Notes: a model not told the origin generated them from the sequence alone. A DNA stretch of 64,000 nucleotides from Intestinirhabdus alba (GCF_009711095.1 NZ_WMJZ01000026.1:1-64000); one strand, 5' to 3'; positions 1 through 64,000 are shown, numbered from the stretch's first letter. Numbers and translations are program-made.

Positions 1-72
1 CGTCCTTTTTTACCCGCCCATTACTGGGGATTCCTCAGCGCGTGAGCGGGGTTTCCTGCAACCCGTTAGCGA

Positions 73-357
73 TTACGCGCGAACGAAGTCGATATGGGTC
101 AGCTTCGGCTTGAAAGCGTGACGCTGTACGGCCTGAGCTTTAACTTTTACTTCTTTACCGTCAACAACGATGGTCAGAACTTCAGTATAAAAACCTTCTT
201 TAGCCTGCATGTTCATGATCGAATCGTGATCCAGCTCGATAGCAATCGGGGCTTCTGCGCCACCGTAGATGATTGCCGGAAACTTGTTAGCGGCGCGCAG
301 GCGGCGGCTCGCACCCTTACCCTGCTCTTTACGAACTTCAGCGTTAATAGTAAACAT
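73..357 (-). CDS. rplY: 50S ribosomal protein L25
   Basis: Short form of L25 (94 aa), which binds loop E of 5S rRNA in the large ribosomal subunit. The whole length matches the enterobacterial protein, including the N-terminal [19 protein letters not shown] and the C-terminal THIDFVRA. There is no CTC-type C-terminal extension, as expected for gamma-proteobacteria. The gene lies downstream of radD on the same strand, separated by about 100 bases that probably hold its own promoter. The call is secure. Confidence 0.97.
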
Positions 358-460
358 TTGAATCTCTCTTCAATAATTCCTGCTACAGGCGACCCAGCAG
401 CAGGTAAACATTCTGCTCTGCGGATGCAAAAGCGGGCGAGATTCTATACTCAATTGGCCT

Positions 461-2242
461 TCACGGCAACGAAAAGTGCGCCCGGCCGCGTAATTCATGC
501 GCCCGGCGGAAGCGTCCCTCATAGTCAAACACCTTTTCGCGCACCTGCCAGTATTGGCCCTTCATCCGGGCGACGACGAAGTCGGGATGACGCAGCAGCG
601 GCAGCTGCGCCACGATGTCGGCGGCGGTTATCCAGCGCAGCGGCACGCCCGGCGTGCGGGTGTGAGGGCGAATAAACAGCTGCTCGAACGCCGTGCGCTG
701 AGCCGGAGTCCGCAGGCGAAAACGCTCGCTGACGTCGGCACCGTCTTCATCAAAATAGATGATTTTCAGCCATTCGCCTTTCTCGTCGCTGCCGTGCTGC
801 ATGGTCATACCGCTGCAGCGCAGCACCAGCGCGTCCTTCAGCTTCAGCGCCGCTTTCAGCATATCGTCCGGGTCCACCAGCACCGTATCGCACTCCCGAC
901 AGCGGCGGGCCGCAATGTCGTTTTCCGCATTGCACTGGGGACAGTTTTTAAAGCGGAAGCGGAAGTCGCACTGTTCACGATGGCCCTCGTCATCCTCAAA
1001 CCAGCCCTGGCAGCGGCGGCCAAAGTGTTCGATCAGGGTGCCGTCAGCGGTGGTTTTTCCCCAGAAAGTGTTGGCGAAGCCGCAGGCGGGACAGAAGACC
1101 TGCACCGGCACGCTGTCGCTTTTGCCTTTCGGGCTGCCCACTTCCGGCGAATAGAGATCGTGAGGGTTACCGGCATAGTCGAGAATCAGGCAGTCGGTCT
1201 TGCCGGGTGCCAGGCGCAGGCCGCGGCCAACGATCTGTTGGTAAAGGCTTACCGACTCGGTCGGGCGCAGGATGGCGATGAGATCGACATGTGGGGCGTC
1301 GAAGCCGGTGGTCAGCACCGCGACGTTAACCAGGTATCGAAAACGCTGCGCTTTGAAGGCCTCAATCAGCGTGTCGCGCCCGGCACCCGGCGTTTCGCCG
1401 GTAATCAGCGCCGCCTCGTCGGCGGGCAGCAGGCCAACAATTTCCTTCGCGTGCTCTACGGTGGCGGCGAAGATCATCACCCCTTTGCGGGCTGCGGCGA
1501 ACTCGACGATCTGGCTGACGATGTGCGGCGTAATGCGCCGCTGCTTTTTCAGCTCCCGGTTCAGGTCGGCCTCGCTGAACAGACCGTTGTTCCGGGCCTG
1601 CAGACGGCTGAAGTCATACTGCACCACCGGCATGTCCAGTCGCTCCGGCGGCGTCAGGTAGCCGTGCTTAATCATGTAGCGCAGCGGCAGCTCGTAGATG
1701 CAGTCGCGAAACAGCGCCTTCTCCGTGCCGCGCACCATGCCGTGATAGTGGAACTGGTAAATCCAGCCTTTGCCCAGGCGAAACGGGGTGGCGGTCAGGC
1801 CGAGCAGGCGCAGGCGGGGGTTGACGCTGCTCAGGTGGCTAAGGATTTGCTGGTACTGACTCTCCTCATCGTCGCTGATGCGGTGGCACTCATCGACAAT
1901 CAGCAGGGAGAACTCGCTGCTGAAAGCCTCCAGGCTGCGGGCCACCGACTGCACGCTGCCGAACACCACCTTGCCGTGGCTCTCTTTGCGCTTCAGCCCG
2001 GCGGCGAAAATATCCGCCTCCAGGCCCAGCGCAAGATACTTGGCATGGTTCTGTGCCACCAGCTCCTTCACGTGCGCCAGTACCAGCACGCGCCCGCGGG
2101 CCAGGCGCGCCAGCTCGGCGATAACCAGACTTTTGCCCGCACCGGTGGGCAGGACGATGACCGCCGGGGTGCGATGTCGACGAAAATGGGCAAGCGTGGC
2201 GTCCACGGCTTCCTGCTGATAGGGGCGAAGAGTAAAATTCAT
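461..2242 (-). CDS. radD: RadD, DEAD/DEAH-box DNA repair helicase (YejH)
   Basis: Superfamily 2 helicase-like ATPase of 593 aa, a few residues longer than the E. coli protein (586). Walker A PTGAGKS is at residues 32-38 and the DECH box at 117-120. A helicase C-terminal domain with QQIVGRGLR follows in the middle. The C-terminal third has Cys-rich zinc-finger motifs (CPACGF, then CPQCNAEND and CRECD near residues 385-455). The E. coli protein works with SSB and RecA-dependent repair. The extra C-terminal residues come from a shifted stop codon. It is divergent from rsuA across a 318-base gap. Confidence 0.95.
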
Positions 2243-2462
2243 ATTTTCACAGTACGTCGTTAATTCAGTGAGATTCCGCTATTCTGCGGGCAGGCAGTGC
2301 CGTCCGGCCCGCGCCGTTGACCCGGCTGCGGCGTAAGCCGACGCGCCGTCTGCTCAGGTGAGGTTCTCTGGCGTCAGAATAAGTAAGGCACTCTTCCTGC
2401 GCGCCGGTCATCGCGTTCATAGCCCGCGCCGCGCGCGTTAGTATGCCACGATTCTTTTTCCC

Positions 2463-2490
2463 TTGAGGGAAGTTGTTAGCCCGTTATACT
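2463..2490 (+). promoter_or_regulatory. Likely sigma70 promoter of rsuA
   Basis: TTGAGG at 2463-2468 and TATACT at 2485-2490, 16 bases apart, lie 70 bases upstream of the rsuA start. This is the clearest element in the 318-base radD-rsuA gap (2243-2560). The rest of the gap is GC-rich and shows no gene. Confidence 0.5.
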
Positions 2491-2560
2491 GAGCGGACTT
2501 TAGCGCTGTTTTTCAGGCACCGCACCTGACTTTCTTATCTTTACAGGCCAAATCAACGTT

Positions 2561-3265
2561 ATGCGACTTGATAAATTTATCGCTCAGCAGCTCGGCGTCA
2601 GCCGCGCTATTGCCGGGCGTGAGATCCGCGCTAACCGGATCACCGTGGATGGCGAAGTTACCCGAAACGCCGCGTTTAAACTGCTGCCGGAACACCGCGT
2701 CGCCTTTGACGGCAACGCGCTGGCGCAGCAGCATGGCCCGCGCTACTTCATGCTGAATAAGCCCCAGGGCTATGTCTGTTCCACCGACGATCCGGATCAT
2801 CCGACGGTGCTTTATTTTCTTGATGAACCGGTCGCTTATAAGCTACATGCGGCGGGACGCCTGGATATCGATACCACCGGACTGGTGCTGATGACCGATG
2901 ACGGACAGTGGTCGCACCGCATCACCTCGCCGCGCCATCGCTGCGAAAAGCGCTATCTGGTGACTCTTGAGTCCCCGATAGCGGAAGAGACCGCCGCGCA
3001 GTTTGCCAGAGGGGTACAGCTGCACAATGAGAAAGAGCTGACCAGGCCGGCGCAGCTGGAGGTGATTACCCCGACCCGGGTGCGTCTGACCATCAGCGAA
3101 GGCCGCTACCATCAGGTGAAGCGTATGTTTGCCGCAGTGGGCAACCACGTGGTGGAGCTGCACCGTGAACGGATCGGCGGCATTGAGCTGGATCCCGACC
3201 TCGCCCCCGGCGAGTATCGTCCGCTGTCCGCTGACGAAATTGCCAGCGTCGGCCTGCCGTCGTAA
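2561..3265 (+). CDS. rsuA: 16S rRNA pseudouridine(516) synthase RsuA
   Basis: Modifies U516 of 16S rRNA to pseudouridine during small-subunit assembly. The 234-aa protein has an N-terminal S4 RNA-binding domain (about residues 1-60, beginning [10 protein letters not shown]) and a RsuA/RluB-type synthase domain. The catalytic loop GRLDIDTTG carries the predicted nucleophile Asp102. The length is close to the E. coli protein (231 aa). bcr follows about 150 bases downstream on the same strand, so the two may be cotranscribed. Confidence 0.96.
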
Positions 3266-3413
3266 AAGAGGACTCAGCCAAATGAGTGGCGCGCTTGCCA
3301 TTATAAAGCACAGAGCGCGACCCCTTCAGCGAGCGCACGCCGGGTCTGAACGACAGAGGAAGACGCCAGGCCCGCGAAATTTTTTAATCGCCCGTTAACT
3401 CCAGGAGCATAAT

Positions 3414-4604
3414 GTGACCACCCGGCAGCACTCATCACTTGCCATTGTTTTTATTCTTGGCCTTCTGGCCATGCTGATGCCGCTGTCTATTGATATGTAT
3501 CTTCCGGCGCTGCCGGTGATCTCGGCGCAGTTCGGCGTGTCGGCAGGCAGTGCGCAGATGACCCTGAGCACCTATATTCTGGGTTTTGCGCTGGGTCAGC
3601 TGATTTACGGGCCGATGGCCGACAGCCTGGGGCGGAAGCCGGTGATTCTTGGCGGTACGCTGGTGTTTGCGGCGGCGGCGGCAGCCTGCGCGCTGGCGCA
3701 GACCATCGATCAGCTGATTGTGATGCGCTTTTTCCACGGGCTGGCCGCCGCCGCCGCCAGCGTGGTGATCAACGCGCTGATGCGCGATATCTATCCGAAG
3801 GAAGAGTTTTCGCGGATGATGTCGTTCGTCATGCTGGTTACCACCATTGCACCGCTGATGGCACCCATCGTCGGCGGCTGGGTGCTGGTGTGGCTGAGCT
3901 GGCACTATATCTTCTGGATCCTGGCGCTGGCGGCGATCCTCGCCTCGGCCATGATTTTCCTGCTGATTAAAGAGACGCTGCCGCCGGATCGCCGACAGCC
4001 GTTTCGTATGCGCACCACGCTGGGCAACTTTGCCTCGCTGTTTCGCCATAAGCGCGTGCTGAGCTACATGCTGGCCAGCGGCTTCAGCTTTGCCGGGATG
4101 TTCTCATTTCTGAGCGCCGGGCCGTTTGTCTATATCGAGATCAACCACGTTCCGCCGCAGGAGTTTGGCTACTACTTCGCGCTGAACATTGTGTTTCTGT
4201 TTGTAATGACCATCTTCAACAGCCGCTTTGTACGGCGCATTGGCGCACTGAATATGTTTCGCGCCGGCCTGTGGATCCAGTTTGCGGTGGCGATCTGGCT
4301 GGTGCTCAGCGCGCTGACCGGCATCGGGTTCTGGGCGCTGGTGGTCGGGGTGGCGATATTCGTCGGCTGCGTGTCGATGGTTTCCTCCAATGCGATGGCG
4401 GTGATCCTGGATGAATTTCCGCACATGGCGGGGACGGCCTCTTCGCTGGCGGGCACCTTCCGTTTTGGTATCGGGGCCATAGTTGGCGCGCTGCTGTCGC
4501 TGGCGACCTTTAACTCGGCGTGGCCGATGATCTGGTCAATTGCGTTTTGTGCCGCTAGCTCAATTATCTTTTGTATCTATGCAAGCCGCCCTAAAAAACG
4601 GTGA
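3414..4604 (+). CDS. bcr: Bcr, MFS drug exporter (bicyclomycin/sulfonamide resistance)
   Basis: A 396-aa inner-membrane major facilitator of the DHA1 Bcr/CflA type, with 12 predicted helices. It exports bicyclomycin and related compounds by proton antiport. Helix 1 contains the family motif [10 protein letters not shown], and the loop between helices 2 and 3 contains [12 protein letters not shown]. The start is a GTG preceded by CCAGGAG; an ATG two bases earlier runs straight into a stop. The length equals the E. coli protein. It follows rsuA as in E. coli. Confidence 0.95.
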
Positions 4605-4937
4605 TCGGATACACAACATGAGGCTCCTGTGGGCTCCTTTCTTGACTCAGGTCAAAGAAAAATCGTTCATTTTTTCGCTGTTTGTTTAGTTTATGTAAAA
4701 TTCATTTATTTAAAAAGTCACGTTCTTGTAGTTAAATAGGTTGAGTTGGATCGCAAAAACGAGTACATATAGCCCGTAAATGTATCCTTGCCTGAATTAT
4801 TTATTTTAACAATGGTTTCAGAAGCCACGTGGGATAAGGAGCGCAGCAGCTGGCAACGGTTGGAAGACGGTTTGTCAACGCTGTGTTAATATGGATGTAA
4901 ACAAATTGTGAAGTGACTGTGCTTCCGGGGAAAGAAA
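4605..4937. other. AT-rich intergenic region upstream of yejG
   Basis: About 330 bases, clearly more AT-rich than the neighbouring genes. It presumably holds the bcr 3' end and the yejG promoter. A 25-codon reading frame near 4812 lacks a ribosome binding site and I do not call it. No convincing terminator or operator was found. Confidence 0.5.
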
Positions 4938-4940
4938 GTG

Positions 4941-5282
4941 ATGACATTACAGCTCTCAATCGTTCATCGTTTACCACAAAACTATCGTTGGAGCGCGGGT
5001 TTTGCAGGTTCTAAAGTTGAACCGATTCCGCAAGACGGACACGCTACGGAAAACGAGCTGGTGGCGCTTAAACTGCTGAGTCCGAACGGCGACAAGGCGT
5101 GGCCGGTGATGCACAAGCTCAGCCAGGCGCTCAGCGATATCGAGGTGGCCTGCTCCGTGCTGGAGTGCGAAGGCGAGCCGTGTCTGTTCGTCAATTGTCA
5201 GGACGAATTCGCCGCTACCTGCCGGCTGAAGAACTTCGGCGTCGCCATCGCGGAGCCTTTTTCTCACCATAATCCATTCTGA
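4941..5282 (+). CDS. yejG: YejG family conserved protein
   Basis: Small cytoplasmic protein of 113 aa, similar end to end to E. coli YejG (114 aa): [19 protein letters not shown] near the start and [12 protein letters not shown] near the end. No enzymatic motif is visible. A link to aminoglycoside tolerance has been suggested for E. coli YejG, but the mechanism is unknown. An in-frame GTG at 4938, three bases upstream, is an alternative start that would give exactly 114 aa. A GGGGA at 4927-4931 could serve either start. In E. coli the next genes would be yejFEBA; here only a relic remains. Confidence 0.9.
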
Positions 5283-5349
5283 CCGCGCCGCCTCTTCGGG
5301 GCCTGGCGATGGCCGCCGGCGCACCGGAGCAGGGCGGCCAGATCTGCCA

Positions 5350-5452
5350 CGACTCTTCCCGCGCCGTAGAGCGCGCTGTTCATCCACTCAGATCAAAGGC
5401 AAGCGTGAACGCTTCGCGCACGCGCCAGTCGCTGGACGTTAAAAAACCAGCC
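5350..5452 (-). pseudogene. yejA: Relic of yejA (peptide/microcin C ABC transporter binding protein)
   Basis: Reading leftwards on the minus strand, three short stretches match consecutive segments of the YejA peptide-binding protein but lie in different frames: WFFNVQR, then DWRVREAFTLAFD, then (after a one-base shift) EWMNSALYGA. E. coli YejA, from memory, has WLAFNIQR, DRRVREAITLAFD and EWMNKALF in this order. Small deletions separate the pieces, so this is a decayed gene fragment. Its place between yejG and mepS is where yejABEF-rtn stands in E. coli. No other part of that operon is recognisable. Confidence 0.75.
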
Positions 5453-5573
5453 TGAGCGAGCGATAAGGGACGCAGCGTGCGCTGTGAACCGGACAACGGG
5501 CGACCGGTGGAGCAGACACATGCCGTGCAGGGCGTAAGGCCATTTTCGCGGTGGGTGAAGGCTGGCGTGGGAC

Positions 5574-5599
5574 AAAAAAAGCACCGCTTGCGCAGTGCT
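5574..5599 (-). terminator. Rho-independent terminator of mepS
   Basis: On the minus strand an 8-bp stem (one G-U pair) closes a GCAA tetraloop and is followed at once by seven U residues (the A-run at 5574-5580). It lies about 50 bases downstream of the mepS stop. This is a textbook intrinsic terminator. Confidence 0.85.
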
Positions 5600-5646
5600 C
5601 TCTATTTTGACGTCCTGTCAGACCCCAGGGAAAATAACCAGCTGCG

Positions 5647-6213
5647 TCAGCTGCGGTTCAGCACGCGCCTCGCCTCGTTATAGCGTTTATTCCAGTAGGG
5701 ATCGTTCATGCTGGAGATCATCACGCCGCTGCTGGTAGAGGCGTGGACAAACTGATCGTTACCAATGTAAATGCCTACGTGACGGCCCGTAGAGCCGGCG
5801 CGGAAAAGCACCAGATCGCCGGTGCGCAGATTGCTGCGCGAAACGGATTTGCCAATCGCCCGCTGTTGCGACGTTGAGCGCGGCAGCTCTAAACCAAACT
5901 GTTCACGAAAGGTACGCTGCACAAAGCTGGAGCAGTCGATACCTTTTTTACTGGTGCCGCCCAGGCGGTAGCGCACGCCCTTCCAGTCGGCATATTGATC
6001 CATAATCCGCGACTTGACGTCGAGATTACGCACCATACTTTCAAATTCATCCTGAGAGGCTTGCAGTGAAGAGCTTTCTTGCCCCACAGCATGCGTCTCA
6101 GAATGCACGTTCTGTGCGGTATGGGTTGTGCTACAAGCAGAAAGCAGTACCGCGACCGCCGCTGCAGGAATTGCCCGCAAAAAATATCTCAAAAAAGGTT
6201 GAGATTTGACCAT
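5647..6213 (-). CDS. mepS: MepS (Spr), murein DD-endopeptidase lipoprotein
   Basis: Outer-membrane lipoprotein of 188 aa that cleaves D-Ala-mDAP crosslinks so that peptidoglycan can expand. A lipobox LLSAC puts the lipidated cysteine at residue 27. The NlpC/P60 domain has all three catalytic residues: Cys94 in GIDCSSF, His145 in GRHVGIY and His157 in FVHAS (68, 119 and 131 in the mature protein). The length is identical to E. coli Spr. A strong terminator follows. In E. coli rtn and yejABEF lie next to it; both are missing here. Confidence 0.96.
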
Positions 6214-6673
6214 TTTGTTTATGTTCCCTTGAAGTCCTTAACGACAAAATATCGTTATAAAAATGTCAAACGTGACGAGACTAATTACCAGCGCACTATC
6301 AGACAATTCTTTAAGCATAAAAATGTGGGGGATCGCACAGTTTTATTTTGCAAGGCGAATTTTTGTCCCGCGAGGCAAAGCGAGTTCGAGATTAACCGAT
6401 TGTCCCGCCCAATGCGAGGGGTTTGGCGAGATTTTATATAAGGAAATATGATACGGAAAGTAAATATCCCCGCCATCCTTCACGTTGCCTGTACGCTGGC
6501 TTTATTCGGCCCTGGCCCTGAAGGGCCGCCGCCAGCGGCGTTCAAATCGACTAAGCCGATTTGTCCTCGCTCACTCATTACAGCCAACATCCGGGAGAAG
6601 AGGCAACCCGTTAATTTTAATATGAAATTTATCAGGGAAGGAGGAGGGGAGACGCTTTGCGTTACTTCTTAAA
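6214..6673. other. Long intergenic region between mepS and lpxT
   Basis: About 460 bases without a credible gene. The part next to mepS (6214-6450) is AT-rich and probably holds the mepS promoter and leader. The part from 6510 to 6565 is a cluster of small palindromes, listed separately. Short open frames here have no ribosome binding sites and no recognisable similarity. Confidence 0.5.
6514..6563. repeat. Cluster of three adjacent palindromes
   Basis: Three hairpin-forming sequences follow one another. GGCCCT-GA-AGGGCC is at 6514-6527, GCCGC-CA-GCGGC at 6528-6539, and CAAATCG with CGATTTG at 6543-6563. The compact arrangement resembles an extragenic repetitive element, but I found no second copy in this window. 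Confidence 0.45.
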
Positions 6674-6708
6674 CATCATCAGGCATGAGGCGAAAGCCTG
6701 ATGATGTT
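6672..6708 (-). terminator. Hairpin terminator downstream of lpxT
   Basis: A perfect 13-bp stem (AACATCATCAGGC with its complement) around an 11-base loop, starting 8 bases after the lpxT stop. The U-tract on the minus strand is short (UUU), so termination may be incomplete. Confidence 0.6.
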
Positions 6709-6716
6709 AATTATAT

Positions 6717-7439
6717 TTACTTTTCTGTTTCAATTTTGTACGAATTTCCCGGCAGATAATTGTCGAACAGGGAAATCAGCCGATCGCTTAATGAGGTCAT
6801 TAGCCACCACGGCAGGCCAATCAATGCCACGGTGAAAGAACCTACGGCGATATCGGTAAACCAGTGAGCGCCGATGATGACCCGTGGAAAAGCGAAAACC
6901 ACAAAAATAATAAGGGCGACCACGCCTGCTCCCTTCCCGAAATACCGCAGCATAAAGGCGGAAAAAATAAGCAGCATCATACCGTGGTCGCCGGGAAAAC
7001 TGTCTTTAGAGGCATCTTTAGTGGGAAGAGACAGCAGATCCTTGACCCGATGGACGTGCTCAAAGGTCAGGGTGGGGCTGGCGCGTTTTACCGGGAGCAG
7101 GGCCTGGCCAAGCTGGTTCAGCACCACCGCAGCCAGCAGCATCACCAGCCCGATAATCAGGATCCGTCGGCGACCTGCCGCGCTCTCTTTACGCCAGAAG
7201 CTGAGCATCAGCGCCCCCATCGCCAGCAGTGAACAGCCGTCAAAGGCCCGGTTATTGGTTAATGCCACCAGCCAGAGGAACGCCCGGCTTTCAACCAGCT
7301 TCTGGTTAAAAAAGTGAAACATCCCGGCATCGAGCGCCGACCAGAAGCCGTGTCCGGCGGGAAGATACCATGAGAGAAAAAGCGCAACCCCCGCTATATT
7401 CAGGATCAGTATCCGGGGCCACTGGGTTTTTATATCCAT
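6717..7439 (-). CDS. lpxT: LpxT, lipid A 1-phosphate kinase (undecaprenyl-pyrophosphate donor)
   Basis: Inner-membrane PAP2-family enzyme of 240 aa that moves a phosphate from undecaprenyl pyrophosphate to the 1-position of lipid A at the periplasmic face. The PAP2 motifs are visible as KRASPTL, SFPGDHGMM and GAHWFTDI, between about six membrane segments. The start is the ATG at 7439, which aligns with the E. coli start (237 aa). A TTG at 7466 would add nine residues without counterpart. It lies 36 bases after yeiR on the same strand, probably as an operon. Confidence 0.92.
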   Translation of the reverse strand: MDIKTQWPRILILNIAGVALFLSWYLPAGHGFWSALDAGMFHFFNQKLVESRAFLWLVALTNNRAFDGCSLLAMGALMLSFWRKESAAGRRRILIIGLVMLLAAVVLNQLGQALLPVKRASPTLTFEHVHRVKDLLSLPTKDASKDSFPGDHGMMLLIFSAFMLRYFGKGAGVVALIIFVVFAFPRVIIGAHWFTDIAVGSFTVALIGLPWWLMTSLSDRLISLFDNYLPGNSYKIETEK

Positions 7440-7475
7440 GTTTCGGTGTTCAACATTCACAGGCAATCCACCACT

Positions 7476-8462
7476 TTACAAGATTTCAGTTAAACGAAGC
7501 TTCAACAGTGACGACTGCAGCGCATTCCAGTCCGCTTCATCGCTTGAGATAAGTTCTATCCGGCTGTCCGGCGGGGCGACGCTCTGGGTCTCGATATGCA
7601 GATCCTCGCCCTGGCGGTTAATGCGCACCAGCCCTTCTGCAATTCGCATGACGCCCTTTACCCGTCCGACCGGCGCGAGCCGCGCCCACTCCAGCAGCCC
7701 GATAGTGTCGAAGACGGTCCCGGCATCAAAAATCCAGCCGCAGGCCTGGTAACCCTGCCCGCTGTTCAGGCTGCGACGCCAGCGCTGGTGGGCCGGCAGG
7801 CTGAGGGCGGCCAGCCCTTTTTTCTCCCCCTGACCGTGCGGGTGGGCGGCGCTGGCGGGCAGCGTGACCAGGTTATGGCGCGGCCGATCGAGCAGCCGAG
7901 CGTCAATCTGCCCGCGTTCGGCGTGTACAAGCTGGCGCTCGCCGCCGTAGTGCTGCCACCAGGCCTGCAGCGCGCGTTCGCTCTCCTCGCTGGCGCGATC
8001 GCCTTTGTTGGCGAGGATGATATCCGCAGCCGCCAGCTGATCGCGGAAGTTTTCATTAGTGACCGCCCGTTCATCCAGCAGCTGGCGAGGATCGAGCACG
8101 CACAGGGTGGCGCGCAGATCGATCCACGGCTCGTAGACCGGGGCGGTCAGCAGATCGAGGATCTGCCTGGGATGCCCCAGCCCGGTAGGCTCAATCAGCA
8201 GCCGGTCCGGTCTGCCCTGGCGCAGCAGGGTATTCAGGCCCACCTGCATCGGCAGGCCGTTGACGCAGCACATGCAGCCGCCGGGGATCTCTTTGAGCAG
8301 CGCGCCGCTGTCGGCGAGCAGCGCGCCGTCGATGCCGACTTCGCCAAACTCATTGACCAGCACCGCCCATTTCTCCGTGGGGTTCTTCTGCGCCAGTAAA
8401 TGAAGAATAGTGGTGGTTTTTCCGCTGCCGAGGAAACCGGTGATAAGGTTAGTTTTGGTCAC
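7476..8462 (-). CDS. yeiR: YeiR, zinc-binding G3E GTPase (COG0523)
   Basis: A 328-aa metallochaperone-type GTPase. Walker A GFLGSGKTT is at residues 9-17 and the metal-binding GGCMCC at 61-66, followed by a nucleotide-specificity NKGD motif and a CobW C-terminal domain. E. coli YeiR binds zinc and hydrolyses GTP; the client protein is not known. The length equals the E. coli protein. A His-rich stretch (AAHPHGQGE) in the middle may add metal ligands. No Zur box was recognised upstream. Confidence 0.94.
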   Translation of the reverse strand: MTKTNLITGFLGSGKTTTILHLLAQKNPTEKWAVLVNEFGEVGIDGALLADSGALLKEIPGGCMCCVNGLPMQVGLNTLLRQGRPDRLLIEPTGLGHPRQILDLLTAPVYEPWIDLRATLCVLDPRQLLDERAVTNENFRDQLAAADIILANKGDRASEESERALQAWWQHYGGERQLVHAERGQIDARLLDRPRHNLVTLPASAAHPHGQGEKKGLAALSLPAHQRWRRSLNSGQGYQACGWIFDAGTVFDTIGLLEWARLAPVGRVKGVMRIAEGLVRINRQGEDLHIETQSVAPPDSRIELISSDEADWNALQSSLLKLRLTEIL

Positions 8463-8684
8463 TTCTGCTCCGGGAGAGTGTGTTATCCGCGATCCTTCAG
8501 GCTGACTCCGGGCGGGGACGCCGCGACGCGCGTTTGTTAACAGGACGCCCGTCGCAACATCCGATCCTGGCCATCCTGTTATTCATGACGCAGGCTCTTG
8601 CCCTGTACAGCCTGAGCGGTTCAGGCGGTAGACGGTGATGTTGTCGTTAATCCTGGCTAAAAAAAGGGAAAAAGAGAAGGAAAG

Positions 8685-8711
8685 GGCGAACGAAGCGGTG
8701 CTTCGTTCGCC
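8685..8711 (-). terminator. Terminator downstream of yeiQ
   Basis: A perfect 11-bp stem (GGCGAACGAAG / CTTCGTTCGCC) with a 5-base loop lies 17 bases after the yeiQ stop. On the minus strand it is followed by a long pyrimidine tract with several U runs (A-rich 8659-8684 on the plus strand). Confidence 0.75.
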
Positions 8712-8727
8712 TGAATGGCAGGAAAGG

Positions 8728-10194
8728 TTAAATTTTTAACGTCTCAATCACCGCCCGGCGAGCGCCGAGGTGGGTGAGGCGATGCCATGCCTGTTCGACG
8801 GACGCCACAAAGCGAGGGTCTTGTCCGAGGTCCGCGCCGAAAATTTCCTGTAAGGAAAGCAGCGCCCGGACGCGCTCATTCTCGCTGCTGCCGGCCACCG
8901 CCGCGCGGATTTTGTCGGCCAGCGGATCGCGCACGTCGATGGCCTCCCCGGCGTCGTCAACCCCGTTGACGTAGCGCATCCAGCCCGCAAGCCCCAGCGC
9001 CAGCAGCGGCCAGTCGCTCTGCCGCGTCAGGTGAACCCGGATCCCCGCCAGCATCCGCTGGGGCAGCTTCTGGCTGCCGTCCATCGCGATTTGCCAGGTT
9101 CTGTGCTTCAGGGCCGGGTTGGCGAAGCGCTCCAGCAGGCTGTCGGCATACTGTTCCAAATCTACGCCGGTAATGCGCAGGGTCGGTGCCTGCTCTTTCA
9201 GCATCAGCCGCCGGGCGGCCTCGCGAAACGCGCTCTCGTTCATGCAGTCGCTGATGTGCTGAAATCCGGCCAGGTAGCCGAGGTAAGCGAGAAACGAGTG
9301 GCTGCCGTTGAGCATACGCAGCTTCATCTCTTCCCACGGCAGAACGTCACTGACCATCTGCACGCCGGCCGCCTCCCAGGCCGGACGCCCGGCGACGAAA
9401 TTGTCTTCAACCACCCACTGGATAAAGGGTTCACAGCTGATGGCGCAGGGATCGGCCACGCCCAGGGCGCTGGCGATCCCTGCGAGCGTTTCATCTGTCG
9501 CGGCCGGAACGATGCGGTCCACCATGGTTCCGGGAAAGCTGACCTGCTCTTTAATCCATGCCGCCAGCGCGGAGGAGCGTTTTTCCGCCATCCCCAGCAC
9601 CGCGTTTTTCACCACGTGGCCGTTATCGGGAATATTGTCGCAGGAGAGGACGGTAAACGGCGGCAGCCCGCGCTCGCGGCGACGGTGCAGCGCTTCGACG
9701 AGGATCCCCGGCGCGGAGTGCGGCTCGCCGGGGTTTTGCAGGTCATGGATAATACGCGGGTTATTGACGTCAAGAGCGCCGCTGGCCGGATCGATGCAGT
9801 AACCTTTTTCGGTAATGGTCAGCGAAACGATGGCCACCTGCGGCTCGCAGAATTTTTCGACGATCGCCGCCAGCGAATCCAGCCGGGCGTTAAGGCACTC
9901 GTTGACCGCGCCCACGACAATCGCCTGACTGCCGTGGGCACCTTTCTCCAGCACGGTATATAAATGATCCTGCGCGCGCAGCTGGCTCATCAGCACGTCG
10001 CCGCTGAACAGGCTAATTTCGCAGATCCCCCAGTCGCCGCCCTGGGCGTTAAGCACCCTGTCGGTGAGCAGCGCCTGATGGGCGCGATGAAACGCGCCGA
10101 AGCCAAAATGCACGATACGCGACCGGAGCTGTCGACGATCGTACCGCGGGGTCTGCACGCCTTCCGGCAGCGCTGCTGATGCAATAGTAGTCAT
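8728..10194 (-). CDS. yeiQ: YeiQ, mannitol dehydrogenase-family oxidoreductase (probable D-mannonate/fructuronate reductase)
   Basis: NAD(P)-dependent polyol dehydrogenase of 488 aa, the same length as E. coli YeiQ. The N-terminal Rossmann region includes RIVHFGFGAFHRAHQALL. The C-terminal catalytic domain has KLRMLNGSHSFLAYLGYL and HRTWQIAMDGSQKLPQRM, shared with fructuronate reductase UxuB. E. coli YeiQ has no assigned physiological role. Here it is divergent from uxuA across a 205-base control region, so reduction of D-fructuronate to D-mannonate is the natural inference. It looks more like YeiQ than UxuB in residues such as FSGDVLMSQLRAQ. Confidence 0.93.
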   Translation of the reverse strand: MTTIASAALPEGVQTPRYDRRQLRSRIVHFGFGAFHRAHQALLTDRVLNAQGGDWGICEISLFSGDVLMSQLRAQDHLYTVLEKGAHGSQAIVVGAVNECLNARLDSLAAIVEKFCEPQVAIVSLTITEKGYCIDPASGALDVNNPRIIHDLQNPGEPHSAPGILVEALHRRRERGLPPFTVLSCDNIPDNGHVVKNAVLGMAEKRSSALAAWIKEQVSFPGTMVDRIVPAATDETLAGIASALGVADPCAISCEPFIQWVVEDNFVAGRPAWEAAGVQMVSDVLPWEEMKLRMLNGSHSFLAYLGYLAGFQHISDCMNESAFREAARRLMLKEQAPTLRITGVDLEQYADSLLERFANPALKHRTWQIAMDGSQKLPQRMLAGIRVHLTRQSDWPLLALGLAGWMRYVNGVDDAGEAIDVRDPLADKIRAAVAGSSENERVRALLSLQEIFGADLGQDPRFVASVEQAWHRLTHLGARRAVIETLKI

Positions 10195-10287
10195 TGATGC
10201 CTACACCTGAATAACCGTTAATTAACAGCGCCAGTGTAAAGTTATATGACAAAAATTTGAATTGGTAAGCCGTATTTATCGGGGGAG

Positions 10288-10303
10288 TGTGAGCTGGATC
10301 AAC
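10288..10303. promoter_or_regulatory. Possible CRP site in the yeiQ-uxuA divergent promoter region
   Basis: TGTGA, six bases, then TCAAC has the spacing of a CRP site with a perfect left half and a weaker right half. It lies inside a region bounded by an inverted repeat GGATCAA (10296-10302) / TTGATCC (10321-10327). Confidence 0.35.
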
Positions 10304-10371
10304 CAATCATGCCCCCCGGATTGATCCTGTTGGGGAAGCCTGTATGGTAGTCATCATTCAGGTAACTTATT

Positions 10372-10383
10372 TTGGTATAACAA
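10372..10383. promoter_or_regulatory. ExuR/UxuR-like operator upstream of uxuA
   Basis: TTGGTATAACAA differs by one base from the palindromic core TTGGTATACCAA of hexuronate regulators (ExuR/UxuR) as I remember it. It lies 17 bases before the uxuA start. A half-site AATTGGTA occurs near 10259. Repression in the absence of hexuronate is the likely outcome. Confidence 0.5.
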
Positions 10384-10399
10384 CTTGTGAGGTGAAGCG

Positions 10400-11590
10400 A
10401 TGGAACAAACCTGGCGTTGGTACGGACCTGGCGATCCGGTCTCCCTTGATGATGTGCGTCAGGCTGGCGCAACCGGCGTGGTCACGGCGCTGCATCACAT
10501 TCCCAACGGCGAAGTGTGGCCGGTGGAAGAAATCCAGAAACGTCAGGCGCTGCTGGCTGAAAAAGGGCTGACCTGGTCGGTGGTGGAAAGTATTCCGGTG
10601 CATGAAGATATTAAAACCCGCTCCGGCCAGTACCAGACCTGGATCGCCAACTACCAGCAGAGCATCCGCAACCTCGCGACCTGCGGGATTGATACCGTCT
10701 GCTACAACTTTATGCCGATCCTCGACTGGACACGTACCGACCTTGAGTATGAGCTGCCGGACGGATCAAAAGCCCTGCGCTTTGATCAGATCGCGTTCGC
10801 CGCGTTTGAGCTGCATATACTCAAGCGCAGCGGGGCCGCGGCGGATTATACCGCGGAAGAGCAGCGCCAGGCGCTGGAATACTTCAACGGGATGAGCGAA
10901 GCGGATGTTGCAAAGCTGACCCGCAATATTATCGCCGGCCTGCCGGGGGCGGAAGAGGGGTATACCCTCGATCAATTCCGCGCGCGCCTGGCGGAGTATG
11001 ACAACATCAGCAAAGACGATCTGCGTGAAAATATGGCCGTTTTCCTGCGCGCCATCGTTCCGGTAGCCGAAGAGGCGGGCGTGCGCCTGGCGGTTCACCC
11101 GGACGATCCGCCGCGGCCGATCCTCGGCCTGCCGCGCATTGTCTCAACCATTGAGGATATGCAGTGGCTGAAAGAGACCGTCGACAGCATTTATAACGGC
11201 TTCACCATGTGCACCGGCTCTTACGGCGTACGCGCCGATAACGATCTGGTGAAGATGATTGAAACCTTCGGTGACCGCATTCACTTTACCCACCTGCGCG
11301 CCACCTGCCGCGAAGCGAACCCGAAAACCTTCCACGAAGGTGCCCATCTGCAGGGCGACGTCGACATGGTGGCGGTGGTAACGGCGATCCTCAAAGAGGA
11401 GCAGCGGCGGAAAAAGGCGGGCGATCTGCGGCCGATTCCGATGCGTCCGGATCACGGCCATCAGATGCTTGACGATCTGCGTAAGAAAACCAACCCTGGC
11501 TACTCGGCAATTGGTCGTCTGAAGGGGCTGGCGGAAGTGCGCGGCGTAGAGCTGGCGCTGAAAATGACCCAGTTCCGCGATCTGCTGTAA
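10400..11590 (+). CDS. uxuA: UxuA, D-mannonate dehydratase
   Basis: Converts D-mannonate to 2-keto-3-deoxy-D-gluconate in glucuronate breakdown. The 396-aa protein matches E. coli UxuA (394 aa) throughout: [16 protein letters not shown] at the start, [16 protein letters not shown] in the middle and [13 protein letters not shown] near the end. Metal-binding His, Asp and Cys residues lie in these conserved segments. The start ATG follows GAGGTGA. In E. coli uxuA is elsewhere, with uxuB; here it stands alone beside yeiQ, with operator-like sites between them. Confidence 0.96.
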
Positions 11591-11619
11591 TTCGTCCGGC
11601 AGAGGTAAAAAGGAGACTG

Positions 11620-11691
11620 ATGACAAACCCCAGGCCGAACTCGTTCAGCCATAACCACCACAAAAATAAACAAGGAAAATCAATGTATTGA
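11620..11691 (+). CDS. Candidate 23-aa small protein downstream of uxuA
   Basis: An ATG with a strong ribosome binding site (AAGGAG at 11610-11615, four bases before the start) opens a 23-codon frame. The product begins MTNPRPNSFSHNHHKNK and is basic and histidine/asparagine-rich, with no membrane segment. I do not recognise it. It could be a real small protein in the uxuA transcript or the start of a deleted gene such as a transporter. Its 3' end overlaps a hairpin. Confidence 0.35.
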   Translation: MTNPRPNSFSHNHHKNKQGKSMY

Positions 11692-11696
11692 TTTTC
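11675..11696 (+). other. AT-rich hairpin after uxuA
   Basis: A perfect 9-bp inverted repeat GAAAATCAA / TTGATTTTC with a 4-base loop TGTA. It is the first of three successive hairpins in the uxuA 3' region and has no U-tract, so an mRNA-stabilising or regulatory role is possible. Confidence 0.45.
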
Positions 11697-11709
11697 GGTT
11701 GCTAACCAC

Positions 11710-11740
11710 AAAGAGGGAAAAAAGACATTTTTCCCTCTTT
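11710..11740. terminator. Hairpin with 13-bp stem after uxuA
   Basis: AAAGAGGGAAAAA pairs perfectly with TTTTTCCCTCTTT around a 5-base loop. The symmetrical A/T content allows termination in either direction. It sits between the convergent genes uxuA and efpL. Confidence 0.6.
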
Positions 11741-11753
11741 AGTCATCAACCTG

Positions 11754-11784
11754 AAAGGGACGGCCTGCGGGCCGTCCCTTTTTT
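11754..11784. terminator. Strong bidirectional terminator between uxuA and efpL
   Basis: An 11-bp stem AAAGGGACGGC / GCCGTCCCTTT with a 6-base loop. On the plus strand a run of six T starts in the stem, so it should end uxuA transcription. On the minus strand a shorter U run could serve efpL. Confidence 0.8.
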
Positions 11785-11897
11785 ATAATGCTCAGCGGTT
11801 ATTCCGGCTGGCGCAGGCCGCCTGAACGCAGGGAAAGATGAGTGGCGAAGCGCTTCCCCACGTCCGGTCGGGTTCAATAACCTTACGGGATAATCGC

Positions 11898-12470
11898 TTA
11901 ATCGGCGCGGCCCATATAGCGGCGCTCTTCGATGTGAATGCGAATTTTCTCCCCGGCGCTCAGGTATTCCGGAACCTGGATCACCAGGCCGGTGCTGAGC
12001 GTCGCGGGCTTGTTGCGCGCACTGGCGGAAGCGCCCTTAATGCCCGGCGCGGTATCGACGATTTCCAGATCGACGGTCTGGGGCAGCTCAAGGGCCAGCA
12101 GCTGGCCGTCCCACAGCAGCACCTGCATATCCGGCATACCACCCTCCGGCATGAACTGCAGCTCCTCTTCAATCTGATCTTTGGTGAAGGTATAGGGGGT
12201 ATAGTCTTCTTTATCCATGAAGACGTATTCGTTGCCGTCGACGTAGGAAAAATCAACGCCCCGGCGGTTCAGGGTCACGGTATCAACGAGATCGTCGCCC
12301 TTGAAGCGCTCTTCGACCTTCAGGCCGGTGCGAACGTCGGAAAAACGCATTTTATACAGCGTCGCCGCGCCGCGGGCGGTGGGGGATTGAATATCGATAT
12401 CTTTCACAATCAGCAGCTTGCCGTTGTAGTTCAGTACCATACCCTTTTTAATTTCATTCGCTCTTGGCAT
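11898..12470 (-). CDS. efpL: EfpL (YeiP), EF-P-like translation factor
   Basis: Paralogue of elongation factor P, 190 aa, identical in length to E. coli YeiP/EfpL. It relieves ribosomes stalled at polyproline and some other motifs. The loop that enters the peptidyl-transferase centre reads [12 protein letters not shown], with Arg33 at the tip in place of the lysine that is modified in EF-P. No modification by EpmA is therefore expected. Three beta-barrel domains fill the rest, ending [13 protein letters not shown]. It is transcribed alone, convergent with uxuA. Confidence 0.95.
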
Positions 12471-12727
12471 TTACAAAAATCCTGTTGTGGAGAGTGTGAA
12501 AATATCGCGTCAAACTACTCGCGCCGCAGCGTTCAGGCAAGTGGAAATGTCACTTTTGCCGGCCTGAAAAAGATGCGATACACTTCCCGCGCCCGCTCTC
12601 TCCGGGCGCGTACTGTGCGGATGCGCGGGTATCTGCGTCGCTCCTCGCAGGCGTAAATGAGTTATTTACCTGCCGCTTCGGGCATTCGTGTAGCGCGTTG
12701 GCACCTGTTAAATAAAGAGAATACGTT

Positions 12728-12991
12728 ATGGAATGCCGTCCGGACTGCGGCGCGTGCTGCACCGCGCCTTCGATCTCCAGCCCCATTCCCGGTATGCCCG
12801 AGGGCAAACCGGCCAACACGCCCTGCGTCCAGCTGGATGAGCATCAGCGGTGTCGGATCTTTCACTCGCCGCTGCGGCCGAAGGTGTGCGCCGGGCTGCA
12901 GCCCGCCGCAGAAATGTGCGGCCGATCGCGGGAGGAGGCGATGACCTGGCTTATTGCGCTGGAGGCGCTGACCGCGCCGGAACGTCCTTAA
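12728..12991 (+). CDS. yeiW: YeiW, YkgJ-type cysteine cluster protein
   Basis: An 87-aa protein with the cysteine pattern [11 protein letters not shown] (Cys3, 7, 10, 11) and later cysteines in PCVQL, RCRIF, VCAGL and EMCG. These are typical of the zinc- or iron-cluster-binding YkgJ/UPF0153 family. The function is unknown. The length is near that of E. coli YeiW (84 aa). Its last 41 bases overlap the 3' end of the convergent setB. Confidence 0.9.
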
Positions 12992-14156
12992 TTCGCGCCA
13001 GGCAGACAAGGGTGCCGACGATCATCACCAGCGCGAACCAGAAGACCGCGTGATAGTTCCAGATTTCGGCCGCCACTCCCGCCAGCGAACCGGCGATAAT
13101 CCAGCCCACGCGGATGGTGTTGGTGTACAGCGTGGTGGCCGATCCCGCCTGGCCCGGCATCAGATCCTGAAAATAGAGCATCCCGATGCCGCCAAGAATA
13201 CCGATATAGATGGCGTTCAGCAGCTGTAGCGCCAGCAGCGCGGCGGGCGAATGCGCCACCAGCATACCGGCATAGAAGCAAAAGCCTCCCGCGGCGGCAA
13301 TGCACATCAGCAGGCGCTTACCCAGCCGCCTGGCGAAATAGCCGGCGATCAACATGACAGGGATCTCCAGCCCGGCGGCGGTTCCCATCATCACCCCCGC
13401 CAGCTTCGCCGGCAGATGCAGCTCGTTAATGATAAACAGCGGCATATTAATGATGTACAGGCTGTTGGTGCCCCACATTAAGGTGCAGATAATAAACAGC
13501 AGCAGCGCGTCGCGACGGTTACGGCGCGGCGCTTCCAGGCTGCCGGCAGCAAGCGGAGCCTCTTTACGCATTGAGGGGAGAAAGAACCAGACGATCGCCC
13601 CGCAAACGATGAAGGCCACCGCCGCGCTCAGGTACATCACCACGAAGCTAAAGCCCATTGCCAGCGCCCAGGCCAGCGGCGGGCCAATCACCCACGCCAG
13701 CGAGACCTGAGCGCGAAGAATCGAACTGAACATCACCGCTTCCCGGCCGGTGCGATCGGCGTGCTCCCGGGCCAGCGCGAACATCTGCGGGTTGGCGGTA
13801 GAGCCAAAGCTGCTGAGGAACACGCCGAGGAACAGCAGAATGAAATAGTTGCGGTTCCAGGCAAACAGCACGCAGGCCAGCGTACCGAGCAGGCAGCAGA
13901 AGACAATCAGCTTTTTACGATCGCCCTTGCGGTCGGAGCGGCCGGCGAGAAACTGGCTGACCACAATACCGATGACGGCGCTGCCGGTGAAGAAGAAGCC
14001 GACCATACCGGGGCGGGCGTGAACCTCATCCGTCAGAAAGATACTCAGGGTGGGCGTCTGTAGCGCGCCGGCGATGCCGGTCAGAAACGCGACGGTCAGG
14101 AAGGCCATCGACGTCAGGTCAATTGATTTTGCAGCGGCGGCTGGGGCGTTATGCAT
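12951..14156 (-). CDS. setB: SetB, MFS sugar efflux transporter
   Basis: A 401-aa, 12-helix major facilitator of the SET family, which exports lactose, glucose and IPTG-like glycosides in E. coli. The match runs from [16 protein letters not shown] through [20 protein letters not shown] to [11 protein letters not shown]. The C-terminus is about eight residues longer than in E. coli (393 aa), and this extension causes the convergent overlap with yeiW. As in E. coli it stands back to back with the fru promoter. Confidence 0.95.
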
Positions 14157-14420
14157 GTTTCTGTATCAGTGATGAAAAGAGGCGGAGTTTACGCCGCCCG
14201 GCGACAAATAAACAGATATTGAAATCAAATTGCCACGAAAAATCAAAAGCGTAATGCGCACTGTGACGGCGGCAGCTGAAGCTGCTGAAGCCTCCCGGCG
14301 GAACGCCGAACCGGCTGCCGCTGCGGGCGCGGTGCAGAAAAAAATGTGCATTATCTCTAATTTTTACGATCAAAAAGAGGGGCTGTTGTTGCGCGCGGCG
14401 GCAGAAAGCGTAAGATCTAG
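14157..14420. other. Intergenic region upstream of setB
   Basis: About 260 bases between setB and the Cra operator. It is Ala-codon-like and GC-rich on the plus strand, and a 68-codon frame (14230-14436) has no ribosome binding site or similarity, so I do not call it. The setB promoter should lie here. Confidence 0.45.
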
Positions 14421-14432
14421 TGAAACGTTTCA
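14421..14432. promoter_or_regulatory. Cra (FruR) operator of the fru operon
   Basis: TGAAACGTTTCA is a perfect 12-base palindrome equal to the Cra consensus. It lies upstream of the fruB relic and fruK, where the E. coli fruBKA promoter has its Cra sites. Control by fructose 1-phosphate is thus retained although fruB is broken. Confidence 0.8.
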
Positions 14433-14530
14433 GTGATATCCTCTCATTCATGACGCAACGCCGCGTCTTTTCTTACGCAGGCGGGATCGCTTTGGTCCGG
14501 CAAGCGCCTGTAACCCAGCATTATTAATAA

Positions 14531-14698
14531 ACTAACAGTGAAATTATCGTGAACAGTATTAACGGAAGCAGCAAATCAGCCGATGGAAAGCGCCTGATGC
14601 AGGCCGCGGCTTTGGACGTCAGATCCGGCGTCCGGCGGGCAGATGCTGAACGGAGGCTGACAGCCGCCGGGGCCGGTTCGGCGGAGGGGGCGCAATGA
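14531..14698 (+). pseudogene. fruB: Relic of fruB (3' end of the HPr-like domain of the fructose PTS diphosphoryl-transfer protein)
   Basis: The 55-codon frame that ends in TGA overlapping the fruK start (ATGA) translates to TNSEIIVNSINGSSKSADGK, then RLMQAAALDVRSG, ADAE and a tail SAEGAQ. Remembered E. coli FruB ends with [32 protein letters not shown], ADAEQ and GLGEGA, so order and spacing agree. Two TAA codons stand immediately upstream, and the EIIA domain and the phosphorylated histidine segment HGLHARP are absent. The gene has therefore been cut down to a non-functional 3' fragment between the Cra operator and fruK. Confidence 0.75.
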
Positions 14699-15633
14699 GC
14701 AGACGTGTTGCCACCATTACTCTTAATCCGGCCTACGATCTGGTCGGTTTCTGCCCGGAAATTGAGCGTGGCGAAGTCAACCTGGTGAAAACCACCGGCC
14801 TGCATGCGGCAGGCAAGGGCATTAATGTTGCGAAGGTCCTTAAGGATCTCGGCATTGACGTTACGGTCGGCGGTTTCCTCGGTAAAGATAATCAGGACGG
14901 GTTTCAGCAGCTGTTCAGCGAGCTGGGCATCGCCAACCGCTTTCAGGTGGTGCCGGGGCGCACCCGGATCAACGTTAAGCTGACGGAAAAAGAGGGCGGA
15001 GATACTGACTTTAACTTCTCCGGCTTTGACGTTGCTCCCGCCGACTGGGAGCGCTTTGTTAATGATTCCCTGAGCTGGCTGGGGCAGTTCGATATGGTCT
15101 GCGTCAGCGGCAGTCTGCCTGAAGGGGTCAGCCCGGAAGCCTTTACCGACTGGATGACCCGCCTGCGCAGCCAGTGTCCGTGCATTATCTTTGACAGCAG
15201 CCGTGAAGCGCTGGTTGCGGGACTGAAGGCCGCGCCCTGGCTGGTGAAGCCAAATCGCCGCGAGCTGGAGATCTGGGCAGGCCGCAAGCTTCCGCAGATG
15301 AAAGAGGTGATCGAGGCGGCGCACGCGCTGCGCGAGCAGGGCATTGCTCACGTGGTGATTTCGCTGGGGGCCGAGGGCGCGCTGTGGGTCAACGCCTCCG
15401 GCGAGTGGATCGCCAGGCCGCCGGCCGTTGAGGTGGTCAGCACCGTCGGGGCGGGTGACTCGATGGTTGGCGGCCTGATCTACGGTCTGCTGATGCGCGA
15501 GTCCAGCGAACATACGCTGCGCCTGGCGACGGCGGTGGCCGCCCTGGCGGTCAGCCAGAGCAGCGTGGGAATCACCGATCGCCCCCAGCTGGCCGCCATG
15601 ATGGCCCGCGTCGACCTGAAGCCGTTCGACTGA
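14695..15633 (+). CDS. fruK: FruK, 1-phosphofructokinase
   Basis: Phosphorylates fructose 1-phosphate to fructose 1,6-bisphosphate. The 312-aa PfkB-family kinase matches E. coli FruK in length and sequence: MSRRVATITLNPAYDLVGF, AAGKGINVAKVL, and the catalytic anion hole and base in STVGAGDSMVGG near residue 250. It seems intact. Its usual partners are missing: fruB is a relic and no fruA follows, since nfo begins on the other strand after 90 bases. FruK may act with a fructose PTS encoded elsewhere, or work backwards to make the Cra effector. Confidence 0.95.
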   Translation: MSRRVATITLNPAYDLVGFCPEIERGEVNLVKTTGLHAAGKGINVAKVLKDLGIDVTVGGFLGKDNQDGFQQLFSELGIANRFQVVPGRTRINVKLTEKEGGDTDFNFSGFDVAPADWERFVNDSLSWLGQFDMVCVSGSLPEGVSPEAFTDWMTRLRSQCPCIIFDSSREALVAGLKAAPWLVKPNRRELEIWAGRKLPQMKEVIEAAHALREQGIAHVVISLGAEGALWVNASGEWIARPPAVEVVSTVGAGDSMVGGLIYGLLMRESSEHTLRLATAVAALAVSQSSVGITDRPQLAAMMARVDLKPFD

Positions 15634-15669
15634 CGGCGAAGAAAACTCCTTCCGGCCGGAGCCGGCAAC

Positions 15670-15703
15670 GCCCGCCGGTCCGGATAATGCCGGGCTGGCG
15701 GGC
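15670..15703. repeat. REP-like hairpin between fruK and nfo
   Basis: GCCCGCC (15670-15676) pairs with GGCGGGC (15697-15703), and an inner CCGG pairs with CCGG. It resembles a REP unit or a U-less terminator. It stands where fruA would start in E. coli. Confidence 0.45.
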
Positions 15704-15713
15704 AGCCAGCGAA

Positions 15714-15737
15714 AGCCCCGGCGCTACAGCGGGGCTT
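15714..15737. terminator. Hairpin over the nfo stop codon
   Basis: AGCCCCG and CGGGGCT form a 7-bp stem that contains the nfo stop codon in its loop. The U-tracts on either strand are short. It may end both the fruK and the nfo transcripts. Confidence 0.4.
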
Positions 15738-16569
15738 CCGCTTTCAGCCAGGCAATCTCCTCCGCCCAGATATCCGGGTTGATGGTTTCCAGCACCAGCG
15801 GAATACCGTCAAAACGCGGATCCTGCATCAGCCAGCGAAACGCATCATGACCAATATTACCTTCTCCCAGACTGTGGTGGCGATCCACGCGGCTGCCGAA
15901 GGCGCTTTTGGCGTCGTTGAGATGCATCCCGCGCAGATAGTTAAAGCCGACGATACGGCCAAATTCGGCAAAGGTTGCTTCGCAGGCTTCGGGCGTGCGC
16001 AGATCGTAGCCGGCGGCGAAGGCGTGGCAGGTGTCGATACAGACCCCGACGCGCGATTTGTCCTCCACGCCGTCGATGATGGCCGCCAGCTGTTCGAACC
16101 GGTATCCCAGGTTGCTGCCCTGGCCGGCGGTGTTTTCAATCACCGCGGTCACGCCCTGGGTTTTATCAAGAACGCGGTTGATGGACTCGGCTATCCGCGC
16201 CAGGCACGCCTCTTCCGCTATTTGCTGCAGATGGCTGCCGGGATGAAAGTTCAGCAGCGACAGGCCGAGCTGCTCGCAGCGCTGCATCTCATCAAGAAAC
16301 GCTTCGCGTGATTTTTCCAGCGCCTCGCTGGCCGGATGGCCAAGATTGATCAGGTAGCTGTCGTGCGGCAGGATTTGCCCGGCGGTGAAGTGATATTTCT
16401 CGCAGGCGGCCTGAAAGTCATCGATCGCCTGGGCGGTAAGCGGCGCGGCGCGCCACTGGCGCTGGTTTTTAGTGAACAGGGCAAACGCGGTGGCGTTTAT
16501 CTCCGCGGCGCGAATAACGGCGTTTGCCAGGCCGCCGGCCGCGCTGACGTGCGCTCCGATATACTTCAT
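15724..16569 (-). CDS. nfo: Nfo, endonuclease IV
   Basis: Zinc-dependent AP endonuclease (281 aa) that cuts DNA 5' of abasic sites in base-excision repair. The start ATG at 16569 gives [19 protein letters not shown], the universal endonuclease IV N-terminus; the longer upstream frame has no homology. Metal-ligand signatures are present: [31 protein letters not shown] and [10 protein letters not shown]. coli Nfo has 285 aa. It is followed by the convergent fruK. Confidence 0.96.
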
Positions 16570-16736
16570 CAAAAGGCCCCCTGGGGAGCCTGCCCCGGCG
16601 GACGGCGGAGCAAAGGGATGCGGGCTGCTCTTTTTTTGACCACTCTCAATACCTCTTAGTTTTTCCGCGTAGTTGGCAAGGCCATAAAACGCGCCTGATG
16701 CCCGCAGCTTCATCGGCGGCGGGGCGGGGCACAGCA

Positions 16737-16759
16737 AAGGCCGTCGCGGCGACGGGCTT
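16737..16759 (-). terminator. Probable terminator of yeiH
   Basis: CCGTCG and CGACGG pair around CGG, and the stem is extended by AAG/CTT beyond a mismatch. The U-tract on the minus strand is only three bases. It lies about 80 bases past the yeiH stop in the 270-base nfo-yeiH gap, which otherwise shows nothing. Confidence 0.4.
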
Positions 16760-16840
16760 CCGGGCGCGGCTATACCCCAGGAAGCCGACAAAAATGACGC
16801 TGCCAATAATAGCGGGTTAACCGGTCCGGGGCGTAGCGGT

Positions 16841-17890
16841 TTATGCAATAAGCCAGTGCACCGCCAGGTTAATCGCCCCGCCGCCGACAATCAGCCAGAT
16901 AAACAGCGCCAGCGCCATCAGCAGAGGCCTGGCTCCGGCCTTCTTCAGGGCGCTGACGTGGGTAGTCAGCCCCAGGGCGGCCATCGCCATCGCCAGCAGC
17001 ACGGTGTCCAGCGCGATCAGCGCCGACACGGCGGCCTCCGGCAGCAGGTGGAACGAGTTAACGATCGCCACCGCAATAAACAGAACGGCAAACCACGGAA
17101 TGGCGATCTTGCTCTTTTGCCCGCCGCCCGCCGGCGACAGCTGTTTTACCCGCGCGGCGAGAAGAATCAGGAACGGTGCCAGCATCATAACCCGCAGCAT
17201 TTTGGCAATCACCGCCGTGTTCTCCGCATCCGGGCTGACGGCGTGTCCGGCCGCCACCACCTGAGCCACTTCATGCATGGTGGAGCCAATGTAGATGCCG
17301 AAGGTTTCCGGGCTGAACCAGGCGGCGAGCAGCGGATACATCGCCGGGTAGAGGAAGATGGCCAGGGTGCCAAATATCACCACGGTGGCGACGGCGACCG
17401 TGACCTTGCTGGCCCCGGCCTTTACAACCGGCTCGGTTGCCAGCACCGCCGCCGCCCCGCAGATGCTGCTGCCCGCGCCGATAAGCCAGCTGGTCTGCTT
17501 ATCGAGGCCGAACACTTTCTGTCCGAGCAGGCAGGCCAGCAGAAAGGTGCTGGTGAGCGTCAGAACATCTATGGCGATGCCGCTGACGCCGACGTCGGCG
17601 ATCTGGGAAAAGGTGAGGCGAAAGCCGTAGAGAATAATGCCCAGCCGCAGCAGATGCTGCTTGGCGAACAGCACCCCGTCGTCGCAGCGCGGGTGCAGCC
17701 GGGGGTAAAGCGTGTTGCCGATAACCATTCCCAGCAAAATCGCCAGGGTAAGGGCGCTGAAGCCCGCCCCGGCCACGGCGGGAACGGCACCTCCCCACAG
17801 GGCGGCCCCGGTAATCACTGCGCTAAGGGCCAGACCCGGAATAAAGTGCCATGCGCGATGGCGCTGATGCGGTAACGTAAGTTCTGTCAT
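16841..17890 (-). CDS. yeiH: YeiH, UPF0324 inner-membrane protein
   Basis: A 349-aa polytopic membrane protein of the UPF0324 (PSE, putative sulfate exporter) family with about ten hydrophobic segments. Recognisable parts are FHYG-type loop residues in [19 protein letters not shown] and the conserved [18 protein letters not shown]. The length equals E. coli YeiH. It is divergent from yeiE, the LysR regulator that in Salmonella and Cronobacter is reported to respond to sulfite. A role in sulfur-oxyanion export is plausible but unproven. Confidence 0.92.
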
Positions 17891-17942
17891 AACCTTCTCC
17901 TTTGTCCGGGCAGAGGTTAGGACGGTCTGGTTTGAAAATAAA

Positions 17943-17966
17943 ATTGATTATATATTTATAATTAAT
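17943..17966. promoter_or_regulatory. AT-rich palindrome between yeiH and yeiE, likely YeiE operator
   Basis: Two 10-base arms, ATTGATTATA and TATAATTAAT, face each other across four bases and differ in one position. They stand in the middle of the 97-base divergent gap. LysR regulators usually bind such a site for self-control and for the divergent gene. Confidence 0.6.
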
Positions 17967-17987
17967 CTTTATAAGTGGTAAGCGACG

Positions 17988-18854
17988 ATGCACATCACCC
18001 TGCGACAGCTGGAAATCTTCACCGAAGTATTAAAAAGCGGGTCAACGACCCAGGCGTCGGCGAAGCTGGCGCTGTCTCAATCTGCGGTCAGCGCCGCCCT
18101 GACCGATCTGGAGGGGCAGCTCGGGGTGAAGCTGTTTGACCGGGTTGGCAAGCGGCTGGTTGTCAACGAGCACGGCCGCCTGCTTTACCCCCGGGCGCTG
18201 GCGCTGCTGGAGCGGGCGGTGGAGATCGAACGGCTGTTCCTTGAAGACAACGGCGCTATTCGCGTCTATGCCAGCAGTACCATCGGCAACTATGTGCTGC
18301 CCGCAGCCATTGCCCGCTACCGGCGCGACTTTCCGGATCTGCCGCTGGAGGTGTGCGTGGGCAATAGCCTGGAGGCGATCAACGCGGTGCTGGATTTTCG
18401 CGTCGACATCGGCCTGATTGAAGGCCCCTGCCACAATACGGATATCGTCTCCGTGCCGTGGCTGGAAGACGATCTGGTGGCGTTTGCCGCCCCCTCTTCG
18501 CCGCTTGTCCAGGGGCCGGTGACCCTCAGCCAGCTGGCCGCCGCCCCGTGGATCCTGCGCGAACGCGGCTCCGGCACCCGCGAGATCGTCGATTACCTGC
18601 TGCTGTCGCATCTGCCGCGCTTTCAGATGTCCATGGAGCTGGGTAATTCAGAGGCCATTAAGCACGCCGTGCGGCACGGACTGGGGGTCAGTTGCCTGTC
18701 GCGGCGGGTGATTGAAGAGCAACTGCAGGCGGGCACCCTGAGCGAAATCCCGCTGCCGTTGCCGCGCCTGAGGCGCACCCTGTGGCGCATCCACCACCGC
18801 CAGAAACATCTCTCCAGTGCGCTGCTGCGCTTTTTGCGCTACTGCGACGGCTGA
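17988..18854 (+). CDS. yeiE: YeiE, LysR-family transcription regulator
   Basis: A 288-aa LysR regulator. The N-terminal winged helix-turn-helix ([20 protein letters not shown], then [20 protein letters not shown]) is followed by a periplasmic-binding-protein-like effector domain from about residue 90. The sequence follows E. coli YeiE (293 aa). Orthologues are reported as sulfite-responsive and linked to lysP, iron homeostasis and motility. It stands divergent from yeiH and upstream of lysP, 130 bases away on the same strand. Confidence 0.93.
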
Positions 18855-18944
18855 GACGCCTGGTCTGCTACTTATAATTCCCGGCCGGTCATGAAGGTCT
18901 CTTATAACCGCGTATTTGTGCCGCAGGCCGGCCCGTTCGTCTGC

Positions 18945-18950
18945 TACAAT
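18945..18950 (+). promoter_or_regulatory. Probable -10 element of lysP
   Basis: TACAAT lies 35 bases before the lysP start, but no good -35 stands upstream at the right distance (the bases there are GC-rich). This is what one expects for a promoter that needs an activator such as ArgP or YeiE. Confidence 0.4.
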
Positions 18951-18984
18951 CGCGCCTCATTTTTTGGATGGATAGCATTGTCAC

Positions 18985-20460
18985 ATGGTTTCCGAAAATA
19001 AAAGCACCCAGACGCCCGGGCTGCGCCGCGAACTGAAGGCGCGCCACCTGACGATGATCGCCATCGGCGGCTCTATCGGCACAGGGCTTTTTGTCGCCTC
19101 CGGCGCAACCATTTCTGCGGCTGGCCCCGGCGGGGCGCTGTTTTCTTATATTCTTATCGGCCTGATGGTTTATTTCCTGATGACCAGCCTCGGCGAGCTG
19201 GCGGCCTATATGCCGGTTTCCGGCTCCTTCGCCACCTACGGGCAGAACTATGTCGACGAGGGGTTTGGCTTCGCGCTGGGCTGGAACTACTGGTACAACT
19301 GGGCGGTGACCATCGCCGTTGACCTGGTGGCGGCGCAGCTGGTGATGAGCTGGTGGTTCCCGGACACGCCGGGCTGGATCTGGAGCGCCCTGTTCCTGGG
19401 CGTGATTTTCCTGCTCAACTATATCTCGGTCAGGGGCTTTGGCGAGGCGGAATACTGGTTTTCGCTGATCAAAGTGACAACGGTAATTATTTTTATCGTG
19501 GTGGGCCTGATGATGATCCTCGGCATCTTTAAGGGCGCGCAGCCGGTGGGCTGGGGCAACTGGACGACCGGGGATGCGCCGTTTGCCGGCGGCTTTGCGG
19601 CGATGATCGGTGTGGCGATGATTGTCGGCTTCTCCTTCCAGGGCACCGAGCTGATTGGCATCGCCGCCGGTGAATCGGAAGATCCCCAGAAGAACATTCC
19701 GCGCGCGGTGCGCCAGGTGTTCTGGCGTATTCTGCTGTTCTATGTCTTTGCGATCCTGATTATCAGCCTGATCGTTCCGTACACCGATCCGAGCCTGCTG
19801 CGTAACGATGTTAAAGACATCAGCGTCAGCCCGTTCACCCTGGTGTTTCAACATGCCGGCCTGCTTTCGGCGGCGGCGGTGATGAATGCGGTGATTCTGA
19901 CGGCGGTGTTGTCGGCGGGCAACTCCGGGATGTACGCCTCCACCCGTATGCTCTACACCCTGGCCTGCGACGGCAAGGCCCCGCGCCTTTTCGCGAAGCT
20001 CTCCCGCGGCGGGGTGCCCCGCAACGCCCTGTACGCCACCACGGCCATCGCCGGCCTCTGTTTCCTGACCTCTATGTTTGGCAACCAGACCGTCTACCTG
20101 TGGCTGCTGAACACCTCCGGGATGACCGGCTTTATCGCCTGGCTGGGGATCGCCATCAGCCACTACCGCTTCCGCCGTGGCTACGTGCTGCAGGGTAATG
20201 ACGTGGGAGATCTGCCTTACCGCTCAGGCTTCTTCCCGCTGGGGCCGATCTTCGCCTTCGTGCTGTGTCTGATCATTACGCTGGGGCAGAACTACGAGGC
20301 GTTCCTGAAGGAGACCATCGACTGGGGCGGCGTGGCGGCGACCTACATCGGTATTCCGCTGTTCCTGGCTATCTGGTTTGGCTATAAGCTGGTGAAGGGC
20401 ACGCGCTTTGTGCGCTACAGCGAAATGCACTTCCCGGAGCAGGGCAAGAGGCAGCGCTAA
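18985..20460 (+). CDS. lysP: LysP, lysine-specific permease
   Basis: Amino acid-polyamine-organocation transporter of 491 aa (E. coli 489) with 12 membrane helices, taking up L-lysine by proton symport. In E. coli it also inhibits CadC. The family signature is visible in LTMIAIGGSIGTGLFVASG in helix 1 and in NSGMYASTRMLYTLA. The C-terminus ends in a basic cytoplasmic tail. A terminator follows. Confidence 0.96.
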   Translation: MVSENKSTQTPGLRRELKARHLTMIAIGGSIGTGLFVASGATISAAGPGGALFSYILIGLMVYFLMTSLGELAAYMPVSGSFATYGQNYVDEGFGFALGWNYWYNWAVTIAVDLVAAQLVMSWWFPDTPGWIWSALFLGVIFLLNYISVRGFGEAEYWFSLIKVTTVIIFIVVGLMMILGIFKGAQPVGWGNWTTGDAPFAGGFAAMIGVAMIVGFSFQGTELIGIAAGESEDPQKNIPRAVRQVFWRILLFYVFAILIISLIVPYTDPSLLRNDVKDISVSPFTLVFQHAGLLSAAAVMNAVILTAVLSAGNSGMYASTRMLYTLACDGKAPRLFAKLSRGGVPRNALYATTAIAGLCFLTSMFGNQTVYLWLLNTSGMTGFIAWLGIAISHYRFRRGYVLQGNDVGDLPYRSGFFPLGPIFAFVLCLIITLGQNYEAFLKETIDWGGVAATYIGIPLFLAIWFGYKLVKGTRFVRYSEMHFPEQGKRQR

Positions 20461-20475
20461 GCGCATCGTCCGACA

Positions 20476-20503
20476 GCGCTCCCCACGCCGGGAGCGCGGT
20501 TTT
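20476..20503 (+). terminator. Terminator of lysP
   Basis: An 8-bp perfect stem GCGCTCCC / GGGAGCGC with a 6-base loop, followed by GGTTTT. It starts 15 bases after the lysP stop. The rest of the 300-base lysP-cirA gap shows no gene. Confidence 0.75.
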
Positions 20504-20711
20504 CTGGCCGTCAGCGTTTCAATCCCCATCTTTGCAGATTACCGCTCCCCGGCACCGGCTGATGCGGCTGGATGCGCAAAGGCGGCCGCCGCCTTTGCGC
20601 GCCGGGAGTGAAAATTCTCCCTCAGCGACGGCCCGATTTCTCTTGCGCCGCCGCGTTTTGCCCTCGTCAGCCTGTCCGGCTCCGGAAGCGGTAGAACGCT
20701 CCGGCGGGAAA

Positions 20712-20746
20712 TAAAATCGCCCCGGCAGGATAAACCGGCCGGGGCG
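20712..20746 (-). terminator. Terminator of cirA
   Basis: CGCCCCGGC pairs with GCCGGGGCG (9 bp, 11-base loop), and the minus strand continues ATTTTATTT. It lies 15 bases past the cirA stop codon. Confidence 0.75.
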
Positions 20747-20760
20747 TTAGCGGGGTCAGA

Positions 20761-22740
20761 TCAGAAATTCCAGGTCAGACCAACCGTGTAGCGACGTCCG
20801 TCGAGAACGGTGTCGTAATTTTCATAATCGATCTGCTTATCAAGAAGGTTATACACGCCCGCGGTTGCCAGCAGATTTTTGTTGACGTTATAGCGCACGC
20901 CCACGTCCACCTGGGTGTAGGAGGGCTTGCCCTGCGACATGGAGGCCCGGCTCAGGTATTCCGAGGTTTTACCGCGGAAGTTGAGGCGGCTCCAGAAGCC
21001 CAGATCCTGGGTAGCCTGCCAGTCGAGAGTGGTGTTGAACATATGCTTTGGCATTTTGTTCAGCGGCTTACCGGAGAACTGGCCGCTTTTTTGCTCAGAC
21101 TCCGTGTAAGTGTAATTCGCCGTCCAGTTAACCTCAGGGGTGATCTTCCAGCCAAAGGTGGACTCCACGCCGCGCATATTGGCTTTATCCACGTTGACGC
21201 GATCGCTGACGAAGTCGTACTGGGTGCCGCCGATAGCGCAGGCCGGATCGTCTTCGCAGCGGCGTACCTCGCTGATTTTGTCCTTGAAGTCCGTATTGAA
21301 CAGCGTGACGCCGGCGTTGAGGTTATCGCCGTTGTCCCACAGCAGGGCCAGCTCCTCGCTCACGCTTTTTTCCGGCTTCAGGTCCGGGTTGCCGACGATA
21401 ATGCCGTTGCGGCTGCCGCCGCCGGTGACCTGCCCCCAGCCGGCGGTGGACTGGCGCAGATCCGGCGCGCGATAGCCCGCCGAGACGCCGCCTTTTAAGG
21501 TCCAGCGATCGTTGATATGCCAGACGCCATAGCCACGCGGGGTCCAGTTGTCGCCGTAGTTCTCGTCCTTATCCATGCGGATGCCGCCGGTCAGGGTAAA
21601 GTTGTCGGCGATCGCCCACTCATCTTCGGCGAACAGCGCCCAGCTCCAGCGGGTCAGCTGGCTGAGATCCTGATAGGCTTTCAGCTGGTTGCCGGCGTCG
21701 CTCAGCTTCTCGTAGCGGTACTGGCCGCCCAACGTCAGGGTATGGGCACCGAGGAAGATCTGATTCTGGGTGTTAAAGAGGGTGTTGTAAGACTTCATGC
21801 TACGCCCCGGGTTGTTGGTCTCTTCCCGCTGCAGATAGCTGGTGGTGTTGAAATCGTCGTAGTAGCCGCTGTGGGTCACGGAGTAAGTGGTGTGCTCATA
21901 GCGGCTTCTGCTTTCGGTATTGGGCTTACATTTTCCTTTGGAGCAGGATTCCGTGGCTTTTGACTTGCCGGGGGTGCTGTTGCGGTCCTGCAGCTCGCGG
22001 GCGATGTCGAAATCGATGTCGTTTTTGTCGTCTGGGGTGAAGCTCAGCGTCAACGCGCCGTTGCGCAGGCGCTGTTCGTTATAGCCGTTGACGATCTGGT
22101 CTTCCGCGCGCCGGGAGAGCAGCCCGGTCACCTTCGCGCCCAGCAGGCCGTCAATCAACGGGCCGGCGGCGTAGGCGTTGGTCTGGTAAATATCGCCGGA
22201 GTCGCGGTCTTCCTGAAAGGTGGCGTCGCCGTGCAGCGAGCCGTTCCAGCCCTGGGTATTGGAGATTTTTTTGGTGATTACGTTAATCACGCCGCCCATT
22301 GCGTCAGATCCATACAGCGATGACATCGGCCCGCGGATCACTTCGATGCGCTCAATGGACTCCAGCGGCGGCAGCCAGCCCTGTTCGATGCCGGAGTTAT
22401 CGCTGTTCGGCCGGGTGGTGCGGGTGCTGATGCGTTTGCCGTTGACCAGAAAAAGGGTGTACTGCGAGCCCATCCCGCGAATGCTGATGTCGCTGCTGCT
22501 TCCGCCGCCGGTCACCACCACGCCGGGCACATCTTTCAGCGCATCGGTCACGTCGCGGTAGGCTTTGTCCTCCAGCTGCTGTTTGCTGATGACGGAGATA
22601 GAGGCGGGAGCGTTCTGGATTTTCTGTTCAAACCCCGTTGCGCTGACCACCATCGTATCCTGGTCGGCCGCGTAGACAAGCGATGGGAGGCTGGCTACGC
22701 ACACGGCGGCAGCGAGAGCCTTAACGTGAAATCTGGTCAT
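20761..22740 (-). CDS. cirA: CirA-type TonB-dependent catecholate siderophore receptor
   Basis: Outer-membrane beta-barrel receptor of 659 aa (E. coli CirA 663). The start ATG at 22740 gives a signal peptide ending LPSLVYA. The TonB box DTMVVSA follows, then the plug domain with ISIRGMGSQYTLFLVNGKR and IERIEVIRGPMSSLYGSDAM. The barrel ends in YTVGLTWNF with the terminal aromatic residue. Loop cysteine pairs CSKGKC and CEDDPAC are visible. It is more distant from E. coli CirA than neighbouring genes are from their orthologues. It transports ferric catecholates and may admit colicins. A Fur box lies upstream. Confidence 0.9.
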   Translation of the reverse strand: MTRFHVKALAAAVCVASLPSLVYAADQDTMVVSATGFEQKIQNAPASISVISKQQLEDKAYRDVTDALKDVPGVVVTGGGSSSDISIRGMGSQYTLFLVNGKRISTRTTRPNSDNSGIEQGWLPPLESIERIEVIRGPMSSLYGSDAMGGVINVITKKISNTQGWNGSLHGDATFQEDRDSGDIYQTNAYAAGPLIDGLLGAKVTGLLSRRAEDQIVNGYNEQRLRNGALTLSFTPDDKNDIDFDIARELQDRNSTPGKSKATESCSKGKCKPNTESRSRYEHTTYSVTHSGYYDDFNTTSYLQREETNNPGRSMKSYNTLFNTQNQIFLGAHTLTLGGQYRYEKLSDAGNQLKAYQDLSQLTRWSWALFAEDEWAIADNFTLTGGIRMDKDENYGDNWTPRGYGVWHINDRWTLKGGVSAGYRAPDLRQSTAGWGQVTGGGSRNGIIVGNPDLKPEKSVSEELALLWDNGDNLNAGVTLFNTDFKDKISEVRRCEDDPACAIGGTQYDFVSDRVNVDKANMRGVESTFGWKITPEVNWTANYTYTESEQKSGQFSGKPLNKMPKHMFNTTLDWQATQDLGFWSRLNFRGKTSEYLSRASMSQGKPSYTQVDVGVRYNVNKNLLATAGVYNLLDKQIDYENYDTVLDGRRYTVGLTWNF

Positions 22741-22872
22741 TTTGTCATTCCATTCAATAATAAAACCGTGCGCCGGGAAAAAGCGTAGTGACGGTATGTA
22801 TTTGTCTTTTAAGAACTCTTTTAGATAAAGCAGCGAGGGAATTGTACAAAAGTATGAAGTTTTGTAAACACT

Positions 22873-22891
22873 AATGATAATCAAAATCATT
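22873..22891. promoter_or_regulatory. Fur box upstream of cirA
   Basis: The 19-base sequence AATGATAATCAAAATCATT fits the inverted NAT-triplet repeat of Fur boxes closely. It lies about 130 bases before the cirA start in an AT-rich promoter region. The rest of the 322-base gap up to yeiG (22741-23062) holds no gene; a weak GTGCC/GGCAC hairpin near 23026-23041 may end yeiG transcription. Confidence 0.8.
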
Positions 22892-23062
22892 TGATTTGTC
22901 TGAGGGTGCTGCGAAAAAGATTAGAAATCAAGCAGATAAGTTCCGATAAAAATGAAGAAATAATGAAGAAAAAGTGAGGAAACGCGGAAGATGCTGGGGC
23001 GGGTGGAACAGAGAGGGAGAGCAGTGCCCTGACAGGCACCGCTCGCGAACGCACAGACGCGC

Positions 23063-23899
23063 TTATTTGAGCAGATACTGCGCGTGAAAGCGCAGATGCT
23101 CCTCAATAAAAGAAGCGATGAAGTAATAGCTGTGATCGTAGCCGGGCTGAATGCGCAGGGTCATTGGCCAGGCCTTCTGCCGGGCGGCCTCCGCCAGAAC
23201 GGCGGGCTGTAGCTGCCCGGCCAGAAAGGTATCGTTGTCGCCCTGGTCGATAAGGGTTGGGATCGCCTGTTCCGGGCGGCTGGCGTACATCAGGGCGCAG
23301 CTGTCCCATTCGGTCCACGCTGAGCGATCCGCGCCCAGGTAGGCGGTGAACGCCTTCTCGCCCCAGGGCACGCGGCACGGGTTGACGATCGGCGCGAAAG
23401 CGGAAACGCTGGCGTAGCGGCCCGGATTTTTCAGCGCCATGATCAGCGCCCCGTGGCCGCCCATTGAATGGCCGCTGATGGCCCGGCGATCGCCGAGCGT
23501 AAACTGCGACTGAATCAGCGCCGGTAGCTCATCGCGCAGGTAGTCATACATCCGGTAGTGTGCCGCCCAGGGCTGCCGCGTGGCGTTGAGATAAAACCCG
23601 GCACCCTGGCCCAGATCGTAGCTCTCGTCGTCGGCCACCGCGTCGCCGCGCGGGCTGGTGTCGGGCATCACCAGCGCGATCCCCAGCCCGGCGGCCACGC
23701 GCTGCGCGCCGGCTTTGCTGGCGAAGTTCTCGTCGGTGCAGGTCAGGCCGGACAGCCACCAGAGCACCGGCGGCGGCGCGCCGTCGCGGGGAGGGGGAAG
23801 AAAAATAGTGAAGGTCATGGCGCAGTTCAGGGTGCTGGCGTGGTGCCGCCAGCGCTGCTGCCGACCGCCAAAGCAGCGGTGCTCTTCGAGCATTTCCAT
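23063..23899 (-). CDS. yeiG: S-formylglutathione hydrolase YeiG
   Basis: Serine hydrolase of 278 aa that splits S-formylglutathione into glutathione and formate, the last step of glutathione-dependent formaldehyde removal. The start at 23899 gives [20 protein letters not shown], as in E. coli YeiG. The nucleophile Ser145 lies in GHSMGGHG, and the catalytic His in [10 protein letters not shown] near the C-terminus. It belongs to the esterase D family. It is divergent from folE. Confidence 0.95.
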
Positions 23900-24120
23900 G
23901 CAGGGCTCCTTATTATCGTCAACCGGGTTGCGTTTGCTGAAGCTCATCATACAGATTATTTATCTCTTGGTGCCCCGCTTTCACGCTCCTGATAAAGCAG
24001 TATGCTCCATTATCGGCGTCGCGCTACCCGTCCGTGCGGTTTCAGCCCGGCGTCGTCCGGCTGATTTCAACAATTATCGCGCCGCAGACTGGATTATGTG
24101 CGCCGCCTCACGCACAATAA

Positions 24121-24141
24121 TCGGGCTGTAAACCAGCCCGA
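24121..24141 (+). other. Hairpin in the folE leader
   Basis: TCGGGCTG and CAGCCCGA form a perfect 8-bp stem around TAAAC, 50 bases before the folE start. It has no U-tract. It may be a leader structure in the folE mRNA or a coincidence of GC-rich sequence. Confidence 0.35.
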
Positions 24142-24190
24142 AACTTTGCCCCACGCAGGGCGGAGACGCCACACCTGCAGGAGAAAAATA

Positions 24191-24859
24191 ATGTCATCAC
24201 TCAGTAAAGAAGCCGCTCTGGTTCATGAAGCGCTGGTTGCGCGGGGGCTGGAAACGCCGCTGCGTCCGCCGGTGCTTGAGATGGATAACGAAACGCGCAA
24301 GAGCCGGATCGCCGGCCATATGACCGAGATTATGCAGCTGCTGAATCTTGATTTGAGCGATGACAGCCTGACGGAAACCCCGCACCGCATCGCCAAAATG
24401 TACGTTGATGAGATTTTCTCCGGCCTTGATTACGCGAATTTCCCGAAGATCACCGTGATTGAAAATAAAATGAAGGTTGACGAAATGGTGACGGTGCGCG
24501 ATATCACCCTGACCAGCACCTGCGAACACCACTTTGTCACCATCGACGGCAGGGCGACGGTGGCCTATATCCCGAAGGATTCGGTGATCGGCCTGTCGAA
24601 AATCAACCGCATCGTGCAGTTCTTCGCCCAGCGTCCCCAGGTGCAGGAGCGTCTGACCCAGCAGATCCTGACCGCGCTGCAGACGCTGCTCGGCACCAAT
24701 AACGTGGCGGTCTCCATTGACGCGGTGCACTACTGCGTGAAGGCGCGCGGCATTCGCGACGCCACCAGCGCCACCACCACCACCTCCCTCGGCGGGCTGT
24801 TTAAGTCCAGCCAGAACACGCGGCAGGAGTTCCTGCGCGCCGTGCGACATCATAACTAA
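24191..24859 (+). CDS. folE: FolE, GTP cyclohydrolase I
   Basis: First enzyme of folate and tetrahydromonapterin synthesis; it converts GTP to 7,8-dihydroneopterin triphosphate. The 222-aa length equals E. coli FolE, starting at [20 protein letters not shown] after AGGAG. The zinc ligands are visible in STCEHHF (Cys111, His114) and in VHYCVKARG. The C-terminus [11 protein letters not shown] is conserved. yeiB follows after 15 bases, so they form an operon. Confidence 0.97.
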
Positions 24860-24874
24860 GTAAGGCAGGGGTCC

Positions 24875-26032
24875 ATGACGCGCAATGTGACGCTGGATTT
24901 TGTTCGCGGCGTTGCCCTTCTGGGGATCCTGCTGATGAATATTAACAGCTTTGGCCTTCCCCAGGCGGCGTACCTGAACCCCGCCTGGCGCGGCGTCCCG
25001 GCCGCGGGCGACGCCTGGACCTGGGCGGCGATTGGCGTTATCGCCCAGGGCAAATTTCTCACTCTCTTCGCGCTGCTGTTTGGTGCCGGCCTGCAGATGC
25101 TGCTGCCGCGCGGCAAGCACTGGATCCAGTCGCGCCTCACGCTGCTTGTTCTGCTGGGCTTTATTCACGCGCTGCTGCTCTGGGAAGGCGATATTCTGCT
25201 GCCCTATGGCCTGATTGGGCTGATCTGCTGGCGGCTGGTGCGCGACGCCGCCTCGGCGAAAAGCCTGTTCAATACCGGAGTGCTGCTTTATCTGGTCAGC
25301 GTCGGCGTGCTGCTGCTGCTGGGGATGATCCCCATCAATGAAGCCGGCGACGCCTGGTCACCGGGAGCCGCCGCCGTATATGACGAAAAGCTGTGGAAGC
25401 TCGGCGGCGGGCTGGAGGCCGTCTGCAGGCGGGCCATCATGCTGGCGGACCAGCTGCTGTCGCTGGGAGCGCTGTACGGCTGGCAGCTGATGGGGACGAT
25501 GCTGACAGGCGCGGCGCTGATGCGTAGCGGCTGGCTGAAGGGGCAGTTCCCCCTGCGCCACTACCGTCGCACCGGCGCGCTGCTGGTCTTCAGCGGCGTG
25601 GTCATCGTCCTGCCCGCCGTCGCCGCGCAGTGGCATCTCGGGTGGCGGTTCTTCTGGGGCACCTGGCCGCTGCATATCCCGTTCCAGCTTGCCGCGCTGC
25701 TACAGGCTATAGGCTATGCCGCGCTGATATTCGGCTACTGGCCGCAGCTCTGCCGCCTGAGGATCGTGTTGGCGGTGGCCTGCGTCGGGCGTATGGCGCT
25801 CACTAACTATCTGCTGCAGACCCTTATCTGCACTACGCTGTTTTACCGGTTCGGTCTGTTCATGCAGTTTGACCGCCCGACGCTGCTGCTTTTTGTGCTG
25901 CCGGTGTGGCTGGTGAATATTCTCTTCTCGGCGATTTGGCTGCGTTTTTACCGCCAGGGGCCGGTGGAGTGGCTGTGGCGTCAGCTGACCCGGCGCACCT
26001 CGGGAAGCTCGTTGCCGCATACATATGGATAA
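24875..26032 (+). CDS. yeiB: YeiB, DUF418 family membrane protein
   Basis: A 385-aa inner-membrane protein with about ten hydrophobic segments, beginning MTRNVTLDFVRGVALLGILL. This is the typical DUF418/YeiB start with an acyltransferase-3-like DFVRG motif. The length equals E. coli YeiB. The function is unknown. The short distance to folE suggests cotranscription. Confidence 0.92.
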   Translation: MTRNVTLDFVRGVALLGILLMNINSFGLPQAAYLNPAWRGVPAAGDAWTWAAIGVIAQGKFLTLFALLFGAGLQMLLPRGKHWIQSRLTLLVLLGFIHALLLWEGDILLPYGLIGLICWRLVRDAASAKSLFNTGVLLYLVSVGVLLLLGMIPINEAGDAWSPGAAAVYDEKLWKLGGGLEAVCRRAIMLADQLLSLGALYGWQLMGTMLTGAALMRSGWLKGQFPLRHYRRTGALLVFSGVVIVLPAVAAQWHLGWRFFWGTWPLHIPFQLAALLQAIGYAALIFGYWPQLCRLRIVLAVACVGRMALTNYLLQTLICTTLFYRFGLFMQFDRPTLLLFVLPVWLVNILFSAIWLRFYRQGPVEWLWRQLTRRTSGSSLPHTYG

Positions 26033-26063
26033 CGATCTCGATCACAATCATTAACAAAAATGA

Positions 26064-26077
26064 TGTAAACGCTCCCA
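26064..26077. promoter_or_regulatory. Gal-type operator in the galS promoter
   Basis: TGTAAACGCTCCCA matches the GalR/GalS operator pattern with its central CG; one half is near-perfect and the other degenerate. It lies about 90 bases before galS and suggests autoregulation. Confidence 0.55.
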
Positions 26078-26081
26078 TTAA

Positions 26082-26097
26082 TGTGACTCCTCTCACG
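26082..26097. promoter_or_regulatory. CRP site in the galS promoter
   Basis: TGTGA, six bases, TCACG: one mismatch from the CRP consensus, immediately downstream of the operator. E. coli galS is CRP-activated. Confidence 0.55.
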
Positions 26098-26164
26098 CAG
26101 ATCCGGCCCTGGCGCTGACAAAATAGCGGCCAGCCGCTGTGCAACCTCCAACAGGGCCGTACCT

Positions 26165-27196
26165 ATGATCACCATTCGCGATGTGGCGCGCCAGGCCGGC
26201 GTTTCCGTGGCGACCGTCTCCCGCGTGTTAAATAACAGCCCGCTGGTCACTCCCGATACCCGCGAGGCGGTCAGGCAGGCGGCTGCGCTGCTGGACTACC
26301 GCCCGAACGCCAACGCTCAGGCGCTGGCCAGCCAGGTAAGCGATATCATCGGCGTAGTGGTGATGGACGTTTCGGACCCCTTTTTCGGCGCGCTGGTAAA
26401 GGCCGTTGATATGGTGGCCCAGCGCCATCGAAAGTATGTGCTGATCGGCAACGGCTATCATGAGGCGGAGAAAGAGCGCCACGCCGTTGAGGTGCTGATC
26501 CGCCAGCGCTGCGGCGCGCTGATTGTTCATGCCAAGGCCCTGAGCGATGAGGAACTGAGCGCGTTTATGGCGCAGATCCCCGGTATGGTGCTGATCAACC
26601 GGCTGGTGTCCGGCTACGCTCACCGCTGCGTCTGCCTGGATAACGCCAGCGGGGCGAAGTTGGCCACCCGGATGCTGCTCGACTGCGGACACCGGCGCAT
26701 TGGCTATCTCGCCTCCAGCCACGGCATCGAAGATAACGACAGGCGGCGGGAGGGCTGGCGTCTTGCGCTGCAGGAGCGCGGAATTACGCCACCCGACGGC
26801 TGGATCGGCACCGGCTCGCCCGATATGCAGGGCGGGGAGGCGGCGATGGTGGAGCTGCTGGGGCGCAACCCCCAGCTTAGCGCCGTGTTCGCCTATAACG
26901 ACGGCATGGCCGCCGGCGCGCTGGCCGCCCTGAAGGATAACGGCATCGCCGTTCCGCGACACCTCTCTCTTATCGGCTTCGACGACATTTCCATTGCCCG
27001 CTATACCGATCCGCAGCTGACCACCGTGCGCTATCCCGTGGCTTCGATGGCGAAGCTGGCGACCGAACTGGCGCTGCAGGGGGCGGCGGGCATCCTGAAT
27101 GACGCGGCGACGCACTGCTTTATGCCAACCCTGGTACGCCGCCATTCGGTGGCGTTATCGCAGGCCGCGCCGGATGTAACCGCTTTCAATCTGTGA
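26165..27196 (+). CDS. galS: GalS, LacI-family repressor of the mgl operon
   Basis: Galactose isorepressor of 343 aa (E. coli 346). The LacI helix-turn-helix [20 protein letters not shown] opens the protein, followed by the hinge and the sugar-binding domain with [15 protein letters not shown] and [15 protein letters not shown]. It represses mglBAC and its own gene when galactose is absent. It stands directly upstream of mglBAC, as in E. coli. Its stop codon lies within a CRP site. Confidence 0.95.
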
Positions 27197-27207
27197 GTAA
27201 ATTCACA
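27192..27207. promoter_or_regulatory. Consensus CRP site overlapping the galS stop, upstream of mglB
   Basis: TGTGAGTAAATTCACA has both half-sites perfect with six bases between. The galS stop TGA forms part of the left half. It is 250 bases upstream of mglB, and the 261-base gap (27197-27457) otherwise shows no clear gal operator. Confidence 0.75.
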
Positions 27208-27457
27208 GTATATTAACATTGCGCTCGTTATGATGGCCTCGCCTGCGCCATCGTAACGTTCGCGCAACGATGATTAAACAATTCTGGTAAGAACAGGGCG
27301 CGTTAAGCGGTCAACAGCGCGGGTTCTGGCGCGCTACCGGGCAAGGAAGGCGGTTATTTAGATCTGTACCCCTGGCGCTACTTAACATGGTTTTAACTTG
27401 TCGTCCCGCCAGGCGTTTATCTCAGGCACTACCCTGCATAATAAAACCGGAGATCCC

Positions 27458-28456
27458 ATGAATAAGAAGGCGTTGATCCTGGCTGCCGTAATGGCGGGCT
27501 TGTTATTCGGCACCGCAGCCCATGCCGCCAACACCCGCATCGGCGTGACGATTTATAAATATGACGATAACTTTATGTCCGTGGTGCGTAAGGCGATTGA
27601 GGCGGACGGGAAGGCGACGCCTGGCGTTCAACTACTGATGAACGACTCCCAGAACGATCAGTCCAGACAAAACGATCAGATCGACGTACTGCTGGCCAGG
27701 GGCGTAAAGGCGCTGGCGATTAACCTCGTCGATCCGGCCGCGGCGGGGACGGTTATCGAGAAGGCGCGCGGGCAGAACGTGCCGGTGGTGTTCTTCAATA
27801 AGGAGCCGTCCCGCAAGGCGCTGGACAGCTATGACAAGGCTTATTACGTCGGCACCGACTCGAAAGAGTCTGGCGTTATCCAGGGCGATCTGATTGCCAA
27901 ACACTGGGCGGCGCACCCGGACTGGGACCTGAACAAAGACGGACAGATCCAGTTTGTGCTGCTGAAGGGAGAACCGGGCCATCCGGACGCCGAGGCGCGC
28001 ACCGCCTGGGTGGTAAAAGAGCTGAACGAGAAGGGCATCAAGACCCAGCGGCTGCAGCTGGATACCGCCATGTGGGATACCGCCCAGGCCAAGGACAAAA
28101 TGGACGCCTGGCTCTCCGGCCCGAACGCCAGCAAAATTGAGGTGGTTATCGCCAACAACGACGCCATGGCGATGGGGGCGATAGAGGCCCTGAAGGCGCA
28201 TAACCGATCCAGCGTACCGGTGTTCGGCGTGGATGCGCTGCCGGAAGCGCTGGCGCTGGTGAAATCCGGGGCGATGGCCGGGACGGTGCTTAACGACGCC
28301 GGTAATCAGGCGAAGGCCACCTTTGAGCTGGCGAAGAACCTCGCCGACGGCAAAGGTGCGGCTGACGGCACCCGCTGGAAGCTCGACAATAAAATCGTCC
28401 GCGTTCCCTACGTCGGCGTGGATAAAGACAACCTGGCTGAATTCAGCAACAAATAG
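27458..28456 (+). CDS. mglB: MglB, periplasmic galactose/glucose-binding protein
   Basis: Substrate-binding subunit of the methyl-galactoside ABC transporter and chemotaxis ligand for Trg. The protein has 332 aa, equal to E. coli. The signal peptide [20 protein letters not shown] ends at AHA. The mature part has [20 protein letters not shown] and a calcium loop DLNKDGQIQ. The start ATG at 27458 is chosen because it begins the signal peptide. It is the first gene of mglBAC, controlled by GalS and CRP. Confidence 0.97.
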
Positions 28457-28462
28457 CGCGGG

Positions 28463-28485
28463 CGGGCGCGGTCTCGCCGCGCCCG
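28463..28485 (+). terminator. Hairpin between mglB and mglA
   Basis: CGGGCGCGG and CCGCGCCCG form a perfect 9-bp stem with a 5-base loop, followed by TTCTTT. Such intercistronic hairpins in binding-protein operons protect the upstream mRNA and reduce read-through, giving more MglB than MglA. Confidence 0.65.
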
Positions 28486-28522
28486 TTCTTTACGCACCCG
28501 GCGAGGCCCACAGGGTAATATT

Positions 28523-30043
28523 ATGGACACCACTACTACTCCGTCGTCAGGCGAATACCTGCTGGAAATGCGCGGTATCAGCAAATCCTTTCCCGGCGTT
28601 AAGGCGCTTGAAAACGTTAATCTGAACGTTCGCCCGCACTCTGTTCATGCCCTGATGGGGGAGAACGGCGCGGGGAAATCCACCTTATTAAAATGCCTTT
28701 TTGGCATCTATCAAAAAGATTCCGGCACCATCTTATTTGAAGGTAAAGCGATCGATTTCCACTCCGCGAAAGAGGCGCTGGAAAACGGTATTTCGATGGT
28801 GCATCAGGAGCTGAACCTGGTATTACAGCGTTCGGTAATGGATAACATGTGGCTGGGGCGCTACCCGACCAAAGGCCTGTTTGTCGATCGGGAAAAGATG
28901 TACCGCGACACCAAAGCCATATTCGACGAGCTGGATATTGATATCGATCCGCACGCCCGCGTCGGCACCCTGTCGGTTTCGCAAATGCAGATGGTCGAAA
29001 TCGCCAGAGCGTTTTCTTACCATGCCCGCATTGTCATTATGGATGAACCCACCTCTTCGCTAACGGAAAAGGAGGTGAACCATCTGTTCACCATTATCCG
29101 CAAGCTGAAGGCGCGCGGCTGCGGCATTATCTATATTTCGCATAAGATGGAAGAGATCTTTCAACTGTGCGACGAGGTCACCGTGCTGCGTGACGGCCAG
29201 TGGATTGCCACGCAGCCGCTGGACGGGCTGGATATGGACAAAATTATCGCCATGATGGTGGGCCGCTCGCTGAACCAGCGCTTTCCGGACAAAGAGAACC
29301 AGCCGGGGGAGGTGATCCTGGAGGTGCGTAACCTGACCTCCCGACGCCAGCCGTCGATCCGCGACGTCTCATTCGATCTGCGCAAGGGCGAGATCCTCGG
29401 CATTGCCGGTCTGGTGGGCGCAAAGCGCACCGATATTGTTGAAACGCTGTTTGGCATCCGCGAGAAGTCGTCGGGCACCCTTACCCTGCACGGCAAACCA
29501 ATCCACAACCATAGCGCCAATGAGGCCATTAACCACGGCTTCGCGCTGGTGACCGAGGAGCGCCGCTCAACGGGCATCTATGCATACCTGGACATCGGCT
29601 TTAACGCGCTGATCTCCAATATTCACCGCTATAAAAATAGCGCCGGGCTGCTGGATAATGCCCGCATGAAAAGCGACACCCAGTGGGTGATTGACGCCAT
29701 GCGGGTTAAAACGCCGGGCCATCGCACCTATATTGGCTCGCTGTCCGGCGGCAACCAGCAGAAGGTGATTATCGGCCGCTGGCTACTGACGCAGCCGGAA
29801 ATATTAATGCTGGATGAACCCACCCGCGGTATTGACGTGGGGGCGAAGTTTGAAATCTATCAGCTTATTGCGGAGCTGGCGAAGAAGGGCAAAGGGATCA
29901 TTATTATCTCCTCCGAAATGCCGGAGCTGTTAGGGATAACCGATCGTATTCTGGTCATGAGCAACGGCCTTGTCTCCGGAATTGTTGACACCAAAACGAC
30001 CACGCAAAACGAAATACTGCGTCTTGCGTCTTTGCATCTTTAG
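28523..30043 (+). CDS. mglA: MglA, galactose/methyl-galactoside ABC transporter ATPase
   Basis: Duplicated ABC ATPase of 506 aa, identical in length to E. coli. The first half has Walker [10 protein letters not shown] and the signature region [13 protein letters not shown]. The second half has the degenerate Walker [10 protein letters not shown] and a good signature [15 protein letters not shown] with [13 protein letters not shown]. This asymmetry is usual for sugar ABC transporters of the Mgl/Rbs type. mglC follows after 14 bases. Confidence 0.97.
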
Positions 30044-30057
30044 GCTCGGGGATATTC

Positions 30058-31068
30058 ATGGGCGCGTTAAATAAGAAAAGTGTGCTGACGTACCTGAAAG
30101 AGGGCGGTATTTACCTCGTTCTTTTTATTTTGCTGGCGATTATTATCTTTCAGGACCCCTCGTTTTTAAGCCTGCTTAACCTGAGCAATATCCTGACCCA
30201 GTCCTCGGTGCGGATTATTATCGCCCTCGGCGTGGCGGGGTTGATCGTCACCCAGGGCACCGATCTGTCGGCGGGGCGGCAGGTCGGCCTGGCGGCGGTG
30301 GTGGCCGCCACGCTGCTGCAGTCGCTGGAAAACGCCAATAAGGTGTTTCCGGATATGGCGACCCTGCCCATTGCGCTGGTGATCCTGATTGTCTGCGCGG
30401 TGGGGGCCATTATCGGCCTGGTGAACGGCATTATTATCGCTTATCTGAACGTGACCCCGTTTATCACCACCCTCGGCACGATGATTATTGTCTACGGCAT
30501 CAACTCTCTCTATTACGACTACGTCGGAGCCTCGCCCGTTTCCGGTTTTGACAGCGGCTTCTCCACCTTCACCCAGGGGTTTATCGCGCTGGGCAGCTTC
30601 CGGCTTTCATATATCACCTTCTATGCGCTGATTGCGGTGGTTTTCGTCTGGGTGCTATGGAATAAAACACGCTTTGGCAAAAACATTTTCGCCATCGGCG
30701 GCAACCCGGAGGCGGCGAAGGTTTCCGGGGTTAACGTGGCGCTAAACCTGATGCTGGTATACGCGCTCTCCGGCGTGTTTTACGCCTTCGGCGGCCTGCT
30801 GGAGGCCGGGCGCATCGGCTCGGCCACCAATAACCTGGGCTTTATGTATGAACTTGACGCCATCGCCGCCTGCGTGGTGGGCGGCGTGTCGTTTAGCGGC
30901 GGCGTCGGCACCGTGCTCGGCGTGGTCACCGGGGTGATTATCTTTACCGTCATCAACTACGGCCTGACCTATATTGGGGTAAACCCGTACTGGCAGTATA
31001 TTATCAAGGGCGGCATCATTATCTTCGCGGTAGCGCTGGACTCCCTGAAGTACGCGCGCAGGAAGTAG
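30058..31068 (+). CDS. mglC: MglC, galactose/methyl-galactoside ABC transporter permease
   Basis: Inner-membrane permease of 336 aa, equal in length to E. coli, with eight to ten membrane segments. The family motif is seen in GTDLSAGRQVGLAAVVAATL near residue 63 and in FAIGGNPEAAKVSGVNV. It completes the mglBAC transporter. A strong hairpin follows. Confidence 0.96.
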   Translation: MGALNKKSVLTYLKEGGIYLVLFILLAIIIFQDPSFLSLLNLSNILTQSSVRIIIALGVAGLIVTQGTDLSAGRQVGLAAVVAATLLQSLENANKVFPDMATLPIALVILIVCAVGAIIGLVNGIIIAYLNVTPFITTLGTMIIVYGINSLYYDYVGASPVSGFDSGFSTFTQGFIALGSFRLSYITFYALIAVVFVWVLWNKTRFGKNIFAIGGNPEAAKVSGVNVALNLMLVYALSGVFYAFGGLLEAGRIGSATNNLGFMYELDAIAACVVGGVSFSGGVGTVLGVVTGVIIFTVINYGLTYIGVNPYWQYIIKGGIIIFAVALDSLKYARRK

Positions 31069-31079
31069 CCCAGCCAGCG

Positions 31080-31104
31080 GCCCGCCGCGTTAATCCGCGC
31101 GGGC
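31080..31104. terminator. GC-rich hairpin downstream of mglC
   Basis: GCCCG-C-CGCG and CGCG-CGGGC pair with one bulge around TTAATC. It has no U-tract. It may stop or stabilise the mgl mRNA and also follows the frameshifted yeiS on the other strand. Confidence 0.5.
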
Positions 31105-31113
31105 TACGACTCT

Positions 31114-31337
31114 CTACCGGGCGCAATAGAGTATAAGGCCGATCGCGGCGAGATCGATAAGCGTACGCGGGAGCAGGGGAGGGGCGAAGATAAGCGACTC
31201 GTCATGTCGCCAGACCGTTGTCCGCGGCCGAAAATACGCCCCGATGACGCTTTTTTTCAGGCACGGTAATTGTCGAAAAGCTCCCAAAGGAAGGTCAGTC
31301 CAAAGACCGGGGACACGACAACCCCTGTCGTATCCAT
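31114..31337 (-). pseudogene. yeiS: yeiS with a -1 frameshift (DUF2542 small membrane protein)
   Basis: From the ATG at 31337 the first frame reads MDTTGVVVSPVFGLTFLWEL, then FDNYRA, and stops at 31257. The neighbouring frame continues at that point with LKKSVIGAYFRPRTTVWR and runs to IGLILYCAR and a stop at 31114. Joined after one missing base, the two parts give a 74-aa protein aligned with E. coli YeiS (79 aa: MDVQQFFVVAVFF at the start, VWR in the middle, IGMIVYLIFYR at the end). Exactly 15 residues separate RA from VWR in both. It sits 18 bases after sanA, as in E. coli. preT and preA, the usual next genes, are absent. Confidence 0.65.
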
Positions 31338-31355
31338 CTTGTCAGCCTGCCGGCG

Positions 31356-32111
<756 letters not shown>

Positions 32112-32236
32112 CTACTGTACCCGACGGCGTAGCGCAAGAAACGGCGAGCCGTTTGCGGCGATTTTCAGCAAAGCGCCGGATGAAAATCAGTATCCGGCGG
32201 CGTTGCGAAAACCCGCCCCTTTTAGCCCGGCGGCCC

Positions 32237-33127
32237 CTATGCGAGCCTGAGGGCTACCCATTCGATCTGCTGACAGCCCAGCGCCTTCAGGGTGGCGGCG
32301 GTGGCCTCCCACTGGCTGAGCGCGGTCCCGGTTTTTTCCGCAAGGATCGCGCGCTGAATATCCGGGTAGTCATAGCCGTTAAGGTTAAGCAGGTTCAGCG
32401 CGCCCTGCAGCGGCGGCAGCGACGGGTTGAAAGCGGCGTTTTCGGCATAGCTGCCGCTGAAGATAGCGCCGTCCTGACACGCCAGCGCCAGGCCGCTGGG
32501 GGAGCGGCTGTAGGGCATATGGCTGCGGTTCGCCGCCGCGATAGCCGCCCTCGCCAGGGCATCGCCTTCAGGGATAAAGCCGTGATGCTGTTCGTCCATC
32601 AGCAGGGTGGTTATCTGCAGATCCCTGGGGCCGAACGCATCCGGCAGATAGTCGCCCAGGGGGCGCGTCTCGCGTCCCGGCAGATGAATGCGCAGGTCAA
32701 GGCCGCTGTTCAGCTCGTTCATAAACTGGCGGCAGTGGCCGCACGGGGTGTAGTTGACGGTAATGGCGGACAGGCCTTTTTCACCGCGCAGCCAGGCATG
32801 GCCGATAGCGCTCTGCTCCGCGTGTACGGTCTGCTGCAGGGTAGCGCCGATAAACTCCATATTGGCACCAAAATACCAGTTGCCGCTGACGCCCCGGGCG
32901 ATGGCTCCGACGTTAAAAGCGGAGAGATCGGCGCGCGCGCAGGCGGCGGCCAGCGGCAGAAGCGCGAGGGCCAGCGCGTCGTCGTCCAGCCCAGAGGCTT
33001 CCCGCAGCGCCGAAACCTGCTCCGCGTGCAGCAGGGCGGGAAAGTGCCTGTCCGCCAGCAGCGGAGCCAGCGCGGACTGCAGCTCCGGCATAAGCTGACC
33101 AAAGGCAGTTTGAAAACGGGGATGCAT
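32237..33127 (-). CDS. cdd: Cdd, cytidine deaminase
   Basis: Converts cytidine and deoxycytidine to uridine forms for pyrimidine salvage. The 296-aa protein (E. coli 294) belongs to the long homodimeric type with a catalytic and a decayed second domain. The active-site signature is visible as VHAEQSAI (zinc-ligand His and catalytic Glu) and TPCGHCRQF (two zinc-ligand Cys). A CRP-like site upstream fits the known CRP/CytR control in E. coli. Confidence 0.96.
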
Positions 33128-33186
33128 GGCGTTGCCTCATAACAATGTAACGGGACGCCAGTTTACGGACCCACTGGCCGGTTATG

Positions 33187-33202
33187 TGTGATCTGCATCC
33201 CA
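33187..33202. promoter_or_regulatory. CRP site upstream of cdd
   Basis: TGTGATCTGCATCCCA has one perfect half (TGTGA) and one with a single mismatch (TCCCA), with correct spacing. It lies 60 bases upstream of cdd on the minus strand. Confidence 0.55.
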
Positions 33203-33256
33203 CTAAAGTTGCAAATTATGAAACCTAAAGGGGAAATGTGCGAATAACCGCATATT

Positions 33257-34383
<1,127 letters not shown>

Positions 34384-34396
34384 TTAATCTCTAAAA

Positions 34397-34412
34397 TGTG
34401 CTATGGATCACA
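34397..34412. promoter_or_regulatory. CRP site upstream of yohJ
   Basis: TGTGC-TATGGA-TCACA is one mismatch from the CRP consensus and lies 50 bases before yohJ on the minus strand. The remaining 34413-34680 of the 375-base gap towards dusC shows only small GC-rich palindromes. Confidence 0.65.
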
Positions 34413-34680
34413 TCATGATTTGTTAGCATACTCCCTATAGACAGCAGGAACACGCGCTCTTTGCCCGGCCTGCGGGCGACCCGGTAAAGCCATAACGCAG
34501 CGCTGACCGTACAGAAAGCATAGAGAGCTTATAAAGACTTTGCGCATACTTTAGCGGGCGCACCAACGCATCGCGTTTTAAGCGCCCTTCAGGGAGGGCA
34601 GCGCGGCGTACTGCCTTATTTATCCCGCTACAGAGTTTAAGCCGATAGTGTTCCGCGCCCGGCCCTTTTAAGGGCGGGAA

Positions 34681-34710
34681 AGAGACGCTACCATAGCGCC
34701 TCTTTTCTTT
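34681..34710 (+). terminator. Terminator-like hairpin just upstream of dusC
   Basis: AGAG-A-CGCTA and TAGCG-C-CTCT pair over nine positions with one mismatch around a CCA loop, followed by TTTCTTT. It ends 12 bases before the dusC start codon. It could be an attenuator in the dusC leader or the end of an upstream transcript. Confidence 0.45.
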
Positions 34711-34722
34711 GCGGATAACACT

Positions 34723-35661
34723 ATGCGTGTGCTACTTGCGCCGATGGAAGGCGTACTCGACTCGCTGGTACGCGAGCTTCTGACCGAGGTAAACGACTAC
34801 GATCTGTGCATCACCGAGTTTGTGCGGGTAGTGGATCGGCTGCTGCCGGTTAAGGTCTTCCACCGCCTCTGCCCGGAGCTGCACAACGGCAGCCGCACCC
34901 CCTCCGGCACCCCGGTGCGGGTACAGCTGCTGGGACAATATCCGCAGTGGCTGGCGGAGAACGCCGCCCGCGCCGCGGAGCTTGGCTCCTGGGGCGTCGA
35001 TCTGAACTGCGGCTGCCCGTCGAAAATGGTCAACGGCAGCGGCGGCGGGGCGACGCTGTTAAAGGACCCGGAGCTGATTTATCAGGGGGCAAAAGCCATG
35101 CGCGAGGCGGTGCCGTCCCATCTGCCGGTGACGGTAAAGGTGCGCCTCGGCTGGGACAGCAGCGAGCGCAAGTTTGAGATTGCCGACGCGGTCCAGCAGG
35201 CGGGGGCCACGGAAATGGTGGTGCATGGGCGTACCAAAGAGCAGGGCTACCGGGCGGAGCATATCGACTGGCGGGCCATTGGCGAAATCCGCAGGCGGCT
35301 GAAGATACCGGTGATCGCCAACGGTGAAATCCGGGACTGGCAAAGCGCCCGGGCGTGCATGGCGGCAAGCGGCTGCGACGCGGTGATGATCGGCCGCGGA
35401 GCGCTGAACGTGCCTAACCTCAGCCGGGTGGTAAAAGATAACGCGCCGCCGATGCCGTGGCCGGAGGTGGTGGCGCTGCTGCAAAAATATACCCGACTGG
35501 AGAAGCAGGGGGATACCGGACTGTATCACGTGGCGCGGATCAAGCAGTGGCTGGGGTATTTACGCAAGACGTATCCGCAGGCGACCGCGCTGTTCCAGGC
35601 GATCCGCGCGCTGAATAATTCGCCTGATATCGCGCGGGCGGTTCAGGCGCTTCGCTGCTGA
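34723..35661 (+). CDS. dusC: DusC, tRNA-dihydrouridine(16) synthase
   Basis: FMN enzyme of 312 aa (E. coli 315) that reduces U16 in tRNA. It begins [20 protein letters not shown]; the catalytic Cys lies in [16 protein letters not shown] near residue 98, and [12 protein letters not shown] and VIANGEI line the TIM-barrel active site. The small C-terminal helical domain has the DusC-type sequence. It is transcribed alone. Confidence 0.96.
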
Positions 35662-35664
35662 AAA

Positions 35665-35694
35665 GCCGGAAAGGGCGCAGCGCCGCCTTCCGGC
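35665..35694 (-). terminator. Hairpin terminator after yohP / dusC
   Basis: GCCGGAA pairs with TTCCGGC and an inner GGCGC pairs with GCGCC. On the minus strand TTTT follows, so it suits yohP best. It lies 3 bases past the dusC stop and may serve both. Confidence 0.5.
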
Positions 35695-35722
35695 CCTGCC
35701 GCAGCGTTAATCCGACGCGCGG

Positions 35723-35806
35723 TCAGAAAATCATCTTAAATACGCCGGTCACCACCAGCAGCCCAATCAGAAAAATAATTAAAATTACCCACAGCAGAAT
35801 TTTCAT
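35723..35806 (-). CDS. yohP: YohP, 27-aa membrane microprotein
   Basis: The frame gives MKILLWVILIIFLIGLLVV, then TGVFKMIF: a single membrane helix with a short basic end. E. coli YohP (MKIILWAVLIIFLIGLLVVT, then GVFKMIF) is nearly identical. The E. coli protein is inserted in the inner membrane and its mRNA is membrane-targeted; a function is not known. The start follows AGGCG. It stands between dusC and yohF, as in E. coli. Confidence 0.9.
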   Translation of the reverse strand: MKILLWVILIIFLIGLLVVTGVFKMIF

Positions 35807-35996
35807 CGCCTTTCCTTTTTCGCCAGGTTCAGGGCAAGTATAGGAAAAGAATGTGCGTTCCGCCCGCCGCCGCCGGTCGCTTCTATACTTAGGCGGTGTC
35901 CCTTACCGTTCACGAGTGTCGCAAGGCTCTTGACGCCAGCCCCGGTGAAGGAATACAGCCCGGCCCTCTGAGGCCCTGACTAACCCGGAGAACGGT

Positions 35997-36767
35997 ATGG
36001 CAAACGTGGCGATTGTAACGGCATCCGATTCAGGCATTGGCAAGGCGTGCGCGCTACGGCTGGCGCGTAATGGATTCGATATCGGCATTACCTGGCACTC
36101 TGACGAAGAGGGGGCGCGGGAAACGGCGCGCGAGGTGCGGCAGTACGGGGGGCGGGCGGAAACCCATCGCCTCGATCTCAGCCAGCTTCCTCACGGGGCC
36201 GGGGCGCTGGAGGCGCTGATCGCGCGGCTGGGGCGCATCGACGTGCTGGTGAATAACGCCGGCACGATGAGCAAGGCGGCGTTTCTTGAGACCTCCTACG
36301 CCGACTGGCGAAAGATCTTCACGGTGGACGTTGACGGAGCCTTCCTCTGCGCACAGCTTGCCGCCCGCCGGATGGTGGCCCAGGGGCAGGGCGGGAGAAT
36401 CATCAATATCTCCTCGGTACATGAGCATACGCCGCTGCCGGAAGCCTGCGCTTATACCGCCGCCAAGCACGCGCTGGGCGGCCTGACCCGGTCGATGGCG
36501 CTGGAGCTGGCGGCGCATCGCATACTGGTTAACGCCGTGGCTCCGGGGGCCATCGCCACGTCGATGAACGATCGGCAGGATGGCGACGTCAGGCCCGGAG
36601 AGGAGCCGTCGATTCCGCTGGGTCGCATGGGCGCGCCGGACGAGGTGGCCAGCCTGGTGGCCTGGCTCTGTTCGGACGACGCGGCTTATACCACCGGCCA
36701 GTCGCTGATCGTGGACGGCGGGTTTATGCTGGCCAATGCCCATTTTAAGCCGGGCGGGGGCGGTTAA
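35997..36767 (+). CDS. yohF: YohF, short-chain dehydrogenase/reductase
   Basis: Classical SDR of 256 aa (E. coli 253). The NAD(P)-binding motif is VTASDSGIGKACALRLARNG near the start; NNAG, a catalytic Ser in INISSVHEH and the active-site YTAAKHA follow. The E. coli protein is listed as an acetoin-reductase-like enzyme, but the substrate is unproven. Its stop codon overlaps that of the convergent yohD by four bases. Confidence 0.93.
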   Translation: MANVAIVTASDSGIGKACALRLARNGFDIGITWHSDEEGARETAREVRQYGGRAETHRLDLSQLPHGAGALEALIARLGRIDVLVNNAGTMSKAAFLETSYADWRKIFTVDVDGAFLCAQLAARRMVAQGQGGRIINISSVHEHTPLPEACAYTAAKHALGGLTRSMALELAAHRILVNAVAPGAIATSMNDRQDGDVRPGEEPSIPLGRMGAPDEVASLVAWLCSDDAAYTTGQSLIVDGGFMLANAHFKPGGGG

Positions 36768-37330
36768 TCCCTCTCCCTGCTGCGACGCTTCAGCCACCAG
36801 CGCACGCCCACCACCAGCGCCACGGCCAGAAGCAGCCAGATCCAGTGCTTAAGATGCTTGTCCAGATCGTGCAGCCACGGGCCGATGGCTTCGCCGCCGA
36901 CGTAGCCGAGGCTGGTAAAAATCAGCGCCCACAGCAGCGCCCCGACGATATTGAGCGGCAGAAAAATTTTTGGCGGCAGCCGGCTGGCACCGATCATCAG
37001 CGGGCCGATAATGCGAAACCCGTACATAAAGCGGGTGCCAATGACGAACAGCCAGGGGTGGCGCTGGATCAGCTTCTGCGCCCGGCGGATCCGACCGCGA
37101 TGGCGGGCGAAGCGGCGCAGGAGTCGGCCGCCGTAGCGGCGTCCCAACAGCCAGAGCAGCTGATCGCCAATCATCCCCCCCAGCGCCACGGAGAGCACCA
37201 CCAGCGGGAATCTGAGTAATCCCTGATGGGCCGCCACGCCCCCCAGCAGGGTAATGGTCTCCCCTTCGGCCATGCTGCCAATAACCAGCGCGGCATAGCC
37301 ATAGTGTGAAATAAGGCTGTTGATATCCAT
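36764..37330 (-). CDS. yohD: YohD, DedA-family inner-membrane protein
   Basis: A 188-aa DedA (SNARE-associated) protein with four to six hydrophobic stretches; E. coli YohD has 192 aa. Typical DedA segments are MAEGETITLLGGVAAHQGLL, GDQLLWLLGRRYGGRLL and FVIGTRFMYGFRIIGPLM. DedA proteins act in membrane lipid recycling and membrane-potential maintenance; the specific role of YohD is not known. yohC, its neighbour in E. coli, is missing. Confidence 0.93.
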   Translation of the reverse strand: MDINSLISHYGYAALVIGSMAEGETITLLGGVAAHQGLLRFPLVVLSVALGGMIGDQLLWLLGRRYGGRLLRRFARHRGRIRRAQKLIQRHPWLFVIGTRFMYGFRIIGPLMIGASRLPPKIFLPLNIVGALLWALIFTSLGYVGGEAIGPWLHDLDKHLKHWIWLLLAVALVVGVRWWLKRRSRERD

Positions 37331-37717
37331 ACGTTGTAATAACCTCCGCTCTTTTCAGCATACATCCTGAACGCCGGCGCTGCCGGATGCCGGTGAAATC
37401 GTTGACGCAGCGGCCCGTCAACGGCGGCTGCCGCTGGAGGGAAGCGCAGCGCTGGCCTACACTGAAACGGACGCGGCGCTCCGGCCGTTTCTCTGCCACC
37501 TGTGTAAAACGGCGCGTGCAACTTTTGGTGACCAATTTCTGATGGCGGCGGCGGTGACGGGTCGCTATGATGCGCCGGCCAGCTTGGGTAACGTGGCAGG
37601 ACCTGGCCCGACGGGTTAACGCCTGCGGACGATCCGCCTTCAGGATCTCTGCGCCGGCCAGGCCTTACTCCAGCGGCGCGCGTTATGCGCGTATGAATCA
37701 TTATCTGAAAACTTATC
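37331..37717. other. Intergenic region between yohD and pbpG
   Basis: About 390 bases without a gene. E. coli has yohC here; I could not find a recognisable remnant. TATGAT at 37565-37570 is a possible -10 element for pbpG, with no good -35. The sequence has the same GC-rich composition as the genes. Confidence 0.5.
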
Positions 37718-38644
37718 ATGCAGACATTTCGAGCTTCACTTTTAAGCCTTGCCCTGATGCTGGCCGTCCCCCTTGTACCGCAGGCGCTGGCCGCCGCACC
37801 GTCTGCGGCCGCCCGGCCGGAGATTGCCTCCGGCAGCGCGATGATCGTCGATCTGAATACGCAACAGGTGCTCTATACCAACCATCCGGACCTGGTGCGG
37901 CCGATTGCCTCAATTACTAAATTAATGACCGCGATGGTGGTGCTCGACGCGCGGCTGCCGCTGGATGAAAAGCTGAAGGTTGATATCAGCCAGACGCCGG
38001 AGATGAAAGGCATCTACTCCCGGGTGCGTCTGAACAGCGAAATCAGCCGTAAGGAGATGCTGCTGCTGGCGCTGATGTCCTCGGAAAACCGGGCGGCGGC
38101 GAGCCTGGCGCACCATTTCCCCGGCGGCTACAGCGCCTTTATTAAGGCGATGAACGACAAGGCGAAGGTGCTGGGGATGGCCCATACCCGCTTCGTGGAG
38201 CCGACGGGGCTGTCGGAGCATAACGTCTCCACCGCCAGGGATCTGACGAAGCTGCTGATCGCCAGCAGGCACTACCCGCTAATCGGCCAACTGAGCACCA
38301 CCCGTGAAGAGATGGCGACCTTTTCGCACCCCACCTATACGCTGCCGTTTCGCAATACCAACCACCTGGTCTGGCGCGATAACTGGAACATCCAGCTGAC
38401 CAAGACCGGCTTTACCAACGCGGCGGGCCACTGCCTGGTGATGCGCACGGCGATCGGCAACCGGCCGGTGGCGCTGGTGGTGATGGACGCCTTCGGGAAA
38501 TACACCCATTTTGCCGACGCCAGCCGTCTGCGCACATGGCTTGAAACCGGGAAGGTGATGCCGGTTCCCGCCGCCGCCCTGAGCTATAAAAAGCAGAAGG
38601 CCGCGCAGATGGCCGCCGGCGGGCAGACCGCGCAGAACGATTAG
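37718..38644 (+). CDS. pbpG: PbpG (PBP7), D-alanyl-D-alanine endopeptidase
   Basis: Periplasmic low-molecular-weight penicillin-binding protein of 308 aa (E. coli 310) that cuts peptidoglycan crosslinks. A signal peptide ends at about ALAA. The three active-site motifs are present: SITK (SxxK), SSEN (SxN) and [15 protein letters not shown] (KTG). There is no C-terminal membrane anchor. Confidence 0.96.
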
Positions 38645-38685
38645 CGCCCTCCGGGGGCGTTGCAGGGAACGTTGGCCGGGGAGAA

Positions 38686-38711
38686 AACGCCGGAGAGAAC
38701 GCTCCGGCGTT
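38686..38711. terminator. Bidirectional terminator between pbpG and dld
   Basis: A perfect 10-bp stem AACGCCGGAG / CTCCGGCGTT with a 6-base loop. The minus strand continues with TTCTCC after a TT in the stem, serving dld. A second hairpin CGCCC-TCCG-GGGCG lies just after the pbpG stop. Confidence 0.7.
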
Positions 38712-38737
38712 ATTGAGGAGAGCGGGGCTGACGGTTT

Positions 38738-40468
38738 TCAGCTCTCCGGTTCGGAGGCGGCCTCTTTCCAGTACTTCCGCTTGCTGGTTTTACCGATGCC
38801 GGGGTTCATGCTGTTGGTCGGATCGTTTTCGCGATAGAAGCTGACCAGCGTCTCCGGTGCCTCATACAGATGGCCCACGTTATGCTCGGCCGGATACTGC
38901 GCCCCGCGCTGGCGCAGCAGCTCCAGCATTTGCTCCTTCAGGGCGTGGGCGTCAACGCCTTTTTTCACAATGTAGTCCTGATGGAAGACGTGACACATAA
39001 AGTGGCCGTAGTAGAGTTTATGCACCAGCTTGTCGTTGATTTCCGGCGGCAGATGCTCATACCACTCGGTGTCGTTACGCCGCAGGGCGATATCCAGCGC
39101 CAGAATATCCTCCACCTCGTCGGCGTGCACCGCATGATAGCGAATCGCCGCCCCCGCCGCCGCAAAGCGGTGCAGGAACGCCTTGTTGCCCTCCTCCGGC
39201 GTACAGGCGAAAAAGTCGCCTTCGGCCTCTTTAAAGAAGTCGGTAAGCCAGCTCTGGGCTTCGGCCACGCCGTCGCCCGCCATCTTCAGCATCAGGTGGT
39301 GCTCATACTTGTCGCGCCAGGTTTTCATCCGCGCCGGCAGATGGCTGGGGAACAGATGACTAAACTTCTGCATCGTCCGCTCGGTAAAGTGGGGGCGGAA
39401 AATTTTTACTTTTTCCAGCATCGCATCGGTGCGCCCCTTCAGGTTGAAGAAGAAGGGCATCCTGTCGGTGCCGAGCTTGTCGATCATCAGGAAGGTGTCT
39501 TTGGCGTACTTCTCCGCGATGTCATAGATGTCCCGATGCATATACTCGCCGGCCACCGGCAGGCTGGCGAAGTTGGCGAGGATATGGCGGCGGATCTGCG
39601 TCAGCACCTCCGGTCGGTTAGTGCCGATATAAAACACCTGCTGATTTTTTTCCGCTTCGAAGGTGTCGAGGCGTACGGCGAAAATCGCCAGCCTGCCGGC
39701 GCAGCCGGAGGCCTCAAACAGCCGATCCGGATCGGCGTTATAGCGCGCCGGAGTGTCGGCCTCCACGTCCCTGACGCGGGTGACGTAGTCGTGATCGTGG
39801 GCGTGGCGGCCGTCGTGGCGCACATCTTCCGCTCTGATGCGCTCATCGTCCAGCTTGCTGAGGATCTGCTCCGGCGTCTGGCCGAGGTCGATGCCCAGAT
39901 GGTTCACCAACTGCAGCTCGCCCTGCTCGTTGATGCGGGCGAACAGCGACATTTCGGTGTAGGCCGGGCCGCGCTGAACCAGTGAACCGCCGGAGTTGTT
40001 GCAGATGCCGCCGATCACCGACGCGCCGATGCAGGAGGAGCCGATTACCGAGTGCGGCTCGCGCCCCAGCGGCTTAAGCGCTTTCTCCAGCGAGTAGAGG
40101 GTGGTGCCGGGGAAGGCCAGCACCTGTTCGCCTTTGTCGAGCAGCTGCAGTTTGTCGAGGCGCAGCACGTTAATAATCACGATATCACGATCGTAGTCGT
40201 TGCCGTTGGGGGTGGAGCCTTCCGTCAGTCCGGTGTTGGCGGCCTGCATCAGAATAATTTTATCCGCCTTCACGCAGGCGCTGAGCACGCGCCACAGCTC
40301 CAGCAGCGAGCCGGGGAACACGACCGCCAGCGCGTCGCCCTGGCCGGAGCGGAAGCCCTTGCGATAGCGGGCGGTTTTAGCCGGTTCGGTCAGCAGATGG
40401 GAAGCGCCGACCAGGCGGGAGAGTTCGTTCAGGAATGCTTTATTATCAGGTGTCATGTTGTCAGGCAT
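38738..40468 (-). CDS. dld: Dld, quinone-dependent D-lactate dehydrogenase
   Basis: FAD-containing peripheral membrane enzyme (576 aa; E. coli 571) that oxidises D-lactate to pyruvate and passes electrons to quinone. The FAD-binding PCMH domain holds ILMQAANTGLTEGSTPNGND and SSCIGASVIGGICNNSGGSL; the C-terminal membrane-binding domain holds the run of basic residues around RMKTWRDKYEHHL. The start at 40468 is preceded by AAGGAG at a good distance; an upstream in-frame start would add 14 residues without homology. Confidence 0.96.
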   Translation of the reverse strand: MPDNMTPDNKAFLNELSRLVGASHLLTEPAKTARYRKGFRSGQGDALAVVFPGSLLELWRVLSACVKADKIILMQAANTGLTEGSTPNGNDYDRDIVIINVLRLDKLQLLDKGEQVLAFPGTTLYSLEKALKPLGREPHSVIGSSCIGASVIGGICNNSGGSLVQRGPAYTEMSLFARINEQGELQLVNHLGIDLGQTPEQILSKLDDERIRAEDVRHDGRHAHDHDYVTRVRDVEADTPARYNADPDRLFEASGCAGRLAIFAVRLDTFEAEKNQQVFYIGTNRPEVLTQIRRHILANFASLPVAGEYMHRDIYDIAEKYAKDTFLMIDKLGTDRMPFFFNLKGRTDAMLEKVKIFRPHFTERTMQKFSHLFPSHLPARMKTWRDKYEHHLMLKMAGDGVAEAQSWLTDFFKEAEGDFFACTPEEGNKAFLHRFAAAGAAIRYHAVHADEVEDILALDIALRRNDTEWYEHLPPEINDKLVHKLYYGHFMCHVFHQDYIVKKGVDAHALKEQMLELLRQRGAQYPAEHNVGHLYEAPETLVSFYRENDPTNSMNPGIGKTSKRKYWKEAASEPES

Positions 40469-40680
40469 TTTCCACTCCTTGTGGTGAGTCAAAATGGCGT
40501 CCCTAAGCATAGCGCGTCATATCACGATATGCGCGTCCGATTTGCGCGCTCGCGGGCCAGGTCCCGAAAATTGGTGAATATCCTTCGCTTTCTGCTTCCG
40601 CCACGATTACGCTTAAAGCAAACTGCGGTTTTTGCTATATTTTTGCCGCTACGTCGGGCTAACAGAAAGAGAGAAACAAC

Positions 40681-42978
40681 ATGAAATGGCTATGTGCAGT
40701 GGGTGTCGCGGTGAGTCTGGCAGCGCAGCCGACGCTGGCGGAGACGGCCTCCGGCAACCTTCCCCTGACGCCCGAGGCGCGGGATGCGTTCGTCACCGAT
40801 CTGCTCGGAAAAATGACCGTCGATGAGAAAATAGGCCAGCTGCGCCTAATCAGCGTCGGGCCGGATAATCCGAAAGAGGCGATCCGCGACATGATCGGCA
40901 AAGGGCAGGTGGGGGCGATCTTCAACACCGTCACCCGCCCGGATATCCGGGTGATGCAGGATCAGGCGATGACGCTGGGCCGCCTGAAGATCCCGCTCTT
41001 TTTCGCCTTTGATGTGGTGCACGGCCAGCGCACCGTTTTTCCCATCAGCCTGGGCCTGGCCTCCTCATTTAACCTGGAGGCGGTCAAAACCGTGGGCCGG
41101 GTGTCGGCTTACGAAGCGGCGGACGACGGCCTGAACATGACCTGGGCACCGATGGTGGATGTGTCGCGGGATCCGCGCTGGGGGCGGGCCTCCGAGGGCT
41201 TCGGTGAAGATACTTATCTGACCGCCATTATGGGAAAAACCATGGTTGAAGAGATGCAGGGCAAAAGCCCGGCGGATCGCTATTCGGTGATGACCAGCGT
41301 CAAACACTTCGCCGCCTACGGCGCGGTGGAGGGTGGCAAGGAGTACAACTCCGTCGATATGAGCCCCCAGCGCCTGTTTAACGACTACCTGCCGCCCTAC
41401 AAGGCGGCGCTGGACGCGGGCAGCGGCGGGGTAATGATGGCCCTCAACGCCCTGAACGGCACCCCGGCGGCGGCGGACGCCTGGCTGCTGAAGGATCTGC
41501 TGCGCGACGAGTGGGGCTTTAAGGGCATTACCATTTCCGATCACGGGGCGATTAAGGAGCTGATTAACCACGGCGTCGCCGCCGATCCGCAGGATGCGGT
41601 GCGGGTCGCCCTGAAAGCTGGTATCGACATGAGCATGGCCGACGAGTATTACAGCAAATACCTGCCGGGTCTGGTTGAAAGCGGTAAGGTGACGATGGCC
41701 GAGCTGGACGACGCGGCGCGCCACGTGCTGAACGTTAAATATGATATGGGGCTGTTTAACGATCCCTACAGCCATCTGGGGCCGAAGGGATCCGACCCGC
41801 AGGACACCTTTGCCGAAAGCCGCCTGCACCGTCAGGAGGCGCGCGAGGTGGCGCGGGAAAGCCTGGTGCTGCTGAAAAACCGCCTTGACACCCTGCCGCT
41901 GAAAAAATCGGGCGTTATTGCGGTGGTGGGGCCGCTGGCCGACAGCAAGCGCGACGTGATGGGCAGCTGGTCCGCGGCGGGGGTGGTAGCCCAGTCGGTG
42001 ACCGTGCTGACCGGCATTAAAAACGCGGTGGGCGACGCCGGCAGCGTGATTTACGCCAAAGGGGCCAATCTGACCGATAACAAAGGCATCATCGACTTTC
42101 TCAACCAGTATGAACCGGCGGTGCAGGTTGATGAACGGACGCCCCGGGCGATGATCGACGAGGCGGTAAGCGCCGCCCGGCGCGCCGACGTGGTGGTGGC
42201 GGTGGTGGGTGAAGCGCAGGGTATGGCGCATGAAGCCTCCAGCCGCACCGATATTACCATTCCGCAAAGCCAGCGCGATCTGATCGCGGCGCTGAAGGCC
42301 ACCGGCAAGCCGCTGGTGCTGGTGCTGATGAACGGTCGCCCGCTGGCGCTGGTGAAAGAGAGCCAGCAGGCCGATGCGATACTTGAAACCTGGTTTGCCG
42401 GCACCGAGGGCGGCAACGCTATCGCCGACGTGCTGTTCGGCGACGTCAACCCGTCGGGCAAGCTGCCGATCTCCTTCCCGCGGTCGGTGGGGCAGATCCC
42501 GGTCTACTACAGCCATCTGAACACCGGGCGGCCCTATAACGCCGAGCGGCCGAACAAATACACCTCGCGCTACTTCGACGAGGCCAACGGTCCGCTCTAT
42601 CCGTTTGGCTACGGGCTGAGTTACACCACCTTCACGGTGTCTGACGTGACGCTCTCCGCCCCGGCCATGCGGCGCGACGGCAGCGTGACCGCCAGCGTGC
42701 AGGTAACCAACACCGGCAGGCGCGAGGGGGCGACGGTAGTGCAGATGTACCTGCAGGACGTCACCGCCTCCATAAGCCGCCCGGTGAAGCAGCTGAAGGG
42801 CTTTGAGAAGATCTCCCTGAAGCCGGGTGAAACCCGCACCGTCAGCTTCCCGATAGATATCGAGGCGCTGAAGTTCTGGAACCAGCGGATGAAGTTCGAT
42901 GCCGAGCCGGGCAGGTTCAACGTCTTTATCGGCCTCGACTCCGCCCGCGTGAAGCAGGGCGAATTCGAACTGCTGTAG
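40681..42978 (+). CDS. bglX: BglX, periplasmic beta-glucosidase (GH3)
   Basis: Glycoside hydrolase family 3 enzyme of 765 aa, equal to E. coli BglX. A signal peptide MKWLCAVGVAVSLAAQPTLA targets it to the periplasm. The catalytic nucleophile Asp lies in KGITISDHGAIKEL, and the substrate pocket in RDPRWGRASEGFGEDTYL and SVKHFAAYGA. A C-terminal fibronectin III-like domain begins at about residue 660. A classical terminator follows. Confidence 0.96.
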   Translation: MKWLCAVGVAVSLAAQPTLAETASGNLPLTPEARDAFVTDLLGKMTVDEKIGQLRLISVGPDNPKEAIRDMIGKGQVGAIFNTVTRPDIRVMQDQAMTLGRLKIPLFFAFDVVHGQRTVFPISLGLASSFNLEAVKTVGRVSAYEAADDGLNMTWAPMVDVSRDPRWGRASEGFGEDTYLTAIMGKTMVEEMQGKSPADRYSVMTSVKHFAAYGAVEGGKEYNSVDMSPQRLFNDYLPPYKAALDAGSGGVMMALNALNGTPAAADAWLLKDLLRDEWGFKGITISDHGAIKELINHGVAADPQDAVRVALKAGIDMSMADEYYSKYLPGLVESGKVTMAELDDAARHVLNVKYDMGLFNDPYSHLGPKGSDPQDTFAESRLHRQEAREVARESLVLLKNRLDTLPLKKSGVIAVVGPLADSKRDVMGSWSAAGVVAQSVTVLTGIKNAVGDAGSVIYAKGANLTDNKGIIDFLNQYEPAVQVDERTPRAMIDEAVSAARRADVVVAVVGEAQGMAHEASSRTDITIPQSQRDLIAALKATGKPLVLVLMNGRPLALVKESQQADAILETWFAGTEGGNAIADVLFGDVNPSGKLPISFPRSVGQIPVYYSHLNTGRPYNAERPNKYTSRYFDEANGPLYPFGYGLSYTTFTVSDVTLSAPAMRRDGSVTASVQVTNTGRREGATVVQMYLQDVTASISRPVKQLKGFEKISLKPGETRTVSFPIDIEALKFWNQRMKFDAEPGRFNVFIGLDSARVKQGEFELL

Positions 42979-42996
42979 CGGTTCGCCGTCGTTAAC

Positions 42997-43020
42997 GGGC
43001 CGGGAACGCGGCCCTTTTTT
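42997..43020 (+). terminator. Rho-independent terminator of bglX
   Basis: GGGCCG and CGGCCC form a 6-bp GC stem around GGAACG, followed directly by TTTTTT. It lies 18 bases after the bglX stop. Confidence 0.88.
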
Positions 43021-43094
43021 ATATCTCCGGCGTCCTGACGGGGGCACAGAGGCGGGGTCTTAGTCCGAAACTGGCGCTCAGTCCCGGCGCTGCG

Positions 43095-43124
43095 TTGTCG
43101 GGAAGCGCCATTTTCAACTATGCT
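43095..43124 (+). promoter_or_regulatory. Likely sigmaS-type promoter of osmF
   Basis: CTATGCT at 43118-43124 resembles the extended -10 of sigmaS promoters (CTATACT), with TTGTCG 18 bases upstream. It is 50 bases before osmF. In E. coli the osmF operon depends on RpoS. Confidence 0.5.
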
Positions 43125-43172
43125 CATTTCTCAAGTTCCTGAAAAGGGATACAAAAGCGTGAGGAAAGCAGC

Positions 43173-44090
43173 ATGAAAACGTTAAACCGCATTGCGGGTG
43201 CGCTGGCCCTGCTGGCAGCAATAAGCCTGCCGCTGCAGGCGGCATCGCCGGTTAAGGTCGGATCGAAAATAGACACCGAAGGGGCGCTGCTGGGCAATAT
43301 TATTTTGCAGGTGCTGGAGAGCCACGGCGTTAAAACGGTGAACAAGCTGCAGCTCGGCACCACCCCGGTGGTGCGCGGAGCCATCACCTCCGGCGAGCTG
43401 GATATCTACCCTGAATACACCGGCAACGGCGCGTTTTTCTTCAAAGCGGAGAGCGATCCGGCGTGGAAAAACCCCCAGGCGGGCTATGAGAAGGTGAAAA
43501 AGCTGGACGCCGGGCAAAACCGGCTGATCTGGCTGACCCCCGCCCCCGCCAACAATACCTGGACCATTGCGGTGCGCCAGGACCTGGCCGAAAAAAACAA
43601 GCTGGTCTCGCTGGCCGACCTCGGGCGCTACCTGAAGGCGGGGGGAGCCTTCCGGCTGGCCGCTTCGGCGGAATTTATTGAGCGTCCGGACGCGCTGCCC
43701 GCCTTTGAAAAAGCCTATGACTTTAAGCTCGGCCAGGATCAGCTGCTGTCGCTGGCCGGCGGCGATACCGCGGTGACCATCAAGGCCGCGGCCCAGCAGA
43801 CCTCCGGCGTGAACGCGGCGATGGCCTACGGCACCGACGGTCCGGTGGCGGCGCTGGGCCTGCGCACCCTCAGCGATCCCCAGGGCGTTCAGCCGATCTA
43901 CGCGCCCGCGCCGGTGGTCCGGGAGGCGGTTCTGCAGGACTGGCCGCAGATCGGCGACTGGCTGCAGCCGGTGTTCGCCAGCCTTGACGAAAAAACGCTG
44001 CAGCGGCTTAACGCCCGCATCGCGGTGGAGGGGCTGGACGCCGGCGCGGTAGCGGCGGAGTACCTGAAGCAAAAGGGATGGGTCAAGTAA
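43173..44090 (+). CDS. osmF: OsmF (YehZ), glycine betaine-binding periplasmic protein
   Basis: Substrate-binding subunit (305 aa, equal to E. coli) of the low-affinity, stress-induced betaine ABC transporter. The signal peptide ends at PLQA. The OpuAC/QAT-type domain has VGSKIDTEGALLGNIILQVL and SGELDIYPEYTGNGAFFF. It heads the osmF-yehY-yehX-yehW operon, with 24 bases to yehY. Confidence 0.95.
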   Translation: MKTLNRIAGALALLAAISLPLQAASPVKVGSKIDTEGALLGNIILQVLESHGVKTVNKLQLGTTPVVRGAITSGELDIYPEYTGNGAFFFKAESDPAWKNPQAGYEKVKKLDAGQNRLIWLTPAPANNTWTIAVRQDLAEKNKLVSLADLGRYLKAGGAFRLAASAEFIERPDALPAFEKAYDFKLGQDQLLSLAGGDTAVTIKAAAQQTSGVNAAMAYGTDGPVAALGLRTLSDPQGVQPIYAPAPVVREAVLQDWPQIGDWLQPVFASLDEKTLQRLNARIAVEGLDAGAVAAEYLKQKGWVK

Positions 44091-44114
44091 CGGCGTCATA
44101 TAAGGCTGGAAGCT

Positions 44115-45272
44115 GTGTCAACATTCAGGATTAACCGCGTCCTGCTGCTGCTCGTGCTGCTGACGGCGGTGGCGGTCGCGCTTCCCTTCGTGAGCTATGC
44201 CCCCAATCGCCTGCTCTCCGGAGAGGGACGCCAGCTGTGGGAGATCTGGCCGGGTGCCGTCTGGATGCTGGCCGGGGCGGCCAGCGCGCTGTTTACCCTC
44301 TGCTTTGTGCCGGGAAAACGCGGCGGCGTGCTGACCCTGCTGGCCGCCGAGACGCTGGTTGCGCTGATGCTGTGGGGGGCGGGCGAGGCGGCGAGGGATC
44401 TCGCCCGGACGGGCAGCCCGCTGGCGCGCACCGGTCCCGGCAGCGGGCTGTGGCTTGGGCTGGCGCTGGGCCTGCTGGCGTGCAGCGACGCCGTTCGCCG
44501 GATAACAACCTCGCCGGTGTGGCGCTGGGCGCTGCATGTGCAGATTGCGCTGGCACCGCTGGCGTTGCTGCTGTGCGGCGCGTTCGACGATCTCGCCCTG
44601 CTGAAGGAGTACGTCAACCGCCGGGAGGTGTTTAACCAGGCGCTGGCGCAGCATATGATTCTGCTGGTGGGGGCCGTACTGCCCGCGCTGGCCATCGGCG
44701 TGCCGCTCGGCCTTTGGTGCGCCGTATCTCCCGCCCGCCAGGGGCCGGTTTTTGCCGTGCTGAACGTCATCCAGACTATTCCCTCCGTGGCCCTGTTTGG
44801 CCTGCTGATCGCGCCGCTCGCCGGGCTGGCGAAGGCGTTTCCCTGGCTTGCCGCCCTCGGCGTCTCCGGCACCGGCCTGACCCCGGCCCTCATCGCCCTG
44901 ATGCTCTACGCGCTGCTGCCGCTGACCCGCGGCGTGGCGGCGGGGCTGAACCAGGTGCCGGTCGAGGCGCTGGAGAGCGCCCGCGCGATGGGGATGAGCG
45001 GGCGACAGCGCTTTGTGCACGTCCAGCTGCCGCTGGCGCTACCGCTCTTTTTACGCAGCCTGCGGGTGGTGATGGTGCAGACGGTCGGCATGGCGACCGT
45101 CGCCGCGCTGATCGGCGCGGGCGGCTTTGGCGCGCTGGTGTTTCAGGGGCTGTTCAGCAGCGCCGTAGACCTGGTGCTGCTGGGGGCGATCCCGGTGATT
45201 GCGCTGGCGGTGCTCATCGACGCGCTGTTCGACGTCGTTATCGCGCTCCTGAAGGTAACTCACAATGATTAA
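44115..45272 (+). CDS. yehY: YehY, osmoprotectant ABC transporter permease
   Basis: A 385-aa inner-membrane permease, equal in length to E. coli YehY. An N-terminal part with several helices precedes the BPD transport core, where MTPAL-type sequences occur ([20 protein letters not shown]) with the EAA loop in [19 protein letters not shown]. The start is GTG. The last eight bases overlap yehX. Confidence 0.94.
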
Positions 45273-46212
45273 ATTCAGCCACGTCAGCAAAGCCTTCGGC
45301 GGGCAGATGGCGGTTAACGATCTCAATCTGCACTTTCCGGAGGGGAGCTTCTCGGTGCTGATCGGCACCTCCGGTTCCGGAAAATCGACCACCCTGAAGA
45401 TGATCAACCGGCTGGAGGAGCACGACAGCGGCCAGATCCACTTCGCGGGTGAGGAGATCCGCAGCCTGCCGGTGCTGGAGCTGCGCCGACGAATGGGCTA
45501 CGCCATTCAGTCCATCGGCCTGTTTCCCCACTGGACGGTGGCCCGGAACATCGCCACCGTGCCGCAGCTGCAAAAGTGGCCGCGGGGGCGCATCGACGAT
45601 CGCATCGACGCGCTGATGGCCCTGCTGGGGCTGGAGCCGGGGCTGCGGGAACGTTACCCGCATCAGCTCTCCGGCGGCCAGCAGCAGCGGGTGGGGGTGG
45701 CACGCGCCCTGGCGGCGGACCCGCAGGTGCTGCTGATGGACGAACCCTTCGGTGCGCTGGACCCGGTGACCCGCGCCGCCCTGCAGCAGGAGATGTTGCG
45801 CATTCACCGTCTGCTGGGGCGCACCGTGGTGCTGGTGACCCACGACATCGACGAGGCGCTGCGGCTGGCGCAGCATCTGGTCCTGATGGACGGCGGGCGG
45901 GTGGTGCAGCAGGGAACGCCGCTGGCGATGCTGACCGCCCCGGCCAGCGACTTTGTGGCGGCGTTTTTCGGCCGCAGCGAGCTGGGGGTGCGCCTGCTGT
46001 CGCTGCGCCGCGTGGGCGACTACGTTCGCCGCGATGAGCGCCGGGACGGCGAGGCGCTGACGGAGGCGATGACCCTGCGCGATGCTCTTTCAGCCTTTGT
46101 CGCTCACGGCTGCGAGGTGCTGCCGGTGGCCGATCCCCAGGGGCTGCCCTGCGGTACGCTGCATTTTCGCGATCTGCTGTCGGAGGCCCCGGCCCATGAA
46201 ACGACTGGCTGA
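45265..46212 (+). CDS. yehX: YehX, osmoprotectant ABC transporter ATPase
   Basis: ABC ATPase of 315 aa (E. coli 308) of the OpuA/ProV type. Walker A is GTSGSGKST, the signature [15 protein letters not shown] and Walker [13 protein letters not shown]. After the nucleotide-binding domain, from about residue 250, a CBS-like regulatory tail with [20 protein letters not shown] follows. It overlaps yehY and yehW at its ends, which supports tight coupling. Confidence 0.95.
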
Positions 46213-46927
46213 TCCGCTGTTGTGGCCGATCCTTCTCTTTGTGCTGCTGCTGGTTGGGTTGCCCCACAGCCAGGGGCTGTGGAGCGCGCTGTTTCCCGGT
46301 TTGTCGCGCCCGGTGTATCAGCAGGAGAGCTTCGTCGCCCTGGCGCTGGCGCACTTCTGGCTGGTGGGGATCTCCAGCCTGTTTGCCGTGGCGATGGGCG
46401 TCGGGGCGGGTATCGCGGTGACGCGGCCCTGGGGCGCTGAGTTTCGCCCGCTGGTGGAGACCATCGCCGCCGTCGGCCAGACCTTTCCGCCGGTGGCGGT
46501 GCTGGCGATTGCCGTCCCGGCGATGGGTTTCGGCCAGCAGCCGGCGCTGATTGCGCTGATCCTCTACGGCATACTGCCGGTGCTGCAGGCCACCCTGGCG
46601 GGGCTGGGAGCGGTTTCGCCAGAGGTAATGAGCGTGGCCAGCGGGATGGGGATGAGCCGCGGGCAGCGGCTGTGGAGGGTAGAGCTACCGCTGGCGGCAC
46701 CGGTGATCCTGGCCGGTATCCGCACCTCGGTCATCATTAATATTGGCACCGCCGCCATCGCCTCTACGGTCGGCGTCAGCACCCTCGGCACGCCGATTAT
46801 TATTGGCCTGAGCGGTTTTAACACCGCCTATATTCTTCAGGGAGGGCTGCTGGTGGCGCTGGCGGCGATCGTCGTCGATCGCCTGTTTGAGCGGTTAGGC
46901 CGCCATCTTACCCGGCATGTAAAATAA
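46196..46927 (+). CDS. yehW: YehW, osmoprotectant ABC transporter permease
   Basis: Second permease (243 aa, same as E. coli), with five to six membrane helices and [20 protein letters not shown] as the EAA loop. The ATG at 46196 overlaps the end of yehX by 17 bases and gives [15 protein letters not shown], in line with E. coli; the frame is open further upstream but inside yehX. Its 3' end overlaps the convergent yohO by 20 bases. Confidence 0.94.
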
Positions 46928-47015
46928 AGGTATAGCCCGCGAGCATCACCCCGCCGATGCCGCCGATGGCCATCAGCATGAAAAGGGTGATGACGGCAAA
47001 TTTTGCTGCACGCAT
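46908..47015 (-). CDS. yohO: YohO, 35-aa membrane microprotein
   Basis: The frame reads [20 protein letters not shown], then [15 protein letters not shown], nearly the same as E. coli YohO (35 aa, MRVAKIGVIALFLFMAFGGI at the start). It has one glycine-rich membrane helix; the function is unknown. An AAGGAG stands seven bases before the ATG, and TACAAT at 47042-47047 (minus strand) may be its -10. It overlaps the 3' end of yehW. In E. coli mlrA lies next to it; here mlrA is missing. Confidence 0.9.
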
Positions 47016-47318
47016 AATGTGCTCCTTATGTTAACTAACGGATTGTACTCTGAGACGCGGTCGTTAATGAACCATTAAATTACGCCCGGCGTCGCGCGCT
47101 TGCGACGGATCAATTCCGGCCTCTGCCGCCGCCGTGCGCCCTGTTTAACGTTAGCCGCGCGACGGCGGTTTGCGTGGCAAAAAAAGCCAGCCCGCGCGGC
47201 CGGGCGATGATTTCAGACGATGGCGCTCGTTAAGTTACGTTTTTTTGCAACACTTCAAAGAACATAAGGCGCAGACAGGGTATGTTACACGGTTTTAAAA
47301 GAAGTGTGGTTGTTGGGT
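47016..47318. other. Intergenic region between yohO and btsS
   Basis: About 300 bases with the yohO promoter, the orphan terminator and the btsS leader. E. coli carries mlrA here; no MlrA-like segment could be read in any frame. Confidence 0.5.
47179..47205 (-). terminator. Orphan minus-strand terminator between btsS and yohO
   Basis: On the minus strand GCCCG and CGGGC pair around GCCGCG, then TGGC and seven U follow. No annotated minus-strand gene lies just upstream of it (47206-47318). It may end a short RNA started in the btsS promoter region or be the leftover terminator of a lost mlrA. Confidence 0.5.
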
Positions 47319-49004
47319 ATGTACGAGTTTAATCTGGTGTTGCTGCTGCTTCAGCAGATGTGCGTGTTTCTGGTTATCGCCTGGCTGATGAGCAAAACGC
47401 GCCTGTTTATTCCGCTAATGCAGGTTACCGTCCGGCTGCCGCACAAGCTTCTCTGCTATGTCACCTTCTCTATTTTTTGCATTATGGGCACCTATTTCGG
47501 CCTGCATATTGAAGACTCTATCGCCAACACCCGCGCCGTGGGTGCGGTAATGGGCGGCCTGCTCGGCGGGCCGGTGGTGGGAGGGCTGGTGGGCCTGACC
47601 GGGGGGCTGCACCGCTACTCTATGGGCGGTATGACGGCGCTCAGCTGCATGATTTCCACCATCGTCGAAGGGCTGTTGGGCGGTCTGGTGCACAGCGTGC
47701 TGATCCGCCGGGGGCGTACCGATCGGGTATTTGATCCGCTGACGGCGGGGGCGGTCACCTTCGTGGCCGAAATGGTGCAGATGCTGATTATTCTGCTGAT
47801 TGCCCGCCCCTTTCAGGACGCCCTGCAGCTGGTGAGCAATATCGCCGCGCCGATGATGGTCACCAACACCGTCGGCGCGGCGCTGTTTATGCGCATTCTG
47901 CTCGACAAGCGCGCCATGTTTGAAAAATACACCTCGGCGTTCTCCGCCACCGCCCTGAAGGTGGCCGCCTCCACCGAGGGCATTCTGCGCCAGGGCTTTA
48001 ACGAGGTGAACAGCATGAAGGTCGCCCAGGTGCTGTACCAGGAGCTGGAGATTGGCGCGGTGGCCATTACCGACCGCGAGAAGCTGCTGGCCTTTACCGG
48101 CATCGGCGACGATCACCATCTGCCGGGCAGGCCGATCTCCTCTGGCTATACCCTGCGGGCGATTGAGAGCGGAGAGGTGGTGTACGCCGACGGCAACGAG
48201 GTGCCGTACCGCTGCTCGCTGCATCCCCAGTGCAAGCTTGGCTCGACGCTGGTGATCCCGCTGCGCGGCGAAAATCAGCGGGTGGTGGGCACCATCAAGC
48301 TGTATGAGGCCAAAAATCGGCTCTTCAGCTCCATTAATCGTACCCTGGGAGAGGGGATTGCCCGGCTGCTGTCGGCGCAGATCCTCGCCGGACAATACGA
48401 GCGGCAAAAGGCGCTGCTGACCCAGTCGGAAATTAAGCTGCTGCACGCGCAGGTCAACCCTCATTTTCTGTTTAACGCCCTGAACACCATCAAGGCGGTG
48501 ATCCGCCGCGACGGGGAGCAGGCCGGCCAGCTGGTGCAGTATCTGTCGACCTTCTTTCGTAAAAACCTTAAGCGCCCGGCGGAAATTGTCACGCTGGCCG
48601 ATGAAATCGACCACGTAAACGCCTATCTGCAGATTGAGAAGGCGCGCTTTCAGACGCGGCTGCAGGTCAGCCTGAACGTTCCGCCCGTCCTGGCCCAGCA
48701 GAAGCTGCCCGCTTTTACCCTGCAGCCGATCGTGGAAAACGCTATTAAGCACGGCACGTCGCAGCTGCTGGGCAGAGGCGAAGTGACGATTACCGCCCGC
48801 CGGACCGGGCAGCATCTGACGCTGGAGGTCGAGGATAACGCCGGCCTGTATCAGCCGAAGGATAGCGTCAGCGGGCTGGGGATGAGCCTGGTGGACAAAC
48901 GTTTACGGGCGCGCTTTGGCGACGATTACGGTATCAGCGTCGCCTGCGAACAGGAGAGGTTTACCCGAATAACCCTACGACTGCCGCTGGAGGAGGGCGC
49001 ATGA
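47319..49004 (+). CDS. btsS: BtsS (YehU), pyruvate-sensing histidine kinase
   Basis: LytS-type membrane kinase of 561 aa, equal to E. coli BtsS. The N-terminal 5TM-LYT domain has about six helices with [23 protein letters not shown]-like domain with a Cys-containing [13 protein letters not shown] follows, then the HisKA-LytS core with His in [14 protein letters not shown] and an ATPase domain. It senses extracellular pyruvate with nanomolar affinity in E. coli. The ATG at 47319 fits; a GTG at 47304 would add five residues. It overlaps btsR by four bases. Confidence 0.95.
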
Positions 49005-49720
49005 TTAAGGTGCTGATTGTGGATGATGAGCCGTTGGCGCGGGAAAATCTGCGGGTTTTGCTTCAGGAGCAGCGCGATATTGAGATCGTGGGCGAATGCG
49101 CCAACGCGCTGGAGGCTATCGGCGCGGTGCATAAGCTGCGCCCCGACGCGCTGTTCCTCGACATTCAGATGCCGCGCATCAGCGGGCTGGAGATGGTCGG
49201 TATGCTGGACCCGGAGCAACGCCCCTATATCGTCTTTCTGACCGCCTTCGAAGAGTATGCGATTCGCGCCTTTGAAGAGCAGGCCTTTGACTATCTGCTG
49301 AAGCCCATCGAGGAGGCGCGGCTGGAGAAAACCCTCGCCAGGCTGCGTCTGGATCGCAGCAAACAGGAGACGTCGCAGCGTGAGGAGCCTCAGCAGGCGC
49401 TGAAGTTTATTCCCTGCGCCGGGCACAGCCGTATATATCTGCTGCAGATGGAGGAGGTGGCCTTCGTCAACAGCCGGATGAGCGGAGTGTGCGTAACCAG
49501 CAGCGAAGGTAAAGAGGGATTCACCGAGCTGACGCTGCGCACCCTTGAGAGCCGCACGCCGCTGCTGCGCTGCCATCGCCAGTATCTGGTCAACATGGCG
49601 CAGCTGCAGGAGATCCGCCTGGAGGACAACGGCCAGGCCGAGCTGATTTTACGCAACGGGCTGACGGTGCCGGTAAGCCGCCGCTATCTGAAAAGCCTGA
49701 AAGAGGCGATTGGGCTGTAA
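49001..49720 (+). CDS. btsR: BtsR (YehT), LytTR response regulator
   Basis: A 239-aa response regulator, equal to E. coli. The receiver domain has DDEP at its start, the phospho-acceptor Asp in [15 protein letters not shown] and the conserved Lys in [11 protein letters not shown]. The LytTR DNA-binding domain (from about residue 135) contains [11 protein letters not shown] and [10 protein letters not shown]. In E. coli it activates the pyruvate transporter gene btsT, which is not in this window. Confidence 0.96.
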
Positions 49721-49773
49721 AGCGGCACAATCGTGGTAGACTTAGCGGCAAAATTTTTCATCATGAAGGTATT

Positions 49774-50244
49774 ATGATCGGTAACGATATTTTGCGTAGC
49801 CTGCGCTACACCCTGAAAACCAACAATGACGGCCTGGCGCGGATTTTTGCCCTGGCGGATGCGCCGGTCAGCGCGGAGCAGCTGATACCGTGGCTGAAAA
49901 AGGAGGACGAGGAGGGGTTTGTACGCTGCCCGGATATCGTGCTGTCGAACTTCCTTAACGGCCTGATTTATGACAAACGCGGCAGGGATGAGTCCGCGCC
50001 GCCGCTGACGCCGGAGCGCCGGGTCAACAATAATATAGTCCTGAAAAAGCTGCGCATCGCCTTTTCGCTGAAAACCGACGATATTCTCGCCATCCTGACC
50101 GCCCAGCAGTTCCGCGTCTCGATGCCGGAAATTACCGCCATGATGCGCGCGCCGGAGCATAAAAATTACCGCGAATGCGGCGATCAGTTTCTGCGCTACT
50201 TCCTGCGCGGCCTGACGGCCCGCGAGCAGGAGAGTAAAGCGTAA
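49774..50244 (+). CDS. yehS: YehS, DUF1456 protein
   Basis: A 156-aa cytoplasmic protein, the same length as E. coli YehS. It consists of two related halves of about 70 aa: NDILRSLRYTLKTNNDGLAR opens the first and NNIVLKKLRIAFSLKTDDIL the second, each a DUF1456 repeat. The function is unknown. It follows btsR by 53 bases, as in the E. coli yehUTS operon. Confidence 0.93.
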   Translation: MIGNDILRSLRYTLKTNNDGLARIFALADAPVSAEQLIPWLKKEDEEGFVRCPDIVLSNFLNGLIYDKRGRDESAPPLTPERRVNNNIVLKKLRIAFSLKTDDILAILTAQQFRVSMPEITAMMRAPEHKNYRECGDQFLRYFLRGLTAREQESKA

Positions 50245-50251
50245 AGGCGCG

Positions 50252-50282
50252 CAGGCGGCCGGGCGCGAAGGCTGGCCGCCTG
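50252..50282. terminator. Bidirectional hairpin between yehS and yehQ
   Basis: CAGGCGGCC pairs with GGCCGCCTG (9 bp, 13-base loop) between two convergent operons. The flanking U-tracts are weak on both strands. Confidence 0.5.
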
Positions 50283-50321
50283 CCTGTTTCATCTTCTGCG
50301 CCTCCGGGGCGACACCGCCCC

Positions 50322-52334
50322 TTATACCGGCGCTCCGGGCACCCTGTTTTCCAACTGAAGATAAAGCAAAGCTAACGTATTCAACGTGCTGATGGGCAGA
50401 TCGGCGCGCTTTTCGTGCAGCTGCCGCAGCAGGCGCGCCAGATGGGTAAAGCCATATTCCGCCAGATCGGCGGCGAGCGTCTGCGCATCCTGAAAAAAGG
50501 CGTGCTGCTGGTAGCGCAGGCCGTTGTGCAGAATATGTATTAACAGGGCGCGGCAGCGCCCAAGGCACCGGCTGGCTTCGTCGGGCTGCGGTGAGGGCAG
50601 GGCGGCGGGCAGAGGGCCGACGGCCTGCGGCTCGGCGTCCAGCACCCAGGCGCGCGTGGCGGTCATCATCACCAGCGGCTCCAGCGTCAGCTGACCGTGG
50701 CTGGCGCTGACCAGGCCGGAAACCATCACCAGCGGATCGTCACTCTGTTCCAGCAGCGCGGCCATGCGCTCAATGGCCCAGGGCGCGCTGGCGGAGGCCG
50801 CAAGCGACAGAGGCAGAATATTATTTTCCCCCTCACCGCTGTATACCCGGGCCTCCAGCCTTTGTCGGGCGGCGTCCCAGCCCTGAACGATGACGCCATC
50901 AACCGGCAAAATAAACAAATTATCGACCTGATCCAGCGGGCGTACACAGGCGGGCGGGCGCTGGCGCAGATAGTCGCGCAGCGCCGCCACCCCCGGCTGG
51001 CGCAGCGGGGCGGGAAGCTGTCGCCAGGCGTCCGGGGTCAGCGGAACGCAGCTGCTCAGGCGATGGCGCGTCTCCAGCGCCAGCTCGCCGTCGGCCCTGC
51101 GGCGGGCGGCCCGGGAGATAATCTTTCCGCCCGCCAGCGAGCCGGCCTGAAAGGTAAACAGCCGCCGTGTCCAGGCCGGGCTTTGCGCCTGCTCCGCCAG
51201 CGGCCAGCCGCGCGTGAGGTGTAAAATGTTGCCGGTATCCGGGTCGCTGAACCAGATCCGCAGGCCGTACTGCTGCCGATCCTGCCAGCAGCGCATCCCC
51301 AGCGAAACGAGGCGCAGACGATCGAGCGACGCCTCCCCGGCAACACCCAGCCCAACGACGGCGCGCCACGGCAGCGGCGGCGTCTCACCGGCGTCGGCCA
51401 GCTGCGCCATCCGCCCGGCGCTCGTCAGACGCGACTCAAGCCCCGCAAGCAGCTGCAGCAGCGGCGGATAGTGGCTGGCGCGCTGCTGAAAGGCCTCCAC
51501 GCCGTGGCGGAGCTGCGTCAGGGTGCCGGTAACCCAGCGCCAGTCGGCCCCCTGCGCCGCCCGCAGCGCGCGGGTAAACGCGGCGTCAAAGCGGATTAGC
51601 GGCTGGCTGATGCCCTCCTGCCACAGCAGGCGGCTCAACTGCTCAACGCTTTGCCGACAGGCCTCGCCTTCGGCCGTGTCGAACGGGCCGCCGCGGGCGG
51701 CGACCTTCTGGCTGCGCGTTTGCCAGACCAGATGCGTAAAGCCCGGCTGCTGCTGTTCCGCCTCGGCAAAGGCCTGGACCGCCAGCGCCACGTGCTCGCA
51801 CAGGGAACCTGCCACGCAGTCGCAGCGCGCAAAGTGCATACTGGCCCGGGAGTAAAAGCGGACGTCGCTCATCGGCAGCTTTGCCGAAGGGGGGCCGCCG
51901 GGCGGGCAGGAGAGCACGATCGCCAGCCCTTTATCCGCCAGCTGCTGCGCCCGACGGCGGGTTTCCCCGGGCAGGCTGGCCAGCTCGCTCAGCCAGTCGC
52001 CGGGCCGCCAGCGCGCCTCCTGCCCGGGCGCGGCGTCATCGGGAGCGCCCCCGGCGTGAGCGCGCTGATAGCTCAGTACCAGCATCACGCGGTGGCGGCA
52101 CATGCCGCTGGCGCTGCAGGTGCAGCTGGCCTCTTTTAGCGCCTGCCGCGGTGCCAGCCTGGTGCGCGTTCCGTCGCTGAAGGCGGCGGTCAGGGTGCCA
52201 TTCTCCTCCTGCGCCAGCTGCGGAATATTACCGCTATCCAGCTCTTTCAGGCTGCGTTTGACGAATCCGGCGTTGCTGAGCGCGATCAGCGCCTGCCCGG
52301 TCAGCTCCAGCAGTTCGGGGCGTAAAAGCTTCAT
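50322..52334 (-). CDS. yehQ: YehQ, double SWIM zinc-finger protein
   Basis: A 670-aa cytoplasmic protein, the last gene of the yehILMPQ operon. Two SWIM motifs (CxC...CxH) are visible in the first third: CTCSASGMCRH and CDCVAGSLCEH. SWIM fingers bind DNA or proteins. The rest contains no motif that I recognise, with mixed alpha/beta character and many tryptophans. The start ATG at 52334 overlaps the yehP stop as ATGA; a longer frame reaching 52358 would have a worse start. Function unknown. Confidence 0.9.
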   Translation of the reverse strand: MKLLRPELLELTGQALIALSNAGFVKRSLKELDSGNIPQLAQEENGTLTAAFSDGTRTRLAPRQALKEASCTCSASGMCRHRVMLVLSYQRAHAGGAPDDAAPGQEARWRPGDWLSELASLPGETRRRAQQLADKGLAIVLSCPPGGPPSAKLPMSDVRFYSRASMHFARCDCVAGSLCEHVALAVQAFAEAEQQQPGFTHLVWQTRSQKVAARGGPFDTAEGEACRQSVEQLSRLLWQEGISQPLIRFDAAFTRALRAAQGADWRWVTGTLTQLRHGVEAFQQRASHYPPLLQLLAGLESRLTSAGRMAQLADAGETPPLPWRAVVGLGVAGEASLDRLRLVSLGMRCWQDRQQYGLRIWFSDPDTGNILHLTRGWPLAEQAQSPAWTRRLFTFQAGSLAGGKIISRAARRRADGELALETRHRLSSCVPLTPDAWRQLPAPLRQPGVAALRDYLRQRPPACVRPLDQVDNLFILPVDGVIVQGWDAARQRLEARVYSGEGENNILPLSLAASASAPWAIERMAALLEQSDDPLVMVSGLVSASHGQLTLEPLVMMTATRAWVLDAEPQAVGPLPAALPSPQPDEASRCLGRCRALLIHILHNGLRYQQHAFFQDAQTLAADLAEYGFTHLARLLRQLHEKRADLPISTLNTLALLYLQLENRVPGAPV

Positions 52335-53470
52335 GATTGCAGATTCTCCGCCAGCCACGCCGCCAGCTCGCCGGGCGTCATGGCGGCAATTTGCGCCCCG
52401 ACGTTAACCAGCGCCTGGGCGGTGTCGTGGCAGTAGCTGGGGGCGGCGCGGCTGTCCAGCGCCGCCAGCCCGAGCACCCTGGTCCCGTTTTGTATGCACT
52501 GCTTCACTTTGTGAATTAACGTGGCCGTCGAACCGCCTTCGTAAAAGTCGCTGACCAGCACGATGATGCTTTTCTGCGGCCGTTCGATAAGCTGGCGGGC
52601 GTAGTCCACCGCCTGCGCTATCCGGGTGCCGCCGCCGAGCTGAACCTTCATCAGCAGCTCGACCGGATCGCTGACGTCGGCGGTAAGATCCACCACGCTG
52701 GTGTCGAAAGCCACAAGGTGGGTGCGGATGCCGGGAAGCTGCCATAAGCAGGCTGCCATCACCGCCGAATGAATGACGGAATCCACCATCGAGCCGCTCT
52801 GATCGATCAGCAAAATAAGCTGCCATTTTTCGCAATGGCGCTTAACGCGGCTGAAGAATTTTGGCGACGTGATATACAGTTTGCCGCGCTGCGGGTTCCA
52901 GTGCTGCAGATTGGTGCGGAGCGTATGCTTAAAGTTGAAATTGCTCGCCCGCGCCAGTCGGGAGGGACGCCGCCGGTCGCGCGTGCCGGAAAAAGCCTGG
53001 CGAACCGTGTGGTTCAGCCGGGCCATAATCTGCATCACAACCTGTCGGACCAGCCGGCGGGCGGCGTTCAGCACCTCCGGGTTCATCAGATGTTTGGTAT
53101 GCAGCACCGCCCGCAGCAGGCTTTCGGAAGGCTCAATACGCTCCAGCACCTCCAGATTCGTCACCACCTCGTCAATGCCGTAGCGCAGTACCGCGTCGCT
53201 CTCCAGCCGCTCGATAACCTGCTGCGGAAAGAGCTGGTGAATCGCGCTAATCCACCCCGGCGTCGTCAGGCTGCTGCTGCCCAGGCCGCCCTGGCGCTCG
53301 CCGCGCCCTACGCGCTCCGGATCGCGGCCGTAGAGCCACTCCAGCGCATGATCTATCCGGCGGGCGGCACCGTCCAGCGGGCCAAGTCGGCTCTCGGCCG
53401 CCTCGCCCAGAAGCAGCCGCCAGCGCTGCAGCTCGCGGGAGGCCAGAAGATCGGACAGTTTTTTTGGCAT
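52331..53470 (-). CDS. yehP: YehP, VWA (CoxE-like) domain protein
   Basis: A 379-aa protein (E. coli 378). An N-terminal alpha-helical part is followed by a von Willebrand factor A domain from about residue 210. Its metal-ion-dependent adhesion site is complete: DQSGSM, then the Thr in GGGTRIAQA and the Asp in VSDFYEGGS. VWA proteins next to MoxR ATPases serve as adaptor or co-chaperone. The start overlaps the yehM stop (TAATG) and the stop overlaps the yehQ start (ATGA). Confidence 0.93.
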   Translation of the reverse strand: MPKKLSDLLASRELQRWRLLLGEAAESRLGPLDGAARRIDHALEWLYGRDPERVGRGERQGGLGSSSLTTPGWISAIHQLFPQQVIERLESDAVLRYGIDEVVTNLEVLERIEPSESLLRAVLHTKHLMNPEVLNAARRLVRQVVMQIMARLNHTVRQAFSGTRDRRRPSRLARASNFNFKHTLRTNLQHWNPQRGKLYITSPKFFSRVKRHCEKWQLILLIDQSGSMVDSVIHSAVMAACLWQLPGIRTHLVAFDTSVVDLTADVSDPVELLMKVQLGGGTRIAQAVDYARQLIERPQKSIIVLVSDFYEGGSTATLIHKVKQCIQNGTRVLGLAALDSRAAPSYCHDTAQALVNVGAQIAAMTPGELAAWLAENLQS

Positions 53471-55749
53471 TAGTGAAGCCCCCAGCGCTGAAGCTCCGCC
53501 AGCGCCCGCTGCTCCAGCCGTTGATGTTGAACAATATGCTGCGGCTGGCAGCGAACCGGTGCCTGCAGCGTATGCGCCGGCATGGCGGCTATCTGATAGT
53601 GCTCCAGCACCTGGCGGGCCAGCTCGCCCCGCTCGCGCGGCGGCAGCCAGGCCATGGCGGCGCGCAGATCCGGCAGGGCGAGCATGAAGTCGTCGTCCGA
53701 CAGCCGGGTGAGCAGGCCGCTGAAGCCGGCAATAAACGACGGCTGGCAGGCGAGCTGGTGGCGGGCCAGCGCCAGCATACCGTGTAACGCCTCGCCCAGC
53801 CGCTGCGGCGGGAGCTGCGTCAGCAGGGCCAGCGCGGCCTGGGCGGTGGCGGTGGGGTGTTCAAGGCGGATCAGCGCGCCAAAGGCCGCTCCCCTGACGA
53901 GCGGGGCGGCCTCCCTCGCGCCGATACGTCGCTGCAGCAGGCTCCGGGCGGCGCTCAGCGAAACGCCGGGTAAGGCGGTGCCGTGATGGATATCGCGCAG
54001 AATATGACAGAGCATCTGCCAGCCGTGCAGACAGGCATGAAACTGCGCCTCGTCGATCGCGCCGCTGCTTTCACACAGCCAGAGCGCCCGATCGATCGTG
54101 GCGCAGAGGATCTTCTGCAGCACCGGCGAATCCGGCATCCCGGCGGGATCGTCCTGTCGCCACAGCGCGTACAGCACCTCCAGCGCCGCGCCCATTTCCG
54201 CAAACTGACTCTCCCTGGCGATAAGCTGCGCCAGCTGTTCCAGCAGCCGCTGGCTGAAGGCGGCCAGCCCCGCCAGCGCCGCCTGGTTCAGGCAGGCGGT
54301 CAGCGGCGCAATACCGGCGGCGTTGGTCATCCGCGCCTCCAGACGCTGGCGCGCGGCCTCAGTCAGCGTGGCACCGTAGCGCGCGGCTTCAATCAGCGCG
54401 GCCTGCTGCTCCAGCGGGCGGCTTAACGCCCAGCGCTCATCGCCGTCGCCGCTCATCGTCGTGGCGTGGCCCTGTCGACGCCGGATACCCGGAATCTCGA
54501 GGATCGCCAGCCGGTGCAGAACCTGGCTTTGCGCCAGCCCGGCGGCGTCAAAGCGGTTGAGCGTCAACTCCCCCGCCAGGACGATGCCGGTACGGGCCAG
54601 CTCGCGGGCCACCTCCTCCGGCAGCGGCGGCTGCGGCGTGCCGGGGGCCAGCTGGCCAAAGCCGCTGCCTGCCAGCGCGTCGATAAGGGTTAGCAGGATC
54701 GGGTCGGTATCCCGGTGCACAACCCCGCGATAGCTCCAGGGGAGCGGGGCGTTCAGGGCTTCTTTAATGAGCGATCCCGCGAGGGCGTCAAGCCAGTCGC
54801 TGCGCAGCGGCAGGAGGTGGCCGCGCAGCTGCGCCAGCGCCAGCGCCCGCAGATGGGCGGCGGCCAGATCGGCGGTGGAGGCGGGCTGGCGGCGCTGGCG
54901 CAGGCTGCTGAGAAGGGTCTTCAGCAGCCGTTCACCGGCCTGCTGCAGACCGAAACGCCAGCACCAGCCCTGCCACACCGGGGCGGGCATTCCGGACAGA
55001 TAGCCTGTCAGCACGTCGAGCCTTTTTTCGCTGTAGGGCGTCAGATAGCAGCCGGTGATGGCACCGGCGGAGGGCGGAGGGGGAACGGTCGGGACCTGCG
55101 CTTCACAGCCGCGCCAGAGCGCGGCCAGCGCCGGGGCATGCCAGCCGCCGCAGACCACCACCACCGGGCCGTCGTTTTGCCGCATTGCCCACGCCAGCCA
55201 GCGCGCCATAAAGGCTTCCCGCCGCTGGTTATGCTCATCCCCCTTGTCGCCGCCGCGCAGGCCTGAAAAATAGGTCTCCAGCGCCGGCTGCAGGTTAGCC
55301 TGCTGCGCTTCATCCTCAAACAGATGATCCCAGAGGGCGTCGATATTCTCCATGCCGCTGTTCTGCAGCAGATGCGAATAGCCGTGGTTGCTGCGGACCG
55401 CGGGTGACGGCGCGCTGTCGTCGGGCTGCATCCAGCCCGGCAGGTCGATAAAGCGGATCTGTGCGCCGGTTTTCCGGGCGGCCAGCAGCGCCTGCCACTC
55501 CGGAGAGAATTCAGCGAACGGCGTCCAGACACCGTGTCCCGCCGCGCTGCTCTCCTGAGGCTGGCAGTAGCTGTAGATCGCGATGGGCAACTGATGCGGT
55601 AAAAAAAGCTCGTCAAGGCGGTGATTAAAATCAACCGGACCTTCAATCAGCACGTAGCGCGGCCGTAGCTTTTCTATACGCTCTTTCACCAGCCTGGCGC
55701 AGGCCGGGCTATGGTGGCGAACGCCGATGATGAGCGGCTGTTCAGGCAC
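53470..55749 (-). CDS. yehM: YehM, DUF5682 protein with TraB/ChaN/Ere-like motifs
   Basis: A 759-aa protein, the same length as E. coli YehM when the GTG at 55749 is used; AAGGAG stands six bases before it. The N-terminus reads IIGVRHHSPACARLVKERI, then RPRYVLIEGPVDF, and further on VVVVCGGWHAPAL. The spacing of G-x-R-H-H-S, V-x-I-E-G-P and a late G-G-W-H resembles the metal-dependent TraB/ChaN/erythromycin-esterase superfamily. This is my inference. The C-terminal two thirds are helical repeats rich in Leu and Ala. Ten bases separate it from yehL. Confidence 0.9.
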   Translation of the reverse strand: MPEQPLIIGVRHHSPACARLVKERIEKLRPRYVLIEGPVDFNHRLDELFLPHQLPIAIYSYCQPQESSAAGHGVWTPFAEFSPEWQALLAARKTGAQIRFIDLPGWMQPDDSAPSPAVRSNHGYSHLLQNSGMENIDALWDHLFEDEAQQANLQPALETYFSGLRGGDKGDEHNQRREAFMARWLAWAMRQNDGPVVVVCGGWHAPALAALWRGCEAQVPTVPPPPSAGAITGCYLTPYSEKRLDVLTGYLSGMPAPVWQGWCWRFGLQQAGERLLKTLLSSLRQRRQPASTADLAAAHLRALALAQLRGHLLPLRSDWLDALAGSLIKEALNAPLPWSYRGVVHRDTDPILLTLIDALAGSGFGQLAPGTPQPPLPEEVARELARTGIVLAGELTLNRFDAAGLAQSQVLHRLAILEIPGIRRRQGHATTMSGDGDERWALSRPLEQQAALIEAARYGATLTEAARQRLEARMTNAAGIAPLTACLNQAALAGLAAFSQRLLEQLAQLIARESQFAEMGAALEVLYALWRQDDPAGMPDSPVLQKILCATIDRALWLCESSGAIDEAQFHACLHGWQMLCHILRDIHHGTALPGVSLSAARSLLQRRIGAREAAPLVRGAAFGALIRLEHPTATAQAALALLTQLPPQRLGEALHGMLALARHQLACQPSFIAGFSGLLTRLSDDDFMLALPDLRAAMAWLPPRERGELARQVLEHYQIAAMPAHTLQAPVRCQPQHIVQHQRLEQRALAELQRWGLH

Positions 55750-55759
55750 GGTCGGCTCC

Positions 55760-56848
55760 TTACGGCAGACGATGGCGGGCCTGATAATAGGCCTGCCAGT
55801 GGGCTTCTTTCCGCACGCCGACGCGCTGCCCGAAATAGCGGCGCAGGCGGGCGCGATCGTCTTCGTTATCTTTAACGATGGTGCCGGCGATGCACTCCAC
55901 CAGATCGGCAGGCTCACCGGCGCGCCCGGCTAAAAACCACGCCCTGACGCCAACGGCGTGGGCGACGTTGACCGCCTCGGCCGTGGACATCGTGGCGTTA
56001 AGCGTGTCCATGGAGGTTTTCTGGTCACCGCTGGCGCGCAGATCGCGGAAGGTGTGGATCAGCAGTTCCAGCACCGGCTCCGGGACGCAGTGCGGAATAC
56101 CGCTGTGCTCCAGCAGGCGGGCGGAGGTGCGGGCGACCAGCTCCAGCTCCTGCTGAAAATCCATAATCGGGAAGACGGTTTCGAAGTCAAAGCGGCGCTT
56201 TAGCGCGGCGCTCATCTCATTGACGCCGCGATCGCGGGTGTTGGCGGTGGCGATAATATTAAACCCGGCGCGGGCGTAGAGCTGGCTCTCCTCGCCGGTC
56301 AGCTCCGGAACGGCCATCACCCGGTCGGAAAGCATACCCAGCAGGCAGTCCTGAACCTCCAGCGGCGTACGGGTGATTTCCTCAAAACGGACAATCTTTC
56401 CGTCGCGCATCCCCTGATACAGCGGCGCGGGAATCAGCGCCTGCGCTGACGGCCCCTGGTTTATCAGCAGCGCATAGTTCCAGGCGTACTTTATTTGATC
56501 TTCCGTAATGGAAGCTCCGCCCTGAATGGTTAATCCGGCATCGCCGCAGATGGCCGTCGCCAGCAGCTCGGACAGCAGGGACTTTGCCGTGCCTGGCTCG
56601 CCGACCAGCATCAGGCCGCGTCCGGTCGCCAGCGTTACCAGCATCCGCTCCACGGCCGCAGGGCTTATGACCACCTTGGGGCTGACGCCCCGCGCCTCGT
56701 CGCCGAGAATAAAGGCGCGCGCGGCGGGCAGGCTCAGCCGCCAGCCGGGCGGGCAGGGGTGGGATTCATCCTGTCTCAGCCGCGCCAGCTCGTCGGCATA
56801 AAGTACGGAGGCCGGGGGGCGCTGAAGATGCTTTTCCGATAGTGTCAC
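55760..56848 (-). CDS. yehL: YehL, MoxR-type AAA+ ATPase
   Basis: A 362-aa AAA+ ATPase of the MoxR class. Walker A GEPGTAKS lies near residue 82, Walker B is FEEITR, sensor 1 IATANTRDRGVNEM and the arginine finger region ALKRRFDFETVFP. The start is GTG, preceded by AAGGAAGAG. MoxR ATPases act as chaperones with VWA proteins, here YehP. yehI is 34 bases upstream. Confidence 0.93.
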   Translation of the reverse strand: MTLSEKHLQRPPASVLYADELARLRQDESHPCPPGWRLSLPAARAFILGDEARGVSPKVVISPAAVERMLVTLATGRGLMLVGEPGTAKSLLSELLATAICGDAGLTIQGGASITEDQIKYAWNYALLINQGPSAQALIPAPLYQGMRDGKIVRFEEITRTPLEVQDCLLGMLSDRVMAVPELTGEESQLYARAGFNIIATANTRDRGVNEMSAALKRRFDFETVFPIMDFQQELELVARTSARLLEHSGIPHCVPEPVLELLIHTFRDLRASGDQKTSMDTLNATMSTAEAVNVAHAVGVRAWFLAGRAGEPADLVECIAGTIVKDNEDDRARLRRYFGQRVGVRKEAHWQAYYQARHRLP

Positions 56849-56882
56849 GATCTCTTCCTTAAAAGGGCGCGGGGCCAGCCCG

Positions 56883-59800
56883 TCAGGTGGCGGAGCGCTC
56901 GCGAAAAATAATCTCTGCCGCGCTCAGCGCCTCGCTGAGTGCGCGGGGCGAGAGCGGCGAAAAGGGTGCCGGTTTCCCGTCGCGGTAAAGCGTAATCGAC
57001 TGAAACTCCTGCTTTTGCCTGGCGTCAACCTGATAGTAATTCAGGCCGGGGGAGATCTGCAGAATCAGTTGGTACGGCGGCAGCGGATAGCAAAAGCTGA
57101 GTTCGCTGCTTTGCCGCCATCCCCAGGCGCGAAGGCCCAGCAGCTGCCCGCTGGTGGTTGTTTTTCCCTGCCAGCGCTCAAGGCGGCAACCCTGCGCCTC
57201 CTCTGGCGTAAGCTGTACCGTACAGCGCGCCAGCTGGCGAAAGGGCGGAATTAACTCATAGTCGGCGAAAATTTGCCCGAACGCCGCCCGTGACGCTGCG
57301 TCCATCTCCAGCGGATGAACGAGGCCCGTCAGCGCCTCCGGCGGCAGGGTGAACGGTTCGTCATGCTCATCGCAGAATTCGCCCTCCGCCGCCACGCGAA
57401 AGGCCCGCAGCAGGCGCTGCGGCTCTTCCGGCGCATAGAGGCCCCACAGCAGCCGTGGCGTCAGATGGCGGGTGAGGGGATGGTCGATAAACAGGGCCTG
57501 AAATTCGCTGAGCGACCAGCGCCGCGCGTAGCGCAGGGCGTTTTCCAGATGCGGCAGCAGGCGTTTAGCCACCTGGGCGGCATCTTTTTTCAGCCCCTTC
57601 AGCCGGGCCAGCGCTTCCGCTCCCCTGGTGGGGTCGTCCTCCGCGCGCAGGCGCGGCAGCGCTTTTTGCCGCACGCCCTGCTGGTCATAAACGATCGGCT
57701 GCAGGGATTCATTAAATTTCACGGTGAAGCGGCGGGGGCCAAAATCAAACGTCAGCGCCTGGGGATCGTCCAGGCCCAGCGTCGGCGTCAGCCGGTCCTC
57801 CAGCTGCGCCGCGCTCAGGCCGCGCGCTTTGGCCGCTTCCTGAAGGTAACGCGCGGCGCTCTCGCGCAGTGGGCGGGATTTCGCCCGCCCGGCGATATGG
57901 TGCAGTTGCAGCAGCGCCATATCGCTGCCGATGCGGGCCAGAACGTTCAGCCCGCTGGCGGCGCGGGCGGATTTACTCTCCTGCGGCCAGGCAAGGATCA
58001 GGGGCGTCAGATCGCGCACGGTGCTCTCATCGCCGAAGTACCACAGCGCAGGGAAAACCCAGTTCTCTTTCGACGGTGCGGCGGCGTTTTGCCAGGCGCT
58101 GAACATATCCCAGGCGAAGGCGGCCAGCGTCTGCGGCTGGCAGGCGGCTTTTACCTCCTTCAGGCCGCAGTAAACGCGGTCGCCCCGGGAAAACCGCAGC
58201 ATCTCGCCGATGATCTCCAGCGCCTCGTCCGGCAGCGGCCGATCGTTGCTCTTCAGCCGCGGCCTGCGCCAGCGGGCGGGCTGCCAGAAGTCGGGCGCTT
58301 TGGGTATGCGGGCGGGATAGTGGTCCTGCGGCGTCTGATTAAGCCATTGCTCCAGCGCCGGCCATAGCTGCGGCGCGTCCCAGCGGCGGGTTACCGCCTG
58401 CAGCAGCCCGGCGTGCCCCTGCTGGTACAGCAGGCGCAGGGCGTTAATAGCCGCCTCGCGATCCTCGCCCGCTTTGCCGAACGCCAGCGGGATAAGCGCG
58501 ACGGCGGCATGTTCCGGCCACTGCAGCAGCCACTGGCGGGCAAGCAGGCTGTGCGCCTGAAGACGCAGCCAGGCGCGGGCGACCGGCTGCGCCAGCGTCG
58601 TCGCCCCGAAATGGATCAGCACGGGAAAGAGGAGATGAGGCTGACGTTGCAGCGCCAGCGGCAGCGTGGGCAGAGCGTCAAGACCCAGCACGCTGAACAG
58701 ATAGTCGGCACCGACGTGGTTGAAGCCCTCTTCATGAATAGCGTGCCAGCATTCGAGCGCCATCCGTCGCGGCAGGTGCGCCAGCAGCCAGAGATTCCAC
58801 GTGCTGGTAGAGAAATCGCTGTGTTTAAGATGTTGCCGCCATGCCTGAATCAGCGCAGCGCCGTCGCCAGCCGCCAGCGCCGCTTCTCCGGCCAGTAGCG
58901 CCGGCTCCTGGCTGGAGCTGGCCTGCACGAAATCATCCACTCTGCCCTCCAGGATGACCTGTTTAAAGAACCAGGCTTCTTCTTCGAAGCCCAGCTCTTT
59001 GAGGAGGCGGTAGCCGCCCTTCAGCCGCAGACGCTCGGCAAAGGGCAGATTGTTAAAATAGCGGGCGGGCCTTTGCGCCGCCAGGGCCTCCTGCTCGCCG
59101 GGGAGCCAGCGCTCCTGCGGGGGCACCTCCAGCGCGGGCAGATCAAAACGCGGGATGGCGGCTTTTTTCTTTTCTCTCCGCCACGGCGGGGTCAGTAAAA
59201 TAGCGGGAAGGTCCTTGCTGGCCGCAACGAGGGATGGCGAAGACTGCGGGCGGGGCGTCAGCTGCTTCAGCGCCCGATCGCTCAGCCAGGGGCGCACGCG
59301 CCCGGCCAGCTGCGGGTCCCGGGCAAGCAGCGTCTGCAGCAGAGTGCGCCAGCGCTCCTCCCGCGCCTGCAGTTGTTTGTTATCCACAGGCCGATCTCCG
59401 GGCCAGGGCGGCGGTTCCGGCAGCGCCAGCAGCTCCGCCAGCGCTGCCAGCGCCGCCTCGGGAAATTTTCGGGCGAACCGCTCCACCCGCAGCCAGGCAG
59501 CTTTGCTTTTGTCCGCCGCCAACAGCAGCAGCCGTATCGCCTGCGGATGGTTGATTTGCCCCACCAGGCTGCCGCAGCCCTCCCGGTGGGCATACGGCGT
59601 TAATCGTGAGATTGCCGCTATCCCCTGCTCGCGCAGCAGCGCCGCGCAGGCGGCGTAGCCGTGGCGGTTTTCGCAAATTACTTCGCTGCCCGCGCGGTCG
59701 GTGAAAATATCCAGCTCCCGGTCCCGCTCCAGGCTGGCCAGCGCGGCGGGGTCGGTGGCAACGGCCTTTAGCCACTCTCTTGACGGCAGATTACGAGGCC

Positions 59801-60722
59801 CAGCGCAGCGCGCCGCGACGGCATTGGCGACCTCTGGCCTCTCCGGCAGCAGCAGGGCGATAAACGGCTGCCGGTAGAGCGGAACCGCCGGAAGCGCGGC
59901 GACGAGCCTGTCGGCGCAGCGCTGCCAGATGCGATCCTCCGCCAGCGACAGGTGCTTGCGCAGGCGCAGATCGAAGTCATTACAGGCGTCAGAGCTAAAG
60001 TTGTTTTTGCTCTGATCCGGATGGGAAAAGGCAATATGAGGCGGGCAATAGGTTTGTTGCCACACTGCAATATTTTGCCGGGCAAGCACCACCTCAGTGG
60101 CATATTCAATGCCGTACCGCTGGACGATTTCATCCTGTAGCTCGCTGCCGTCGCTTTTCCACAGGCGCGTGAGCGCCGCCATCGCAAGGGGCGTCAGCGA
60201 GTCGTCAGCCGCCTCTGCCTCTGTCCAGCGAATGGCCTGAGCAATGGCCTGCTGCCACTCGGGAAGGCACGCTTCATAGCTCCATACCAGGGGCTGAACG
60301 GGCTGATAGCGGGAGAGCATCTCGCTATTCAGCCGCTGAAAGCGGCTCTCTGTAACCGGTGGTACGGGTTCCCCCGGCCAGCGGCGATGGCTTAACGGCT
60401 GTTTACCTTTTTTTAAACTCAGCGCAAGCTGAGCGTCGTCCGCCAGCCACGGGGGCGTGAGGCCGGAGGGCGCGGGCGGTGGTGAAGGCTGGCCGGCAAC
60501 GGGGGGCTGTTCAGACGCCTTATCTTCAACGTAGCCTTTGCGGGTTTTTTCAGTAATCAGCTTCAGTTCGGCGTTGCTGGCCGCCGCCGCGTCGGCAAAG
60601 GTTTTAATCTGGCTCTGGCCGTTCGTGCCGACCTTCCCCCAGCGTAGATGCAGCTCGTTATCCTGCTGCGCGACCGCCCAGAATTTATGCGATTTTTCAT
60701 CCTGACAGATAAAGATTTTCAT
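56883..60722 (-). CDS. yehI: YehI (MolR), WGR-domain and DUF4132 giant protein
   Basis: A 1279-aa protein, longer than E. coli YehI (about 1210 aa). The N-terminal WGR domain (about residues 1-70) contains KFWAVAQQDNELHLRWGKVG; the WGR domain is best known in poly(ADP-ribose) polymerases, where it contacts DNA and RNA. A Pro-rich linker at about 70-95 leads to long helical repeats, and the C-terminal part has the DUF4132 type. The old name MolR (molybdate regulator) is not supported by sequence. The ATG at 60722 has AGGG at a good distance; the ATG at 60728 directly abuts it. First gene of the cassette. Confidence 0.9.
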   Translation of the reverse strand: MKIFICQDEKSHKFWAVAQQDNELHLRWGKVGTNGQSQIKTFADAAAASNAELKLITEKTRKGYVEDKASEQPPVAGQPSPPPAPSGLTPPWLADDAQLALSLKKGKQPLSHRRWPGEPVPPVTESRFQRLNSEMLSRYQPVQPLVWSYEACLPEWQQAIAQAIRWTEAEAADDSLTPLAMAALTRLWKSDGSELQDEIVQRYGIEYATEVVLARQNIAVWQQTYCPPHIAFSHPDQSKNNFSSDACNDFDLRLRKHLSLAEDRIWQRCADRLVAALPAVPLYRQPFIALLLPERPEVANAVAARCAGPRNLPSREWLKAVATDPAALASLERDRELDIFTDRAGSEVICENRHGYAACAALLREQGIAAISRLTPYAHREGCGSLVGQINHPQAIRLLLLAADKSKAAWLRVERFARKFPEAALAALAELLALPEPPPWPGDRPVDNKQLQAREERWRTLLQTLLARDPQLAGRVRPWLSDRALKQLTPRPQSSPSLVAASKDLPAILLTPPWRREKKKAAIPRFDLPALEVPPQERWLPGEQEALAAQRPARYFNNLPFAERLRLKGGYRLLKELGFEEEAWFFKQVILEGRVDDFVQASSSQEPALLAGEAALAAGDGAALIQAWRQHLKHSDFSTSTWNLWLLAHLPRRMALECWHAIHEEGFNHVGADYLFSVLGLDALPTLPLALQRQPHLLFPVLIHFGATTLAQPVARAWLRLQAHSLLARQWLLQWPEHAAVALIPLAFGKAGEDREAAINALRLLYQQGHAGLLQAVTRRWDAPQLWPALEQWLNQTPQDHYPARIPKAPDFWQPARWRRPRLKSNDRPLPDEALEIIGEMLRFSRGDRVYCGLKEVKAACQPQTLAAFAWDMFSAWQNAAAPSKENWVFPALWYFGDESTVRDLTPLILAWPQESKSARAASGLNVLARIGSDMALLQLHHIAGRAKSRPLRESAARYLQEAAKARGLSAAQLEDRLTPTLGLDDPQALTFDFGPRRFTVKFNESLQPIVYDQQGVRQKALPRLRAEDDPTRGAEALARLKGLKKDAAQVAKRLLPHLENALRYARRWSLSEFQALFIDHPLTRHLTPRLLWGLYAPEEPQRLLRAFRVAAEGEFCDEHDEPFTLPPEALTGLVHPLEMDAASRAAFGQIFADYELIPPFRQLARCTVQLTPEEAQGCRLERWQGKTTTSGQLLGLRAWGWRQSSELSFCYPLPPYQLILQISPGLNYYQVDARQKQEFQSITLYRDGKPAPFSPLSPRALSEALSAAEIIFRERSAT

Positions 60723-60954
60723 GGCCATCCCTGTGCATACATCCAGCTTTTAAGTGATGCTAACAGCTATTGCTGGCCGTGGCGCAATAAGGAATGGAGA
60801 AAGCGTAATTTTCAGATTATATAAAGTGAAACCGCTGGCGGGGCGGCCTTTGAGAGCGTCAATAACGCTTCAGGAAGAGGGGAGGGGGCTGAGAATAGCT
60901 ATGGGTAAAACGTTAATCACAAAAAGAGAAAAGCTGATTTCCCTTTTGCCGACC
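60723..60954. other. Promoter region of the yehILMPQ operon
   Basis: About 230 bases between the metG 3' hairpin and yehI. It must hold the promoter for the five-gene operon on the minus strand. The section 60760-60850 is AT-richer than its surroundings. No operator palindrome is evident. Confidence 0.4.
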
Positions 60955-60986
60955 GTTCAACGCGCTGCCGGGACAGCGCGTTGAAC
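60955..60986 (-). terminator. Perfect 13-bp hairpin after metG
   Basis: GTTCAACGCGCTG pairs with CAGCGCGTTGAAC around CCGGGA, six bases past the metG stop. It has no U-tract on either strand, so it may be a mRNA 3'-end stabiliser or an imperfect terminator. Confidence 0.55.
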
Positions 60987-60992
60987 AACTGG

Positions 60993-63026
60993 TTACTTAA
61001 CCTGATGGCCCGGCTTTGCGCCCGCGTCGGGGCTGAGCAGGAAGATGTCTTTTCCGCCGGGTCCGGCGGCCATCACCATCCCTTCCGAAATGCCGAAGCG
61101 CATTTTGCGCGGTGCCAGGTTGGCGACCATCACCGTATGGCGGCCAACCAGCACCTGCGGGTCCGGATAGGCGGAGCGAATGCCGGAGAAGACGTTGCGC
61201 TTCTCGCCGCCCAGATCCAGCGTCAGGCGCAGCAGCTTGTCGGAACCCTCAACGAATTCGGCGTTTTCGATGAGCGCGATGCGCATATCCACTTTGGCAA
61301 AGTCGTCAAAGGTGATGGTGTCCTGGATCGGGTCATCCGCCAGCGGGCCGGTGACCGGCGCGGCCAGGGCCTTCACCTCTTCTTTCGAGGCTTCAACCAG
61401 CGCCTCGACCTGTTTCATATCGATACGGTTGTACAGCGCCTTAAAGGTATTCACCTTATGGCCCAGCAGCGGCTGGTGGATGCCGTCCCAGCTCAGCTGC
61501 GTATTAAGGAAAGCTTCCGCGCGTTCGGTCAGGGTTGGCAGCACCGGCTTGAGCCAGGTCATCAGCACCCGGAACATGTTCAGGCCCATGGTGCAGATAG
61601 CCTGCAGATCGGCGTCGCGGCCCTCCTGCTTCGCCACCACCCACGGTGCCTGCTCGTCGACGTAGCGGTTAGCCACGTCGGCCAGCGCCATAATTTCGCG
61701 GATGGCCTTGCCGAACTCGCGGCTCTCCCACGCTTCGCCGATGGTCGTTGCCGCATCGGTAAAGGTTTTATACAGCTCAGGGTCCGCCAGCTCTGAGGCC
61801 AGTACGCCGCCAAAGCGCTTATTGATAAAGCCCGCGTTGCGGGAGGCGAGATTCACCACCTTGTTGACGATATCGGCGTTGACGCGCTGCACGAAGTCTT
61901 CCAGATTGAGATCGATATCGTCAATGCGCGAGGAGAGTTTGGCGGTGTAGTAGTAGCGCAGGCTGTCGGCGTCGAAGTGCTTCAGCCAGGTGCCGGCCTT
62001 AATAAAGGTGCCGCGGGATTTGGACATCTTGGCACCGTTCACCGTGACATAGCCGTGCACGAACAGGTTGGTCGGCTTGCGGAAGCCGCTGCCTTCCAGC
62101 ATTGCCGGCCAGAACAGGCTGTGGAAGTAGACAATGTCTTTGCCGATGAAGTGGTACAGCTCGGCGTCGCTCCCCTGCTTCCAGTAGTCGTCGAAGCTGG
62201 CGGCGTCGCCGCGTTTGTCGCACAGGTTCCTGAAGGAGCCCATGTAGCCAATCGGCGCATCCAGCCAGACGTAGAAGTATTTGCCCGGCGCATCGGGAAT
62301 TTCAAAGCCGAAGTAGGGGGCGTCGCGGGAGATATCCCACTGCTGCAGGCCGGACTCAAACCACTCCTGCATTTTGTTGGCCACCTGCTCCTGCAGCGCG
62401 CCGCTGCGGGTCCACGCCTGCAGCATTTCGCTGAACGACGGCAGGTCGAAGAAAAAGTGCTCGGAGTCGCGCATTACCGGCGTGGCACCGGACACCACCG
62501 ACTTCGGCTCGATAAGCTCGGTCGGGCTATAGGTTGCGCCGCACACCTCGCAGTTGTCGCCGTACTGATCCGGCGATTTGCACTTCGGACAGGTGCCTTT
62601 GACAAAACGGTCCGGCAGGAACATGCCCTTTTCCGGATCGTAAAGCTGCGAAATAGTACGGTTACGGATAAAGCCGTTCTCTTTCAGCCGGCTGTAGATC
62701 AGCTGCGACAGCTCGCGGTTTTCGTCGCTGTGCGTTGAGTGATAGTTATCATAGCTGATGTGAAAACCGGCAAAATCCGTCTGATGCTCCTGGCTCATTT
62801 CCGCGATCATCTGCTCGGGCGTGATGCCAAGCTGCTGCGCTTTCAGCATGATCGGGGTGCCGTGGGCGTCGTCGGCGCAGATGAAGTTTACCTGATGGCC
62901 GCGCATTCGCTGGTAACGGACCCAGACATCAGCCTGGATGTGCTCCAGCATGTGGCCGAGGTGGATGGAGCCGTTGGCGTACGGCAGCGCGCACGTTACC
63001 AGAATTTTCTTCGCGACTTGAGTCAT
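60993..63026 (-). CDS. metG: MetG, methionyl-tRNA synthetase
   Basis: Class I aminoacyl-tRNA synthetase of 677 aa, equal to E. coli. The HIGH-like signature is in [15 protein letters not shown] and the KMSKS loop in [15 protein letters not shown]. The zinc knuckle reads [17 protein letters not shown]. The C-terminal EMAP II-like tRNA-binding domain (from about residue 570) serves dimerisation. The start at 63026 matches [19 protein letters not shown]; an earlier in-frame start would add 27 residues without counterpart. It is divergent from mrp. Confidence 0.97.
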
Positions 63027-63189
63027 AGTAGGTATTACTTCTTCACTAGTAAAAGGGGGTTTTGATGTTACCCGAAAGAAAAGCGCTACGCCAAGCGATA
63101 AGGGCATAATCCAGCAATGAATAATTATTATGGCTGGAGTAAACTACCCGGCCACGAAAGTCTTTTTCAGAACTACAAAAGGAGTCGGG

Positions 63190-64000
63190 ATGAACGCACA
63201 ATCCCAGGCCACATCACCAGAGACCCTGCGCGCGATGGTCGCGGGGACGCTGGCGAATTTCCAGCACCCCACCCTGAAGCATAATCTGACGACGCTGAAA
63301 GCGCTGCACCACGTGGCGTGGATGGACGATACGCTGCACGTTGAGCTGGTTATGCCCTTCGTCTGGCACAGCGCATTTGACGTATTAAAAGAGCAGTGCA
63401 GCGCCGAGCTGCTGCGTATCACCGGGGCGAAGGCCATCGACTGGAAGCTGTCGTACAATATCGCCACCCTGAAGCGCGTGAAAAACCAGCCGGGCATCAA
63501 CGGCGTGAAGAACATTATCGCGGTCAGCTCCGGCAAGGGCGGGGTAGGGAAATCCTCTACCGCCGTTAACCTGGCGCTGGCGCTGGCGGCGGAAGGGGCG
63601 AAGGTCGGTATTCTTGATGCCGATATCTACGGCCCGTCGATCCCGACCATGCTGGGGGCGGAAGATCAGCGGCCCACCTCGCCGGACGGCACCCATATGT
63701 CGCCGATTATCTCCCACGGGCTGGCGACCAACTCTATCGGCTACCTGGTGACCGACGACAACGCCATGGTCTGGCGCGGCCCGATGGCCAGCAAGGCGCT
63801 GCTGCAGATGCTGCAGGAGACCCTGTGGCCGGATCTGGACTATCTGGTACTGGATATGCCCCCGGGAACCGGCGATATTCAGCTGACGCTGGCGCAGAAC
63901 ATTCCGGTAACCGGCGCGGTGGTGGTCACCACGCCGCAGGATATCGCGCTGATCGACGCCAAAAAAGGCATCGTGATGTTTGAGAAGGTGGAAGTGCCGG
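63190..64000 (+). CDS. mrp: Mrp (ApbC), P-loop Fe-S cluster carrier, 3' end outside the window
   Basis: Partial gene, 270 codons visible of about 369. It begins MNAQSQATSPETLRAMVAG with a MIP18-like N-terminal domain. The deviant Walker A IAVSSGKGGVGKSSTAVNLA is at about residue 108, followed by LDADIYGPSIPTML and DMPPGTGDIQLTL. Mrp/ApbC carries and transfers Fe-S clusters with ATPase activity. The frame is still open at the right edge of the window. GGAG lies before the start. Confidence 0.95.
   Translation, partial: MNAQSQATSPETLRAMVAGTLANFQHPTLKHNLTTLKALHHVAWMDDTLHVELVMPFVWHSAFDVLKEQCSAELLRITGAKAIDWKLSYNIATLKRVKNQPGINGVKNIIAVSSGKGGVGKSSTAVNLALALAAEGAKVGILDADIYGPSIPTMLGAEDQRPTSPDGTHMSPIISHGLATNSIGYLVTDDNAMVWRGPMASKALLQMLQETLWPDLDYLVLDMPPGTGDIQLTLAQNIPVTGAVVVTTPQDIALIDAKKGIVMFEKVEVP

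Follow-up and report, generated by a model that had tools for sequence, protein, structure and literature searches.

The window analysed here, a stretch of 64,000 nucleotides from Intestinirhabdus alba, carries on its minus strand five consecutive genes, yehI, yehL, yehM, yehP and yehQ, arranged as one operon with ORF junctions of 34, 10, -1 and -4 bases, exactly as given in the preliminary description of this DNA. All features described below lie on that strand. The first gene, yehI (56883-60722), starts at an ATG preceded by a ribosome-binding site and encodes a WGR-DUF4132 protein of 1279 aa (Pfam WGR 1.6e-17, DUF4132 1.4e-42), with the WGR domain at 60516-60710 (PF05406, 68.8 bits; nearest PDB chain 2ra8), the only one found in the genome, and the DUF4132 domain at 57117-57677 (PF13569, residues 1018-1204 of the 1281-aa ORF). 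It is followed by yehL (55760-56848), for a MoxR-family AAA+ ATPase of the YehL subfamily (362 aa; AAA_5 1.2e-32), and by yehM (53470-55749), which has a GTG start and encodes a DUF5682 protein of 759 aa (PF18934 2e-92). The operon is completed by yehP (52331-53470), for a CoxE-like VWA protein with a complete MIDAS (379 aa; VWA_CoxE 1.1e-61), and yehQ (50322-52334), for a SWIM zinc-finger protein of 670 aa with two CxC...CxH fingers (PF04434 7e-4), whose Pfam score of 19.5 is marginally below the 19.6 cut-off.

The key motifs, namely the Walker A GEPGTAKS, the MIDAS DQSGSM and the two CxC...CxH fingers, are intact, as had been reported for this locus. Values of dN/dS between 0.07 and 0.32 were obtained across all five genes in comparisons with Klebsiella grimontii and with a further family member (L144), dS being saturated in the comparison with E. 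coli, and the five proteins are therefore under purifying selection. The operon is flanked by metG (63107-60993) and by yehS-btsR-btsS, the same position as in E. coli, whose molR-yehI-yehL-yehM-yehP-yehQ locus between metG and btsR is orthologous to it in both sequence and position. The E. coli locus differs: it contains DUF4132 paralogues, two or three in number, as well as yehK and yehR, and yehL is preceded by a gap, whereas in the window a single WGR-DUF4132 gene leads directly into yehL. The yehL-yehM-yehP-yehQ segment is present, by DNA, in ~95% of E. coli genomes (5174/5426). Nonetheless, at least one gene among molR, yehI, yehL, yehM, yehP and yehQ is broken in 7 of 11 E. coli strains, including K-12, where molR is split into yehF and the pseudogene yehH and where yehQ is annotated with 614 aa versus ~667 aa in other strains. 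The earlier proposal that the system is kept under selection stands for the window genome, while for E. coli the frequent gene breakage suggests a dispensable system.

A LexA-type operator, AGCTGGATGTATGCACAGGG (CTG-N10-CAG; 60729-60748), was recognised at the head of the operon as a 20-mer overlapping the ribosome-binding site and start region of yehI. A position weight matrix (PWM) based on 15 LexA sites of E. coli gave it the highest score in the 64-kb window (14.7, the next being 11.5). Equivalent sites in E. coli (AACTGGATAAAATTACAGGG) and K. grimontii (GGCTGGATAAAAACACAGGG), at positions -26 to -27 relative to the start codon, are each the top of their own locus, and a fourth genus (L144) shows a near-perfect LexA box 125 nt upstream, with a score of 20.6. 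In all, 6 of the 13 enterobacterial loci have their top LexA site at the operon head, while 300 column-permuted matrices reached, in the same 13 loci, 0.42 heads on average and at most 4. Two of these six sites (L149 and L150) end in CAT rather than CAG and are less certain, and the operator is absent from the heads of the enterobacterial loci L145-L148, L106 and L119. The molR gene of E. coli is itself a listed LexA-regulated gene with a documented LexA box (PMC11039860, PMC4576408, PMC3978071), and the operator of the window occupies the same position as that box. The operon of the window thus carries a predicted LexA (SOS) regulon operator at its first gene.

Outside the enterobacteria, the loci of beta-proteobacteria and xanthomonads showed no recognisable operator, and boxes of the actinobacterial LexA, alpha-proteobacterial LexA and Firmicutes types occurred at or near chance. 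LexA-type motifs searched over all loci with one mismatch allowed showed no enrichment, which appeared only with the PWM and in clade-wise tests. A single exact CGAACAAATGTTTG was seen in a Clostridium locus (L123).

To place the operon among bacteria, an alignment scan of YehL over 84,980 species yielded 589 confirmed relatives, 80 of which were kept for locus counts. The cassette had been described as a coherent multi-protein system, and far from co-occurring rarely its five genes stand together in 56 of these 80 loci, from many phyla, with the order I-L-M-P-Q retained in 46. One or more of the remaining four genes accompany YehL in 68 loci, and the other 12 have YehL with none of them. Hosts belong to Pseudomonadota, Actinomycetota, Myxococcota, Planctomycetota, Bacillota, Spirochaetota and Verrucomicrobiota, to which Deinococcota and Bacteroidota were added by a plasmid search, so the module is common to at least seven bacterial phyla and is not peculiar to the window genome. 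A second arrangement (type A), SWIM-DUF5691-MoxR-DUF5682-VWA, occurs in independent loci and on Deinococcus and Hymenobacter plasmids. Its SWIM protein shares with YehQ a homology that extends beyond the finger (hhalign 94.6%), whereas none was detected between DUF5691 and DUF4132 (hhalign 0.4%). The core is accordingly formed by the MoxR, DUF5682, VWA and SWIM proteins, the fifth protein being exchangeable, either DUF4132 or DUF5691. Of the 74 DUF4132 loci only 32 have WGR, and other loci use DUF5691; WGR is therefore optional and not core. It was rejected on these counts as a universal part of the module, and they do not support it as the defining nucleic-acid sensor. Copies of the module are also found on plasmids, and in the Hymenobacter one the DUF5682 gene is fragmented and no VWA gene is annotated.

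In mycobacteria, the DNA-damage response proceeds mainly via LexA-independent, PafBC-dependent P1 promoters with the motif TTGTCRGTG-N8-TANNNT (PMC5656591). Sufficient upstream sequence is available for 18 actinobacterial loci; in 10 of them the best-matching P1 site is found at the head of the operon and on the operon strand, a count that none of 200 letter-permuted P1 motifs reaches (mean 0.43, maximum 6), although the actinobacterial counts are not fully independent because some loci, such as those of Lentzea, are closely related. Perfect 12/12 matches occur in five actinobacterial loci, unique in each and always on the operon strand, with none among the non-actinobacterial loci. MoxR1 and MoxR2, which decrease in a pafBC mutant, are different genes and were set aside as evidence.

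A third line of evidence comes from Deinococcus, where ddrTUVWX is a five-gene operon of unknown function running from Deide_18730 (SWIM) to Deide_18690 (VWA CoxE-like), which carries an RDR motif, is under DdrO and is induced by radiation >5- to 10-fold, being among the most strongly radiation-induced genes of D. deserti (PMC5552922). The D. taeanensis counterpart shows the order SWIM-DUF5691-AAA-DUF5682-VWA. Judging from the published ends of the operon and from this counterpart, and with the D. deserti genes known by description, we take ddrTUVWX to be a yeh-type module. It resembles the window operon in joining SWIM, MoxR, DUF5682 and VWA genes in one unit, damage-induced in Deinococcus and predicted to be so in the window, and differs from it in that the SWIM gene comes first, DUF5691 and not WGR-DUF4132 is the fifth subunit, and the regulator is DdrO/IrrE instead of LexA. 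The RDR motif in D. taeanensis is a weak match, 12 of 17 positions and tied. In D. radiodurans, DRA0166 (DUF4132) and DR2173 (WGR) are up on DdrO depletion (PMC8533742). Considering that LexA, PafBC and DdrO are three non-homologous regulators, their sites or control in these clades indicate that DNA-damage regulation points at one module.

Regarding the protein parts, the most distinctive is YehM, whose residues 1-250 (55000-55749) are predicted to form a Tiki/TraB-like alpha/beta domain in which H12, E36, E178 and H204 (GGWH) are invariant; H12, E36, G201 and H204 are invariant across 45-51 DUF5682 sequences. The first GX2H motif of the family often has its G replaced by P. Residues 1-250 match TraB with hhalign at 94.4% (E 8.6e-8), controls with reversed, shuffled, VWA and MoxR profiles reaching at most 0.3% and the GumN-type subset alone only 3.8%. 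Over the 188 aligned columns GTAH corresponds to GVRH, a catalytic-type Glu follows 24 residues on, ERD-xxM corresponds to RE-xxM and GAGH to GGWH, all in the same order, and sub-threshold Pfam matches to ChaN and TraB were found in 15 and 3 of 45 DUF5682 sequences, respectively. AlphaFold2 models were obtained with pLDDT of 91 for full-length YehM and 90.7 for the N-domain folded alone, as was done because the full-length model gave only solenoid matches against the PDB. With the N-domain model, the top Foldseek matches in the PDB were chains named as TraB family proteins, the first being 7w5z_E (probability 0.98, yet weak, with E 4e-3 and TM 0.36), while a sequence search of YehM against the PDB retrieved nothing related.

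Altogether, these data are consistent with the N-terminal domain of DUF5682 being of the Tiki/TraB type with its His-Glu pair conserved. It shares GX2H, Glu and second GX2H with the superfamily (TraB, GumN, ChaN, erythromycin esterase), and differs in being fused to a mostly helical remainder of ~500 residues and tied to a MoxR-VWA pair. A His-Glu pair has been proposed to serve ester and peptide hydrolysis in Tiki-type enzymes (PMC6254334). YehM is probably a hydrolase, either peptidase or esterase.

YehL is 86% identical to E. coli YehL, with the Walker A and Walker B region intact, and its Walker A, RFEEITR and LKRRF motifs are conserved in relatives; its nearest PDB relative is Midasin. 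A VWA gene lies near YehL in 61/80 loci, the DxSxS of YehP is kept in 80/80 relatives, and the CxC...CxH of YehQ in 71/71, twice in 30 of them. The MoxR-VWA pairing recognised earlier is thus upheld, yehL and yehP belonging to the same operon. RavA-ViaA offers the same combination of a MoxR AAA+ protein and a VWA partner in one operon, but it belongs to the RavA and not the YehL subfamily of MoxR (PMC3893208), lacks DUF5682, SWIM and DUF4132, and is under RpoS. Midasin (Rea1) likewise joins an AAA+ ring and a MIDAS domain for client removal or remodelling, although as a single giant eukaryotic protein whose clients are pre-60S ribosomes. The MoxR-vWA ternary conflict systems also add a third component to a MoxR-vWA core (PMC7159879); on the contrary, their VMAP, iSTAND, FtsH and beta-propeller partners are absent from the five yeh proteins by Pfam, bpMoxR gives only a sub-threshold match (E 0.01), and SWIM, WGR and YehL receive no mention in PMC7159879.

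A working mechanism can be proposed from these parts. LexA bound at the operon start would repress it, and SOS induction would release all five proteins together. YehL, as MoxR AAA+ ring, and YehP, through its VWA/MIDAS, would act as motor and client adaptor, by analogy with RavA-ViaA and Midasin; the Tiki/TraB-type domain of YehM, the probable peptidase or esterase, would act on the substrate unfolded or presented by the motor; and YehQ, through SWIM, together with the large repeat protein YehI (DUF5691 elsewhere), would target the machine, probably to damaged DNA or to proteins on DNA. With a motor, a hydrolase, a zinc-finger and a repeat protein made on damage, the simplest reading is a protein unfolding or cleaving machine in the damage response. 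We consider it fairly probable that the operon encodes a DNA-damage-induced, ATP-driven complex whose MoxR-VWA motor remodels its protein clients before handing them on to a Tiki-type hydrolase; the single physical complex, the hydrolase activity, the DNA targeting and the client are all parts that we infer. DNA-trapped proteins make an appealing, though unproved, candidate for that client. It is a speculative extension that yeh and ddrTUVWX represent one ancient damage-response module, a MoxR-VWA machine equipped with a Tiki-type peptidase and DNA-directed subunits and stripping DNA-trapped proteins, recruited independently by LexA, PafBC and DdrO, and similarly speculative that a module removing proteins from damaged DNA would be a counterpart in logic to the DNA-protein-crosslink proteases.

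The sensing of nucleic-acid damage or invasion had been put forward for this cassette, and its two halves fare differently, the link to DNA damage gaining regulatory evidence from three clades and that to defence finding none in PADLOC matches or in the few flanking defence genes. An anti-phage or conflict system activated through the SOS signal that infection elicits, with YehM as the killing or disabling effector and YehI and YehQ as sensors, would account for the patchy distribution (DUF5682 is present in 15/399 phylum genomes), the repeated breakage of the genes in E. coli and the plasmid-borne copies, and other MoxR-vWA ternary systems have been proposed as conflict systems (PMC7159879). 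It appears unlikely, considering that (i) the five proteins are all without a PADLOC match, (ii) the 143 flanking ORFs gave, as a raw count, ~11 PADLOC matches, of which several are to generic families, and so show no clear defence-island setting, (iii) viral contigs hold no close relatives, the best being ~29% identical over short stretches, on which phage carriage was also rejected, and (iv) the metG-btsR position is conserved in Enterobacteriaceae and the genes are near-universal in E. coli.

The many clades without operator sites, and the ties of MoxR proteins to many stresses (PMC3893208), would rather suit a general stress chaperone complex with DNA damage as one input of several, a reading that gives little indication of the client. 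The independent recruitment by LexA, PafBC and DdrO would then be a coincidence, and the D. deserti operon is among the strongest radiation-induced genes, so that this appears quite improbable. Less credit still is given to a chaperone that matures a metalloenzyme or cofactor, comparable to CoxD-CoxE and NorQ-NorD: it fits the long-standing association of molR with molybdate, the closeness of YehP to the CoxE-like VWA family and the usual role of MoxR proteins in maturing enzyme complexes (PMC3893208), but no metalloenzyme recurs in the flanks, the regulators found in three clades are DNA-damage regulators and the molybdate genes of D. radiodurans do not respond (PMC8533742). A remodelling complex induced by DNA damage is thus the reading preferred here.

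Regarding previous knowledge, the YehL subfamily of MoxR, the LexA control of molR and ddrTUVWX were already known, each separately. Within the literature searched, outside which many subscription papers lie, DUF5682 is named nowhere, no source joins the YehL subfamily, molR-LexA and ddrTUVWX, and none assigns DUF5682 to the Tiki superfamily. Beyond the preliminary description, the present analysis adds the LexA box at the operon head, the predicted Tiki/TraB domain of DUF5682 and the proposed identity with ddrTUVWX, joining three loose ends (a LexA target oddly named for molybdate, a MoxR subfamily lacking an assigned function and a Deinococcus operon induced by radiation) into a testable DNA-damage module, for which the predicted active site of YehM is a target for point mutation. 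In K-12 the LexA-controlled first gene, molR, is the one found split, which may explain why work on that strain missed the module.

YehL-family loci lacking all of yehM, yehP, yehQ and yehI accounted for 12 of the 80 examined (L090-L092, L094, L095, L097-L099, L101, L104, L107 and L109). The YehL MoxR subfamily thus appears to work also in a second, different system, since in most of these loci YehL is immediately preceded by an unrelated gene of ~760 codons. Two to four tandem DUF4132 paralogues are found upstream of yehL in many actinobacterial loci (L054, L062, L070, L072, L085 and L087), pointing to an expansion of this variable subunit. A single in-frame TAA was also observed in the TraB/GumN-type ORF of the window genome itself (L269; G000 contig 1, 105595-106299).

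The Clostridium ganghwense locus (L123) carries CGAACAAATGTTTG ~162 nt upstream of a DUF4132 gene, this being the unique top-scoring site of the locus and an exact fit to the Gram-positive LexA consensus. In E. coli K-12 MG1655 (L289, 5475-9270), yehF, comprising the WGR part, and the pseudogene yehH together represent a split molR, and the reference laboratory strain is therefore devoid of an intact LexA-controlled head gene. The yehQ annotated in this strain is also short, 614 aa versus ~667 aa in other strains.

Among the 143 flanking ORFs, two encode ADP-ribosylglycohydrolases, which may be noteworthy given the association of the WGR domain with PARPs. Separately, a conjugative IncF plasmid (L175, NZ_CP103756.1) with blaCTX-M-15 and IS26 harbours a stretch of chromosomal DNA extending from yehI to mlrA.
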